Source: Scatophagus argus
Lineage: Eukaryota > Chordata > Actinopteri > Scatophagidae
Length of the DNA stretch: 64,000 nt
Assembly: GCF_020382885.2 (NCBI RefSeq)
Contig: NC_058501.1
Location: forward strand, 5,022,001 to 5,086,000
Reading direction: 5' to 3'
Shown: positions 1 to 64,000 of the stretch, one piece after another
Numbering within the stretch: position 1 is the first letter of the stretch
Layout of the letters: every line of letters begins with the position of its first letter
The notes under the pieces: generated by a model
The model's database searches: none
The model's input: only the letters and a program-made list of their open reading frames with translations
What the model was told of the DNA's origin: nothing
Program-made: the position numbers and the translations under genes

Positions 1-3000
1 AAAAATCTCTGTAATCTCTTTCTGGAGTCAAGACAAACAAAACCCCAGAAATCTCCAGAGCTATTTTTAGGTATTGGGCACTGAGTTATCAAATGACCTC
101 TGGCGTCGTTAAATATGGGTACAAAGAGTAGAGCCAAGAAACTGTAGTCAGAAACAATAATCAGAGCAAAGTTTAGTCGGTGCAGAAATGAGAATATTCA
201 CGCAGGAAATATTAATTTAATTAAAACAGGCTTTCGACATGGATGATGAACACAATTCATGCTACTTAGTAAGGCAAAGTTTTTGAGCTGTTATGAAAGT
301 GAATTCTCCACCAAGAAAGACCCAAAGCTACACCATCACCTCTATTAACTTTATGAACTACCTTCCACATTCTCCCAAAGATCAGTGGACCAGCAACTGC
401 TCCTTTTTCTTCGACCACGACCACCAGTACATGCAACATGATCACTGGCTGGAGAGTAACACTTTAAAATAACTTCTCTTAGTGCTGCCTGTGGTATATC
501 TTTACAGGTTCAGCACAGGACTGACCACGACAGGGTAATTCTGTCTGTTTACACCAGGTCAGTTCCAGGCCAGGACCCTCTGCACCAAACACTCGGTCAC
601 AGATGCTGGCCTACATGCACATCAAGAATAAAGAAAAGCAATGAGCTACTCCACTATCTTCTAAGAGGCTACATTTAGAAGAAAAACAAACATTTACTGT
701 AACAACAAAGGTGAACAGCGTGTCCTTTTTGTCTCTCCATTCAACACCTCTTGTAAACTTGCTGAGATTGTATAGACAGTTAGTACATATGGGGCAGCAC
801 TTCCAGTAGGTTCTAACTAAATACATTTGTCCATTGCACAATACCACAAGGATGTTGTAAAGTTCTGCTCAAAAGAACATGGCCATTGTGACTAGTCAAC
901 ACCGGCCAAGAATCTGGGTCTCCATTGCATCATGCTTATAAAACTAGGGCAACCTGATTGGCCAGAGACCTGTGACATGGCACAGGACCAGTGAAAAATG
1001 GGTTCTTTTGTGCCATAGCTGTTCTCTTTGCAGTGTTAGAAGAAAGATAAAAGTCTGAACCATGCCAAACCAAAACAAGGTCATTTCATAATTTTGATTT
1101 GCACAACTCATCAACTATGAAAGACAGTTCTGTAATATGAATTATTGTATGTTTTAGTTAAAGCCATTACAAGTTGTACTTCTGTAAGTGTTGCAGAGGC
1201 TAATCTGGAGTGTGAGTCAAGCTTCACAAATTATGGATCTGGGGCAATGACATCATCAGGGTTTTTCTCAGAATTTAGAAAACTCCACCAGAGGCAGTGA
1301 AGACCCTCTAAAGCGCTTCTCACAGGCCAGCCCTCTGTATGATGAGTAAACTGACTTTCATGTGTTAAATTGGTAGCATGCCCCTTAAATTGCTGCAGTA
1401 ACATGATACAAAGAAAATGTAATCATACATACGGTACATATCAGTTCAACACTTTTTATATACACAAGTTAAGAAAATAGAAAACAAAATATATAGTTAT
1501 TGTAGTTACATATTTTCCAAATGCATAAAACATTTTCAAAAATTATCTAAAACAGCTGATATGGAAAGAATTTGAAAATAAAGAATTACATTGTATAAGA
1601 CAATAGAACATATCAAGACTATTAATTTACGATGATAAAACTGTTCCAGTTTTGAACTCGCTGACATGATAAAACACTTTGAACGAGGTTATCTTCCACT
1701 AGAAACAAATCAAAGTGCAACAGTTTCCCAAAAATATAGTTTATTGTGAATTTTGTCATTGCTGTGAAAAAAGCATTAATGCATATTTTTTCATTTAAAA
1801 AGCCAACCTTCTGGAGCACCTTGGTAGCCAAACGGTTACAATGTCTGCATGTCCTGTTGGTTTAAACTGTCTAATAAAGGCAAAAATAGCCAAAATGTTT
1901 GTGCGGTGGAAGCTTTAAGTTGCCACATCACACTGGTGTCTGCTGAGTACTGGACCAGGATTGGTTCCCAAACCGTTTGTGATGTCACAAATCATGTTCA
2001 CGGTCTCCACTCAGAACACACAGAATTCTATGCAGTGCAGCTCAAACATTCAACTGTAGGAATAAGAAGAAAAGCTCATTATTGACTGGAGGGGAACTTT
2101 AAACATTTAAGGAAGTATGAACTGTGAAAAAAAACAAAAAACAAAAACAGGAGTGTATCTTTTTGTTGCACTGAGACTTTTCTCTCTGTCAGCATCTCAT
2201 TCCTGGATATGCTTTTCAGGAACATCCCACAGTGCCAGACTCATATTGTGTCTGCATGTGTGTCTCTCCATTGTGTGTCCACAGTCACTCTTTTGTTCTG
2301 GTTCTCTGTGCTGTGCAGGAAGGTCTAGACAGCTGACACTTACCTAATCCACAGGGCTGCCTGAGGCCATCTCCTGTTGGCTGACCTCTTTCCCTCACAA
2401 GGGACAACTGGAACAGCAAAAGTTCAAAAAGGTAAGAATTTGAGGTCTGCTCAACTTTTCTTGCAGCTAATTCATGCTTCTTCCAAACAAGCAAAAAAAA
2501 AAAAAAAAAACTCTCTCACACATAAACAATTTCATATTCAAATTACTCACAAATTCACAAACAATTATTACTGTAAGAGCAAAATGTCTTAACCACCTTC
2601 CTTAAGCATAAAACCATTTTAAGCTAAAATGAATCTATTATTTTAATTTTGATTTTGTGCCTTTTTGTCTCAAAGTGGTGTTTTTACCTGGTTTATTGAT
2701 TTGCACTGGACTGAATTGATTTGGCTGTTAGAGTATTTTGTGAATTTTATGAAACAGCCAGATAAATGCTTATTAAGGGGTCCATCATCCAATAAAAAAC
2801 CTTTGATAACATCTGGCATTAATTTTAGGCCTGCAGGCTGACAAATTCTGGGATAATATTTGGACCATCAAACCATATTTGAAGATAAAGAATAGAATAG
2901 AATTTTTCCGAGAAATTCGATACTGCAGTAGGATAATTTAGACACATTTCATATGACATTGATCTGAAGTAACCTATATAAGAACCTAAACCTTGCTAGC

Positions 3001-3249
3001 TAATTATGATGGAGCAGTTTTGTCAATTTCATCTATCCAACATTCACCAGTCAAAGGAAGGTGACTGTCTGCTCCCGCTGCAGTGGGTGACTCATTCAAA
3101 GCTATGGTGTGTGTGTGTGTGTGTGTGTGCATGTTTGGGGGTGGGTGACAGGTCAGGGAGTGAAGGCAGAACTGTTTTCACACGTCCATGCTCTCGTGTA
3201 CCATGCTGTCTCCACGGCGTCGTCAGCCCCTGATCACGCGCTGAGTCTC
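1..3249. other. Intergenic region without a supportable gene
   Basis: I see no conserved protein in any frame. The longest open frames (under 90 codons) have no recognisable domains and no chain of splice sites. The stretch from about 1380 to 1830 is AT-rich and could be a 3' UTR of a minus-strand gene lying to the left, but nothing in it proves this. A (TG)n tract lies at 3106-3129, just upstream of the klf10 promoter. Confidence 0.6.
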
Positions 3250-3335
3250 TCTCCTATTGGTCGGTGCTTAACACACCTTTGTGTCCTATTGGGGGAGGTG
3301 ATAAACCGCGCCCCATTTTTCCGCACCGTGTTTGA
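3250..3335 (+). promoter_or_regulatory. klf10: Probable klf10 proximal promoter
   Basis: Two inverted CCAAT boxes (ATTGG at 3256-3260 and 3288-3292) are spaced 32 bp apart. They are followed by an ATAAA-like element (about 3301) and a GC-rich CGCGCCCC stretch just ahead of the probable first exon. Paired CCAAT boxes are common in promoters of immediate-early genes, which fits klf10. The transcription start itself cannot be read from the sequence. Confidence 0.5.
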
Positions 3336-3339
3336 AACG

Positions 3340-4106
3340 ATGAATGGGAGTAAGGCTGTGGAGAAAACTGGGGAAATAGTCTTTAGTTTCAAGTGTTCAC
3401 GCAAGACAAGCAGTCGGCAGTTAAACCAAGCTCTTGAATACTTCACACAGACTCACATAAGATGTAAGTAAATCATGTTTACGTTATATATTCAATCTTA
3501 CATGAAATGTATTGTTTACTGATAATGACAAGTTCGCCACGGCTATATGATGGAGGGATATAGGCTATAGCTTTTATTTGTTTTATCACCAATGTTGGCT
3601 GTCAAACGACAACATGACCACCTTGTCCAGGTTGGAGTTTTTTACCACCAGCTTTGCCAGTGATGGTTGTGTGTGTGTGTGTGTGTGTGCAGGTCAGGGA
3701 GGGGTTGTTGAGTGTTATGTGACTGTGTAAGCAGCACAGTTGGTGGTTTTGTCCCCCAGGGAAGTAGGTGAAAGGGCCCCAGGGCTAGAGAACAGCAGCT
3801 GATCATGCTCACTTCACATGCTCCTGCCTACAGTATATTCTGTCTATGTTGATGAATGTCAAACTCAGTAAGTTTCAAAACATTGACTGAATATGTTGGG
3901 AACATGTGGGCCTGACACCGAGCAACTTAGGCTGCTAGATTCATGCAAAGCGTTTAATGTTTAAATGTCAGATGTTTTCTTACATAATAAATGCAATGTA
4001 TGTAAATCCTTAATAGCTGCAGCTAATCTATTGATGAAAAGACCAGTCTATACTGTTGTCTTATACTCTTTTTTTTTTTCACTCTTTCACCATAGTTGCA
4101 ACATGA
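3340..4106 (+). other. Upstream ORF in the klf10 leader, spliced, overlapping the main ATG
   Basis: An ATG at 3340 opens a frame that runs to the exon 1 donor (GTAAGT at 3464). It continues through the exon 2 acceptor (exon 2 starts 4096) for three codons and stops at TGA 4104-4106. The stop overlaps the klf10 start codon (ATG 4103-4105) in an ATGA arrangement. The encoded peptide would be 44 residues and resembles nothing I know. It cannot be the klf10 N-terminus with this splice junction because the frames differ. It is likely a translational control uORF if transcription starts upstream of 3340. Confidence 0.45.
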
Positions 4107-5819
4107 AAGTTGAGGAGCTCTGCTCAGATATTCAGGGTGCTTTCCAGCCTGCTCCTATGGGTGCAGTTGACATGGAGGCTGTCGAGGCTCTGATGTCCAT
4201 GACCGAACACTGGAAGACCTTGAATCTAAAATTCAGGCACCCCAGACCCTTGACTCCATCCTCAGATTGCTCAGAGGATGACTCTGCCCCCCTTGGGTCT
4301 GCTGTGCCACAGGAATCTCCTTTGGTAAGTGATCCATATAGACTGAGAGATGTCATAGCAAGCCTCAGTGAACAAAGGGTTTGCAACAACTGGCCAAGAA
4401 TATGACATTAGGCACAAGATTATTTTGTAGGGCTGTCTATGCTCTGCTACTTGCATTTAGTTATTACAAACTTACTTGAATTTTTAACAGTGCCTTTGCT
4501 TTCAGTGTATGACACCGCCATACAGTCCACCACACTTTGAGGCCACCCATGCACCCTCAACAGCACCCTTACATCGACTTGCAGCAGCCGAAAGTTCAAG
4601 CTGGCAGCCAACAGAAGAGAGTTATACACACGCTGCTGCTTCTCAGCAGCTGTTCCGAAGTACCAGTGTGATCCGCCACACCTCAGATGGCCAGCACTGC
4701 TCCTGCAACACAGAAGACGGATTGACTCAAGTTCGTATTAAAGAGCCTGAAAAAGATTTGAGCTCTGAAGATGGGCTGAAAGGTAGAGATTCTGAGGGTA
4801 ATATTCTAATACAGTCTGACTCCAATGTAACTACCCCACAGAAACCTTTCACAGCCACCCAGATGAGTCTCTCAGGCCCTGATAATAAATCAAAAACCCC
4901 CCAGACTGTCTTCTCTGTCCTAGCCAGTGGCCCAGGAGTCTCTGCTGTACCTGTCTACTGCCAGATTCTTCCTGTCTCTTCTCCTTCTGCCAGTGTCATG
5001 CAAAATCCTGTCATGCCCTCTGAGAATCAGAATCAAAGCCTACAACCCATCTCATCAGCACTCACCACTGTGCAAACACCGCTGCAACAACAGGCATTAC
5101 CACAAACCCAAGCACCTTCTCCCAGTCAGGTCTTCCTGTTTGGGGGGCAGGTGGCAAAAGGCCCTGTGATGTTCCTTGTCCCTCAGCCAGCTGTCTCCAC
5201 ACTCTGTGTCCAGCCAGCACTGGTGACCCCAGGTGGCACCAAGCTACCAGCCATCGCCCCCGCACCTGGCCGTGCATTGTTGGAGCAAAGACAAAGTCCA
5301 CTCCGACCAGAAGTGTCCCGTATGCGCAGCCATGTTTGTCCCCACGATGACTGCAACAAAACCTATTTCAAGAGCTCCCACCTCAAGGCCCACATGAGGA
5401 CACATACAGGTAAGAGATGAAGGATTTTACACCCAAAGAAGTATATTTTAGCATTTTAGTTGTCGAGCACTCTTCTGGATACATTTCACAAAGCAACCGA
5501 AAGTCAGTACCGTATGCAAAATGATGGCACAAGTCTAAGTTTATTATAATCATGAATACATTTTACTGTCTCTCTTCCAACAGGTGAGAAACCCTTCAAA
5601 TGCAAGTGGGAGGGCTGCGAGAGGCGATTTGCTCGCTCTGATGAGCTCTCTCGCCACAGACGTACCCACACGGGAGAGAAAAAGTTTGCCTGTCCCATGT
5701 GCCTCAGTCGCTTCATGCGCAGCGACCACCTGGCCAAGCACGTCAGGAGACACCTAGCAGTGAAGAAGGCGTCCTGCTGGATGTTAGGGGTCACTCAGTC
5801 TTCAAAAAACTCTCTGTGA
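4103..5819 (+). CDS. klf10: Krueppel-like factor 10 (TIEG1-type transcriptional repressor)
   Basis: Coding exons are 4103-4324, 4506-5409 and 5584-5819, with a non-coding first exon ending at 3463. All junctions are GT-AG and in phase, giving 453 residues (human KLF10 is 480). Residues 23-33 ([11 protein letters not shown]) form the Sin3-interacting repressor helix of TIEG proteins. A Ser/Pro/Gln-rich middle contains the family motifs TPPYSP and SVIRHT. Three C2H2 fingers follow at about 352-374, 382-404 and 412-432, with TGEKPF and TGEKKF linkers. They bind GC/CACC boxes in the nucleus. KLF11 is the close alternative; the azin1 and atp6v1c1 neighbours favour klf10. The start is placed in exon 2, as in a shorter known KLF10 isoform. 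A different first exon could add N-terminal residues. The C-terminus after finger 3 is short and diverged. Confidence 0.93.
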
Positions 5820-6291
5820 GGCATCATGATGACATGCCAAAGTAAAAACTGTGAAAAGAAAAAAACAAAAAACTGAAGGTGAGGCTGAAGTTGTGTGGCT
5901 CAGTCCCAAACAATGCACAGACAAGAGTACAAGAGTGTGTACCTGGGTTTTACGTGTCACCAGTCAGCTCGTAACAGTTGCACAACACTGAACTGAAAAC
6001 TAACTAATGTAAAGTCTTTGCTGCTTCACTGTTCTTTTGTAATTATAGTTGAATTTTAACAAGGTTCTGAGACTGTTTACATTGGAAGTCAAACTACTGT
6101 ATTGCCTTATAATGAGCAAATACACTGCAAATGTCTGCAGGCAGTATTATTCAAGCAATTTCCACTTTTACAAATGAATACTATGTGTATGTTTACTTTT
6201 TAGTGATATTTGACCAAAGAATGTTAAACTTTGTGCTTTTGTGCCATATGAGAATCTGTTTATTAGACAATTTTGCACACAAGATTTCTCT

Positions 6292-6297
6292 ATTAAA
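6292..6297 (+). terminator. klf10: klf10 poly(A) signal (ATTAAA)
   Basis: An ATTAAA hexamer lies about 470 bp after the stop codon, with T-rich sequence downstream (TTTTCTCATTTTTTAGTGTG). The 5820-6320 stretch is read as the 3' UTR. Confidence 0.55.
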
Positions 6298-6548
6298 CTT
6301 GAACATATGTATTTTCTCATTTTTTAGTGTGATTGTCTAGTCTGTTTTACATGCACTGTTCAAAATCTCCTCCTGCTGTCTCATTATCCAGGATGAGAAT
6401 TGGACTAAGACTTCATGTTGTGAAACCATTTCTTAAAATGGTTTTTGTTCATGTACATCTGAGCAAAAGCAGTACGGCTTAGCTAAAAAGTAAAAATAGC
6501 CCGGTAATGAAAACACAAACAGTAATTCACAGTCCAGCCAATGAGATG

Positions 6549-6554
6549 TTTATT
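6549..6554 (-). terminator. azin1: azin1 poly(A) signal (AATAAA on the minus strand)
   Basis: TTTATT on the plus strand is AATAAA for azin1. The 3' UTR would then cover about 7580 down to 6530 (roughly 1 kb, AT-rich, no other gene visible). A second candidate AATAAA lies near 6993. The klf10 signal is only about 250 bp away, so the two genes converge tail to tail. Confidence 0.5.
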
Positions 6555-7580
6555 ACTGTTCATGTTGACAAGCACAGATACAAGTTTTAACAGACAAATG
6601 CCCGATAATTCATCATGCCTTAGACAGATGGGGAGACAACTTCAAAGATAAGACATACACTTTACAAACATACTTCCACAGTCAGGGAAATATTCTTTCA
6701 ATAGCCATAAATATTGAAAAAAAATTCTGTGGAGACAACAAAACAGTATGCGTTCTAGCGTTATAAATGACTCCATTCCATGTTATCGAATTCATTACCC
6801 ATCAACACTTCCCTTGTTCCACCCGCAGCACGTGCTGTATAGCAAACCAGTTACCTGCTGGTCCAAGCAAGCTACTCAGAACTTCAAAAAAATCAACACT
6901 GAAACATCAGCTTCCCCACCAACACCAGAGCAGACTGTACTATGATTTTTCCAGGAGTGGACCTCATGGATACACTGAGCTTTGATCACACTGGCTTTAT
7001 TTACTGCATCTGACAGATGAGTAAATGCACCTTCATACGCTTGTTTCTATTTCAAAACACTAATGAGAACAACAGATTTTAAATGTAATGATGGAATCAA
7101 AATAACAATCTATACAACCAATTAAAATCATAAATACACATCTTGAAGAAAAGCAGCCAATAACATCTTAGAATTGTGTTTCTGTTTAAATACACTGCTC
7201 CACTCAGGGACACATATCTTACTTTACAAGACTGGCAACAGCAATGGAGATATAGATAATACATCTGTCAAATATAATCATTTAAAATAATTATATGTGT
7301 ACTGTATGAGTGTAAACTGTAGTGCCATGGGATATCCAAAGCAAAAAGAAGAATGCATCTGTCTTTTTGGAGTCATCCATTTTGTTGCATATGAATAAAC
7401 ATCTACTTGAGTTTTTCTTGTCTATCACTTACTATATTTTACATTGAGGGTTGTGAAATTAACTGTCTGGTCCCACGCTCTATCTGCACAGTTGGCTCAG
7501 TTCATCCCAGTGGAATGTAGGCCAGAGGAGGCTAGCAGCAGAAACCAGTAAAGGAAAGAGGAGTCTTTCTGGTTTGAGCA

Positions 7581-10500
7581 CTAAGCTGGGACAGACAGCG
7601 CAGCCTCTGTTTGGCAGGAATTGAGGAAATAAGGAACCAAAGAGAAGTTCTTCAGTGTAGCCTCGTGGGGCACACCAGTGTCCTGCATCTCAAACCTGGT
7701 GGAGAAAAATTAATATGAGCCAAGGACAAAATCTGCATATTTTTGAACATTCTGGAGGTTTCATTCAATCAGCACAGTCCAAATGTATACATACTCCTCA
7801 ATTTCTTACCAGTCTCTTGAGGAGATGACATAGTATACAGGGGGTGGTGGTGAGTCAGTGGCAGTGCAGAGTGGCTGACCCAGACTGTAGGCCCCTGCTT
7901 GGGTGAAAATGAGCCAGTCTCCAGTGTTAAGCTCAGGCAACACACAGTGCTCCACCACCTGGTCCAGGTCATCCCCTGAGGGACCCCACAGGCTACTGCT
8001 GAACACTGGAGCACCAAGGGATGTGTTCTGCTAACACACAGCAGATTTATTTAAATCAATCAGTCGCTGTGAACTGGAGATGAGAACTTTGTAGGATTTA
8101 TTCAACTGGATTAGGTTTAGGTTGACAGATCTTAATATCATAACCAATTAAGAAAAATTGTTTCACACTTATTTCATATCAATAAATCAGGAATTTGCTA
8201 TCTATGTGCTAACACAGATTAAATGCAGTGTTATCACATCTATATACTGGAGTTCACATGGTGCAGCAGCAATTATCCAAAGTTTAATATCATCAAAAGC
8301 AATTAGTGTGTTATGGACTATAATGCTTCAATTATGAATGTTGCTGCAATGAAGCTGCAAATTCTAAAACACAAATGTATCATACATTCAACCCAGCAGC
8401 ACACAATATCTATACAGAAAATCTATAACCTTCACCTTGTGAACAGATGGAGCAGCAATCAGAGTTTCAGAAAGTTTGCTGGCAAATGATCCATATACTC
8501 CCTCGTTCATGTAGTACTGGAACTCTGGCTCATCGTTGGGAGATGGATCATCTGTTCAGAGAGGTGGTATACAAAATCTATTAGAGTGGGACTGATTCAA
8601 TTTTTGAACTTATTTTTTGTTAACTTGTTTTCATTTTGCTTCAAATTACAGTTTTCTGTCACACATTCGGCTAGTTCCTTTGGCATAAGATCAGATAAGG
8701 TAAGATAAGAACTTTTTTTATATTTATGAATATATGGCTTCAGTGAACATCATGCCACTGACCATGTGCCTGATCCTGGCAATCACGTGCAACCACCTCC
8801 TTGGAGATGATGTTCACAGCCAGAGTGAAAGCAGAGGACACAAAGAAGCCACCAGGCTCAGCAATAATGGAAACTCCAGTAGAAGGGGGGAAGTATAGGT
8901 CCACCATAGACATGACAGCACTATTGATCTGCAGAAGAGTTAACGGTAGAAAAAAAAAAAAATCAGGGACCAAATCAAGTTTTCTGACCATAAATCCTAC
9001 AACCTGGACAATGGCACAATATGCTGACACATTTCTCTACCAGTATTGTTTTTATAGATTGTACTGCTTGATTGTACTACTGAGTGTCCTAGTAGTATCA
9101 TATAAAAAGTAGACAAAAAGATTCTGACCAGTTCCAGCTGAGTCTCAGAGCCACTGAAGCCACCTCCGATGTCCAGGATTTTCATGTTGAAGCCAATTTC
9201 CTCCTGAGGCAGACAAAGGCTTATAAATGTTTGACCAAAACAAAGCAAAGTGAAGAAACAAAACGAATACCCAGTATTTCTAGACCTGCTGCAAGGGTCC
9301 AAAACAAAGCACAGAAACACAGAAGTTGCAAGTAGCTAAATAACAGTATTTAACATTACTTACTCCCATATCAAAGACACAACGGGCATCAGATATGGCA
9401 TGAATGTACACCTGGTCATCCTCACAAGAACTGGAAATGTGAGACCTGTGGGGGGAAGGACAAGGAAAATGCAGCAGTTAAAGATTAAACATTGATGTCG
9501 TCATAGTAAGCTTTATCCTGCAGCAGGTTGAAATTTGTGGAATTTCTGGAGAATGAGCAGAGGTCAAAAGGGCTGATTTGTACCAGTGACAGCATCTGCA
9601 GGACTCACCTGACTCCAACCACCTCCACATCCAGCTCCTTAGCCTTCTCTAGCAGATGCCTGCAGTCCTTGAGAGAGCAGCCAAAAGTCATGCTCATCTC
9701 ATCATCCTGGCTAGACACTTCTGTTGAAATCTGCAGTAGCAGCCTGAATGAAATAAAGTATCTTGGTTACAACTGGCACACAACTAGAATGAGTTGACAA
9801 ACTAGCACATTGAATTACAAAATGGCTACGGCTGAAACCAATTAATATATAACAGCTTACTTTAACATAAAGCCTCTTATTATTGAAGACAAAAGATACA
9901 GATACAGATAGTGTCTGATGACTCGTAAATGCATCACAATTGCACAAATCCGATTACATGATAATGCTGAAATAGTGGCTTTCAAGCCCTATGATCATTG
10001 GCACGAGTACTGGTATTTATCAAGCACATACTTGGCACTGGGGTGGCAACGAGAAATCTTGCGTAGCTCTGCTTCATTATCACACACCAGGAGGTCAATG
10101 CCGTTCTTAGCAGCATATTTAATCTGGGACACTTGTTTGCAAACACCACCATAGATGATATCTTCAGAGGGAATACCATGGCTCTGTACCAGTTCAAGTT
10201 CAGACTGAAATACAAAAAGAAAAAGACAGAACAGTATTTCATTAATATATTGTATTATATATATTATACTTGTGGGATAGTAAACAGACATTTCATCATA
10301 CCATGCACATCCATCATAGTTTACTGCAGACAATCACTGAATTACACAGACCACTTAGTAGTGCCTCTATGTCTATTCTTACAGTTTGTGGACAACACAT
10401 TGTCCAAAATGAACCCAAATAAATAAGAACAGAGTGGTGTATTACTGAACCCAATTTAGTAACCTGTAAAATAGGGGTAGTAAAGTCCCTTGAAAACTGT

Positions 10501-11353
10501 GTTTTCTGAGAAGAAACCTGAACTGACAGTAGTGATCCACCATGTTTTTAAGAGAGTACCTTGTTGGTGCAAATGAATCCAGTGCCGAGGGCACCAAGAA
10601 CTTCAATGACAGTTGGACTGCTGTTACATCGAACAGCATAGTAGGGTCGAATGTGAGCCATGTGGGTTCGCCAGCGAACATGCTGCCTCATTATAACGCC
10701 GAGGTCTGCCACAAAGAATGCACTCTTCTCAGACTGAGGAAGAAGGAAACACACACGTGTGAGTCTAAGAACACATACACTGCAAGCTCTTGCAAAAGCA
10801 TATCCATCCATCCATCCATTTTCTATACCGCTCATCCGTCAGGGTCGCGGGGGGAGCTGGAGCCTATCCCAGCTGACTACGGGCGAGAGGCAGGGTACAT
10901 CCTGGACTGGTCGCCAGTCAATCGCAGGGCCAACACACAAAGACAAACAACCACACACTCTAACACTCACACCTAGGGGCAATTTAGAGTAGCCAATTAA
11001 CCTAATGTGCATGTTTTTTGGTATTGTGGGAGGAAGCCGGAGTACCCGGAGAAAACCTACGCAGGCACAGGGAGAACATGCAAACTCCACATAGAAGGGC
11101 CCAGACCGGGATTCGAACCTGGAACCCTCTTGCTATGAGGCGACAGTGCTAAGCAAAAGCACATCAACATTACAAATACAAAAATACAACTGACTTTCGA
11201 GACAATTCACAGACAGTAAAAATATGCTGATGTTGCTGTGAGACACCTTACCAGTGTTTGCTCATAAATGTGATTGTCAATCACGTCACACAGGGCCACG
11301 CCTGCCTCTAGCAGTCCAACAGAGTATTGTGGTTCGTCAGTGATTCCTTTCAT
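7581..11353 (-). CDS. azin1: Antizyme inhibitor 1 (inactive ornithine decarboxylase homologue)
   Basis: Ten coding exons in transcript order: 11353-11252, 10733-10560, 10204-10032, 9743-9609, 9445-9364, 9203-9129, 8928-8763, 8551-8436, 8027-7810 and 7695-7581. All junctions fit GT-AG and phase, giving 451 residues (human AZIN1 has 448). The protein is an ODC-like alanine racemase barrel plus a C-terminal beta domain. It binds antizyme and so spares ODC and raises polyamines. ODC landmarks are changed: K69 is R69 (YAVRCN), D88 is I88, R277 is Gly in EPGG, D332 is Glu in MNEGVYG, and the active-site Cys is G359 in [10 protein letters not shown]197 is kept. It cannot be a functional decarboxylase. 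Both neighbours support azin1 over azin2 or odc1. An in-frame ATG four codons upstream (11365) is a possible alternative start; 11353 matches the vertebrate MKG start. Confidence 0.95.
10801..11152 (-). mobile_element. V-SINE-like retroposon, copy 1, 5'-truncated
   Basis: The SINE runs on the minus strand inside azin1 coding intron 1. It has a tRNA-like B box (GGTTCGAATCC), the conserved central domain (GCATGTTCTCCCTGTGCCTG) and a (GGAT)n 3' tail. It is flanked by a target-site duplication GCAAAAGCA at 10792-10800 and 11153-11161. The tRNA-like A-box end is missing, as expected for incomplete reverse transcription. Confidence 0.85.
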
Positions 11354-11462
11354 CCTCTCAACCATTTTCTTCTGATCCGACAGGCATAAAGAATGTGGCT
11401 TGTCCAAAGAGGTCTTGCTCACTCCCTCTCGAGCCCCTGGGGTCCTAGACTTACGCAACAAA
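11252..11462 (-). other. azin1: azin1 third transcript exon, with leader and first coding part
   Basis: This exon begins after a CTGTACAG-type acceptor and carries about 100 nt of leader before the MKG start at 11353. A ten-codon AUG uORF (ATG at 11387, TGA at 11358-11360) overlaps the MVER ATG at 11365 in another frame. It stops 4 nt before the MKG ATG. A start at 11353 would therefore need leaky scanning or reinitiation. Confidence 0.7.
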
Positions 11463-11510
11463 CTGTACAAGAAAAAGAGAAAAGTTAACATAAAATAAAC
11501 ATGCTCAAAA

Positions 11511-11538
11511 AGCAAAAAAAAAAAAAAAAAAAAAAAAG
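11511..11538. repeat. Poly(A)/poly(T) tract
   Basis: A run of about 23 A on the plus strand is a poly(T) in the azin1 transcript, about 50 nt upstream of the exon 3 acceptor. Confidence 0.9.
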
Positions 11539-12677
11539 CACTTGGATAATGCATATTCATTGATATTGTCCAACTCTTTTCTAGTTTATTCAGGAGCTGG
11601 AACCTAAACCTTTCTGATGAAATCCCCAATCATACAAGTCATTTTCAATGAGCATCCAATCAGGGCACAGGGCATACTTCACGTCACCGGACAGCTTTGT
11701 GGAACGGACCTATTCTTCTGAAAAGCTGCTGTGAAAACACAGAGTCTGGGGCACAGGGTTCATTTTCTTTACCATCAATTACTCCCAACAATCGCCATGA
11801 ATCCCTGGGCTGTTGACCCGTAAAGTTTCTTTTTGATGGCATTAAACAAGGTACAATACTGGCGGGACTGGTGTCACAACTTTACTTTCAATAATGTTAC
11901 ACAGTACATCAGTGAGACACAGTGGTCTGGACTGGACCCCATGTGACATGGTATAGCTTTAGAAAGTTAAAAATGGAGACAATTTTCTCCAACAGGCCTG
12001 CTAAATCGCTGACAACTGTGGCAAAGCGTGGGTTATCGCTCCAAGAGTGTTCAAGAGGAGTTAAATCACTGGATGATCAAGACAATGACACAGCTCTGGG
12101 GTAACATTTGTCCACATGAGATTACAAAGCATGTTGTCCTTTCTACATGATACAATACCTTTTGTGCCACAGTTTCCAATATCAATAATAATCAATAATA
12201 TCATTTTGCTTTTGAAAGAAGAAATGATGTTCATTTTGGCCATACAGTAAGTGCAGTCCATTATAGTCAAAATGCAGTCACTAATAGCAGTATATATATC
12301 TATAACCAAGTCAGTCTCACTTTTATTGCAACTAAATCAGCCCAAGAAAAATACTACAGATAAAAGCAATCTGGAGCACTATGTCCTGTTATTTGTGCTG
12401 AAAATAGATCAGGAATGCATGATCTAAAATAACTAAATTGTCTGTGATCATTTAGAGCTCACAGCTTGTTAATACACCCTTTTTATTCCTTCTGTTTTAT
12501 TCTGGGCTTTGGTGAAACAACTTGTCATAGTGCATTAATGATATTTATGCGTTAAAACAAACACTTACGCAAATGTAAACGTGTTTTTATTTAAGCATGT
12601 GTATTAAAAGTATTAAAACATCTTCAGTCAATATATCAAAAAGGATGTATTATTTGATTTGCACGTGATTTACTCAC

Positions 12678-12799
12678 ATGGATGAGTCCTGGGATGAACT
12701 CGTCCACTATCAGCTAGGATCCCAAGGTGGCTCGGCGTTGAAGTCGAATGGCTCTCGGTATAGAGCTGCCCCTAGATCCTCGGGATAGTTGTTATACAC
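12678..12799 (-). other. azin1: azin1 non-coding exon 2 with the 3' half of the conserved uORF
   Basis: The acceptor TTTTGCAG lies just right of 12799 and the donor GTGAGT just left of 12678. The first 90 nt continue the upstream conserved coding frame from exon 1 and end at TGA (12710-12712). The Pro-Pro-Trp codons are at 12722-12730. Confidence 0.85.
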
Positions 12800-13300
12800 C
12801 TGCAAAAGGACATATGAGGACAGGCCATTATGACTGGCAGTTTAGGATGAATAACTTTGTATAGTCATGTTAAGTCACAATGTCAAACAGTATAGTCTTG
12901 CCCGGTGTTATCAGCCAACAAAGCTGTCGGCAACATATTCAAAACCACGTGACCTGAATATTCTTACGTTTAAAGCTTCAGTTGCCTAGCATGCAATCTT
13001 TACACATCGTTCTGCATTCATTAGCAACGTTAGCATAGGGTATTAGCTTTAGCTACTTACCAACACAAAATATAATTTTTTTTACAATTACTCTTTTTTC
13101 AGCAATAGTACTACTAAATGCTGCTTTATTCTCCATCTCTTGTGGTTAGCATGATGTCTTTTAGTCAAACTGACGCTACGCTAACTGGTTAATTTAACAG
13201 CATGCTAAGTAGCAAGCTAAAAACGCAGTTAGCTAACGTTACTTACGTCGGCTGAAAACCCAAAAGAGGGGACAGAACGCTTTTTCTTTTTAGGCGGAAT
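12710..13300 (-). promoter_or_regulatory. azin1: Polyamine-responsive upstream conserved coding region (uCC) of azin1, AUU start
   Basis: Two leader segments, 13300-13247 and 12799-12710, join in frame across a GTAAGT...CAG intron into 47 codons plus TGA. The frame has an in-frame TAA seven codons upstream of the proposed start and no ATG in between. Its first plausible initiator is an ATT with A at -3, followed by codons for PPKKKKR. Residues 42-44 are Pro-Pro-Trp, followed by DPS and the stop. Published work on AZIN1 describes exactly such an AUU-started uCC with a PPW motif. High polyamine stalls elongation there, queues ribosomes onto the weak start and represses azin1. This copy looks intact. 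The start assignment rests on that knowledge and on the upstream stop; the frame and PPW are read directly. Confidence 0.9.
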
Positions 13301-13480
13301 TTTTAAAGAGTGGTGGGATTACTAAAAGAGAAAAGAATAAATGCCATGGACGTGGTAGACTGAGTCGAGCTATGTGGTTCGATGTTTTATCGATAAGAGG
13401 GTTAGCTAGTACGGACTATTCGTTACGACCGAGCGGAAGGTAACAGTGAGTGGAGGTCGAGTGCGGGGTGAGACGGACCG
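13247..13480 (-). other. azin1: azin1 non-coding exon 1 (5' end approximate) and start region
   Basis: The donor CCGAC/GTAAGT ends the exon at 13247. The 5' end is not defined by sequence. The moderately GC-rich stretch to about 13480 probably includes the transcription start. An AUG uORF of 14 codons (ATG at 13347 in CCATGG context, stop TAA at 13303-13305) ends 2 nt before the uCC AUU codon. If transcription starts upstream of 13347, that uORF would compete with uCC initiation. Confidence 0.55.
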
Positions 13481-13499
13481 ACAGACAGTTGCATCAAAA

Positions 13500-16400
13500 C
13501 AACAAAAATTAACAAAGAAATATCCGGTTACTATATCAAAATAAAGCCAATATTAACCAACATGTTGCAACTTTTTTGAATAATGTAAACATCCATGTGA
13601 AAATAAAGACATAATAAAAGATTAATCTAATAAATACATTTTTCAAATATTCATTCACCTTTCATATAACATGAGTATTACCGATTATATAAATATATTT
13701 TCCGGTCTGCTTCTACTTAAGTGTAGTGACTTTGACACATTTTACAGGGGCGGAGTTTAGAGCTGTCAAAACCAGTGACAGAGAACCCTATTTTACAGTA
13801 CACTAATAAGCGACATGTGGAACATTTGTTAGCAAAGCCAATTATTAATATAATAATTATTAATTATAATTAACCGCAACCGCACCCCAACTTGAAATAA
13901 TAATGTTAATACAATACCAACACAACACCAACACCACCTATAACACACTAACAACAACAATAAAATAATAACAATATTATTATTAATAATAATACCAACA
14001 ACAACAATAATAATAATAATATTAGTCCACAGGTGAATAGGGTGTCATATTCTTTTCCCCATGCAATCACTGTATAAGGAATGTATTTTTTTCAGCAATA
14101 GACCAGCACCTATATTGACTAAATCTGTCTATAACCTTCATATACCACAATTTTAAAACAGGCTAGTCTCAAATTTTCCTAGAATTACCTGTGTTACGTC
14201 TTCATTGTGTTTCCTTTGGCTCGGGAACAAGGACAAAATGCTGTCCAGTAAAGATAACAGAAATTGTCTTTTTCTTCAGCAGCCAAAATCAACAGTTGCA
14301 AAAGCAACACTTCCATGAATAATATGTAAATAGATGCATGTCCAAGTTCAAGCCCAAACTAGGCTTTTCTGTCCCTTTGCCCTTGTTGTTGTGACTTTGA
14401 GAAGTTCTCCCTGCCTCTGAAAATGCAGGGTCTGGGGCAGAGTTTTTTCCAGGGAGATAAATTTGCATGTCTCCCTCCTCAACACTGGAGGAGGAGTGTG
14501 CCAAGGAAATCTCGGCTACTGTTAACCAAACAGAAGAGAAATGTTTTCTCTGCAGCTTTTTTTGACTTCACTTAAATACTGACATCATCTTGGTCACAGG
14601 AATTACTTACCTGAGTCTAACTGCACAGAGTCACAAAGGTTTCTAAAGATTTTTTAGAAAATATTTTGAAAATATATCCATTAAAATGTGTATTGACTTG
14701 CTCTTTGGTGTAATGATCCTCTCATGTCTGTATCCTGGAGTCAAAGTCCATTTTCAGGTGTGTCTGTGTGGTCAAAGTCAAAGTTCTCAGAGTTCAGTGT
14801 CAGTTAGACATATTGTATAGTACAGCCTTCTTTGAAAAAAAAATAAAAATATGTCAAGAAGCATATTTGTTTTTTTAGCATTCAGTCCACCCAGAAGTCC
14901 TATTCCATGGAGGTCATATAACAAAGTAAAGCCACCTAAATCTTTACCATCCTGGCTGGCCCACATCATACAACAGTGTATTTACCAACTAGAACAGTTG
15001 TGAAATTACTGTGAGATTCTTCAGAGCATTAGATGAGCTTTGAGGACCCCTTAGGAGAAAAATAAACAATAGCATCACTTGTTGCACTAATAAAACAATT
15101 GCTCAGAGTCCATTGTGAAGGTTGCAGAGGCAATGTCTTTTCCTCTGACCACAACACAAAAGCTGTTCCGTGTTTTGTGCCTGTTTTCTCCGACACTAAA
15201 TGAGACTATGTATATATAAGTCTAATCACGCATAGCATCTAAAGTGGTTTCCAGTAAAGCACAATGTTTGATTTCCATTGTTTGGATCAGAATAGCCATC
15301 ACAGTCACTAGGCATGCGACAGCGAAACATGTGTACCACCCACTGTGAGGGCAAATACTCCAGTGACTGCATTGTGCAGCAGGAATTCTTATTTGCAAAC
15401 ATTGCAAACATATTACATCAACACTCAGACTTAGAAAGACCCAATGTAGATTAACTCCAACTGACCAAACTTCTCCAGTCAGAATGAAAAGGTAAAATAT
15501 CAAATTCTACAGCATTAATTACATTCATTGCTTTTAAGCATAAAATGAAGGTTATAAACAAAAATACACAATCAGTCAGATAAGACACCTATAATAAAAA
15601 CCTACAATGTCTCTGGATATTTGAATTACAATAATTTATTTGCTCACTTCATGAACATGAGTTAAAGCCACCATGAACTGATGTTATGCAACAGACTCTA
15701 GTGTTTTACATGTTCTTTGGGCACTCAGCGGCTCGTTTTGCCAAAGAATGTTGCTAAGTAAAAGGAACTCCAAACAAATGTTTCTTCACACTGACCTGAA
15801 TGTTGAGCAGGGAAATATAAAGCAACCGGCTCCAGGAATATAACAAATATGCAACAGCAGTCTCATTATGAAAAGGAGAGAATTTCCTTTCTGACCATTA
15901 CTGCAGCCACACAGATCTTTGTGAAAATTCAGTGTTTTTTTTTTTTTAACACATCCAAACATTAATTGTAAAATGGCCCTATTTTTGGTTGCATGACATG
16001 CCAACTAAAAGGAACTGTCTTTATCTTTGGACTTTCACAGGACATGTCATTTTTAACAATAGTATCAAAGTGCTGGAGAGCTACAGCAAGATATGCCATC
16101 ATGGTCAAACAATAACACAATTTTAAAAAATGATGTACATTTCACCCTTGCTTCCTTTCTGCCAAGAGAATGCAGAATAAGCAATTGGTAATTCATAACA
16201 GAACTCTGCCAGTAGCTGAGATTATTATTTTCTGAGAAAATCATGTCACCAGAAAGACCACATGAATTAATCTGAATGGCTGGCATCTGCACAGATGTGT
16301 CTTAAATACAGCATGCTTGTCCTATGCATTCTGTAGGCAACATGTGCATATGTGAGCATGTTTTCAATTCTGGAAACAGTAGGTCATTGTAATCCAAGTG

Positions 16401-17480
16401 AACGGTGCAGGTAAAGATTTAACATTCAGCAGGTGTATACAAAGCAGTTCGAGAGACCTTGATTCCTGGAATGCATGAGAGAGCCAACAACAAACTTGTG
16501 TTGTGCTTCCTTCTTTGAGTACTACAAGAAAATCCACAATCCTTTTTAAAGAAATTAGTAAAAGAGGGGGCCACAGCATTATGCTTCCGCATTTTAAGAT
16601 TTATCAATTATTTTTAATGCTTCCGTTCCATTGTAATACAGTAACACAGTTCTTAGTCACTTAACTAACCACAAAGAAAATCTGGATACACATGTGCAGG
16701 AGAAACTGATGGTAGTTACTAGAGAGTTATGGGAGTTCATGGCATTAAGCTTTAATAGTTATTTGTCCATTCATTGCTATCTATTGCTAAAACAACATTA
16801 TTCTGTCTTACTGAATATGAAGAAATGAGAACACATGCTCTGAGAGTCTGGTGCGTGATCTGCGTTCTGTAGACAGACTGATTATGGCGTGTGTGTGTGT
16901 TCTGATAACATCCCGACAGACTGGACTGTAGCCAGTCATGGGCAAGCTCACCCTGCCGTTTGATGTCGAGGGTTGGCTCCAGGCAGACCAAGCATTGTGT
17001 CCCAAACAATGAACCCCAGACCCACTGAACTATAAACATGTCCCTTTGGGGGCGTTTTCCTCAGATTCTGTGCAGGAGACACCCAAAGTCAGGAAACCTG
17101 ACCCCTGCTTTTCCAAATTTAGTAACTGTAATGCCTCAAATGCTGCTGACTTGGCATTCAAGATTGGCTGTCTCCTTCTTGAATATGCCAATAATGCATT
17201 TGGAATGTTGACTGACACTCAAATCTAGGGTGGAGTTCTTATCACTTCTTGTAATTCAGGAAATTTGCTTCAAGAATGGACAAACCTTATCTAAATGCTG
17301 TTTCATAACATTCATGCAATCTAGACATGATTCTTTAATTAGACTGTGTCCTAGTCGTTGAGACCTTCTTCCATCTGGAAGACCTGGCTCTCTATCGAAT
17401 ACGAGTGCAAGCATCTGCCCTCCTAAAGTGATCCTGAACCTGAACATCAAACTCGCTCTCAAGTCATTATTTTGCTTGCA
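13500..17480. other. Intergenic region between the divergent azin1 and atp6v1c1 genes
   Basis: No gene can be supported. 13830-14030 is an AT-rich stretch of AAT/AAC trinucleotide-like repeats. The 14289-14504 minus-strand frame is fairly serine-rich but has no recognisable domain and no confirmed splice partners. Overlapping open frames on both strands at 17030-17228 also lack support. Promoters for the two flanking genes sit at the two edges. Confidence 0.5.
13830..14030. repeat. AT-rich simple repeat, AAT/AAC type
   Basis: Imperfect AAT, AAC and TAAT units run across about 200 bp, including an uninterrupted (AAT)n near 14000. Confidence 0.75.
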
Positions 17481-17697
17481 CTACCCCATGTCCACCAGCT
17501 GTGGTCGCTGCGGAGTTTCTGTAGCGAGCAGAGTGTGAGAGGCCTTCCGGTTCCTCTGGCAGATCAGCTGACTCTGATGCTGCTGTCAGGAGACCTCACT
17601 AACTGTATTGAATGGCAACTATGAAAATTATCAAGCCGTAGAAGCGCTATTGACATTTGCGTTTTTTACTGTTAACGGAGGCGTTTTGTATTCACAG
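17480..17697 (+). other. atp6v1c1: atp6v1c1 probable promoter edge and non-coding exon 1
   Basis: The donor TTCACAG/GTGAGT ends the exon at 17697. The 5' end is not defined. An ETS-like CCGGTTCC and an E-box-containing CAGCTGAC lie around 17540-17575. V-ATPase genes are often controlled by TFEB through related CLEAR elements, but this E-box departs from the consensus, so that link is weak. Confidence 0.45.
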
Positions 17698-18246
17698 GTG
17701 AGTGGAACTGTTAAACAACAGCAATGACCCACCTGTGTTGTTGTGAGCAAAGCTAAGTGGCTAACGGTAGCTAATCCCTTCAGGATACTGACTGACCTTA
17801 ACCATCTTTTTTTTACCAGGTTCGCTTTGTGTACAGCACTGTGTAGTTCTTATTTAAGGCTCTGTTAGTTAGACGTCAATGAAATAAGATACATAGTGTT
17901 GGCATATCAGTATGTTTAGCCTGTACTGGATTTACACACAGAAGGAGCTCCTGCTGCGAGTGTAGCATCGTTTCATTAGCTCGCTTAGAGGTAAACAATG
18001 TGAGGACTTTTCATTACAACGGCTCTATCAGCTTTATGAAGCTGAATTTTGCTAAAGACAGGAGGTGTGTAAACGCAGTTCTTTGCCTGTGTTATCGCCA
18101 AATCAGTGCTATGCATGAATAGACAGACTCGGTGTGTCTCTGTGTTTTATTAACTGTTATTATTGTTTTATTAACTGTAACAGCACACATTAATCTAAAT
18201 GCAGTTCCCTTTTTAAGTTTTCTCTAGCTGCACCAGTGTTGTAATC

Positions 18247-21200
18247 ATGACAGAGTTTTGGTTGATCTCTGCACCGGGAGAGAAGACCTGCCAGCAAACA
18301 TGGGACAAAATGATGGCAGCCACCACACGTACCAACAACCTCTCAGTCAACCACAAGTTCAACATCCCAGACCTCAAGGTTAGCATGGATTAGCTTGTCT
18401 GTCATTTGTCATTGTCATTTGTCTGTCATCTGGATATCATTTTCTTAGCTGTTTTAAAGTTATATGGGAATTTTAGATGTAAAGGTAGGTTCATATGAAA
18501 AGCACTCACCTTATATATCCACTGTCAAGAGTTAGCTGATTGTGTGTATGGGAAGCAGCTCTTGTACAGATCCATTTCCTGCATGTTGAAGCGTTGAGTT
18601 GGTGAAGTTTTCATCCACAGAGCAGCTCAGCTTCTCTGGTTCAGTTCCTCTTGGTGCTGAAGTAACCCCACTGACCTCGCCGCCACATGGGGCTGTAATG
18701 TTCTCTTGGAACTGTTAGCAATGCATGAACGGCTCTGGACAAAGAGGCGCCATCCTAAGCACATAGGGCCCCCTGGATGTCACTGTAGGCAGACTGAACC
18801 CCAGATGTGACTGTTTAAACACAACCCTGTTGACCCCACTTAAAAACGACCGAAATCTCAGGATTGATGAGTCAGAAGTCGTTATGTGCTGATGTTTGAA
18901 TTTTTGCTTTTTGTGTACAAAAACAGGTGGGAACACTAGATGTCTTGGTCGGACTCTCTGATGAACTGGCCAAATTAGACTCCTTTGTCGAAAGGTATGC
19001 TGTCTGCTGTATTCTGAAACAACATTTCTATTATCAGTCTTGAAGGAATGATTAAATTGTTATTTTGTATAACTTTCATAAGGATATTGAATACAGTCTT
19101 TTGAAAGGTATGAAAAAGGCCCCTCTAACCTGTACAGCACTGCTGACTCTGATGTAGCCGGTTTACTGTTCCTTAATCCCCTCCTGTACCTTGTAACAAT
19201 GAGGAATTTCACAGGGACCTGAGGCTAGCGGGCCTCACACTCTAAACTTGGCAATTTACAGTTGGGTGACACACTAGCAGCTCTTTCTTTAGTCATATTT
19301 ATACTAGATGACTTATGTGCCATGAGTATGTTTGAGCGTAATTTATAGTCTTTTGGAAATATTGACGGCCAAATCTCACACCCAGCCATTACTGCCTGAG
19401 TTCTGCTTTGCTTCCTCTGTAGATATTTCCAAGACTGTGAGAACTACCGGCCTTGCAACACAGTTTCACTTGTTTGTCTACAGCCCAGTCTTTAATCTAG
19501 TTCCTTTTTTGAAATTTCAATCTAGCTTATCTAGAAATAAACAATACCCAAACTAGTGACATCTACAAAATCACTTAAAAAATCTTCGATTAGGTTATAT
19601 GGATTTTTTTTTTGTCCTTTGTACAAGAAAATGTTTTACAAATAGTCAAAATCTAACCTAAGTTGCAGATATACTTTTTATGAACTTTTTCGGCGTGAGC
19701 TGTGACTTGGCTCTCAGTCTTTCTGGCTTCACTGCTGTAGACACAGCCCTGCTTTGATGTGCTGCCGATCAGCGTGGCTAAAAACGATGTCTGCCATGTT
19801 ATAAATTGCCTTGTCAGGAAATTACCTTAACAAGAATATGTGAACCTTTTTGATGTGAGTATATGTTTGTGTTACATTTGGGACATGAGGTCGTGTGAGT
19901 GTGTGGTTTACGGTGGCTTTGTGCATGCGGTTTGTGTTGTCCATGCCGTGTTTTGATGTCTTCTGGCTGTTCACAGTGTGGTGAAGAAGGTTGCTCAGTA
20001 CATGGCTGATGTGCTGGAGGACAGTCGAGACAAAGTACAGGAGAACCTGCTGGCCAATGGAGGTACAGTGATGGTTGCAATGCTTTGAAGTGGTCTTTAT
20101 CAATGGGATAATGCAAAGCAAGGTTCAGTGGGCACTAATGTTAATACCATCTTTTAGCAACACTAAATATTCTTTCCCACCTTGAGAAAAAAAAGTATGC
20201 ATTATCTAAATAAATTTAAAAAAAACAACGTCTGCCTCACCTCAATAAAAAGGAGCTGAATTAAATTTTATTTACCGTGCTTTCAGCATTAAAAAACCTA
20301 TGTTAAAGAAAATTCAACAGCTGCGTCTATCGTCAGCATCTTTGCCCAGGTCACTCTGGATAATCTGCAAATTTTCCTCTCAACAGTTTCCTGGAGTAGA
20401 ACATAGTTCTAATGAATACTGCACAGCAGAGGTGGACAATCTGGCTGAAAAAATAATATCACGAGTTTCTCCATTTTTCTTTCTTTCTTTCTTTTTTTTT
20501 TTTTACAGCTTCTCATCTGTTATGTTGCTAGCTCTAATTTATGTTGCATTCTTTACAATATTTCACCCAAGTAAGAGCCATGTGAAGTAATTTGTCCACT
20601 CAGCAAAGTGCTGGATGGCCACAGCACTGATATGTTGATATGTTCATGTAGTGTTGATCTGCTGGTCAGTGAGTTTATGTCAGTTTTGGAGAAAGAAGCA
20701 AGAGTACATTAAATATATATATATATTAAAAAAAAAGTAGATTGTGGACACCTTCAGAACTGATCTTGATCTAAAGATCAGAGATCTGTTGATTGTTGAC
20801 AGTTTCTAGAGAACCATGTTGCTGATGAATTTTAAAAAAAGAAGTACTTTTCCAATGCATGGAACCAAATTTTATTCACCTCCCTTATATGCGAGGAGAT
20901 AGCCAAAAGTTGTGTGAAGAATACATTAGATTCTGGACAATTAAAATGAACCTTTTAGGCTATTTTCTTTTATGTATCTGAAATCACTAATAAAAGTGTA
21001 TTACCCAACCTCTTACTATAATCTGATAATAATCTAATAGGCTAAAGTAATAGCTTGACAGGTATTTTTGTTATTATTAATTTTTCAGTTGATCTTGTCA
21101 CCTACATCACAAGATTTCAATGGGACATGGCAAAGTACCCCATCAAACAGTCTCTCAAGAATATCTCTGAAATCATCTCAAAGGTAGGCCTCTCAGTGAA

Positions 21201-24200
21201 TTCAGTATGAAGGTTTGTCAATATATGTACAGAGATGTAGAAATATAGACTTTATGTAAACTATCTGCAAAGTTGTGCCTTGAGGGCATGCTACTCTTTT
21301 ACTCACGGTCTTTTCTCTGTCATAATTCAACCATGTTTTTCATGTTTTCTAGCAAGTAACCCAGATTGACAATGACTTGAAGACCAGAGCATCAGCTTAT
21401 AACAGCCTCAAGGGAAACCTGCAGAACTTGGAGAGGAAGAATGCGTAAGTAATCCACATGCAAATGGGCAAGTCTTGTAACACTGCATCATGGCTGAAGT
21501 GTTTTTCACAGGTGGTAATGTAGTCAGCCATATTAAACATGAAGTACAGTCTGGAAAATCTAAATCTCAAACCCAAAATGTATGTGTCCCAGCTGTCCCT
21601 TTTCAGCTGTCATCAAAGGGTCTTTTACTAAGTACTCATTTCTTTCTGTTGCATCCATGTTTTTGTAACACCGTTATGTACCACCAGGGGGAGCCTGCTG
21701 ACCAGGAGTCTGGCTGACATAGTCAAGAAAGAAGACTTTGTACTTAATTCAGAGTACCTTGTCACTCTGCTGGTAGTTGTACCAAAGTGAGTATTACTTC
21801 TCTAGTATGGCAAATATTATATGATTATATATATATATGATTATAATAAGTTAGATGCTTACTTTCTCCTCGTTCTTTCAGGACGGCATATGTTGACTGG
21901 CAGAAAACGTATGAAACACTGGCTGAAATGGTGGTGCCTCGGTCTTCAAAGTAAGTGGTGTCATCATGTCAAATAAAATGTTGGTTGAAATTACATTTTT
22001 TTAGCAGGTGATTTGTTACTCGTATGCTCTGTATGCTTCGGAGTTAATGGCTTATCAGCATAATCACAGCACTATAACAAGCACTTGTCTTTTCTTCCAG
22101 TCTGCTATTTGAAGACAATGACAGCGGACTGTTCAGTGTCACTCTTTTTATGAAAGCCGTAGATGACTTCAAACACAAAGCCAGAGAGAACAAGTAAGGG
22201 TTGCTTAAGAGGAGAGAGTGATCAGCAAATGTAAATAGCTCAAACTAAATATATCAAAGGAACAGTGCTATGGCCAACAAATTAAGCTGATTTTTGCCCT
22301 CTACATTTTGTTTCTAGATTCATAGTGAGAGACTTCCAGTACAACGAAGAGGAGATGAAGGCTGACAAAGAGGAGATGACACGGCTCTCCACAGACAAGA
22401 AGAAGCAGTTTGTAAGTGATGGAACAGGAAAGGCTTTCCTGCTAAAACTTACAAAGTTTCACACTGAGTAGCTTAAGACATAATGGGGTCTAATTCAAAG
22501 GTTTTCCATGTTGTAAATAAACACCTGAGAATTGATTGTTTAAGGGTTACGGTTACAAATGAAGATTACGTTTTCTTTTGAGAAAACAACCAAATAAAAG
22601 CAGTAGGAAATCTTAGTGCTGTGCAGCCAGCAGCAGTCATAAAATGCTGACCACACACAAATCCACTGCAGTAAAAAATGTTTATTTCTTTAAACTTGTT
22701 GACAGAAAGGGAAATGCAGCTCGTTTTCTGTCTATCATACCTGTCTGCTAGTTTGGAGTCATTTTATCTTGTTGATTGCAAATACTTTCCTCTCCTGACT
22801 GGGTGAGACTGAAGCCCGCCACACCCAGAAAATGTATCACCCAAATCTGCATTTTATCTTTTTATCTTATCTCTGCAGGGCCCGCTTGTCCGATGGCTCA
22901 AAGTGAACTTCAGTGAAGCCTTCATCGCGTGGATCCACATTAAAGCACTAAGGGTCTTTGTGGAATCTGTTTTAAGGTACGGCGATGAGAAATATCGCCC
23001 ATACGTGTAACTACAAATAAGCTGAAGTATCATTTGACAGTGGAGTTCAGAAGGTTTCTGAAGAGCGCATTTATGTAACGTGTTCCTCCAGGTATGGGCT
23101 GCCCGTGAACTTTCAGGCCATGCTCCTGCAGCCAAACAAGAAGACCATGAAGAAGCTGAGGGAGGTACTCAATGAACTGTACAAACATCTGGACAGCAGT
23201 GCAGCAGCAATCATTGATGTGAGTACTGTCATAATACTGTTTGAAGGTTCTTAGTACAGGAACTTACTGCACGGCTAAAGCATCAATAAAAACGCATGTT
23301 GAAGCAACATACCAGTAGGCATGTGCTGCTCTAAAAACTTTATAGATGCAAACGTTATGGCACAGAGGAAATGGTAGCAATGGTCCCAAGATTCTGTCTT
23401 CTGCTTCTTAATTTATTTGTTTGATTGACATCCAACATTGCATATATTTATTTAATAATTTATTGAATAATTTCCTGCCAGTAAGTATGGTTGTTGGTTA
23501 AGCATTGTTTAAGCGTGTTAATATTTTTGAAGAGTTTACCATCATGATTAGTATGCAGTACGTTCTATGTAGGACTGGTATGTGTAGTAAGATGGACCGG
23601 GGACAAAGCGATGGAGTCTATCTGCTTTACCTCCCTCACTGTGTCAGAGAATAACTCCATGAAATGCTCCTTTTCATGGCCATAGCTGGTTACTACAGAG
23701 AAGGCAACAGTTGTATGAATCTCTTCATATACAATCTACAGTCTGTACTTGTAGTTGAGTATCAAATAATTGATGTTTTTATTGAGGTATGAAGCTGAAT
23801 TGATCAAAGAAAATCGATCAAAAAAAATCGATCCCAGCCTGGTGAGAAACTTTATTATGAAAATAACTTGTTAATAAATAAAAAATGCTCAGTGCTGCTG
23901 TGTTTTTCTCATTTCACTCTGCCGTGTTCTCATCGTGGTTCAGTAATGTTGTGTCTTTAGTGTTCATGCTACCCCCAAACATCCCCTTCTATTACTGCCA
24001 ACCAATTTGTCATCTACGTTAATTATTTAAAACTGGGCCCTGAAGCTAATATTTTAACATGACGGTGATTTCACTCAGCTTCTCGTTTAAGAGATGATTA
24101 GAGATGAACCTCCAGGTCATCCGACGGACATTCAGAGAGCTGCTTCCACACACTTACAGCCTGCACTGTGTGTTTATTTTTCAGTCTGCGATGGACATCC

Positions 24201-24283
24201 CAGGCCTAAATCTGAGCCAGCAGGAGTATTACCCTTACGTCTACTACAAGATCGACTGCAACCTGTTGGACTTTAAAGTTTAA
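18247..24283 (+). CDS. atp6v1c1: V-type proton ATPase subunit C 1
   Basis: Twelve coding exons: 18247-18378, 18927-18994, 19977-20062, 21089-21183, 21353-21444, 21688-21786, 21882-21950, 22101-22193, 22318-22411, 22879-22976, 23092-23218 and 24185-24283. All have GT-AG borders and agreeing phases, giving 383 residues (human ATP6V1C1 has 382). Subunit C links the V1 peripheral stators to V0 and controls reversible V1-V0 assembly in the proton pump of endosomes, lysosomes and plasma membranes. Near-identity to vertebrate C1 is visible throughout: the start [19 protein letters not shown], the middle [20 protein letters not shown] and the end [18 protein letters not shown]. The C2-specific insert is absent, so this is C1. 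Teleosts keep a and b duplicates, which I cannot separate here. The start is fixed by family length. Confidence 0.97.
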
Positions 24284-24575
24284 CACTTTTGTCCCTGCGT
24301 TGACTATTGCTTAAGTAAAGTTTTTCGTGGTACTAGCCTCCCTCCTCCCCTCTGTCCTCACTGTCTGTCCCCTCACTGTCTCCTCTCAACCCTCAGCTGC
24401 TTGAATGACAAGGCTGCATGTTCATTCCTTGTGGTGAAAAGACTCATCAACAAGCTTCTATCACTTTTACAACCAAGGAACAGAAAAAAGAGACTTTTTA
24501 ATATTGTTTTTGGTTACAGTTTACTTTTCTTCTCAAGCTGCACAGATAAATAGCTTTTTTGATGTGAAAATTATA

Positions 24576-24581
24576 AATAAA
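24576..24581 (+). terminator. atp6v1c1: atp6v1c1 poly(A) signal (AATAAA)
   Basis: AATAAA lies about 290 bp after the stop. Further AATAAA hexamers at 24866-24871 and about 24883 could give longer 3' UTRs. Confidence 0.6.
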
Positions 24582-24899
24582 TCATTCTGGAGAGTTGTAT
24601 ATTTACTGTGTCATTCCATATGTGTTGGTGTGTATTGATAGCTACATCCTCTGCACTGGTGTTCACAGATTTGTGTTTACATATGGGTATTGTTATCACT
24701 GTACCCATGGCGGCCCGATCTGGCATGTGCTTCTGATGTTGTGGGGGTCATCCTTGCAAACATTGTGAAACAGAAATGTTATATGAGTGTGTGTGGTTGT
24801 CTTATGTCATGTATATTTGCTGTCGAAACAAATGTGTATCAGAGTACTGTGTAAGCCATTGATTGAATAAATATGATTGATGAATAAATTAAATATTTG

Positions 24900-26060
24900 C
24901 AACTTTGTGAATTCACGAATACAAGCCAGCATTTGCGTTTTCTTCTTATTTTGACAGAGCGCTTTATGACTGCAGGGTGGGTGTTAAATGATGATGTGCA
25001 TGAGAGAAAAACAAAAAAGACACATCTCTGTGTAGTAAAAGAGGTCCTCTGTGAGGCCTCGTGATGACTCATGATCATATGCAAAGCCACCGGCAATTTC
25101 ATGGAAAGTTCCTCGAGTCATTTGGAATCCATGTTGATGCAAAAAACCCTTCATTTTTCCACATGGAGTACAGCTGAAGGTGGCGAGAGCCAACAGAGGA
25201 CACCAAATAGACCCTTTAGATAAACATGATGTTTCAGTGTGTTGGAGGTATTTTAATGCAATGTGAAAATGCTCTGTCCAAAAAACAAACTGAAAAACTA
25301 TTAGCAACAAAATTCACTTAAAGCACAGATAATCCATTTGCAAAATGTCCCTGTCAGTGTTTTTATTATTATATTATGGCTTCATCATCATTGGCGTATT
25401 ATGTAAGCAGCTCTTGTTGTTGTATTCAGTATAAAAACTCAGCACTCGATCTGATTAAGAACCCACTTGAAGATGGACAGAGCTATAGTGGAAATTATGG
25501 GATGCCACTTTTCCCATCAATGAAGGTAATAAAAGTTTAGATTTTCCTGTCTTAAAGGGGGGTATTGGCTGTAGAGACGTCTGCCTTCTCGAATGTAATT
25601 GATCTAGACAGTACTTTGACTGTGGTTCTCAAACAACCAAAAAAATACAAAACTCAACAGGCACAGAAGTGATATCACCAGTGTATATCAGTGTATATCA
25701 CCATCATAATTTACTTAGAAATATGTACCATGTGCACACAGTGTAACTGAATTGAAAATTCCCTCAGGCCTCCAAAATATGTGATTAATTAACTCATCTA
25801 GAAATATCTGACAGTGAATCTGAGGCTTTTGGGCCCCTGGGGTTTTTGGGGCCTCTGGGACTTGCCTTATTTGTCTGGTTGGTAATTTATATCTTTGACT
25901 CCAATGAAACATATCTGAATTAAGTGAAACTGAACCACAATCGATTTGAAAAATAAATAAAGAAAAGATGAAAATATCACCTGCCATTAGCGCCACTGGC
26001 CAGTCTAAATAAATCTTTCTGTCCGGAAATAGATGCAGGGACATTCAGTGCGTGTGTGCG
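24900..26060. other. Intergenic region between atp6v1c1 and spire1
   Basis: I see no gene, RNA or clear repeat here. The short open frames have no recognisable domains. A short direct repeat (GTGTATATCA) occurs at about 25681-25700. Confidence 0.5.
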
Positions 26061-26062
26061 CG

Positions 26063-26120
26063 CGTGCGAGAGAGAGAGAGGGAGAGAGAGAGGGAGAGAG
26101 AGAGAGAGGGAGAGAGAGAT
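26063..26120 (+). repeat. GA-rich purine tract in the spire1 promoter or 5' leader
   Basis: (GA)n with regular GGGA interruptions runs about 58 bp, some 290 bp before the spire1 ATG. It follows a CpG-containing GTGCGCGCGTGC stretch. Such tracts can bind GAGA-type or vertebrate purine-tract factors. Confidence 0.8.
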
Positions 26121-26409
26121 CATGTGATGAAGGAGTGAGTCTGGCTTTCCGTGTTGCGATTGCGATGAGAGACACACACGGTGAAGGCTTCAATCACACA
26201 GCTCCCACACACCGTCTCCTGGCTGCTGGTACCGAAACCTGAACAAGACGTCTGGCGGGCGGGGAAACAACCACCGGACCGGACTGCTGCTGGCTGCTGC
26301 TGCCGCCCCGGGGAGCAGGAGAGAAGCATCAATGCCTCCAGGTTCCCTGTCACATATCGGCCTGGACCTGTTCTCGTCATCGGGCCTCCTGCGCTGAGAT
26401 AATGAAAGG

Positions 26410-27225
26410 ATGGCCGAGCGGCGATGCGGGGACCACGGAAGGCTGACGGATGCTGCTGCAGCGACTCACCGGGATGAGCAGCAGCATCACAACACGATGA
26501 ATTTAACGGAGGAAGCAGGAGCAGAGGGTCTCTCTTTGGAGGAGATACTGAGGCTTTATGGACAGCCCATCAACGAGGAGCAGGCTTGGGCGGTGTGTTA
26601 CCAGTGCTGCAGGACGCTGGCGAAGGGACACCGGGGCTGGAGAGGCTCCTCTGCCGCCGCCGGAGCATCATCGGCCGCCGCTCCGAGGAGGATCTCCGGA
26701 CCGGCGGATGTTTGCATACAGAGAGACGGATCTGTGAGGGTGGAACACCAGCGCTGTGAAGGTAAAACATCATCATCTGCGTCTAAAGCTACTCGGATCT
26801 AGGCCAGGCCATCGCCTAAATTTCAAACAATGTTGCTGAGGAGTTGTGTAAAAGACATACACTCCAGGAAGGCAACAGGGCCCAGAAAACCACAGCAATA
26901 CTTGTGAATAATTGCCAAGAGGAATATAAGGGGAATATTCTAGTGGTACCACAGAGTAATAATGCCACTCCAAATGAAATGTGCAGGCCTCCACGTATTT
27001 TCAGCTGCACATGTGAAAGCTTTCTACCTGTTTTAATCGATAAGCTGCTTTATTTGCCCATAATCTGCAGCAGGACAACAACAGCCAGACATAAGGTTTC
27101 ACTGCACATGACCTGATCACAGATAAACAGAGGAATACCATCAAAGACCCCTGCTGCTCACACTCTCATGGCTCCCCATACTGTGGTGTTTTCACTGTCT
27201 TTCACTATTTTCTCCTCACTGAAGG

Positions 27226-27258
<33 letters not shown>

Positions 27259-30200
27259 ATCGTGTGGTTTCATCTCTTATTAAAAGCCACTCAGATTGTT
27301 TGCCACTTCATATCAGATCAGTGTGTTCATTCTGCTTCATCTGATTAAAGCATGTGATTACAGGCTGAAATGTGCCCGGGCACTGATCAGATCAACGTGT
27401 GGGCGAATGTCTGTGTGAACAGAAGTCATGGAGTTATTGTTCACTCCAGCACATAAATTCTGTCAGCATGGCCTTATGTTCAGCTGGTAGTAATACCTGT
27501 GTCATGGGAACCCTTCATGATTATGACTATAATTGATGAGCAGCTGTAAAAATGAAGAATTAGAGTCTTTGTGATATGACAGTGTTTCTTCAAGCTGAAA
27601 ATATCCAAGGAAGTGAAGTGCTGGCAGTGAAGTGTGCCAAATTAAAAAATCACCTCAGTATTTTGGAAATATCCCTTTAGGAATGTACATTGTGTCTGTG
27701 GGGCTGTGTAGGGTGCAAATAGTGACTTTATTGTACGTTATGGCAATTTGTGTCTCGTGTGGGACAGAGTTCCAGCATTTCTGTGGTCTTTGTATCTTTT
27801 TAATGAGAGACCAAGCAGGATTCAAAGCAAAGCAAACCAGATGATGACACTGCACATCATGTGATGTGCGTCTTGCTCGATGGGTGTGTCTGGGAACCAT
27901 AACATGCCCTTAAACCAAACACACTGCAGCTTCTCATCAGATGGAAGCCTGGTATGTCAAGCGTCTGCTGTAATCACATGACATGAACACAGAGTGCAGA
28001 GCAGACTGACTAAATGCCTTTCTATCTATCTCTGTCAGTAATGGATGATACCTGAGGGCCTGAGGGATGTGCTCTTAACTCATTGATAATGTACACACAC
28101 AACACTGATGAGTCAGTGCTATGGCTAATTCGGTAAATGTTTCTTACCCTTTGTCCAATTAACTTTCATGAGCAAATCTGAGAGGCACAGCTGTGATGAC
28201 AGTGATGCTGTCTGTGGCTTGTAGGTCTATATGCTTAGAATGAATGGGCTATTTTTAGGAACATGGAAGCAACCATTGCAGAGGGGAGTCCAGGCTTTTA
28301 TTTCTCTGTTGCTGTCACATCATGCAAGATCTATTAAGAATAAGGAACAATATCAGTTTCCGCTACATGATTATTCTGGCCAAAACAATTCATGACAACA
28401 ATATTGTCACAATATCCTGAGAAAATATAAAAAAGTCAGTCCATTTTTCAGTCAAATTCATCCATTCATCAAAATTATCTATAACATCTCTAACTATTTA
28501 TTGTGAGTTTTGTCAAGTGAAATACATTCAAAATACAAGTGCAGGGAGGTGGAGAGAGGTTGTAACCATAATTGTAAAAAAAAAAATGTACAAAAAGTAC
28601 ATTGAATGAATAGTGAAAAGGCAAGCAGATGAACTGATGAGCCAAAGAGCCACAAGGCCTAACATGTGCGCTGGATTATTTAGACCATTTTATCATATGT
28701 GTATTGTTAACATGATATCAGTATTTCATTTTTTAAATATCACTGTTATTGACCAGTATGTTGCAACATCCCTAAATACGAATACTTTGACCTGTTGTAG
28801 TTCAGCTTGTTTTTTGACATTTGAACGTGTAATGTTGATGTCATATTTTGTTTTTGTTAACTTTGCTTCAGAAATCCTCCTACTGTTTCACATCTTCTCA
28901 CTATTTCCTTCACATCATGAAAAATATTATACTCCGTTTTTAGTGCACATTCAAGAATATTTCTTTCATACATTTGAGCTGTCAGTTGGTTCTGGGTTTT
29001 GAACCCAGCAGCCAGGGTCTTACTGTTGCTTCTTGTGAGTCTGTGTGTTCTCTTGTGCTTGTGTGGGTTCCCTCTGGAGTACTCTGGTTTCCAGTTTTTC
29101 AAAATAGTTGAACTACTACTATCTGTTCATGAACCCCCTGACAACTGCAGGTGTACCCCTGGTTGGGAATCACTGCTGTACATGTCTTCAGGCAGCACAT
29201 ATGATTTCACTTCTCAGGGTAATTTGCTGGTCCAATTGTCACTTATCTGCATTGTGTAGCACAGGTTATCGCTCCCCGATGCACAAGCTCAATTAAATAA
29301 ACTCATTCATGTAAACAATGAGATAAAAGTTTTAAGGATTTAGTACTTCTGAAGCTCTCATCTGCTAAACTGACTTCAGTTTAAATATAGAAAAGGTTAT
29401 TTTTCTCTGTCACTCAAAACCACAACCACCTAATACTATTTTGTTTAGGGGGGATACCGGATTTAGTTATACCCGAATACATCATGAAAGAAGGACACTT
29501 TTAAGAGCCTTGATAAATATTTTTTGTGTCATGCCTTGACTTTGATCAACAAGCTTAATTTCATACCCCTTCCCAAGTGTTGCAATATTATTAAGAGAAC
29601 AAGTTCAGTTCTCTGCTCACCCTATCGGCAGAACACACACGCACATCACCATTCTTCACCATACAGCAGCATGGAATTCAAATCTGCTGATACAAGTTAA
29701 GGTCATGAGATGATGTCAGAGCTGCTGTGGCGTTGCGTTGCTGTGTGTTACAATACAAAACAGCCGTTTGTTAGCAGGGTCATCTGTTAGCAGGATGTTT
29801 GCTCATGAAGTAAAAGCTGGGCTGATGTAGCCTGGAGGCACTTTAAAGTGGGTCTTCCTTCTGAAAGGGAGTACATTCATGATGAAGTTTTGTCATCATC
29901 ACTCACATGCTTCTTAAACCGTTAAAGTATTTAGAAGTGAAACAGAGGTTTCATTAAAACTGGTACAGTTTGCATAATGATAACTAGAACATAGGGCACT
30001 TTCACTAGAACTGAGGAAGAGAATATGTAATCACTGATAAGTAAGGTATCAGGAGTACTAGAACACAGAACAAAGTGAAAGAGGAAAACAAATAGAGCTG
30101 CACTAGGAACATGAGCCTGTGGGGGGTGAGGCTGTAATGTTCACAAAATGCATCAGTGAGCCACACCTTTGCACTGGGTGTCGTGGTCTTTCATCACAAC

Positions 30201-33200
30201 AATCATACCCTTGTTATTTTGTATCAGTCCCACATTCACTGTCCTTTTGAATGCAAGTACTCACTGACACACCAAGTGTGCATTAATCCTCATTTGAAAA
30301 CAGCCTTCAACAAATGCCCACTTTACTCCTGCTGTAGTAGGAGTAAAGTGCCCAGCTTCTTTAGGAATTTACCAAGCCCTTTTGTAAAAGAATGAAGCTA
30401 TATATTTGAGATTTTTTTAAAAAAAATTTGTGTTCTGAATGAATAATGGTGTCGCCTCAGATCACTTACAACAGCTGGAAAGTATTGCAAAGCTGACTAA
30501 TGTATTGTTGGTTTGGTCTTCTCATGGAATTTGTTGACCAATCCTAAAAAACACAGCCTTATCCTTTAATTCATTTTAGCATTCGTGGCCATGTACTCTT
30601 CAACTCTCCATTGATATGTTCTGCGCTGTGACTGCAGTAGGTCCTGAGACAATGTACATATCACATGATACTGATGTGATATTTAGGCACTAAACCAAAA
30701 GTGGTGCACTTTATTCCTGTCAGTTCTACATACTTTACAGCATTTTTGCACTGCAATGTTACCTATGTGGTTATGCATGTGCGTATGTACCACTTAAGCT
30801 TCTTTATGCTTAGGCTTCCATCTGCTGCTTATCACAACACTGCTTTCTTGTTTCCCTGCAGGTAAATACAGCCCTTGCACAACAACAGAGGTGAGTAACT
30901 GCACTGTAATTCTGTTAGTTAACTGTGTGCAATTATCATAGTACCTGCTGTGGGTGGGGGATAAGAGTAAACATGAAGGAATTTGGTAACTTTGGTGCAT
31001 CATATCTGAAAGAAGTAGGACTTTTTATTTCAATTTCCTCATGATACTGGTCCTGGAGAGGGCACAGGTTAGGGCCAGTGTTTGGTTTGTCCGTTCTGGA
31101 CTATTGTAGAAACAGGATGGTCCAACAAAGGGGACTTTGTCGAGAATTTCAGGTGTTTATACACAATGAAACATGACATTTAAAATGACTATTGTTTTGT
31201 CAAATTAAGGGTGTAATTCATTTTGAAATTGTTTGGATTTTTTTTGTTGATTACCTCAAAAATCTCACAGCATGCAGGCTGGAAAAGGGTTTGTCAGTCC
31301 ATTAACAAAACGTTTATGAAAGGCAGTATGTAGTTCTATAGAGAAAGATAACAGCATTCTCAACCACAATAACACCATTGTTTCCTTTTTAAATATTTAC
31401 CCTCCATAGCTGGTTACATTAGCTCGTTACTGTTAAAGAGGGCAGCTGGTCACAACATGTGAGATTGCATTAAGATTAGAGCGGGATTATTTTAAGTGCA
31501 ACCAGTGTCAAATAACGCTGTGGTTGAAACTGTCATAAGCCATGGGTGTGTGATGTTTTAATCCTCATGCCTGCAATGCAGCTGCCTCAGGTGCCCTGTT
31601 ACTTAAACTAATAAATAAAACAAGTTAAAATGTATTTTTTTCTGACAGACTGCAAGTTCTAAGCTTAACTGGCCACAGAAAAAAACCCCTCAAAGTAGTA
31701 AAACAGACATCAGACAGTCTCCAATGTGGGTTATTGACGGAGGGTTTCTGACAAGCAGCACCATAAACTACATCACGTCTCTGCTACCAGGTTGATGTCA
31801 TCAACCAATTGCCAGAAGATAATACTGTAAAAACTAGTTGTGTGTGTTATGTGATAATTACTCTCTTGCCAAAAGTTAAGCGAAAAGACCACGTGTACAG
31901 GCGTATAGATGGGCCTCAGCAAAAGATAATGGCTTTTACTGAGTCTAATACAATGCAATACCATCTTATTAGCATACCTGTACATAAATTGTAAATTTTA
32001 TGATAAGATGTAAAACTTAATGCAAAACCCGTCAGTGCGGATGACCATTACCCTTTCTATCAGCTTGTACCTTCACCCAGCCATTTCCCCAACAGAGCTC
32101 CCAGAGCTCCCAGCTGGCTCCTCTGACCTACTGGCTGCAAATATCACCAAGCATGACAGCTGTGGGATCAGTTTCAGACATAATTAAGGAATTCTCTAAA
32201 ATTTTCCCTCCTCCACACACGCTCTCTCTGTACTATCATCAGCTGCTGTTAATTGCTGTGATAATGTGAGACTGGGTCTTGCAGTATGGAGGAGGGATTA
32301 ACTCTATTGCTTTTTGTGTTTTACAAATATTTTGCTGCAGGGATGTTGCATAATTCTAGTCTACAGGGATCTATTTAGTGTCACTTGAGTCAACAGCTGC
32401 TGTGTCTGATGAACTCAAAGCTGATAAATGGCTTTGGTTTAAATATGAATGTGAATGCAATATTGCACAGTTTCCTGGTCCTCATTCGAGACAATGAGCA
32501 GTAGTTTTCAGGAAGTTGGGAGTTGTGATTGGGCTGCGATAACAGATGGACAGCAAATAACTCAAGCGTACATGCAGATCACTGTGGAAGCAGAGAAACT
32601 ATATAGACAAATCCCTGCTAAGCAGCTTTGCACTAGAAATGAGTTCTCACAATACAGTGTGCTATAGACTGGCTGACAAAACTACTGCCAAGTTGCTAGA
32701 GCTGCCTGATGCCTGACAGCATGAAATCCTGCAGCAGAGGCATTCTGCTACCATACAGTGTGCAATGTGGATGAACAGGAGTACACGTGCAGTGAACGCT
32801 GACACACATTACCTGCACATGACTTCAAACAGCGTGAACTCGAGCAAATGATGCGACTGTGAATGTCAGATGATGCTGTGTTCCTCAGAGCCAGTGAGCC
32901 AAGTTCCTGGCACAGCATGCTGCAGCATAAGGCCCTTTGTACAGTAATCACTATAGCTAAATTCACTGGAATTGAAAATTTGCCACATTATTGTATGGTA
33001 GCACTCAAATGTTACAATTACGTTATTTAGCTCCACATTTTCTCCTTATTTTATGCTTCTTTTTTCAAGGAATTTGTTGATGACCCCTTTAACTATACTA
33101 GCTGGACCCTCCTGATCCCGTGACGCAGTGTAACCTCAGAAATTGGTGGATTATGCTTTTTCACATTCCCACGAGTCAAAGTTTAACTGTGCTGTACTCC

Positions 33201-36200
33201 CTGTGCTCTCCTAATGTCTGAGCTTTGAAGTCTGGGAAGGGATTAGAGTTCAATGTCACATTTATATAAACAGAAATTCAGTCAGGAGTCATTAAAGCGT
33301 TAATAACGTCTGTTTTTGTGTTTCCTATTGGATTTGTGTAGGAAAGAAAAACATGGAATAGCCAACATAGAAGGAGAAGATAGGTAAACACATTCAAGAA
33401 AAGTGAAAGATGTATGTGCTACTGTTCAAATGTTCTCTCTGTTCTGTCTGAGAAGCTATGTGAGCTCCACTTCTCAGTCATATGACAGTCAGGGGTCACA
33501 ACAGCACAGTCATGCATAAGAATCTGAGAAAGGAATCTCCTCAGCTTTTGCTTGTGCCTGAGAGGAAATAAGCCACACTTCTTTCTGTGTCACAGCGGAT
33601 CTACGCACAGCATGACGCTCGTTTCTTATCGTTATGGTAATTTTATGGTATTTTTCTGTAAACAGGTTGAACAAGTGTCTTGATGATTTTGAAAGTGTGT
33701 TGATTATCCAGTCAGCTGCTTACTCTTCATCTTCAAACTAATGTCATCAATTATAAAGTGGGCAGATTTATTTAATATAATCACATTAGTTGGCTTGTCG
33801 GATGGGGAGTTGTATATCCTGCATTCTAACGTGTGTATTAAATATGTCCAATGTGGAGCATGGCCCTGCAAGACATCTAGGTATAATACTAATACAATGC
33901 CTCTTAATTTGAAAGACAAGTATAACTTTAGTTTCCTTTCCGAGTGTGCAGTTAACAGTGCAGTTACCTCATTCATTGTGCTGTAGTATTCGATGTGTCT
34001 GTAGTGGCAGTTTTCATTTGAATGAAGGACAGAGTCAGTGTGTAGGAGAATGAGAGCCAAGGCTGTTCTGAGAATCGAATAGACAGGAGATACCTGGAAA
34101 CACGAGAAAACAATGGCTACAGGTCGCCATGACCTGGACTGATGTTGGATTGGCATCACATGTGGGAAAGAGCAAAAGTACACCATATACACATACATAC
34201 AGATATGTTTGTAATATCCTTGATGTTGAACTGGCACCTAGAAGGAAGGGTTAAGGTTAGGGTCATCTGATTTCTCTGATCCATCTCTTCCTACCTCAAC
34301 AAACGTTTTCTGTAAGTTTAATTAGTAAAGTTTTCTGTAAGTTGTCCTCCTTGTCCGTCCTGTCCTTAGACAAGACGAGAGACTCCTGACATCTATACTT
34401 GCTGTCACACGGAGAACATGTTAAACTGGGGAATTCCCATTACATGACTCTACAGCTTTTCTCCGGGTTCTCCGGCTTCCTCCCACAGTACCAAAAACAT
34501 GCACATTAGGTTAATTGGCTACTCTAAATTGCCCCTAGGGGTGAGTGTGAGAGTGTGTGGTTGTCTGTCTGTGTGTGTTGGTCCTGCGATTGACTGGCGA
34601 CCAGTCCAGGGTGTACCCCGCCTCTCGCCCATAGTCAGCTGGGATAGGCGGTATAAAAAATGGATGGATGGATGGATGACTCTACAGCTACAAGTACAAG
34701 TGAAATATTTCAATGCAAATGATTTTTAGCCACACTAGCTGCTCCCCCACTTTTGTCCGTTCTGACACTAACACGATCATAAGGTCCTGAGACAATGTAC
34801 TCATCTTTACATGATATTCAGAACCAAAAGAAACCGGATAGATGCAAAGATCAGGAATCAGTTTACTCATTTTTCACGTTTAGTTAGAGTATGTCCACAC
34901 TTTATGGAGGTAGAGGTATAAGTGAGTTGTGAAGGAGCAAAAGAATAAACTGTTTATTTGTGTCACATTTAGCCAGGATGTGTTGTTAGGAATTAAAATT
35001 AAATGCCACCAGATGGACTGGCACTGATCCTGGTTCCTGGCTCTTATAGTCTGAAATACTGTATGTAATAAATAATACAGGATGTTTTGTTATAAAAGCT
35101 TAAGAAGGAGGTAGTCAGAAGAGAGGTAATTCATTTGCTGCAATAAAAAAAGTACAGTTGCACTTAGCTCAGTTCCTGTTTCGTTTCTCTGCCATGACCC
35201 AATTCCTGTAAACCCACTAATGAGTAAATATAAATGTCACAAATCCTCACATTGTGTCTACAGTGCTTTTATTCTGAGCAATTTGTGCTGATTCTGCTAA
35301 TCCTCTGAGGGTTGGCTAATGCTGATAGGTGGATGGCTATTTTACATCTATTAAATCTATGAGTAGAGCTCATTAGCAACTGGCAAAATTGGCTCTGGTG
35401 TTTGGTCTGTGGGAATCACACAAAGCTACATAACTAAAACTAATACATGTCACAGTTTCTAACAGCTAGTGTCTTTGTCTGATAAATAAAGATGTGCTGT
35501 CGACCGTGACATCCCATTACCAGATCCATGGGCCAGTTTACTGCCAACTACCAGTGTTGTCAAGCTCTCATTTTTCTCTCCTCCTGTCATTCACATGTGG
35601 ATTCTGCTCTCAATAAATTTGCAACATATTCAAAAGCAATATAGATATCATGAGAAATGAAATAAAACAAGAGTTAAAGAGGTTTTTTTGTATTTCAAAA
35701 AGATTAGTTTCTATATCTGATAATGAAGCCACAGTCATCGAGGCTAATGAAAAGTTCAGGGGAGGTTGTGAGGAGAACAGAGAGGAAATGGCTGTGGGGT
35801 ACAGTGTAAAAACACTCCCCTGTGCGTCACAATGCTTTTTATTTTGTTCAGCTTGCCTTCTCTCTGTGACAGGAATGCTGAAATTTAAGCCAAGCTGTTT
35901 GATGTTGTTCTGGCCTGTGATGATGGCCACTGCTGCACTTTGCATCACCAGCAAATCGTCTTTGGTTGACATCTTCATCCTCTTCCCACTTTTTTCTCAT
36001 TTCCTTCATCTTTTACCCCCCCTCCATCCCATCATTCTGCTCAGTCGCCTGGAAGCCTGGGAACCAGTCAGGCAGATTTCTAAGTGGACTAGAGATGTGT
36101 TTGCTTTAACCTGCCTTCATGTTCATATGCCTCACAGTCACTGGGAAAGTTTACAGCAATCAGTCACATTTTGCAGTTGAGTGTTTATGAATAATGTGTT

Positions 36201-36684
36201 TGAAATTGCTCTCATGACAGACATCATGCTGGCCTGAATGACACCATAAACAGGATTCTGCCTCTAACACTGTTATGACCGGGGCGTAAATTGAATTCTG
36301 CACTGTGTGAGGTTATGATACGGGAAAAGACATCTCTTTCTCTGATACTTTTTTTTATTATTTTGTATCTTAAAACAAAATGGAACATCAATATGTATGC
36401 CATTTTGGTCTGCAACTGTACATGTTTGTTCTCGTGTTTGCAGAACAGGAGCACTTCATGCAGACACATGGTAGAAGTAGAATAATGAAATAATACTTCT
36501 GTTTCTGTAAAATATAAAGAAAAATTGGCTTGCCAATTTAACAAACTGAACAAGTAGGAATCTGGAGTATTTTAAATTCAACCTGCGACTGAATTCATAA
36601 TACTTCATTTGATGGTCTGGATTCCTAGATGAAACAGTTGTATTTGGCCACGTGTACCATGTCAAGTGATTTTAAAGGATGACC

Positions 36685-36716
<32 letters not shown>

Positions 36717-39700
36717 TAATAGTTTGTCAAAGTGAATAAATTGGTTGAAATTGGTTGGTTCAAGCTTACATAACCAGGTGTCATTTTTTTACATAAAAAA
36801 ACCAAGAGGATTATTATAACAGAATATGAAAATTGATTTTTGGTATTTTTTTGGTATATAGTCTCGAATAGATACACAGAGAAGTGATCTAGAAGGGTAA
36901 AAATGTTATTTCCTCAACTTTAATCTCTGTATGTTTCTAAGTTTAGTTGGTGGCTGCTTCTTCTGCAAGATAAAATATAAAAAAAATTATTTTTTATATT
37001 TATATATATTATTTATAATTTATTCACAACAATAAACTGAGTGGAAAATTGGAAAGAGGGACCTCAGGCTGTGGCTGAGGACCTCTCAGTTCTAGCCAGA
37101 GGTTATAGCAGGTCCCTGGAGTATGTTTGCATGTGCATTGTGTGTGTGTGTGTGTGTGCTCCCGCCTGTGTGGTGTCATATATCAGTGAGTGTTGATCCT
37201 GATGGAGCTTAGACAAAGAGGTGGCATTCAGCCATTCCCCCCTGAGGAAACCCAGCTTTTGCGTGCAGATGGGGGTTAGGGGGGACAGATCTCTCATATG
37301 ACTCCTCCTTCCTCCATGAATGTCCATTGATCTGCCCTTGATCCTCATGTCTACACATGCACTCATGCACACACACACACACACTGTCTTTATGATTCTG
37401 TTTCTCTGATGTCTCACCTTTCTCCTCCCTCCTTGACCCCTCTGGTCCATTCAGTGTCTCTCATCATCTCATGCTTTTTTTTTTCCTGTTGTCTGTGTCT
37501 GATCCTTGTCTTTCTCTGTTCTTTCTGCGTCCCTTCATTTCCCTGTTCTCAGTTTCTTTTGTCTCAGTGGTTTATATGCTGTCTTACTCCCACTCAGTAT
37601 TTTCTCAGTGCTCAGGACTGCAGAATAATCCCCTATGTGATTTCCTGCTCATGCTCTTTTTTTCTTGGCTTTGGCATTGTTGCCTTTATCCACCATGATT
37701 CTCCATGGCAGATGGAGTGCTATAACTATGTGTAGCATCTCCTGACCTAAAAGCACCAATCGTTCATAGAAATGATATTATGTGTTTTCATATTTAATAG
37801 CATTTTATTCAACGAACGGTATTGCTGTTTTTATGTTCATGAATGCATTGTTTCCTTACAGTAATGTTTGTAGCATGTGAGCATTGCAGTATTGAAACAT
37901 GCCATGTTGTGTGGCAACGGGATAGATCACGGTAATGTCACGGTAACAGTAAGGATTGGATTGGTGCATGGTTTGTGTCCAAGAGCAGGTGGAAAAGTCT
38001 TAGATGTCAGACTAAGATTTGTGAGAGGCTAACGTGAGATACCATCAAACACTCATCTATGTTGTTATGTATGTTATGATGTTATAATGGCTGCCTAGCA
38101 AAGTGAGTTTCTTGTGACAAATGCAGCCTTTGCATCTAAATTCTAATGTTATGTTATATATTAAACCATATTGTGGCTGTGGGCTGTTTGGAGCACACAA
38201 TGCCTAGAAATTCACATGCCTGAGGAATGACGATGAGATGTTTTAGCTTTTTGATGCATTTCTATCGTTAAATTTTGTCACTGAAATAAATTCAAAACTG
38301 CTTTATTTGAAGGACGACTTACAAACTTTTTATATTTCAAGTGGACAGGTGTGAGAATTTAGGCTTAGAGGTCTGAAATTTTGAACAGGTGTAGCTGTAG
38401 AAGGTTTATGGAGTCCTTTGCATAGCTCAGGCATAAAGCATGTTCTATTTCATCTTATTCAAATAAGACTTATTTTTGATGAGAATGAAAAAACACCTTT
38501 AGCCATTTTTGAGCTGATGTAGATTAGCTTGTGTTATATTAATATGCCAAACAGAAACTTGAAGATGTTACCTTTCAAAATAGGCAAAAATGAAAACAAA
38601 TAGGTGGCAGCTTAAGAACAGGTTAATGCTGTGATTTCTGGTGGAGTATCATTAATATCCTGCCACCCTGAAAATCTAGGCTGAATCTCAGACAGTGAAC
38701 AAATGGCAGATGACCTCTTACATACCTTTAATTCCATCATACTGACTGTATCCACATGAGTACATGTATGATGTGATGGTGTTTTCCTTTATGTTCCATC
38801 AGTTAAGCATAAGCTCTACAACCAGTAATGTACTCGCACCGTCAGCCTGTCGAGGGCCAGTGAGCGACTGAGTTTGTATGAGTGTATGGATGGCAGAGGG
38901 GGGCTCTTTTGTCAATGCTCGAGTCATCAGATCACCATATCACAGCTGCTCAGCTCAGGCTTGGCACTCAACGCAAAATCATATTACATAACAAAGACAG
39001 AAATCCTTATTTGTTTTTATTATGTGACAGAGGAAGAAAGGACTAATGTACAAGACAAATGATGCATTCTTCACAAATTATTGCATTGTCTGTTTAACAT
39101 TTGTTTGTCATCATCATCATCATCGTCAGACACCAGTGAATTTTATTTACAATGTGTAACCTATGAGGATTGCTAACACTGTTAGATCTACAGATGGAAG
39201 AAACAATGTTCACAGATAAAAGGACTTGCAAGCATGCAAGTGATTATCAACTCAGACAGTACTGATGGAGGTGACACCTACAGAGATGAGTGTAAATGTG
39301 CAAAAGTGACACAGTATATGCAAGAATGAATGCAGGTCATGTGAACATACTTTCCGCTTGTCTCTCTCAGGTGATTGAGTCTCTGGGCATCATGATCTAC
39401 AAGGCTCTGGATTATGGACTAAAGGAGAATGAGGAGAGGGAGCTCAGCCCTCCTCTGGAGGAGCTCATTGACCTCATGACCAACATGGCTGAGGCTGAGA
39501 GGGACACCTGCCCCGACGAAGGCTACGAGGCCACAGAGGAGGAGGACGAGGCAGAGGATGACCCTGACAACATTTCCAGTGTTCATGGCTACAGAGACAT
39601 CCTCAAGGTAGATACATAGCTCAGTGACTGTGGCTGTTTTTCTCCGTTTGTTCACCTTTGGTGTTGTTTTTAAGTTGAGCTTAGTCAGTCATTTTGAATG

Positions 39701-42700
39701 ATTGGAAACAAGCCATTGTTGCAAATGCTGGAGATGTGAAACACATCACATCCTGTTTTCTCATGGACTTTTTGCAAATTTACAGCCATACTCATTGTAG
39801 TATGTATATATGATATTTATGATATGATATATATATGATATTTTATACTGTATTATAAATGGATAAGATGGTTATGTGCGATGTAAGGCCTGCGGCATAG
39901 TGATGACAACTCAGAGAATTATCTGTTTCTCTCAGGTCTGTGGAGTATTTTAGCATCTTTCAGCTCATTGTTTTGGCTTATAGTCTTCGCTGTTTTGGTT
40001 CAGTCTCTCATGGGGCAGGCAGCTGCAGCAGATAGCCTTTTTCAATGAAAATCCTCAAATGAGCTATGAGGTACCTACCTAGCACCAAATAGCAGATAGA
40101 TGTATTGCCTTTAGGAACTGGTGGAAACAAAAACAGAACTAAAATGAGAGTGAGTACTGGACTTAAATTTATGAGCTGCAAGAAAAAAGAATTCAAATGA
40201 ATACTAAGGTTGTTCCATGTCTGCTGGATATGGTAATATGCAGTATTTTGTTAGCCATGTCATAATGAAAGTTATACGACTATGATGTGTATCAAAAATG
40301 TGTGATTTTTTTAGCTTGTTGTGTTGTGATGGGGGCCCTATCTTGCCACAAAACCTATTAATGCAGCTTTAAAGGTCTAAAAGTTAATGTCAAAATGTTT
40401 TAATTACTGATCATAGATTGTTGATTTGATACTAGAGATAAGTGAAACATTAGAAAATGTTTCAGTCCTCATTCAATAGACTGTGGATTTGGTTTATTGA
40501 ATGTTCTACTTTGGCTTTGATGCAGCATGCAGTCTGCAAAGTAACTGGTAACTAAAGTATTAAATAAAAAAGTAAAAGGTGCAGTATTTGCCTCTAAACT
40601 GTAGCAGAATTGTAGGGTAAAACTGCAGAAAATGGAAACACTGCAGGAAAGTACCTCAAATGTACTTGGGCGAATGTACTTTCTTACAATCCATCACTGC
40701 TATGTACTAATATTGTTTAATAAAGTTGTTTATGTTTTTATAGCTGTGAGTAATATATTATTATCTTAAGTTTTGTACAAAAATGTTGATTAGACTAATT
40801 GACAAGGGCAGTGAAGCCGCTGAATAAATCTAGTGTTGGAGTAAAAAGTATAAAGAAGCTTAAAATGGAAATTCAGGTCTTGATTCAGCATAATCCACTG
40901 ATGAATTTCCAGGAACAGACTATATCAGCGAGGGTAACTGTTCAGGAAAAGATGTGTGTGAGAAAATGAAAATGTTAAACATGGCTCTGAACACAGAGAT
41001 TACAACCAGCGTGCAGTCTGGCTGCCAGCCTCATCCTTGCTGGGGGTCATGTATTGCTATTGTCCAGTGGAGCACAGAGTCACTGTGTCAGACCTCACAT
41101 GGCCTCACACTGCTTACATAATGGCCACATATCCAGTCACACACACAAACACACTTGCCCTCCAAGGAGATGTATGTGAGCACTGTGGCAGTTTGGCCGG
41201 CCCGATGGCTGGCTTGCTGTCAGTTCCAATTGTCATCTCAGTATTTTTCACCCTCAGACCATGCATTCCCTGTGCTCCCTCAGTTTACCTTTTGTCCTAC
41301 TGTATTCTGACATAGAAAATACTGTAAACTCTATTTAGCTTAGCGCCACATTTATGCAGTTAATGAAACATGGAAAAATGACAACACTAATGTTCATTAA
41401 CTGTGGATACATCACTTTCTGTCATCCCCACACGTGTGATGTGGGCAGGATTAAGCTTACTGAGAGACAGTTGTCTGGTGTTTTCTGTGTTGAGTGAAAT
41501 TGTCTTGAACTGGAATGTAGCCTGGACCAATGGACGCCAAGAGGATGCCAAGCAGTGAGGCAGCGTACCCTCTGTCCCTCTGAGAGAGACAAGGACAGAC
41601 TCTGTCATTATTGTTGTCTTCTGGGTGTGTGTGTGTGTACATGTGCATGGCTCACCTCTTCCATAGTTGTCTCATGAATTGTTTTCAGCAGACAAATGTC
41701 AAACAAATGTTACAAATGTCTGCAAATGTTTTGGGGGTATTTAGTTTTTATGCAATGTTCTTGACATCCTTTAGCAGCGTTTCATTCTTTGAAATGACCC
41801 TTCTCATATTGTGGAGATGCAGAGGAGACTTGTAGGTTTGTTTCTAAAAACTCAAAACTGTCAGGTGGTGTTGAAAAAGTTCAAATTCAAGCTTTTTAAA
41901 TGTTTTTTCCCACAAGAATTCTGCTGATTTGTCAGCAAAATAAGTTGATTAAAGGAATATCAGCAAAGGTACACAGGGAAACTCAGGACACAATGAGAAC
42001 ACACGTATTTAAAGACATTGGTAACTAGACACAGGTGAACACAATCGAGGCAGGGCAACAATCAAAAAGGGAGGAAAAACAGACAAAGACAGGAAATGAA
42101 AAGACACAAGGGGAGAAGAATTACTAAATAAAACAGAAGACAAACTAAACATAAACTTCAAACCATGACAATAAGAGCCATTGCTGAAGACAAAAATTCC
42201 CTCAATCCCTTTTGTACCGTGTGTACAATGAATGTAGCTGTGTGAAATGTGAACTTAAAATCTCTCTGCTTCACTGTCTCCTTGTAGCTGTGCACAACTC
42301 ATCTACCCAGTCTATCGGACGCCTCCAGTCACTACCAGGCAGTGTGTCGGGCTCTGTACACCGAAACCAGGGAGCTACACACTTTCCTGGAGAAGATCAA
42401 GAGTGCCAAAGAGGTGGGTTCTTATCTTCTTATCATCGTGGTTGTGGGCTCATACAGCTCTTCTTCTTCTTCTTTTTCTTTTTCTCCAGACACACTCATT
42501 GCAGTTTAAGCCATCAGATGTGTTTTTGTCTTACTTTAAACTGTACTCCTCTCTAATGAAAGGTTACAGGAGGATTGCTGACCTTTACATAAAAGGTATA
42601 GTGAGGCGTCACTTTAGCACTGTCCTAACCCATCCCCCCACCCAGCCCTTAAATAACATAACTGTCACTTTCTGTGGATACCACAGTAACTGTTGGGAGG

Positions 42701-44242
42701 GGTCACCTTTGTACTGTGGAACTGGTCTGCATATCAGACGCACACTCCATACCCAATTATGAAACACACACACACACACACAGCTTATGTTAACCTCAGT
42801 GAAAATACTAGGTACATGAGGATTTAGACAAAAAAGGCAGTAAGTAATAGTTGTATGATTTCATCTTTTTTGTGTATGAAAGGTTCAGATGTCTGATGAG
42901 TCATCCTGCCTGTTAATAAGCCTTCCCTTCAGACAGGAAGCATGTAATAGGCATGGACATAGTGGAGACCCAGACACATGAAGACTGAAAACCGTGTTTC
43001 TGGTGTGACCGTGCAGAGGCAGTCAGCTGATACAGAAAGGCATGGTAATAACTATGGATAAAGAAGTGAATGGACACATCAGTGCTCAGCCTCTTTTACT
43101 CAAGCTATGACATAACACCCAAAAACCTCATACATGTTTTAGCCTCTTTATGCCAAAAAACAGGTTTGTGCATAAAACATCACACGGAGAAAAAAGGAGT
43201 AAAATAAGGTTTAAAAAAAGTAATCGTTGGTTTACAAATATCCCTTGAGAGTTTAAAAATTGAATAAATTATTTAATCAGCCATAACTGATGCATCTATC
43301 CAAAGTCCAAAGCAAATTAAAAGTTAAGTTAAAAAGTTAAGTAAGTACGTATGGATTTCAGTAATAGTTTCACAGTGCTTTGTTCACAGTTCATTTGCTT
43401 TAGTATTTTCCAACCTGGCACAAAATATGATGGAATAAAAAATACTATTTATATGTGCTGTTTTGTTATGAGCAGCTTTGACACAAACTGGCCAAGTGTA
43501 TGTCACCAGTGTTGTATGTCCAAACAATGGGATGCAGCATGTGGATGGCAGGCCGTGTTCTCACACCCTGCTGGTTGACAGGTGGAAGTGGGCCACTGTA
43601 AAAAAAGAGTGACATTTGTTGTGCATGTCAGACATACAGTAGATGACAGCATCTGCATTCATGCTGACTCTCACTTTGCCAAAAACTTTGAGTTCAGCTT
43701 CTCAGAGCTGATATCCAGGGAGGCATAATCCACATGATCATGTATGAGGGTCCTGTTACAGGGAGAAGTGGGTCTGTGATGTCATTTGTTTCCAAACTGT
43801 CCACATGCTGCAAAGGATTAATGTTACTTTAGTGTATTATTGGTATGCTGTCTGTTAAGGGCCATGTGTTTGTATTCAGGAAAGGGGCTGGCAGGTAATT
43901 TTCAATTATTTTCCCCTCTGATGTGTGATTAGTCTGCAAAGTTAGAAAGCATTGTTATCATTGCTTTCTACTTGATGAAAAGGATTGAAAAGTAGCTTGG
44001 GAAAAATGAACAGGAGGTCATGACATAAAAATTCTGTTACGGATGCATTGTTGGCTCATTTTCAGTTCAAGTTAACTCAGAGACTGTTCCTCTACTCACA
44101 ACGCCACATTTTGATGCTGGCTATCTTTTTTATTCTTCAGCCCATTCATTAAGATTAAGTGCAGCGGCCATTTTGGGCTTTGTTTCTCCTCAGGAACATT
44201 TTGGAGCTCAGCTGTTGGTTGGAATATTTCCCACGAGGAGTG

Positions 44243-44295
<53 letters not shown>

Positions 44296-45025
44296 CCACC
44301 TCAGGGTTCCTTCCTGCTATGCACTGCTGCTGCTGCCCTTTCAGTGTGTGTAATGCATCTGAATGAATAGAGGGGATTTGGTTGGTTACATAACTCTCTG
44401 TTAGGAGAGAGGACCTATTGAAGGCTGAGAAAGAAGCCTAATAACAAGGGAATCTGGGGTCTGCAGCCTGGAAATTAAATAAGTACTGTTTTTGCAAACT
44501 CTTACTGTTAATCTTGTTTATAGCACTTCTTGTAACACGTGTATGATTTATTTACATATTAATTCATGAAAAACATTTAAGACACAAATTTGAAATGCAA
44601 ATGTGTCCAAATTCCTGTTAAATAAATTGCACCAGTGTACACCTGTATGTCAATGTCCAATACACTAACCCTGTTTAAATGATTTGGTTTGAAATTATTG
44701 ATAATGTGTTTGAAGTGTAGCAAACACAATGATGAAATCCTAATGTTTCCTTTAGTATCTGAATATTAAAAGTTACTTGTACATGTGAACTTACTTTTCT
44801 GTCATCATCAACCCATGTGAAAGACTGAACTGCTGTGAAGCCTCATGGTGAACTGCAGGGTCAGTCAGTCCACTATGTATGTGTATGTGTGTCTGCATGT
44901 GATGGTGTGATTGCATTTTATGCCTGTATGATGAGTATGAGAAGGCTGTGTGTGTGTGTGACTCTGTTAATGTGAGTATATGAGTCAGTGCCCATGTTTA
45001 TCTGAGTTTATTCTGCTCGTGTGTC

Positions 45026-45056
<31 letters not shown>

Positions 45057-48000
45057 TTAAGTCACCCAGTGTGCTCCTATCAGCCCTGTCACCCCCACTT
45101 GCCACTCTGCATGGCAGAGCTGTGCCTACCCACAGAGGCATCTGTCTTTATCTGTCCACCACTACCAGCCATGGCTGCCAAAGAGTCGCTTTGTCTCTCC
45201 ACAAAGACGCCTCCTGCTGCTGCTGGAGATTCACAGAAAAGCAGCTGAATCAGTGATGATTTGCAGAAACAACTCTTGGCTCCTGTTTGCTCATGGATAA
45301 GTGCTTCTTGTCGGTTGTTGGGAGCTAAAACAGATAACAAAGAGAGCAGAATTACTGATGAGATAAAATGAGGTTGTAGATGCAGTTGGTAATTGCCATT
45401 TTGTGCACACAGGGTCCACCGTACGTGTTTTAATTAAAATAATGCCCCCATCAAGTGCAAAGAACACTGCTTAATTAGACCTTTTGAAATGGAAATATGT
45501 GGCTTTGATGTGATTTCATGACACGCCGCTCATACCAATGAGATAATGGTATTGAAAAGCAACTGAACCCATCTCTCTTTATGCTCTTCACTGGCCAGAT
45601 TACCAGTGTTAATTAGATGGGCTGTTATATGCCATTAAGCACTTGAGCATTACCTTGGGATGCTGAAGTGCTGTATGCTGTATGCATGCAGTGTTGTGAT
45701 GCTGTATCCTGTTGTGTGTAATATTATTTAAATGTTACATTAAGCCTATCAGTCCAGTCGAGGCAGCTGCTGGCAGGATGATGGCTAATGTGATTTTCCC
45801 CAGTTAGCTTGAGGTCTTAATTCTCAGCATAAGCTGATAAACTGGCAGACTCCCGTTATTGTTTTGTCAAACTCTTCTTAGCTGTGACATGACGACTAAA
45901 GTCTCACCACTAATGTTAGCCTGAAGTAACATGTGTTCTGTCTGCCTACAGTTTTAAAAATGCTCACACACTTTTTGTTTGTTTTCTTTCTGCCATACAC
46001 ACCCACCCACTCACACACACACACACTGTTGAACTGGCCGGCAGAGGAATGCAGGTTAGTTCCTTGCTTCCCACAGACAGGCTGTCAGTCAGGCTATCAG
46101 TGTTTAACAACACAGTAATGGCCTTTTGTTGTGCAGGTTTGCAGGTTCACACAGGGGTCGGGATGGAGGAGCTGTGGTTATTGTTGACTATCTGATAATA
46201 AGGGATTGTCTCTGGTTCATCTTGTTCCTTTTCACTTACACTTTAAGTGAATTTGTGACAAGGTTTTCTTTTTTGAAGATATTGTTTCTCAAGAACACTC
46301 TATGCCGTCTGAGGAGCTGTAGTGCTTACTGTAACAACAAAGCAAGTTTGATTCTTGGTAAAGTAAATGTAAAAATGGTATTGGTTGGAATACTGCAATT
46401 GTTATACTGACATTCTTTCAATGTTAACATGCTAATGTTTGGTGGGTAATGTTTATGTTGATCACTAACTTGGTGTGTTAAAACTTTGACTTGCTGTGGG
46501 AGGGCAAGCCCACATTTAACAAATAACATCATTCAGGTGTTCCAGTAAGTCATGATAGTGTGACAGTTGGCCAGTGTGCACAATACCAGGCCTCTGAAAC
46601 AAAAGCTGTTAAGCAGTAATATTAGTAATTAGTAAAAGTAGTAGCAGTAGAAGTATTATTATTACCAGTTAATTAGCCCTCCCATGCAAGAAAATAAATC
46701 AGACTGTTTGACTGTGAACAGCACTGTAAACAGATTCTGCAAATTCTCAGTCAATTTCAAATCTTCATCCATCCATCCATTTTCTATACCGCGGGGGAGC
46801 TGGAGCCTATCCCAGCTGACTACGGGTGAGAGGCGGGGTACACCCTGGACTGGTCGCCACTCAATCGCAGGGCCAACACACAAAGACAAACAACCACACA
46901 CTCTCACACTCACACCTAGGGGCAATTTAGAGTAGCCAGTTAACCTAATGTGCATGTTTTTGGTATTGTGGGAGGAAGCCGGAGTACCTGGAGAAAACCC
47001 ACGCAGGCACAGGGAGAACATGCAAACTCCACATAGAAGGGCCCAGACCGGGATTCGAACCTGGAATCCTCTTGCTATGAGGCGACAGTGCTAACCACTG
47101 CACCACCGTGCCGCCCTTCAAATCTTCATGATGGAAAAAAATGAATCTTTGACTATTTTGAATTATATGTAATACTAATGCAGCCAGTGGAAAACAGAGC
47201 ATCTTTAAACATCCGTTTCTCAAGTAGACATCTATATGTTGTTGAGATGAAGTACACAAGTTCTCAGAATTTTATCTTCATAACTGGATTTTTGACACTA
47301 GTTTCAAATCTCCCTTTACATGCAACCCTGGCTGCATGTAAAGATGGTCATAGTCACAGTATAATATCAGAGTGTAAAATCGTATGTATTTTCCCACTGG
47401 GTATGTGACTCAGTAAAATCATGACTTGTCATTGGTGTCAGAAGTTGTTAATTTGAACCCTACATGATGTGGAATTAACACCTTTTACCTACTCGGACAT
47501 TGTGCTACAAATCGACTCCCCTAAGACGTTTCCCTGTTCTTATACACCTGATTCAAATGATGAGCTCCTCATCAAGCTCTGCAGAAGCCTGATAACAACC
47601 CTTTCATATAAATCAGATGTGTTGAAGTAGGAAAACATCTAAAACATGTCCAGCACTGACAAACACTGGATTAGAGACACACAATTTGAAAAAGAATGTT
47701 TAATTTCACAAGTGTAAAATGATTATGGTCTGTATCATTGATTGTCCTGCTGATGGACCTTCATGTCTTTGTGAAGCCACCTCATAACTCCAGCCTGCCC
47801 AACACACTTCTCTGGGTATCTCTTTATGATCCTGATGTGCCATCAATGGTAAAGGTTGTGAGTTAAAAATCCAGGTGCAGATTGAATATCTTATGTCAGC
47901 TCACCCTGTGTGAATTACAGATGTGACTTCAAAGTTTAATGATCATTTTGATCTAGACAGTTCTGCCAATGGACCCACCCCCCCTTTTCCTCTTACACCA

Positions 48001-51000
48001 AGGTAATATTGGGACAGGCTAAACTGGAGGAACAGTTATGCCTTTGGTGGCCTACATGTAGTGTACTGGGTCTTCGTCTTTCTCTTTTAAGCCTCTTTAT
48101 TTCCAGATACTTTCTTTTCTGGTGTCTCCTCTTATATTCAAACTGTCTCTCCTTCTTTCCGCCAGAACCTCCGTAAGATGGAGGAAGAGTCATCAGAAGA
48201 GCCTGGCCGAGACCTGAATGAGCTACAGAATGCTGACTGGGTAGGCAACCAGACTCCTGACCCCTCACCTGTAACCTCAGCTGATCATTTCTCCTGATGA
48301 AAGTCAAAGTCACCTGAAGTACAGGGAGGGAAAAAAATCACACTCCATTCTGGCTTCATATCAAAGATTTTCCATAACTGCATGTTCACATTAAGAAATC
48401 TTTACGAATGCGTGTTACACTCTAAATAAGCAGTGATTAAAGAACTTCTCAGGAACCATGTTGAAATGGATGAAACCACTCCTTTTATTCTGTGCACAAA
48501 GAGAGGTCAAACCACAGATGATTGCTCTTGTCCAAATAAATTCATATTCAGACGGTCATGGTATTTTCTACTTCCCCTTTCCCATGCTGCCCTTTGTTTC
48601 CCCCGTCAGGCTCGATTCTGGGTTCAGGTGATGAGGGACCTGCGTGAAGGAGTCAAGCTGAAGAAGGTGCAGGAGCGTCAGTACAACCCTCTGCCTATCG
48701 AGTACCAGCTCACCCCCTATGAGATGCTCATGGACGACATCAGGTCCAAACGCTACAAACTGCGCAAAGTCATGGTCAGTGTAAAATCTGGACCACATGT
48801 GCACACTAATGCCACATGTTTGCCCCCTGCTTGCTGTACATCTGATGTACCATTGTTCTAATCCCGTGGGAAAGAGCTCGGAAAAGCTTGTAACACTGTT
48901 GCATAATAATTGTCGACTGGGAAGATGCTCGTTTGGATACCACTACTTGACTTTCATTCATTTGGTGCTATGAAGGATATACAGGCATTTTACTTTGGCA
49001 CTTTTGAGGTTGCCATTTTCCACCTCAAGTCACCAGTCACGTTTAACAAAACATCATAGAAAATAATGCCAGCACAGAGGCTGTTTTGGATTAATTCTAA
49101 ATGTTCATATAACATATATAACGTAAGCATTACAGAGAGTATTAGGAAAACAATGAAATGGTTTATTAGATAATTGTTTGACAGAAAATTTATGGTAGAC
49201 AGTTCAACTTCCTGCTCTTTTTTGTACCCCAGTGTGTAATTTTGATATGAGCTCATTAAAATTTTGATGTCATGCACTCCAGTTCATGAAAAGCACTCAC
49301 TGGTCCTGTTGTTTCAGGTAAATGGAGACATCCCACCCAGGTTAAAGAAGAGTGCTCATGAAGTCATTCTGGAGTTCATTAGGTCCAGACCACCTCTCAA
49401 TCCTGTAAGTATGCCTCGAGACCATGGACTTAAATGTCACAACTGTTGTGTGTGCAATCTGTGAAAACCTACTTTTGTTAGAACACACCAGGGAACTTTG
49501 TTCAAATGAGACTATCAGTAAATACTGAGGTAGCTACTTAGGTTAGTGACACTGTAAACAACTCGGTTTAACTAGGTGTAAGTTGTTCAACCAAAGGATG
49601 AATTGTCCCATTCTTTCCTTTGAGCACATTTTAGAAGCTCAAAGAGGCAAAATTGTCCAGCAACAGATGCACCTTCCTAATTCTAGTTTCACTGTGCTGT
49701 GAATTCAGTGAAATGCTGTGTTCATCAGTTCCCTGTTGATATGAATCTTATTGCCTGTCGAGCAAGCACTGTTTTGGCAGAGCACTCAGTTCTATGTAAT
49801 GAGGTGCACCATAAGTTGCAGGGGATATGAGGAGGCAATGAACGGATGATAACTCTGATTATTTATGTCAGTTATTGTGCTCCATGATACTTTACTCTCT
49901 GTCTGTATTTAACCCATCATCAACCTGTGTTAGGTGTCAGCCCGGAAGCTGAAGCCACAGACTCAGCCTCCTCCGACACTGCATGAGCGCATCCTGGAGG
50001 AAATCAAAGCAGAGAGGAAACTTCGACCAGTGTCGCCTGGGGAAGTCCGCAGGGGAAGGCTGGGTAAGGAAACTTCTCTGCCCCCGCTCTTGTTATCTGT
50101 ATGCTTTTCCTGCACACACACATGCATAATCTTGTGCACATGAAAAACATACTTCAGTTTTTTAAGCTGGAGTATGGAGCTGATGCTTACACCTGCTGGA
50201 CATCATGTGCACATCAACTAAATTAAGTTTAGAAATGTCTGGTAGCTTCATTATTTTGATGTGTTAGTTCCTTTTACACTTTACTACACTATTATTTGCG
50301 CCTCTGCTCTTTGCTGTTATAGCCAATGCTGCTTAACTTTTCACATTTGCACTGCAACTAATGCATATTGTTGTTTTGTTGTACTACATTACAGTATAGC
50401 AGAAGTTGTAAATGAATTATAATGCTAAGTGCCTGCAATTCCATTAACACTAACAACTCTCAAACCACTACTGTTTCTCAGTGTCAGTAATCTCTCACCA
50501 CTGGCTGTGGATTATTTGAAATCCCATTAGGAAAGTGGTTATACTTCAGCGATCTAAAACTAGACAATAAGCATGTTATACCCCTGCGTTTCTTGTCAGA
50601 TACAAGCAGATTGCAATCTTCATTGTAATACAGTCAGTCTTGCTTTAATTTAACTCCTAATCTCAAGCAATAACTGTCCCATGCCATGACTGTTTCTCGT
50701 TGCAGTAATTCGGCCACTTAGCATGTCTTTCAGTTTTGATGCGTCAGGTAAAGTCGATCCTTACCTGACTTTTTTTTTTTTTTAATCTCTATGTTTATGT
50801 GCCCTCCTTGTTGTGGCTGTTCATCTGCTGTCCCAGCCTGCACATATCAAACACACACATCAAACATCAGCACTCTGCGCACACATTTCATGTCATGCTT
50901 CAGTGGCTGATGATGGTTGGCTGTGGTCTGTGGTGGTGAACACATGATGATGTGAGACACTGGTCAGTAAGAGGACACCGATGAGAGCAAACTGATGAGT

Positions 51001-54000
51001 GATGAGTGACACACAGGATTTTTAATCACAGTACAACAGGGTACGATCGGTTCATTGCATTTATCATTTGTTTTATTAATAACAATTATTTTCCTTTTTT
51101 TTGTAAGATGACAGAAATTGAACTGTATTTATGCAGGAATCATATCACACTTACATATACTCCTACACATGTCACTTTTTTTCCTTCCATTCGAATCTTC
51201 CTCCTCTACTTCTTTCTTTTACAGTGTGAATCCCAACTTCCTATTAGCCTCTGGCTGAATGGAACAGAACACTTTGCCTCACACTGGCTCTGGGATATTT
51301 AAAGGGCTTTGCTGCTCCTGGTGCAGTGTATGCCAGTGTTTAGATGCTGAAATATAGGCCAAGCGATTTAAATAATTTAACCTTATCCATCCATTTGATG
51401 TAAAATGTCATTGTTTCTTCTTCTTTAAGGTTGTATTACTGCTGAGTACAGCTTATATGAAGAATAAGAATTAATTGTAGAATTATGAGGGAAAAGTTGG
51501 TGTGACATTGTGTCTCACTTCACTTCAAATTACTTTTTTTGGAGGACATAATCTGATGTTATAATCCTACTAAATGAGTTGTATCAGCACCTCCCTCCCT
51601 GTACAGCTCGTACAATCTGTCTTATCTGCAACTCATGTAAAGCAAATGGGCAGAATTATGTCAGCACTGAAAAGTGCTGCTGATCTCTAAACACTTAGGA
51701 AAAGTCTCACCTTTGCTAAGTGCATCATTTGTTAAATATACTATTGCAATGTCAGTCTGAAGTAGATGTACATGCAGCCAGCCATCTCATCAAGGAGTGA
51801 AAAGAGTTCCTGCCACCTTGTGCCTTCATGAATGATTGACTCATACAAAAGAGACTTTTATTTACCTTAGTGACTTTGCAGAATTTAATCAGAATGTGGA
51901 TGGATGTTCTCTCAGTAGTGGCATGTGTTTAGCCTTAAATGCATATGCCCGACTTGATGAAATGGTTTTGATTGAGGGACAAGGAAATACTGCTGAGTCA
52001 GGCGAATGAGAATAATGCTGTGTTCCACTTCCCTCCTACTGAAGCGAGTGTCTCTCATCACACCACAGGCTTTATCACCTCACGCTTTCTCATTCATGAT
52101 GTCTGATAATCTCTGTGTGTGTGTGTAAGTACTGCCCTCTATAATGGATCATTCTCATTTGAAGTTTGATTCTAACTTCACTATATTTCAGGGGGAGTAT
52201 AGCAGTAAATCACCTGACACTTTAATGAACAGGGTTTTAATCAGGAAAAAGAAAATACTGCTTCAAGGGGAAATCCATTTCACAGTATTAAACACCATTA
52301 CACTCTTACTGATAAATTATGCAATTTTATTTTGTTTGGTGTTTTTTATTTATTATTCTAACCAGCACAGTGGAGCTGCACAATTTCTGATATCGCTCCA
52401 CATTTTAGAAAACATGCTTATTTGGTTCACTGGTGAGAGTTAGACAAGAAGACTGATGTCACTTTCATATTTACTGTGCAGTAAATATTAAGGTAGAGCC
52501 ACATGGTTAGCTTAGCTTAGCATAAAGACTAGAAGTAGGGCAAAACAACGAGCATGGCTCCATTCAAACTTACACAAACAAACTAAAAGATTAAGTCATG
52601 GTTTTGCAGGAAGTTGCATAACTATTTCTTGGCCAGGTGCAGTGACCTTCTGCAGCTGCAAGAGAAGTTAGCTGTTTTCAGAAAAATAGTTACAACACTA
52701 CAATGTGTTATTTCTGTGTTTCTTTTTCTGTACTGATTAAACAAAATGATACAAGTTTATTAATGAGCGTCAGCCTGGGATCTGATTTTTTTAACACTGG
52801 ACAGAGCCAGGCTAACTGCTTCCTTCTGCTTCCAGTCAAGCTAAGCTAATCACCCTCTGGCTCTAGCTTCATGCAATGCACAGACAAGGAAGTGGTGCTT
52901 ATCTAATTTTTCACAAGAATGCAAATACTATAATTTCCTCAAATTTTGAATTGCACTTCCAAAAACAAGAAAAAGTTTCAGGTAAAACCTCAATACTAAA
53001 CATCCTATAGGTTTTGTTGTCAGTGTTTTTTAAATAAAAGAAGTGGTGTTATCTTGTGTTGCACGCTCAACAGTAGCTTCATAGAGCAAAATGATAGGAT
53101 GTGTTGACACACAGGACACGCATCTACATCTCAGCTTTAAAGGTATTTATATGCAGCCACCTTTGACTGACGCCTTGGCATCAGTTAAAAAGCATTATGA
53201 ACACATAGAAAAAATGAGGGAGGGGTGGTGGCACTTTAACAATAATCCATTGACTCACCAAATGGTGGGATATTCTTATAGCTGTCCTAATGAAGGAGGT
53301 GTCCTCTTTTAGGTTTTGGCAAAACTCGCAGTATGCCACAGGATTTGTTCCGTACTGGACTAGGTAAAGTATGAGCCACTGTGGCTTGGATGGCCTTGTG
53401 TGCCCTTAACCTAATGGCCTTGTCTGTCTGCCTCCCTGGCTGTTAACTAATATCTCCTCTCTTTGAATATTTGAATACTGAAGCCTAGCAAAGACACAGG
53501 TACAATTGTGGCTGGTTTGTTTGTATTTACAAAAGTCTAATGGCTTGTTTTGTAGTCTCTCAGTAATCTGTGTTGTGGACAGACAATTAGTTGTAGTGCA
53601 GAAGAAGATGCCAGAGCTCATACTTTTACCACAAAGGCTGAAAGGGAGAGGCTTTAGATCCCATCAGCTGCAGCTCTTTATCTGTGTTTAGCAGCATTCC
53701 TCTGTCTCCCTTTCCCTGCCTTCTTGTAAAACCTTTTGTCAACCGTTTTCTGGTAACCACGGCTAGATTCAGGGCAGCTTAGTATGTGGTTGGTTATCAT
53801 GGATTGTTTTTCTATTTTGGGGCATAAGTCCTCTCTTAGTGTGGAATGACCTCGGCCTCTATTTCAAGGATTCAGCTCCCCCAAAAAATGTGCCATGCAG
53901 GACAGAGAATCCCATTTTAAGAGCTAAGAGGTTAAATATTTCATGAAAGAGGCATCCATGCTCTGTGCGTAACACCAGCCTGCTCCTTTGCCTCCCCTCA

Positions 54001-57000
54001 GACCAACTGAAATCACCCTTCCTGATCACCATTTATCTTGGGATGGATCTCAATCTTCAGTCCTCTGTATAGATTCATTACATCAATTCATCTTAACTTC
54101 CCTTAAGACTCACTGATTTAAAGAAAAAAACAAAACAAACAAAAGAACAAAACAATCAAACTAGTCAAAATAGATACACACGAGTAACACAGGATGTAAG
54201 GAATCATATGAGGAAGTGTTTTGAGATTCATCTCAAGGGTTTCTCCTCTGGTTCTCTGAATGATACTCTCTTGTGTGTGGCTCTGTGCAGATGAGTTTAG
54301 TCCGTACATGGGCAGGAGGACATCCAGCTCTCTGTCTCTGGCCAATGGATCAGCGTCTCCCAGGGTAGAACCCGCTGGTTCTCAGTCTGCTCCTCAGAGG
54401 AAGAGGCTCCTGAAGGCTCCCAGCCTCGCAGAGCTGGACAGCTCAGACTCTGATGTCAGTATGAGCTTGTGTGTTTGGGGTGGATCTTTAGAAACCTGCC
54501 ATGCACAGAGCAAATTATTATTAAAGTCCTTGCATATACCCTTCATTCAGGATGAGATTGTTGGGCACAGATCAGCCAGCAGCTCCAGTGTGGCTACATC
54601 TTTCATGGATGATACATCCCCGGAGTCTGCACTTGGGAAGAAAAGTGAGTTAGGAATTATTTTTACATCCCTGTCACAGATCAGTTGCAACCTTTACTAA
54701 ACCATACAATGTGTTTTCCTGAGATTTTTCTGGTCAGACATTTTTGAGGCTTGATTTAACCTGTTACTGAAATCTTTCCAGTTAAACTGTCTCGTTTTCT
54801 CTTGTTTACCCCTCTTTCCTCTATGAACCCCAGCTCCACACATGTTCCTGCCCATTTCCTCTACACCACAGCCAGAGAGACGTCAGACACCCCAGAGGAG
54901 ACACTCCATCGAGAAGGAAACCCCGACCAATGTCCGACAGTTTCAGCCACCCTCCAAACAGAGCTCCAAGTCTCTGGTGAGTCAGACATCTTTTCACATA
55001 CTGTCCATCCTCATTAGATAAAATGCACTCAATGAAAGGGGGCAGGATAAGTAATTCTTTTGGTTTTAGTTTTTCAAACTGTTTTGCAGTAACTTTTGAT
55101 AACAAATAATGTGACAATATCAGAGCCTGTTACTGTGGGCTGTCTGAGGACTGCGTAGTCTGACCAATCCTTAACTCAGCCCCACACATCCTGTCCAGTG
55201 GCCAGTAACTTAATAAGGAAGGCAAAAAAAGATGGACAAGTGGACAGTCGGGGAGGGAAGACGAGCATTAGGATACTCAGGGAGAAGCGAATGAGAAGGG
55301 ATGAAATAAAACACTCACTGTCATCTCAGTTATCCTTTTATTTGTGTGACGTGTGTCTTCCTGGATTTCTTCCCTCTCCTTTTCTATCACTAAATCCACA
55401 TTGTATGCTCACATTGTCTCCTGGTGTGACTTCATCAAACTGCAGGATGGGGTGATAGCTTCATATCGTCCCTGGATCCCCCTCCTCCTCCTCCACCCTT
55501 TGTGGAGCTCCCACCCTATCGAGGCATTTGTGTTGGGCTTGATGAAGGCAGTTTTTGGTCTGTGCAGGGGCATTTACATCAGAGGAAAAGAGTCAGCCAA
55601 GGTTTGCCAGTCTCCCTCAGTCTGTCCTGGCATAATAACTGTAGCTGCCCACCCTCGCCTAATGCTCCTTGCTTCCTTAGAGAACATTCACCTATAGAGC
55701 AGGCTATATCATTTATTCGGTAATCATTCACCTCATTGCATTAGATCATATTTTAACACTCAAACACAAGTAGGTAGCTGCAGCTAAGATTCATTTAAAT
55801 CTGCTCGAGTGTTAAACAAATCATTTGTTTGCTAGTGGTGGGGTCCATGTGCAATAAAACGTGTGATTTTGACATCATCTTTATTTGTGGGACTGTAAAT
55901 GTAAAATACTGAAGATTTTGAAAAGCTGAAATTGTCTGATGCTTCCTGCCCTCCTTGCCTCTCGTTCAGTTAGAACGCAATCTGTTCTGTCTGTAGTCAT
56001 GAGATCAGCAAGAATTACAATGCACTTATGTGCTACAGCATTCAGTTGTGTATGTTAAAAAGGGTTTCAGCAGGATGCCGTTGCTAGGAAAGTTGAAAAA
56101 AATTGCCATTTTAAAGATATAATCAAACATGTAATCATAATCACAATGTGATCTTATTATAGTTGCCTTCATGTTTTAATCAACGTTACATTTTCCTCAT
56201 TACCTGTAATCTTTTAGAAATCTCAAATGTCAATACTGGTATTTGTGTCAAACATTCAATATCATTCTGGCTGCTCTGTCGTCTTCTTCTTCTTCTTCAT
56301 TCCCGGCTGTTATTACATTCCTTAAAATTAAGTGTTTTGTCATCAGAATTTTCATAAACAACATCTAATTAACACGTACATTAAACCAAAATTTCTCAGA
56401 AACTGTGTTGTATATTGTTCACATCAACACATAACCAAGACACGATGCTTCCCACAGTCAGGTCATTAGATGAAACAAATTCTACACAATTCCGGCTTCA
56501 GTGTGTTAACTGGTCAGTAAAAATAATTTGTTACCCATTTCTATATTAGAGTAAATAACAATGTTTGAACAGTATTTCTGTCAGGATGTTTACCCTGAAA
56601 AATAACTATAATATAATGACAAAATAGCATATACTCTCTCAGATCAATGCACAATCAATCTCACTGAATCGGACTCAATGTACAGGGATGAACACCATTA
56701 GAAAAAAAATGTGAAATGATGGGAAAACACAACTTTTAAAGACAATCCTGGTTGTTTCCTTCAATAAACAATGAGAACATTTTTAGGGCCCAAATGTAGT
56801 CTGGACCTAAATGGGCTGCTCTGAAAGGGGCAGAGGGATGGCTGCTTGTGTCCTGAATGATAAACACTGAGCCCTGTGTCCTGGATCTGCTGCTGTCAGA
56901 GTCACTTACTGTTATGCGCATGTCTGTACATATGTGTGTGTGTGTGTGTGTGTGTGTGTTGCAGGAGGAGTTCTGTTTCCCTGTGGAGTGCCTGTCTCTT

Positions 57001-59564
57001 ACGGTGGAGGAGGTGATGCACATCAGACAGGTGCTGGTGAAGGCAGAGCTGGAGAAGTTCCAGCAGTACAAAGACATCTACAACGCTATGAAGAAGGGAA
57101 AGGTATCTTCTTTTGTGTCACATGTTGCACAACTTGATGTTGTGAGACATTGAGACATTAAGATTGAAATTGAATCAAATAATTTAATGTTTGCTATAAT
57201 TTCTTTTTCTTCTAACATCATTTTCATCTTATTGCAGCTTTGCTTCTGTTGTCGAACTAAAAGGTTCTCCTTTTTCACCTGGTCCTACGTCTGCCAGTTT
57301 TGCAAAAAGTAAAAAACCTTATGTGATTATCTTTGTCTATTACATTTTGAAAACAAATGAAAGCAAATCAGAAGTGTTTTCATACATCGCTCTCTCTATT
57401 TCCCCTCTCTTTTGTCTTTGCAGGCCTGTGTGTTCACAGTGCTGCAAAAAGGTAAGTCAAATGCAATAAATCAATCAGCTGCTTGTGCCATAGATTACAG
57501 ATGGAAGCACATGAGTTCTGGTCAGTCAGCTGACATTTATGTGGTGCTGAAGACATCAACGACATCCTTCCTGTTTTGTATGATTATGATGTTTCAAGTA
57601 GTGAGGACTGAGTGATGAATGAGAGGTGGGCAGGCGATGATCAGTGGACTCTTCACGTTTCAATAGAGGATGCATCCTCAAGAATTAAGACAGTTTGAGT
57701 TTTCATACTGATGGCCTACGATTTCAAAAGGACAGAGGTAGTGACTGGAGTTTCTCAGCAACAGCCTTTATTGGAATGTTTTTGTTTTTTTTAAGAGAGC
57801 AAAAGTTGAGTGCAGTGTGTGACCAGGGGTGGCTGGGTACAGCCAGGGGGCAAAGCTGAAGATGTGACGATTTCCCCATTGGGTATGCACTAAGCAGGCA
57901 TGCTTAGATGAAAGTCTTGGTATCCAACTTTATCATGGGCCACCAGAAATGTCTTGCTGGCAGAACAACAGGCACCACCGAACTCACCAAAGGACCCAGG
58001 AATGCCTAGAATCAGGACCAACAAATGAGGCTCATTACCTGGGGTTGTTGGCCATCCTTGATTACTGATTTTTCAAGTTGCTGCTTCTACCACACATGAA
58101 GGAAGTTTGTTGTCAGGGCTATATGAAACAGTGGAGCAACAGTGACATCTGTAGGGGGTAGGGCAGACTACAGGAAATCCTCCCTGCGGACCAGTTAGTG
58201 TGTCAGTTATATACAGTAGTTTTGGTCATGTTTACACCAGAAACAAGGGAGTAGAATGAGGGAATTAAATTACTCTAGATATACATGTGAAGGTTACGGG
58301 AGATAACCATGCACAGCCGAGTGGTGCAGTATGTAACACCGGCAAGAAATCATCTATCCAGAGTGTGTCTAGTGATGGAGGTTTCAAAGGTGACCAGGAA
58401 ACACAAGGAAAATGAAAACAGTAGAAACATTAAGAATAGGGACGAACCTGAAGCCTCAGCCAAGACCATGAAGTGAAGTGAAGACATGAAGGTTAATAAA
58501 ATGTAGGCCTATAATTGCTCTCAGTATTGTTTTTTAGTAATCGTTCTGCTTCTTCTTATTAACATTCATGCCTTCCATCCCTAAAAGATGCGGCTGCCAT
58601 CCAAGCCTTACTCTAGCTTGCCCATCTACTCCATTGGCTCGACAAACACTCTCCCCAGGGAGAGGGTAAGTGCTATGGCTGCTGTAGGACAAGCACTCTC
58701 TGTGGCTGGAGGAGCAGTGGGAGGAGCCACAGCACCCCCCGCTTTGAAAGGACCAACAACAGGAGCAACTAAAGGAGCTGGAAAAGCCTCAGGAGCAGCA
58801 ACTGCTGCTAAGTCTGAGAAATCTTCCAGTAGCCCACAACGCCACGGCATTCACAAGACCATGTCCAAGTAAGAGCTGTGAACACAATTTTTCAGACAAA
58901 AGTACATGTCATGTACACTTATGGTATTAGTCGAGCAAAAAAAAAAAATGCATGAACAAGACAAGACATACAAAAGCTGAAAACACATTTGGTCATGAAC
59001 ACAAAATTAATTAAAAAGGTGAATCAATCATAGTCGTTGTTGCTTGAGTGCCATCTGTCCACCTCATAGTACACTGTCACTGTGACATCTAGTGGCTCAA
59101 AAGCGCTATGAACAGTGCCAGTAATGGACACACTGAGGAGTGAAATCTTTACTTATCCAAAAACATACTGAGTTGAGTTACCTAAGACAACAATTCCTGG
59201 ATAGTTTGGACAGTTAGTCACAGGAAACCAAAATGTAATCCAAGCAATAATAAAGCGTTTTCTGATCTTGTCAACACGAAGCTGTCTTCTTGTTTCTGTT
59301 CCATGTAGGTTTTCCAAGCACGGCTCTTTGAAATCCCACGAAGAACTGGAGCTTCCCCCAGAACTGACAGAGGACTGGGCCACCATGGAGGTGTGTGTGG
59401 ACTGCAAGAAGTTCATCACTGACATTATTGCGTCCAGCAAGCACAGCCTGTCACTGGCCACCAAGAGAGCTCGCCTAAAACGCAAGACTCAGTCCTTCTA
59501 CTTGTCCTCCCCTAAAGGAAGGGAGGAGTACCGGCCCTCTGAACGAACAATCAAGGAGATCTAA
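26410..59564 (+). CDS. spire1: Spire homologue 1 (actin nucleator)
   Basis: Core exons: 26410-26761, 30862-30890, 39371-39607, 42288-42413, 48166-48240, 48610-48774, 49318-49404, 49934-50063, 54291-54454, 54551-54644, 54834-54976, 56965-57102, 57238-57308, 57424-57451, 58588-58868 and 59309-59564. Phases agree at every junction, giving 791 residues without the optional exons (human SPIRE1 has 756). Domains: KIND about 42-245, four actin-binding WH2 repeats about 277-391 (third [17 protein letters not shown], fourth [18 protein letters not shown]), Spire box about 540-575, and a modified FYVE zinc finger about 581-775 with CxxC pairs CFCC, CQFC, CSQC and CVDC. It ends SERTIKEI, like human SPIRE1 (SERTISEI). 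Spire nucleates straight actin filaments with FMN formins and works with myosin V and Rab11 on vesicles. An alternative start is Met30 (26497). Confidence 0.95.
30319..30350. repeat. Perfect 12-bp inverted repeat (hairpin) in spire1 intron 2
   Basis: CACTTTACTCCT and its exact reverse complement are separated by an 8-nt loop. The flanks add GCC/CCC symmetry-like bases. No known RNA family is recognised. Confidence 0.6.
30862..30890 (+). CDS. spire1: spire1 microexon 2 (29 nt)
   Basis: CCCTGCAG precedes and GTGAGT follows. With the leftover G of exon 1 it encodes [10 protein letters not shown], aligning with GKLGYSQCMETE of human SPIRE1 just before VIESLG of exon 3. It lies between introns of about 4.1 and 8.5 kb. 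It is too short for open-frame methods but is required to keep the KIND domain in frame. Confidence 0.9.
34458..34675 (+). mobile_element. V-SINE-like retroposon, copy 3, 5'-truncated
   Basis: This copy is in the plus orientation inside spire1 intron 2. It starts within the conserved central domain (TTTCTCCGGGTTCTCCGG) and ends with (GGAT)n. It is flanked by a perfect 14-bp target-site duplication ATGACTCTACAGCT at 34444-34457 and 34676-34689. It lacks the tRNA head. Compared with copies 1 and 2 it also has an internal deletion before the tail. Confidence 0.88.
36684..36713. repeat. Poly(A) tract, about 28 nt
   Basis: A long uninterrupted A run in spire1 intron 2. No adjacent retroposon body is recognised. 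Confidence 0.9.
41985..42175. mobile_element. Probable teleost interspersed repeat remnant
   Basis: A purine- and A-rich stretch with phrases such as ACAGGTGAACACAATC, AGGCAGGGCAACAATC and AAACCATGACAATAA. I recognise these as recurring in fish repeat families. Ends and class cannot be fixed from one copy. Confidence 0.4.
44244..44294. repeat. (GT)n microsatellite, about 25 units
   Basis: The longest pure dinucleotide run in the window, in spire1 intron 4. Other (GT/CA)n tracts: 3106-3129, 3668-3689, 27229-27257, 37139-37158, 37370-37384, 42766-42781 and 45030-45056. Confidence 0.95.
45410..45890. promoter_or_regulatory. Candidate intronic enhancer-like segment rich in TAAT motifs
   Basis: A repeat-free stretch of spire1 intron 4 holds many homeodomain-type cores: TTTTAATTAAAATAATG near 45429, CTTAATTAGAC near 45471, GTTAATTAGATGG near 45608 and CTTAATTCTC near 45815. 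GATAA-like sites lie alongside. This is motif clustering only; conservation was not tested. Confidence 0.25.
46769..47116 (-). mobile_element. V-SINE-like retroposon, copy 2, full length
   Basis: The SINE runs on the minus strand in spire1 intron 4. It has a complete tRNA-like head (GGCACGGTGGTGCAGTGGTT, with A box TGGTGCAGTGG), B box GGTTCGAATCC, the conserved central domain and a (GGAT)n tail. It is flanked by a perfect 13-bp target-site duplication TTCAAATCTTCAT at 46756-46768 and 47117-47129, so the insertion is fairly recent. Open frames over it are SINE artefacts. Confidence 0.92.
50706..50747 (+). CDS. spire1: spire1 optional exon (42 nt) after the WH2 repeats
   Basis: CGTTGCAG precedes and GTAAAG follows. 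In the required phase (1 to 1) it encodes [14 protein letters not shown] with flanking bases. It matches the kind of [10 protein letters not shown] cassette I recall from SPIRE1 isoforms at this position. Length is a multiple of three, so inclusion or skipping keeps frame between exons 49934-50063 and 54291-54454. Serine-rich, so a possible phosphorylation segment. Confidence 0.8.
52430..52975. mobile_element. Palindromic teleost interspersed element (non-autonomous, DNA-transposon-like)
   Basis: The left arm carries GAGAGTTAGACAAGAAGA and GGTTAGCTTAGCTTAGCATA. The right arm carries the reverse theme: CAGAGCCAGGCTAACTG, CTTCCAGTCAAGCTAAGCTA and a tail before 52975. This is the abundant percomorph 'GCTAAGCTAAGC' repeat, recognised from general knowledge. 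Exact ends and any duplication were not resolved. It lies between two optional spire1 exons. Confidence 0.65.
53313..53363 (+). CDS. spire1: Candidate second spire1 optional exon (51 nt)
   Basis: A good pyrimidine-rich acceptor (TGTCCTCTTTTAG) and a GTAAAG donor bound an open 51-nt segment. Read in phase 1 to 1, as both neighbouring spire1 exons require, it encodes [17 protein letters not shown]. It preserves frame with or without the 42-nt exon. I do not recall this peptide from mammalian SPIRE1, so identity rests on splice and phase logic. Confidence 0.6.
   Translation, partial: VLAKLAVCHRICSVLD
55446..55601 (+). CDS. spire1: Candidate spire1 ExonC (mitochondrial isoform exon)
   Basis: It lies between the linker exon and the Spire-box exon, where the SPIRE1C-specific exon lies in mammals. 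Acceptor CAAACTGCAG; phase 0 in and out; 52 codons open. It encodes a strongly hydrophobic, Trp-containing stretch ([20 protein letters not shown], then basic residues), as expected of an outer-mitochondrial-membrane anchor. The donor AAG/GTTTGC is weak, so the 3' border is uncertain; the mammalian exon is 58 codons. Another frame here is proline-rich but is out of phase with both neighbours. Confidence 0.6.
56933..56960 (+). repeat. (TG)n repeat abutting a spire1 3' splice site
   Basis: About 13 TG units run to within four bases of the acceptor TTGCAG of exon 56965-57102. No conventional pyrimidine tract separates repeat and AG. Confidence 0.9.
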
Positions 59565-60072
59565 AGCTCTTCATCTCTCTCTCTCTTTGGCTGCTTCCAA
59601 CTGCAATGGCACAATTATAAAGACTGAACACTGGATATTATCTTACTGTACATGTGTACTTCAGTCAGATAAAGCCATTAGAATGGCTGATATGAACTTC
59701 AGTGTAGGTGCTGTTGCTCTCTCCTGATCATTGTGTACAGATTGTTCAGACAACAACCTCCTGTAGAGTTGCCGATGTTTTTTTTTTGTTTTTTTTATCA
59801 TATCATAGATGATCCTTTATTCTCCGGCCGCAGTGTTTAAGAAAACAGATAAGAACTGCTGTGATGGCCAGTGGCAATGCCTCGAAGTGGAATGACGCCC
59901 CTCTCCTCTGATGGCACAACAGCATCGTCCAACCCAACTCACACTCAAATCAATAAGCACAAGAATGATTGATGTGTGTTTGACCTCCTCAGGCACTGAC
60001 ACTGCAGAAGACACAAGTCCTGCAGAGAGACTGTGCTGTAAACCGAGAGTGACACTCAAGGAAATATGGAAT

Positions 60073-60078
60073 ATTAAA
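60073..60078 (+). terminator. spire1: spire1 poly(A) signal candidate (ATTAAA)
   Basis: ATTAAA lies about 510 bp after the stop, followed by a GT-rich stretch. A downstream AATAAA at 61028-61033 would extend the 3' UTR to about 61050 and include the hairpin at 60656-60684. Confidence 0.45.
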
Positions 60079-60655
60079 CTGTACATTTTGTATGAGTTTC
60101 AACTGAGTTTTTTACATGTGTGCACAGTAAATGATTGTTCAATGAAAAGTCACCCTTTGTTTTTAATCAGCAAAATAATTTGCTGATGATGCTCAGTGAA
60201 ACTGTCCCCACTTCCGTCTTCTCTAAGGATACTTGAAAGCACGGTTCTGCTTTTATTGAGAAGGCATGTCAGTTTTTACGTCACATTTAGGTTACATCTT
60301 CTGTTCTTACGCAGATTTCGTGCCAAATAATAACCACATTCTAATCTGTATGTCATGTCAAGAAAAGTCTTGTAGCATAAGTGATCCCTGCTCATTAAAA
60401 CACGGTTTTAAATCTAAATATCAAGCATTTAGAGTGTAACAATCAGCTGAGCTGCTTTATCAGTACTGGGTGATTATGATTGGATAAACAGTGGTTGATT
60501 ATAGTATTGTACTCCCATACACTAAGAGGACTTACAAGAGACAGAAGAAGAGTGGTCTAATTGAAGCTGCAAATACTTTTTATGGTCTTCATACGGATCA
60601 AGCTCAAAAAATGTGATAGCAACAAAAATACATAAATCTTTCAACCAAAACCATT

Positions 60656-60684
60656 CTAACTTTGACAGAAAATGTCAAAGTTAG
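60656..60684. repeat. Perfect 12-bp inverted repeat with 5-nt loop
   Basis: CTAACTTTGACA, loop GAAAA, then the exact complement TGTCAAAGTTAG. It lies in the distal spire1 3' UTR if the AATAAA at 61028 is used. A GNRA-like purine loop would make a stable RNA hairpin. It lacks the long stem of a typical microRNA precursor. Confidence 0.6.
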
Positions 60685-61049
60685 TTGCTGGACTGAATCC
60701 CTTATAGTGACAAGCTATAAACAAACATGTTAGAGCCTTTAAGCACATTTCTTAATCATACATTCACGCTGCATAGTCATCTGCAACCTGTGTTTAAGAT
60801 TACTCAGATGTGCACTCAGACAGGCATACAAACATTATTACCTGCAGTACCATGTGTAAGGTTTTCAAATTTGCCTTTTAATAATTTACAGGAAATATTT
60901 ACATATTTTTACATTTTGAAATACCTTTAAATTAATGCGTTGTTAAATATATAGCAGATTTTAAATCCTTCACTTTTCTTTACATTAAGTTGCTGACTTG
61001 TCTGTGTATTGTGTGAAGATTAGTCATAATAAAATGCCTCATGTTCATG

Positions 61050-63420
61050 TTTTTGTACAGATATGTACTTTATGAAATCAAGTTCACTGTACAGGCAAGA
61101 AGAAAACATACTGTCTTACCATTGAGGACATGCTTAATTAATGCCTTTTTTATTTCCATCCATCATCCAGCGCCTCACTAGCAGGAAAAAGCACCTGACT
61201 TGTGGCCTGGATGTCTATTTGTTTCTTCACCACATTCCTCATCTTCTTCCTTAAGATGTGTCTGCCTTAAGAATTGCCTTTTATGATCACACTCATATGT
61301 TGAACAGTCATCTACTGTTACAGTAACTGTACATACTTTGTTTCTAATGGTTTGTTTGTAGATCAGCTGTGTTGCCTCAATGGTATCTTGACAGTGAGAC
61401 TACTGTGGATCTGCATCTCTGAGAAAGAAACTATCCCCATAGTACAGTGTGTTCACAGGGAGTGGGAAGTCCACACAAGAATCCTCACAGTGTGACAGCA
61501 TCATGCATGTACTACGGTATAGCTTGTACCCTCAGTCTGTATTACCTTTAAACTGTAACTCCCTGCAGAGAGTGCAACAAATGATGACTACAATAATAAA
61601 CTGTAATGCAATACCTGATCAAAGTATCTGTATATTCTTTGTCTTACCACTAATCTCTCAACTTGATTCAACTTGAAACTTAATTTTGACACAGTAGTTA
61701 ATGCTTGGGTGTAATCCAGGAGAGGAAGATAATCAGGCGTTACCAGCTCCTCCGTGTAGCAGTGTTTGCCTCCATGGGTTTGGTGATCTCTAGGAGAGGA
61801 AGTACCCAGCAAGATGTCACAATCAAGTCACAAGGCCAGTAGAGAGACAATGAAGCGGCCAAAACTTTCTTCAGAGCCAAGCACATGGTTGGGACCTTAG
61901 GAAGTCGTTCAGAACACAGTTAGTAGGCATGGTGACGTGCTCAAACCTTGAATGGCCTCTGCACACTAGTCAGTGGGTCATATTTATAGAACTGGGGAAA
62001 AACCCAGAATGAAAGGAAGCTGAAGGCAGTTGAGATGATTACCTGACATAGCAGACAGATGCAGTTGTGTGGATGGCTTGGCTGAGTGGACCGTCATCTT
62101 AGGCTCTGGCCTCCGTAGGCTTTTTCAGTGCCATAAATAATGAATAAAAAAATGACTGTAAGAGCTAGAGCCACTTTTGCTTCTGTATAGCAGAGCTATC
62201 AAAACCCTTCTTCAGGTTGGCAGAAAACATCCAGACATACAGCAGGTGATTGCTCCTTACAGTCTACGGTGGCCTAGTCCAAAGTTCTTCTAGTTTGTCT
62301 TCTTCCGTTTTCCTTTGCATTATACCTGAAACAATACCACTGTATAACTAACACCATTACAAACATGTTTTATAACAATATTGATATCAAATCCATAGTG
62401 ATCACAAAATCAAACCCAGTCTTGTTATAATAATGACCAGAATTTATGAAAATATTAGGAAGTGATATCATAAAAGTCCTTATTGATGACAGCATTACGT
62501 CAGTGTGCCCCTGCTGTTCAGTAATGTCAGTTGCAGAGATGTGTCCAGAAAGGGGTTTGACCCCAGAAAATGCTGTTCTGATATGTGTTTGCGTCTGTGC
62601 CACCCCTGTATAAGACACCAGCCAAAGTCACCAAAGTCAGAGAAAAAAGTTTTGACAAGGAGGGATGCCCTGAAGGATAAATGGTTAGTCAGGTAAACGA
62701 GAGACTCCCCGCAAAGCAATCAGTTTCGACCACATGAATCAAATATTTCCCACTGCACATTGTCAGGTTAAGGGAAATATCACGCTGCAGAAATACAAAT
62801 GCTGGCAAAGCACTCCACAGGCTGTAGGTCCTCCAGGAAGTGCTGATTCGGGCACGATTTATGCTGTGTGTTAAACACTCTTATATATTATGTAAAAGAA
62901 CCTAGAGACAATTTGGATTGTAAAAGGTGCTATATAAATAAAACTGAATTGAACTGAATTATATACGCTTTTTTTGCTGATGGGCGGAGGTTGCGATTGC
63001 TGTTCCTCTTACTGAGTCCCGGACTCTTCACATCCTTTATCGTAACAGTAACAGAGAGCTTACCTGACTCTGGTCTCTGACGTTAGTTTCCATTTACTGC
63101 CATACTGTGCACAGCTAATAACTTTTATCATTAAAGATTGTTCAGTCGCCATCTTTGGAGTGTACTTTGACTATTTTTCACTAGTTAAATAGATATGAAC
63201 ACATTGTCTGTTACCTGTACCCCTCAAGTTTTCTGCATAGTCTCTTTCTTTTAAGGAAGATACATTTATTTCTGTTGCGTCAGATGAGGTAGAAAACTAG
63301 GGTGCTCTTCTGAATATGTCAAAATAATAATAATAGTAATAATAATAATAATGGAGTAAATAAAAAAATAAATTATTTCAATCTACTGCCCTTTTCATAA
63401 AGTTATGTGATAAAAGATAC
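61050..63420. other. Intergenic region downstream of spire1
   Basis: No gene could be supported. Minus-strand open frames near 61588-61812 and 62370-62719 have no recognised domain and no convincing splice partners. A retroposon tail lies at 62895-62960 and an (AAT)n repeat at about 63327-63352. Confidence 0.5.
62895..62960 (+). mobile_element. 3' tail of a fish LINE/SINE-type retroposon
   Basis: GACAATTTGGATTGTAAAAGG, then GTGCTATATAAATAAA and (ACTGAATTGA)n form a 3' end shared by many fish retroposon copies. Only the tail is recognised; the body, if present upstream, is degraded. Confidence 0.65.
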
Positions 63421-63428
63421 CCCGGTGT

Positions 63429-63442
63429 GTTACCATAGTTAC
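63429..63442. promoter_or_regulatory. X-box-like (RFX) motif upstream of the last gene
   Basis: GTTACCATAGTTAC is a near-perfect imperfect palindrome, close to the RFX X-box form (GTTACCATAGTAAC type; one base off in the second half-site). It lies about 95 bp before the donor of the probable first exon. Confidence 0.4.
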
Positions 63443-63469
63443 GCGTAAACTTTCACACTTCCTGCTAGG

Positions 63470-63536
63470 AATAACTAGCTCTGTTGTCTTTGTCGTTGTC
63501 ATTTACCCGAAATTAACGGTTACTGCAAGAACTGAA
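63470..63536 (+). other. Probable non-coding exon 1 of an unidentified gene
   Basis: The donor CTGAA/GTAAGTG ends it at 63536. The 5' edge is a guess. It is GC- and CpG-richer than the DNA to its left, and it sits 300 bp before the first coding exon. Confidence 0.45.
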
Positions 63537-63839
63537 GTAAGTGTTTTTATCTGGGCATCGTTTTTCCCACAGAATGAAAAGCTAGTTAGCACCGTGCTAC
63601 ACCAAGCGCCATTGTTTACGTCTCTTAGTTTGACGTTAGCTGTTTGTCAGTGAAAGTAGGCCTACATTCCTGCTTTCATAACAGCTCTTGTTTATAATAT
63701 TTTGGTAAATCTTAAGTATTCATGAGAAAATTCACATTAACATTTGGGATAGCAAGCACAGTATGTCTAATAGCGTTAATTTTGAAATACATGCATTGAC
63801 TACATATAAACCAGCATTCCAACAAAAACTCTCTACAGA

Positions 63840-63968
63840 ATGTCTTTATCCCGGATTCAAAGTCTCCGGCTGGCAGCTGTGCTAGAAGACTGTTCAGACC
63901 AGCTGGACATACTGGAACATACACTGATAGTGCAGATCAGCAGAGAGCGAGGACCTGCAGCAGCACAG
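63840..63968 (+). CDS. First coding exon of an unidentified gene, truncated by the window end
   Basis: Acceptor CTCTACAG/AATG, then 43 codons ending exactly at donor GCACAG/GTAAAC (63969), phase 0. The peptide starts MSLSRIQSLRLAAVLEDCSD and continues with an amphipathic Leu/Ile-spaced pattern and QISRERGPAAAQ, consistent with a short helix or coiled coil. I do not recognise the family. The upstream X-box-like site would fit a ciliary gene, but that is only a hint. Confidence 0.65.
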
Positions 63969-64000
63969 GTAAACTTTACTGTGTTTATCACCTGTTCACA

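Follow-up and report, generated by a model that had tools for sequence, protein, structure and literature searches.

A putative AUU-initiated upstream open reading frame related to the human AZIN1 polyamine sensor is retained in two azin1 copies of a fish genome

The window, a 64,000-nucleotide stretch of fish genomic DNA, carries a complete azin1 gene on its minus strand, modelled here with 12 exons and with 11 introns that are all of the GT-AG type (Table 1). The encoded protein carries both Pfam domains of its family and scored 568 bits (E 7.8e-170) against AZIN1 4zgz and 561 bits against 3btn, the human and mouse proteins, respectively, compared with 418 bits for the best ornithine decarboxylase (ODC). 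By its sequence, the main gene downstream of the upstream open reading frame (uORF) considered here is identified as azin1. In its product, the segment FSSSLWGPS (about 7984-8000, minus) aligns to FTSSLWGPS of AZIN1, the region of the S367G change, which is made by RNA editing. The change itself is documented for AZIN1 (PMC6313458). The window contains 142 stop-to-stop frames of at least 75 residues; when 20 of these were searched against Pfam, five matched at E 0.01 and 15 matched nothing.

Table 1. Positions of the azin1 leader elements, the main gene and its neighbours (window coordinates unless C17 is given)
Feature	Position	Strand	Remarks
Upstream AUG frame	13303-13347	minus	TAA ends 2 nt before ATT
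Start-site block, CTCTTTAAAAATTCCGCC	13293..13310	minus	18 nt; identical in both fish copies and a human AZIN1 primer
uORF, joined	13300-13247 + 12799-12713, stop 12712-12710	minus	reads IPPKKKKRSVPSFGFSADVYNNYPEDLGAALYREPFDFNAEPPWDPS, then stop; GT-AG intron between
uORF exon-1 part, codons 1-18	13247..13300	minus	IPPKKKKRSVPSFGFSAD; ATT start 13300-13298; donor GTAAGT next
Leader exon 2, entire	12678..12799	minus	GT-AG splice sites at both sides
uORF exon-2 part, codons 19-47 and stop	12710..12799	minus	VYNNYPEDLGAALYREPFDFNAEPPWDPS; TGA 12712-12710, then TAG directly
Pro-Pro-Trp codons, expected pause site	12722..12730	minus	identical in C17 copy and human peptide
Exon 3	11252..11462	minus	main start ATG 11365, in frame with ATG 11353
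9-codon AUG frame, window copy	11358-11387	minus	ends 4 nt before ATG of MKG
9-codon AUG frame, C17 copy	C17 10626422 and down		ends 1 nt before ATG of MKG
azin1 coding region, exons 3-12	7581..11365	minus	456 residues
Zinc-finger gene pieces	4488-5417, 5556-5816	plus	Pfam
V-ATPase subunit C gene, window	18256-23206	opposite to azin1
V-ATPase C piece	23021-23251		Pfam
KIND pieces	26398-26799, 39296-39616		Pfam
V-ATPase subunit C gene, C17	C17 10632223-10637655	opposite to azin1

The azin1 leader holds a 47-codon frame that lacks any AUG and ends in EPPWDPS-TGA, its second part being preceded by the acceptor TTTTGCAG. The nearest upstream in-frame stop, a TAA just after a TAG, lies six sense codons 5' of the ATT. 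No near-cognate start was found between the upstream stop and the ATT, either in these six codons or in the corresponding 20 codons of a second azin1 copy on C17. An earlier note on this DNA had proposed a 47-codon frame split over two leader exons, with an upstream in-frame stop, an ATT in place of an AUG and an EPPWDPS-stop ending, and all of this is borne out by the exon boundaries and codons in Table 1. The PPKKKKR N-terminus that it had also described is present as IPPKKKKR; its counterpart on C17 and in human is IPPKKRRR. Splice signals for the joining of exon 1 to exon 2 are present in both fish copies, and human primers fit the end of exon 1. A structured leader RNA was dropped as a candidate feature, since folding was no better than that of shuffled sequences (z = -1.15; 15 of 100 shuffles at least equal), and retention of the G2-quadruplex described for human AZIN1 (PMC6067879) was not supported: both copies have GGACCCC where exon 3 begins, but the first 70 nt contain three GG tracts in the C17 copy and four in the window copy.

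Openness and a Pro-Pro-Trp motif by themselves prove little, because mononucleotide shuffling leaves the 53-codon stop-to-stop frame open in 10% of cases and the window holds 10 occurrences of CCNCCNTGG, both strands counted. The human AZIN1 uORF peptide, printed as IPPKKRRRFTRLFGPLSHGELSDQVYNYPEGLGEVLYREQFDFNAEPPWEPS in a supplementary-figure legend of PMC9648851, shares 32 of 46 aligned residues with the window uORF; the alignment score of 153 lies 17 SD above that of shuffled sequences (n = 5000; mean -20.2, SD 10.1, best 33). In a search of all 570 Mb of the genome, the printed peptide gave four matches: exon 2 of both the C17 copy (E 1.3e-9) and the window copy (E 5.6e-9), exon 1 of the former (E 0.38) and one other place (E 0.59). 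The significant matches are thus confined to the two azin1 loci; exon 1 of the window copy is absent from the four because it has drifted too far. A DNA pattern, GAACCTCCNTGGGAYCC, had found no match in this genome, having been built on the wrong synonymous codons, and a protein search took its place. Judged from these alignments, the match of the uORF to the human peptide and to the second azin1 copy is not due to chance, and homology is decisive.

The start site is kept at the nucleotide level. One of the human AZIN1 oligos given in the ChIP primer table of PMC11831846, CCCTCTTTAAAAATTCCGCCG, has 19 of its 21 bases in common with each fish copy, and CTCTTTAAAAATTCCGCC is the same in all three, with 10 of its 18 bases lying upstream of the ATT and outside the frame. 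Two other human oligos, reverse-complemented to GGGCCGTTATCTCACGTGA and CGACTCTTTGGGCCGTTATCT, encode GPLSH and RLFGPLS of the human peptide, and their translation suggests their order on the AZIN1 strand. GGGCCGTTATCTCACGTGA matches the C17 copy at 17 of 19 bases and the window copy at 11 of 19; it continues in human as CAC|GTGA, which probably puts the end of human exon 1 at the fish exon-end codon. The extra human residues GELSDQ may then stem from splicing of human exon 2 at an acceptor farther upstream. In the C17 copy, a possible second acceptor lies 21 nt upstream of exon 2 (10627043) and would add seven in-frame codons, GSPVSAQ, near the human GELSDQ site. With AZIN1 as the main open reading frame, homology of the peptide and identity of the start block, the previously claimed match to the mammalian AZIN1 upstream conserved coding region (uCC) is well supported.

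Around the ATT, CpG observed/expected ranged from 1.05 to 1.70 in 200-base intervals centred between -150 and +150 in both copies, compared with 0.30 for the whole window; equally high values recurred in single other intervals at -600 in the window copy (1.19) and at +450 in the C17 copy (1.52). The window copy has ATAAAA at -90 and TCAGTC at -63, words that are common and that the C17 copy lacks. Together they would fit transcription beginning near 13361, some 14 nt ahead of the AUG at 13347.

The uORF of the C17 copy reads IPPKKRRRFSKTYWPLSH and VYERYPEGLGAALYREHFDFNAEPPWDPS on the two sides of the junction, followed by a stop, and has the same 47 codons, split, ATT, Pro-Pro-Trp, Pro-Ser-stop and double stop. 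It is identical to the window uORF at 31 of 47 residues, and the two do not differ at Pro-Pro-Trp or the residues around it, which the human peptide matches almost exactly. Coding pieces resembling azin1 come next on that strand, in order, and a stretch of 149 residues in them scores 156 bits with AZIN1 and 123 bits with ODC. Next to each copy lies a V-ATPase subunit C gene and, farther out, a KIND-domain gene; these shared neighbours fit a segmental or whole-genome duplication, presumably the teleost one. A third V-ATPase subunit C locus lies on C15 (19230640-19232854). The klf-like zinc-finger gene next to the window copy, searched with two frames, had no tblastn match in 60 kb of C17.

Between the two copies, the exon-2 part of the uORF peptide (25 of 29 residues identical) is better kept than the main protein, for which eight tblastn pieces were 44-63% identical, the lowest of them running through an intron. 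Selection was assessed against a null that, in 20,000 runs per test, scattered as many differences as were observed while keeping their share of transitions, ignoring codon and context bias and comparing two sequences only. Under this null, the exon-2 part showed 14 nucleotide differences but four amino-acid changes (null mean 9.3; P = 0.00055), and the exon-1 part 22 differences and 12 changes (null mean 12.4; P = 0.53). Codons 1-5 are identical in both copies, codons 1-8 alone gave P = 0.17 and the whole frame gave P = 0.002. The exon-2 part of the peptide is under amino-acid constraint, as seen between two copies. Synonymous-biased conservation of the frame, whose absence the earlier note would have taken as a refutation, holds for the exon-2 part and for the whole frame, whereas the exon-1 part alone gives no sign of it. 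We do not treat constraint on exon 1 as defining the AZIN1 uCC, because the mechanism rests on the start site and the C-terminus.

The mammalian AZIN1 uORF is described as initiating rarely at its AUU and as pausing at Pro-Pro-Trp in an eIF5A-dependent manner at high polyamines, with a queue reaching back to the AUU and AZIN1 being repressed (PMC9082881, PMC11058473, PMC11550727), and every sequence part of the mechanism so described is present in the fish frame. We consider it very probable, on sequence grounds, that the frame is orthologous to the AZIN1 uCC and is translated from its AUU, and likely, by analogy, that the full polyamine-queue mechanism is at work in fish. For the fish transcript, initiation, pausing, queuing and polyamine response, we infer from mammalian work the following course. 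Most scanning ribosomes would bypass the weak AUU and go on to the AUG of azin1, and a few would initiate at the AUU and translate 47 codons. When high polyamines interfere with eIF5A, these ribosomes would slow at Pro-Pro-Trp, and possibly at the terminal Pro-Ser-stop as well. Others would queue behind the stall, one would be parked over the AUU, initiation there would rise and azin1 output would fall. The AUG at 13347, if contained in the mRNA, could intercept ribosomes ahead of the AUU.

The spacing of the queue is not exactly kept between fish and human. From the AUU to the second proline of Pro-Pro-Trp, both fish copies measure 126 nt and the printed human peptide corresponds to 141 nt, a difference of 15 nt; PMC9082881 puts the AUU-PPW distance at about 30 codons. 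Queuing, if it works in fish, would therefore tolerate a slack of half a ribosome footprint, by which the AUU-to-PPW distance may vary. The same offset, along with the unconstrained exon-1 part, would also suit a plain inhibitory uORF, a frame whose translation represses azin1 but which does not sense polyamines in this lineage. Such a frame would not need the sameness of Pro-Pro-Trp and its neighbours in both fish copies, nor their near identity in the human peptide, and we regard it as unlikely.

Conservation might instead act on DNA or RNA, through promoter, splicing or context signals, rather than on a translated frame. The best-kept stretch of exon 1 indeed straddles the ATT and extends 10 nt upstream of the frame, CpG observed/expected is high around exon 1, and the copies have residues in common in the other exon-2 frames too (18 and 21 of 29; the uORF frame has 26 of 30, stop counted). 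However, the exon-2 changes are mostly synonymous, the match to the human peptide spans the intron and a figure in PMC9648851 deals with ribosome coverage of the human uORF, which makes this reading very improbable. That the peptide works in trans as a small protein is hardly credible despite its conserved exon-2 part, given that the known mechanism acts in cis and that the peptide matched no Pfam family at E 10 and no solved relative (best E 1.5).

On the favoured reading, that of an AUU-started polyamine sensor in the azin1 leader, the sensor is flanked by two short AUG frames. The upstream one, of 14 and 17 codons in the two copies, ends with a TAA 2 nt before the ATT in both and may lie outside the mRNA. 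Its ATGs do not align between the copies (MAFFT), and coding constraint on this frame was rejected on that ground; since CTTTAA is conserved anyway, its sharing may be chance. Before the main start, both copies have a nine-codon AUG frame, MPVGSEENG-stop in the window copy, where it encloses another in-frame ATG (11365), and MIVGLAEYG-stop on C17. The end of this frame is visible in a published human AZIN1 sgRNA, TGGAATACGGCTGAGATGAA: it agrees with C17 at 17 of 20 bases, reads E-Y-G-stop-G-ATG-AA, and two of the three differences are neutral in meaning (GGC/GGT and TGA/TAA). One could imagine a three-step gate composed of a cap-near AUG frame, the AUU frame with Pro-Pro-Trp and Pro-Ser-stop as eIF5A-dependent brakes, and the nine-codon AUG frame, all three in both duplicates, the first stop lying 2 nt before the AUU and the third 1-4 nt before the conserved main start; we hold such an arrangement to be distinctly unlikely.

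The element, its start codon and its mechanism are already published for mammals, and the fish uORF represents a well-conserved relative of this established switch rather than a new one. In 2008, Ivanov, Loughran and Atkins reportedly described conserved uORFs in homologues of ODC ranging from yeast to mammals. Since the fish uORF is an orthologue of the mammalian AZIN1 uORF, the element predates the fish-mammal split; the earlier note's claim of such an age holds for the element, though this is not news, while for polyamine pausing and queuing in fish it draws on sequence and stays presumptive. Its remark that annotation normally misses such frames is a fair one where surveys are ATG-based, one of which extracts uORFs from ATG codons only (PMC7530721). 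The Pro-Ser-stop ending was dropped as an unnoticed feature, as PMC10855120 already links eIF5A-dependent termination on "the PS* uORF" to AZIN1. Full-text searches of open-licence papers listed no title on azin1 in a fish. What is new is retention in both duplicates, conservation of the start site and the two flanking short AUG frames. The locus would add a fish example of an already known polyamine sensor, carried by two gene copies whose exon 1 has diverged and whose exon 2 has changed little. This amounts to a natural experiment on which sensor parts matter, with the start-site nucleotides and the C-terminal half kept and the middle drifted in the window copy.

Among known systems, the AMD1 MAGDIS uORF also belongs to a polyamine-pathway gene and AMD1 termination is described as polyamine-dependent, but it has six codons, a Met start and an unrelated sequence. 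The yeast HOL1 uORF, MLLLPS-stop, has a polyamine- and eIF5A-linked stall and, like the fish uORF, ends in Pro-Ser-stop (PMC11550727, PMC11818727, PMC10855120), but it comprises six codons, lacks Pro-Pro-Trp and precedes a transporter gene; the ending is the shared feature, and HOL1-type membership is not claimed. With the mammalian AZIN1 uCC, the fish uORF shares the AUU and its surrounding block, Pro-Pro-Trp, Pro-Ser-stop and a position upstream of AZIN1, and probably also the two-exon split with its exon-1 end codon. It differs in having 47 codons rather than the human 52, the human peptide containing GELSDQ at the exon junction and lacking one fish codon, and in being carried by the fish genome in two azin1 copies.
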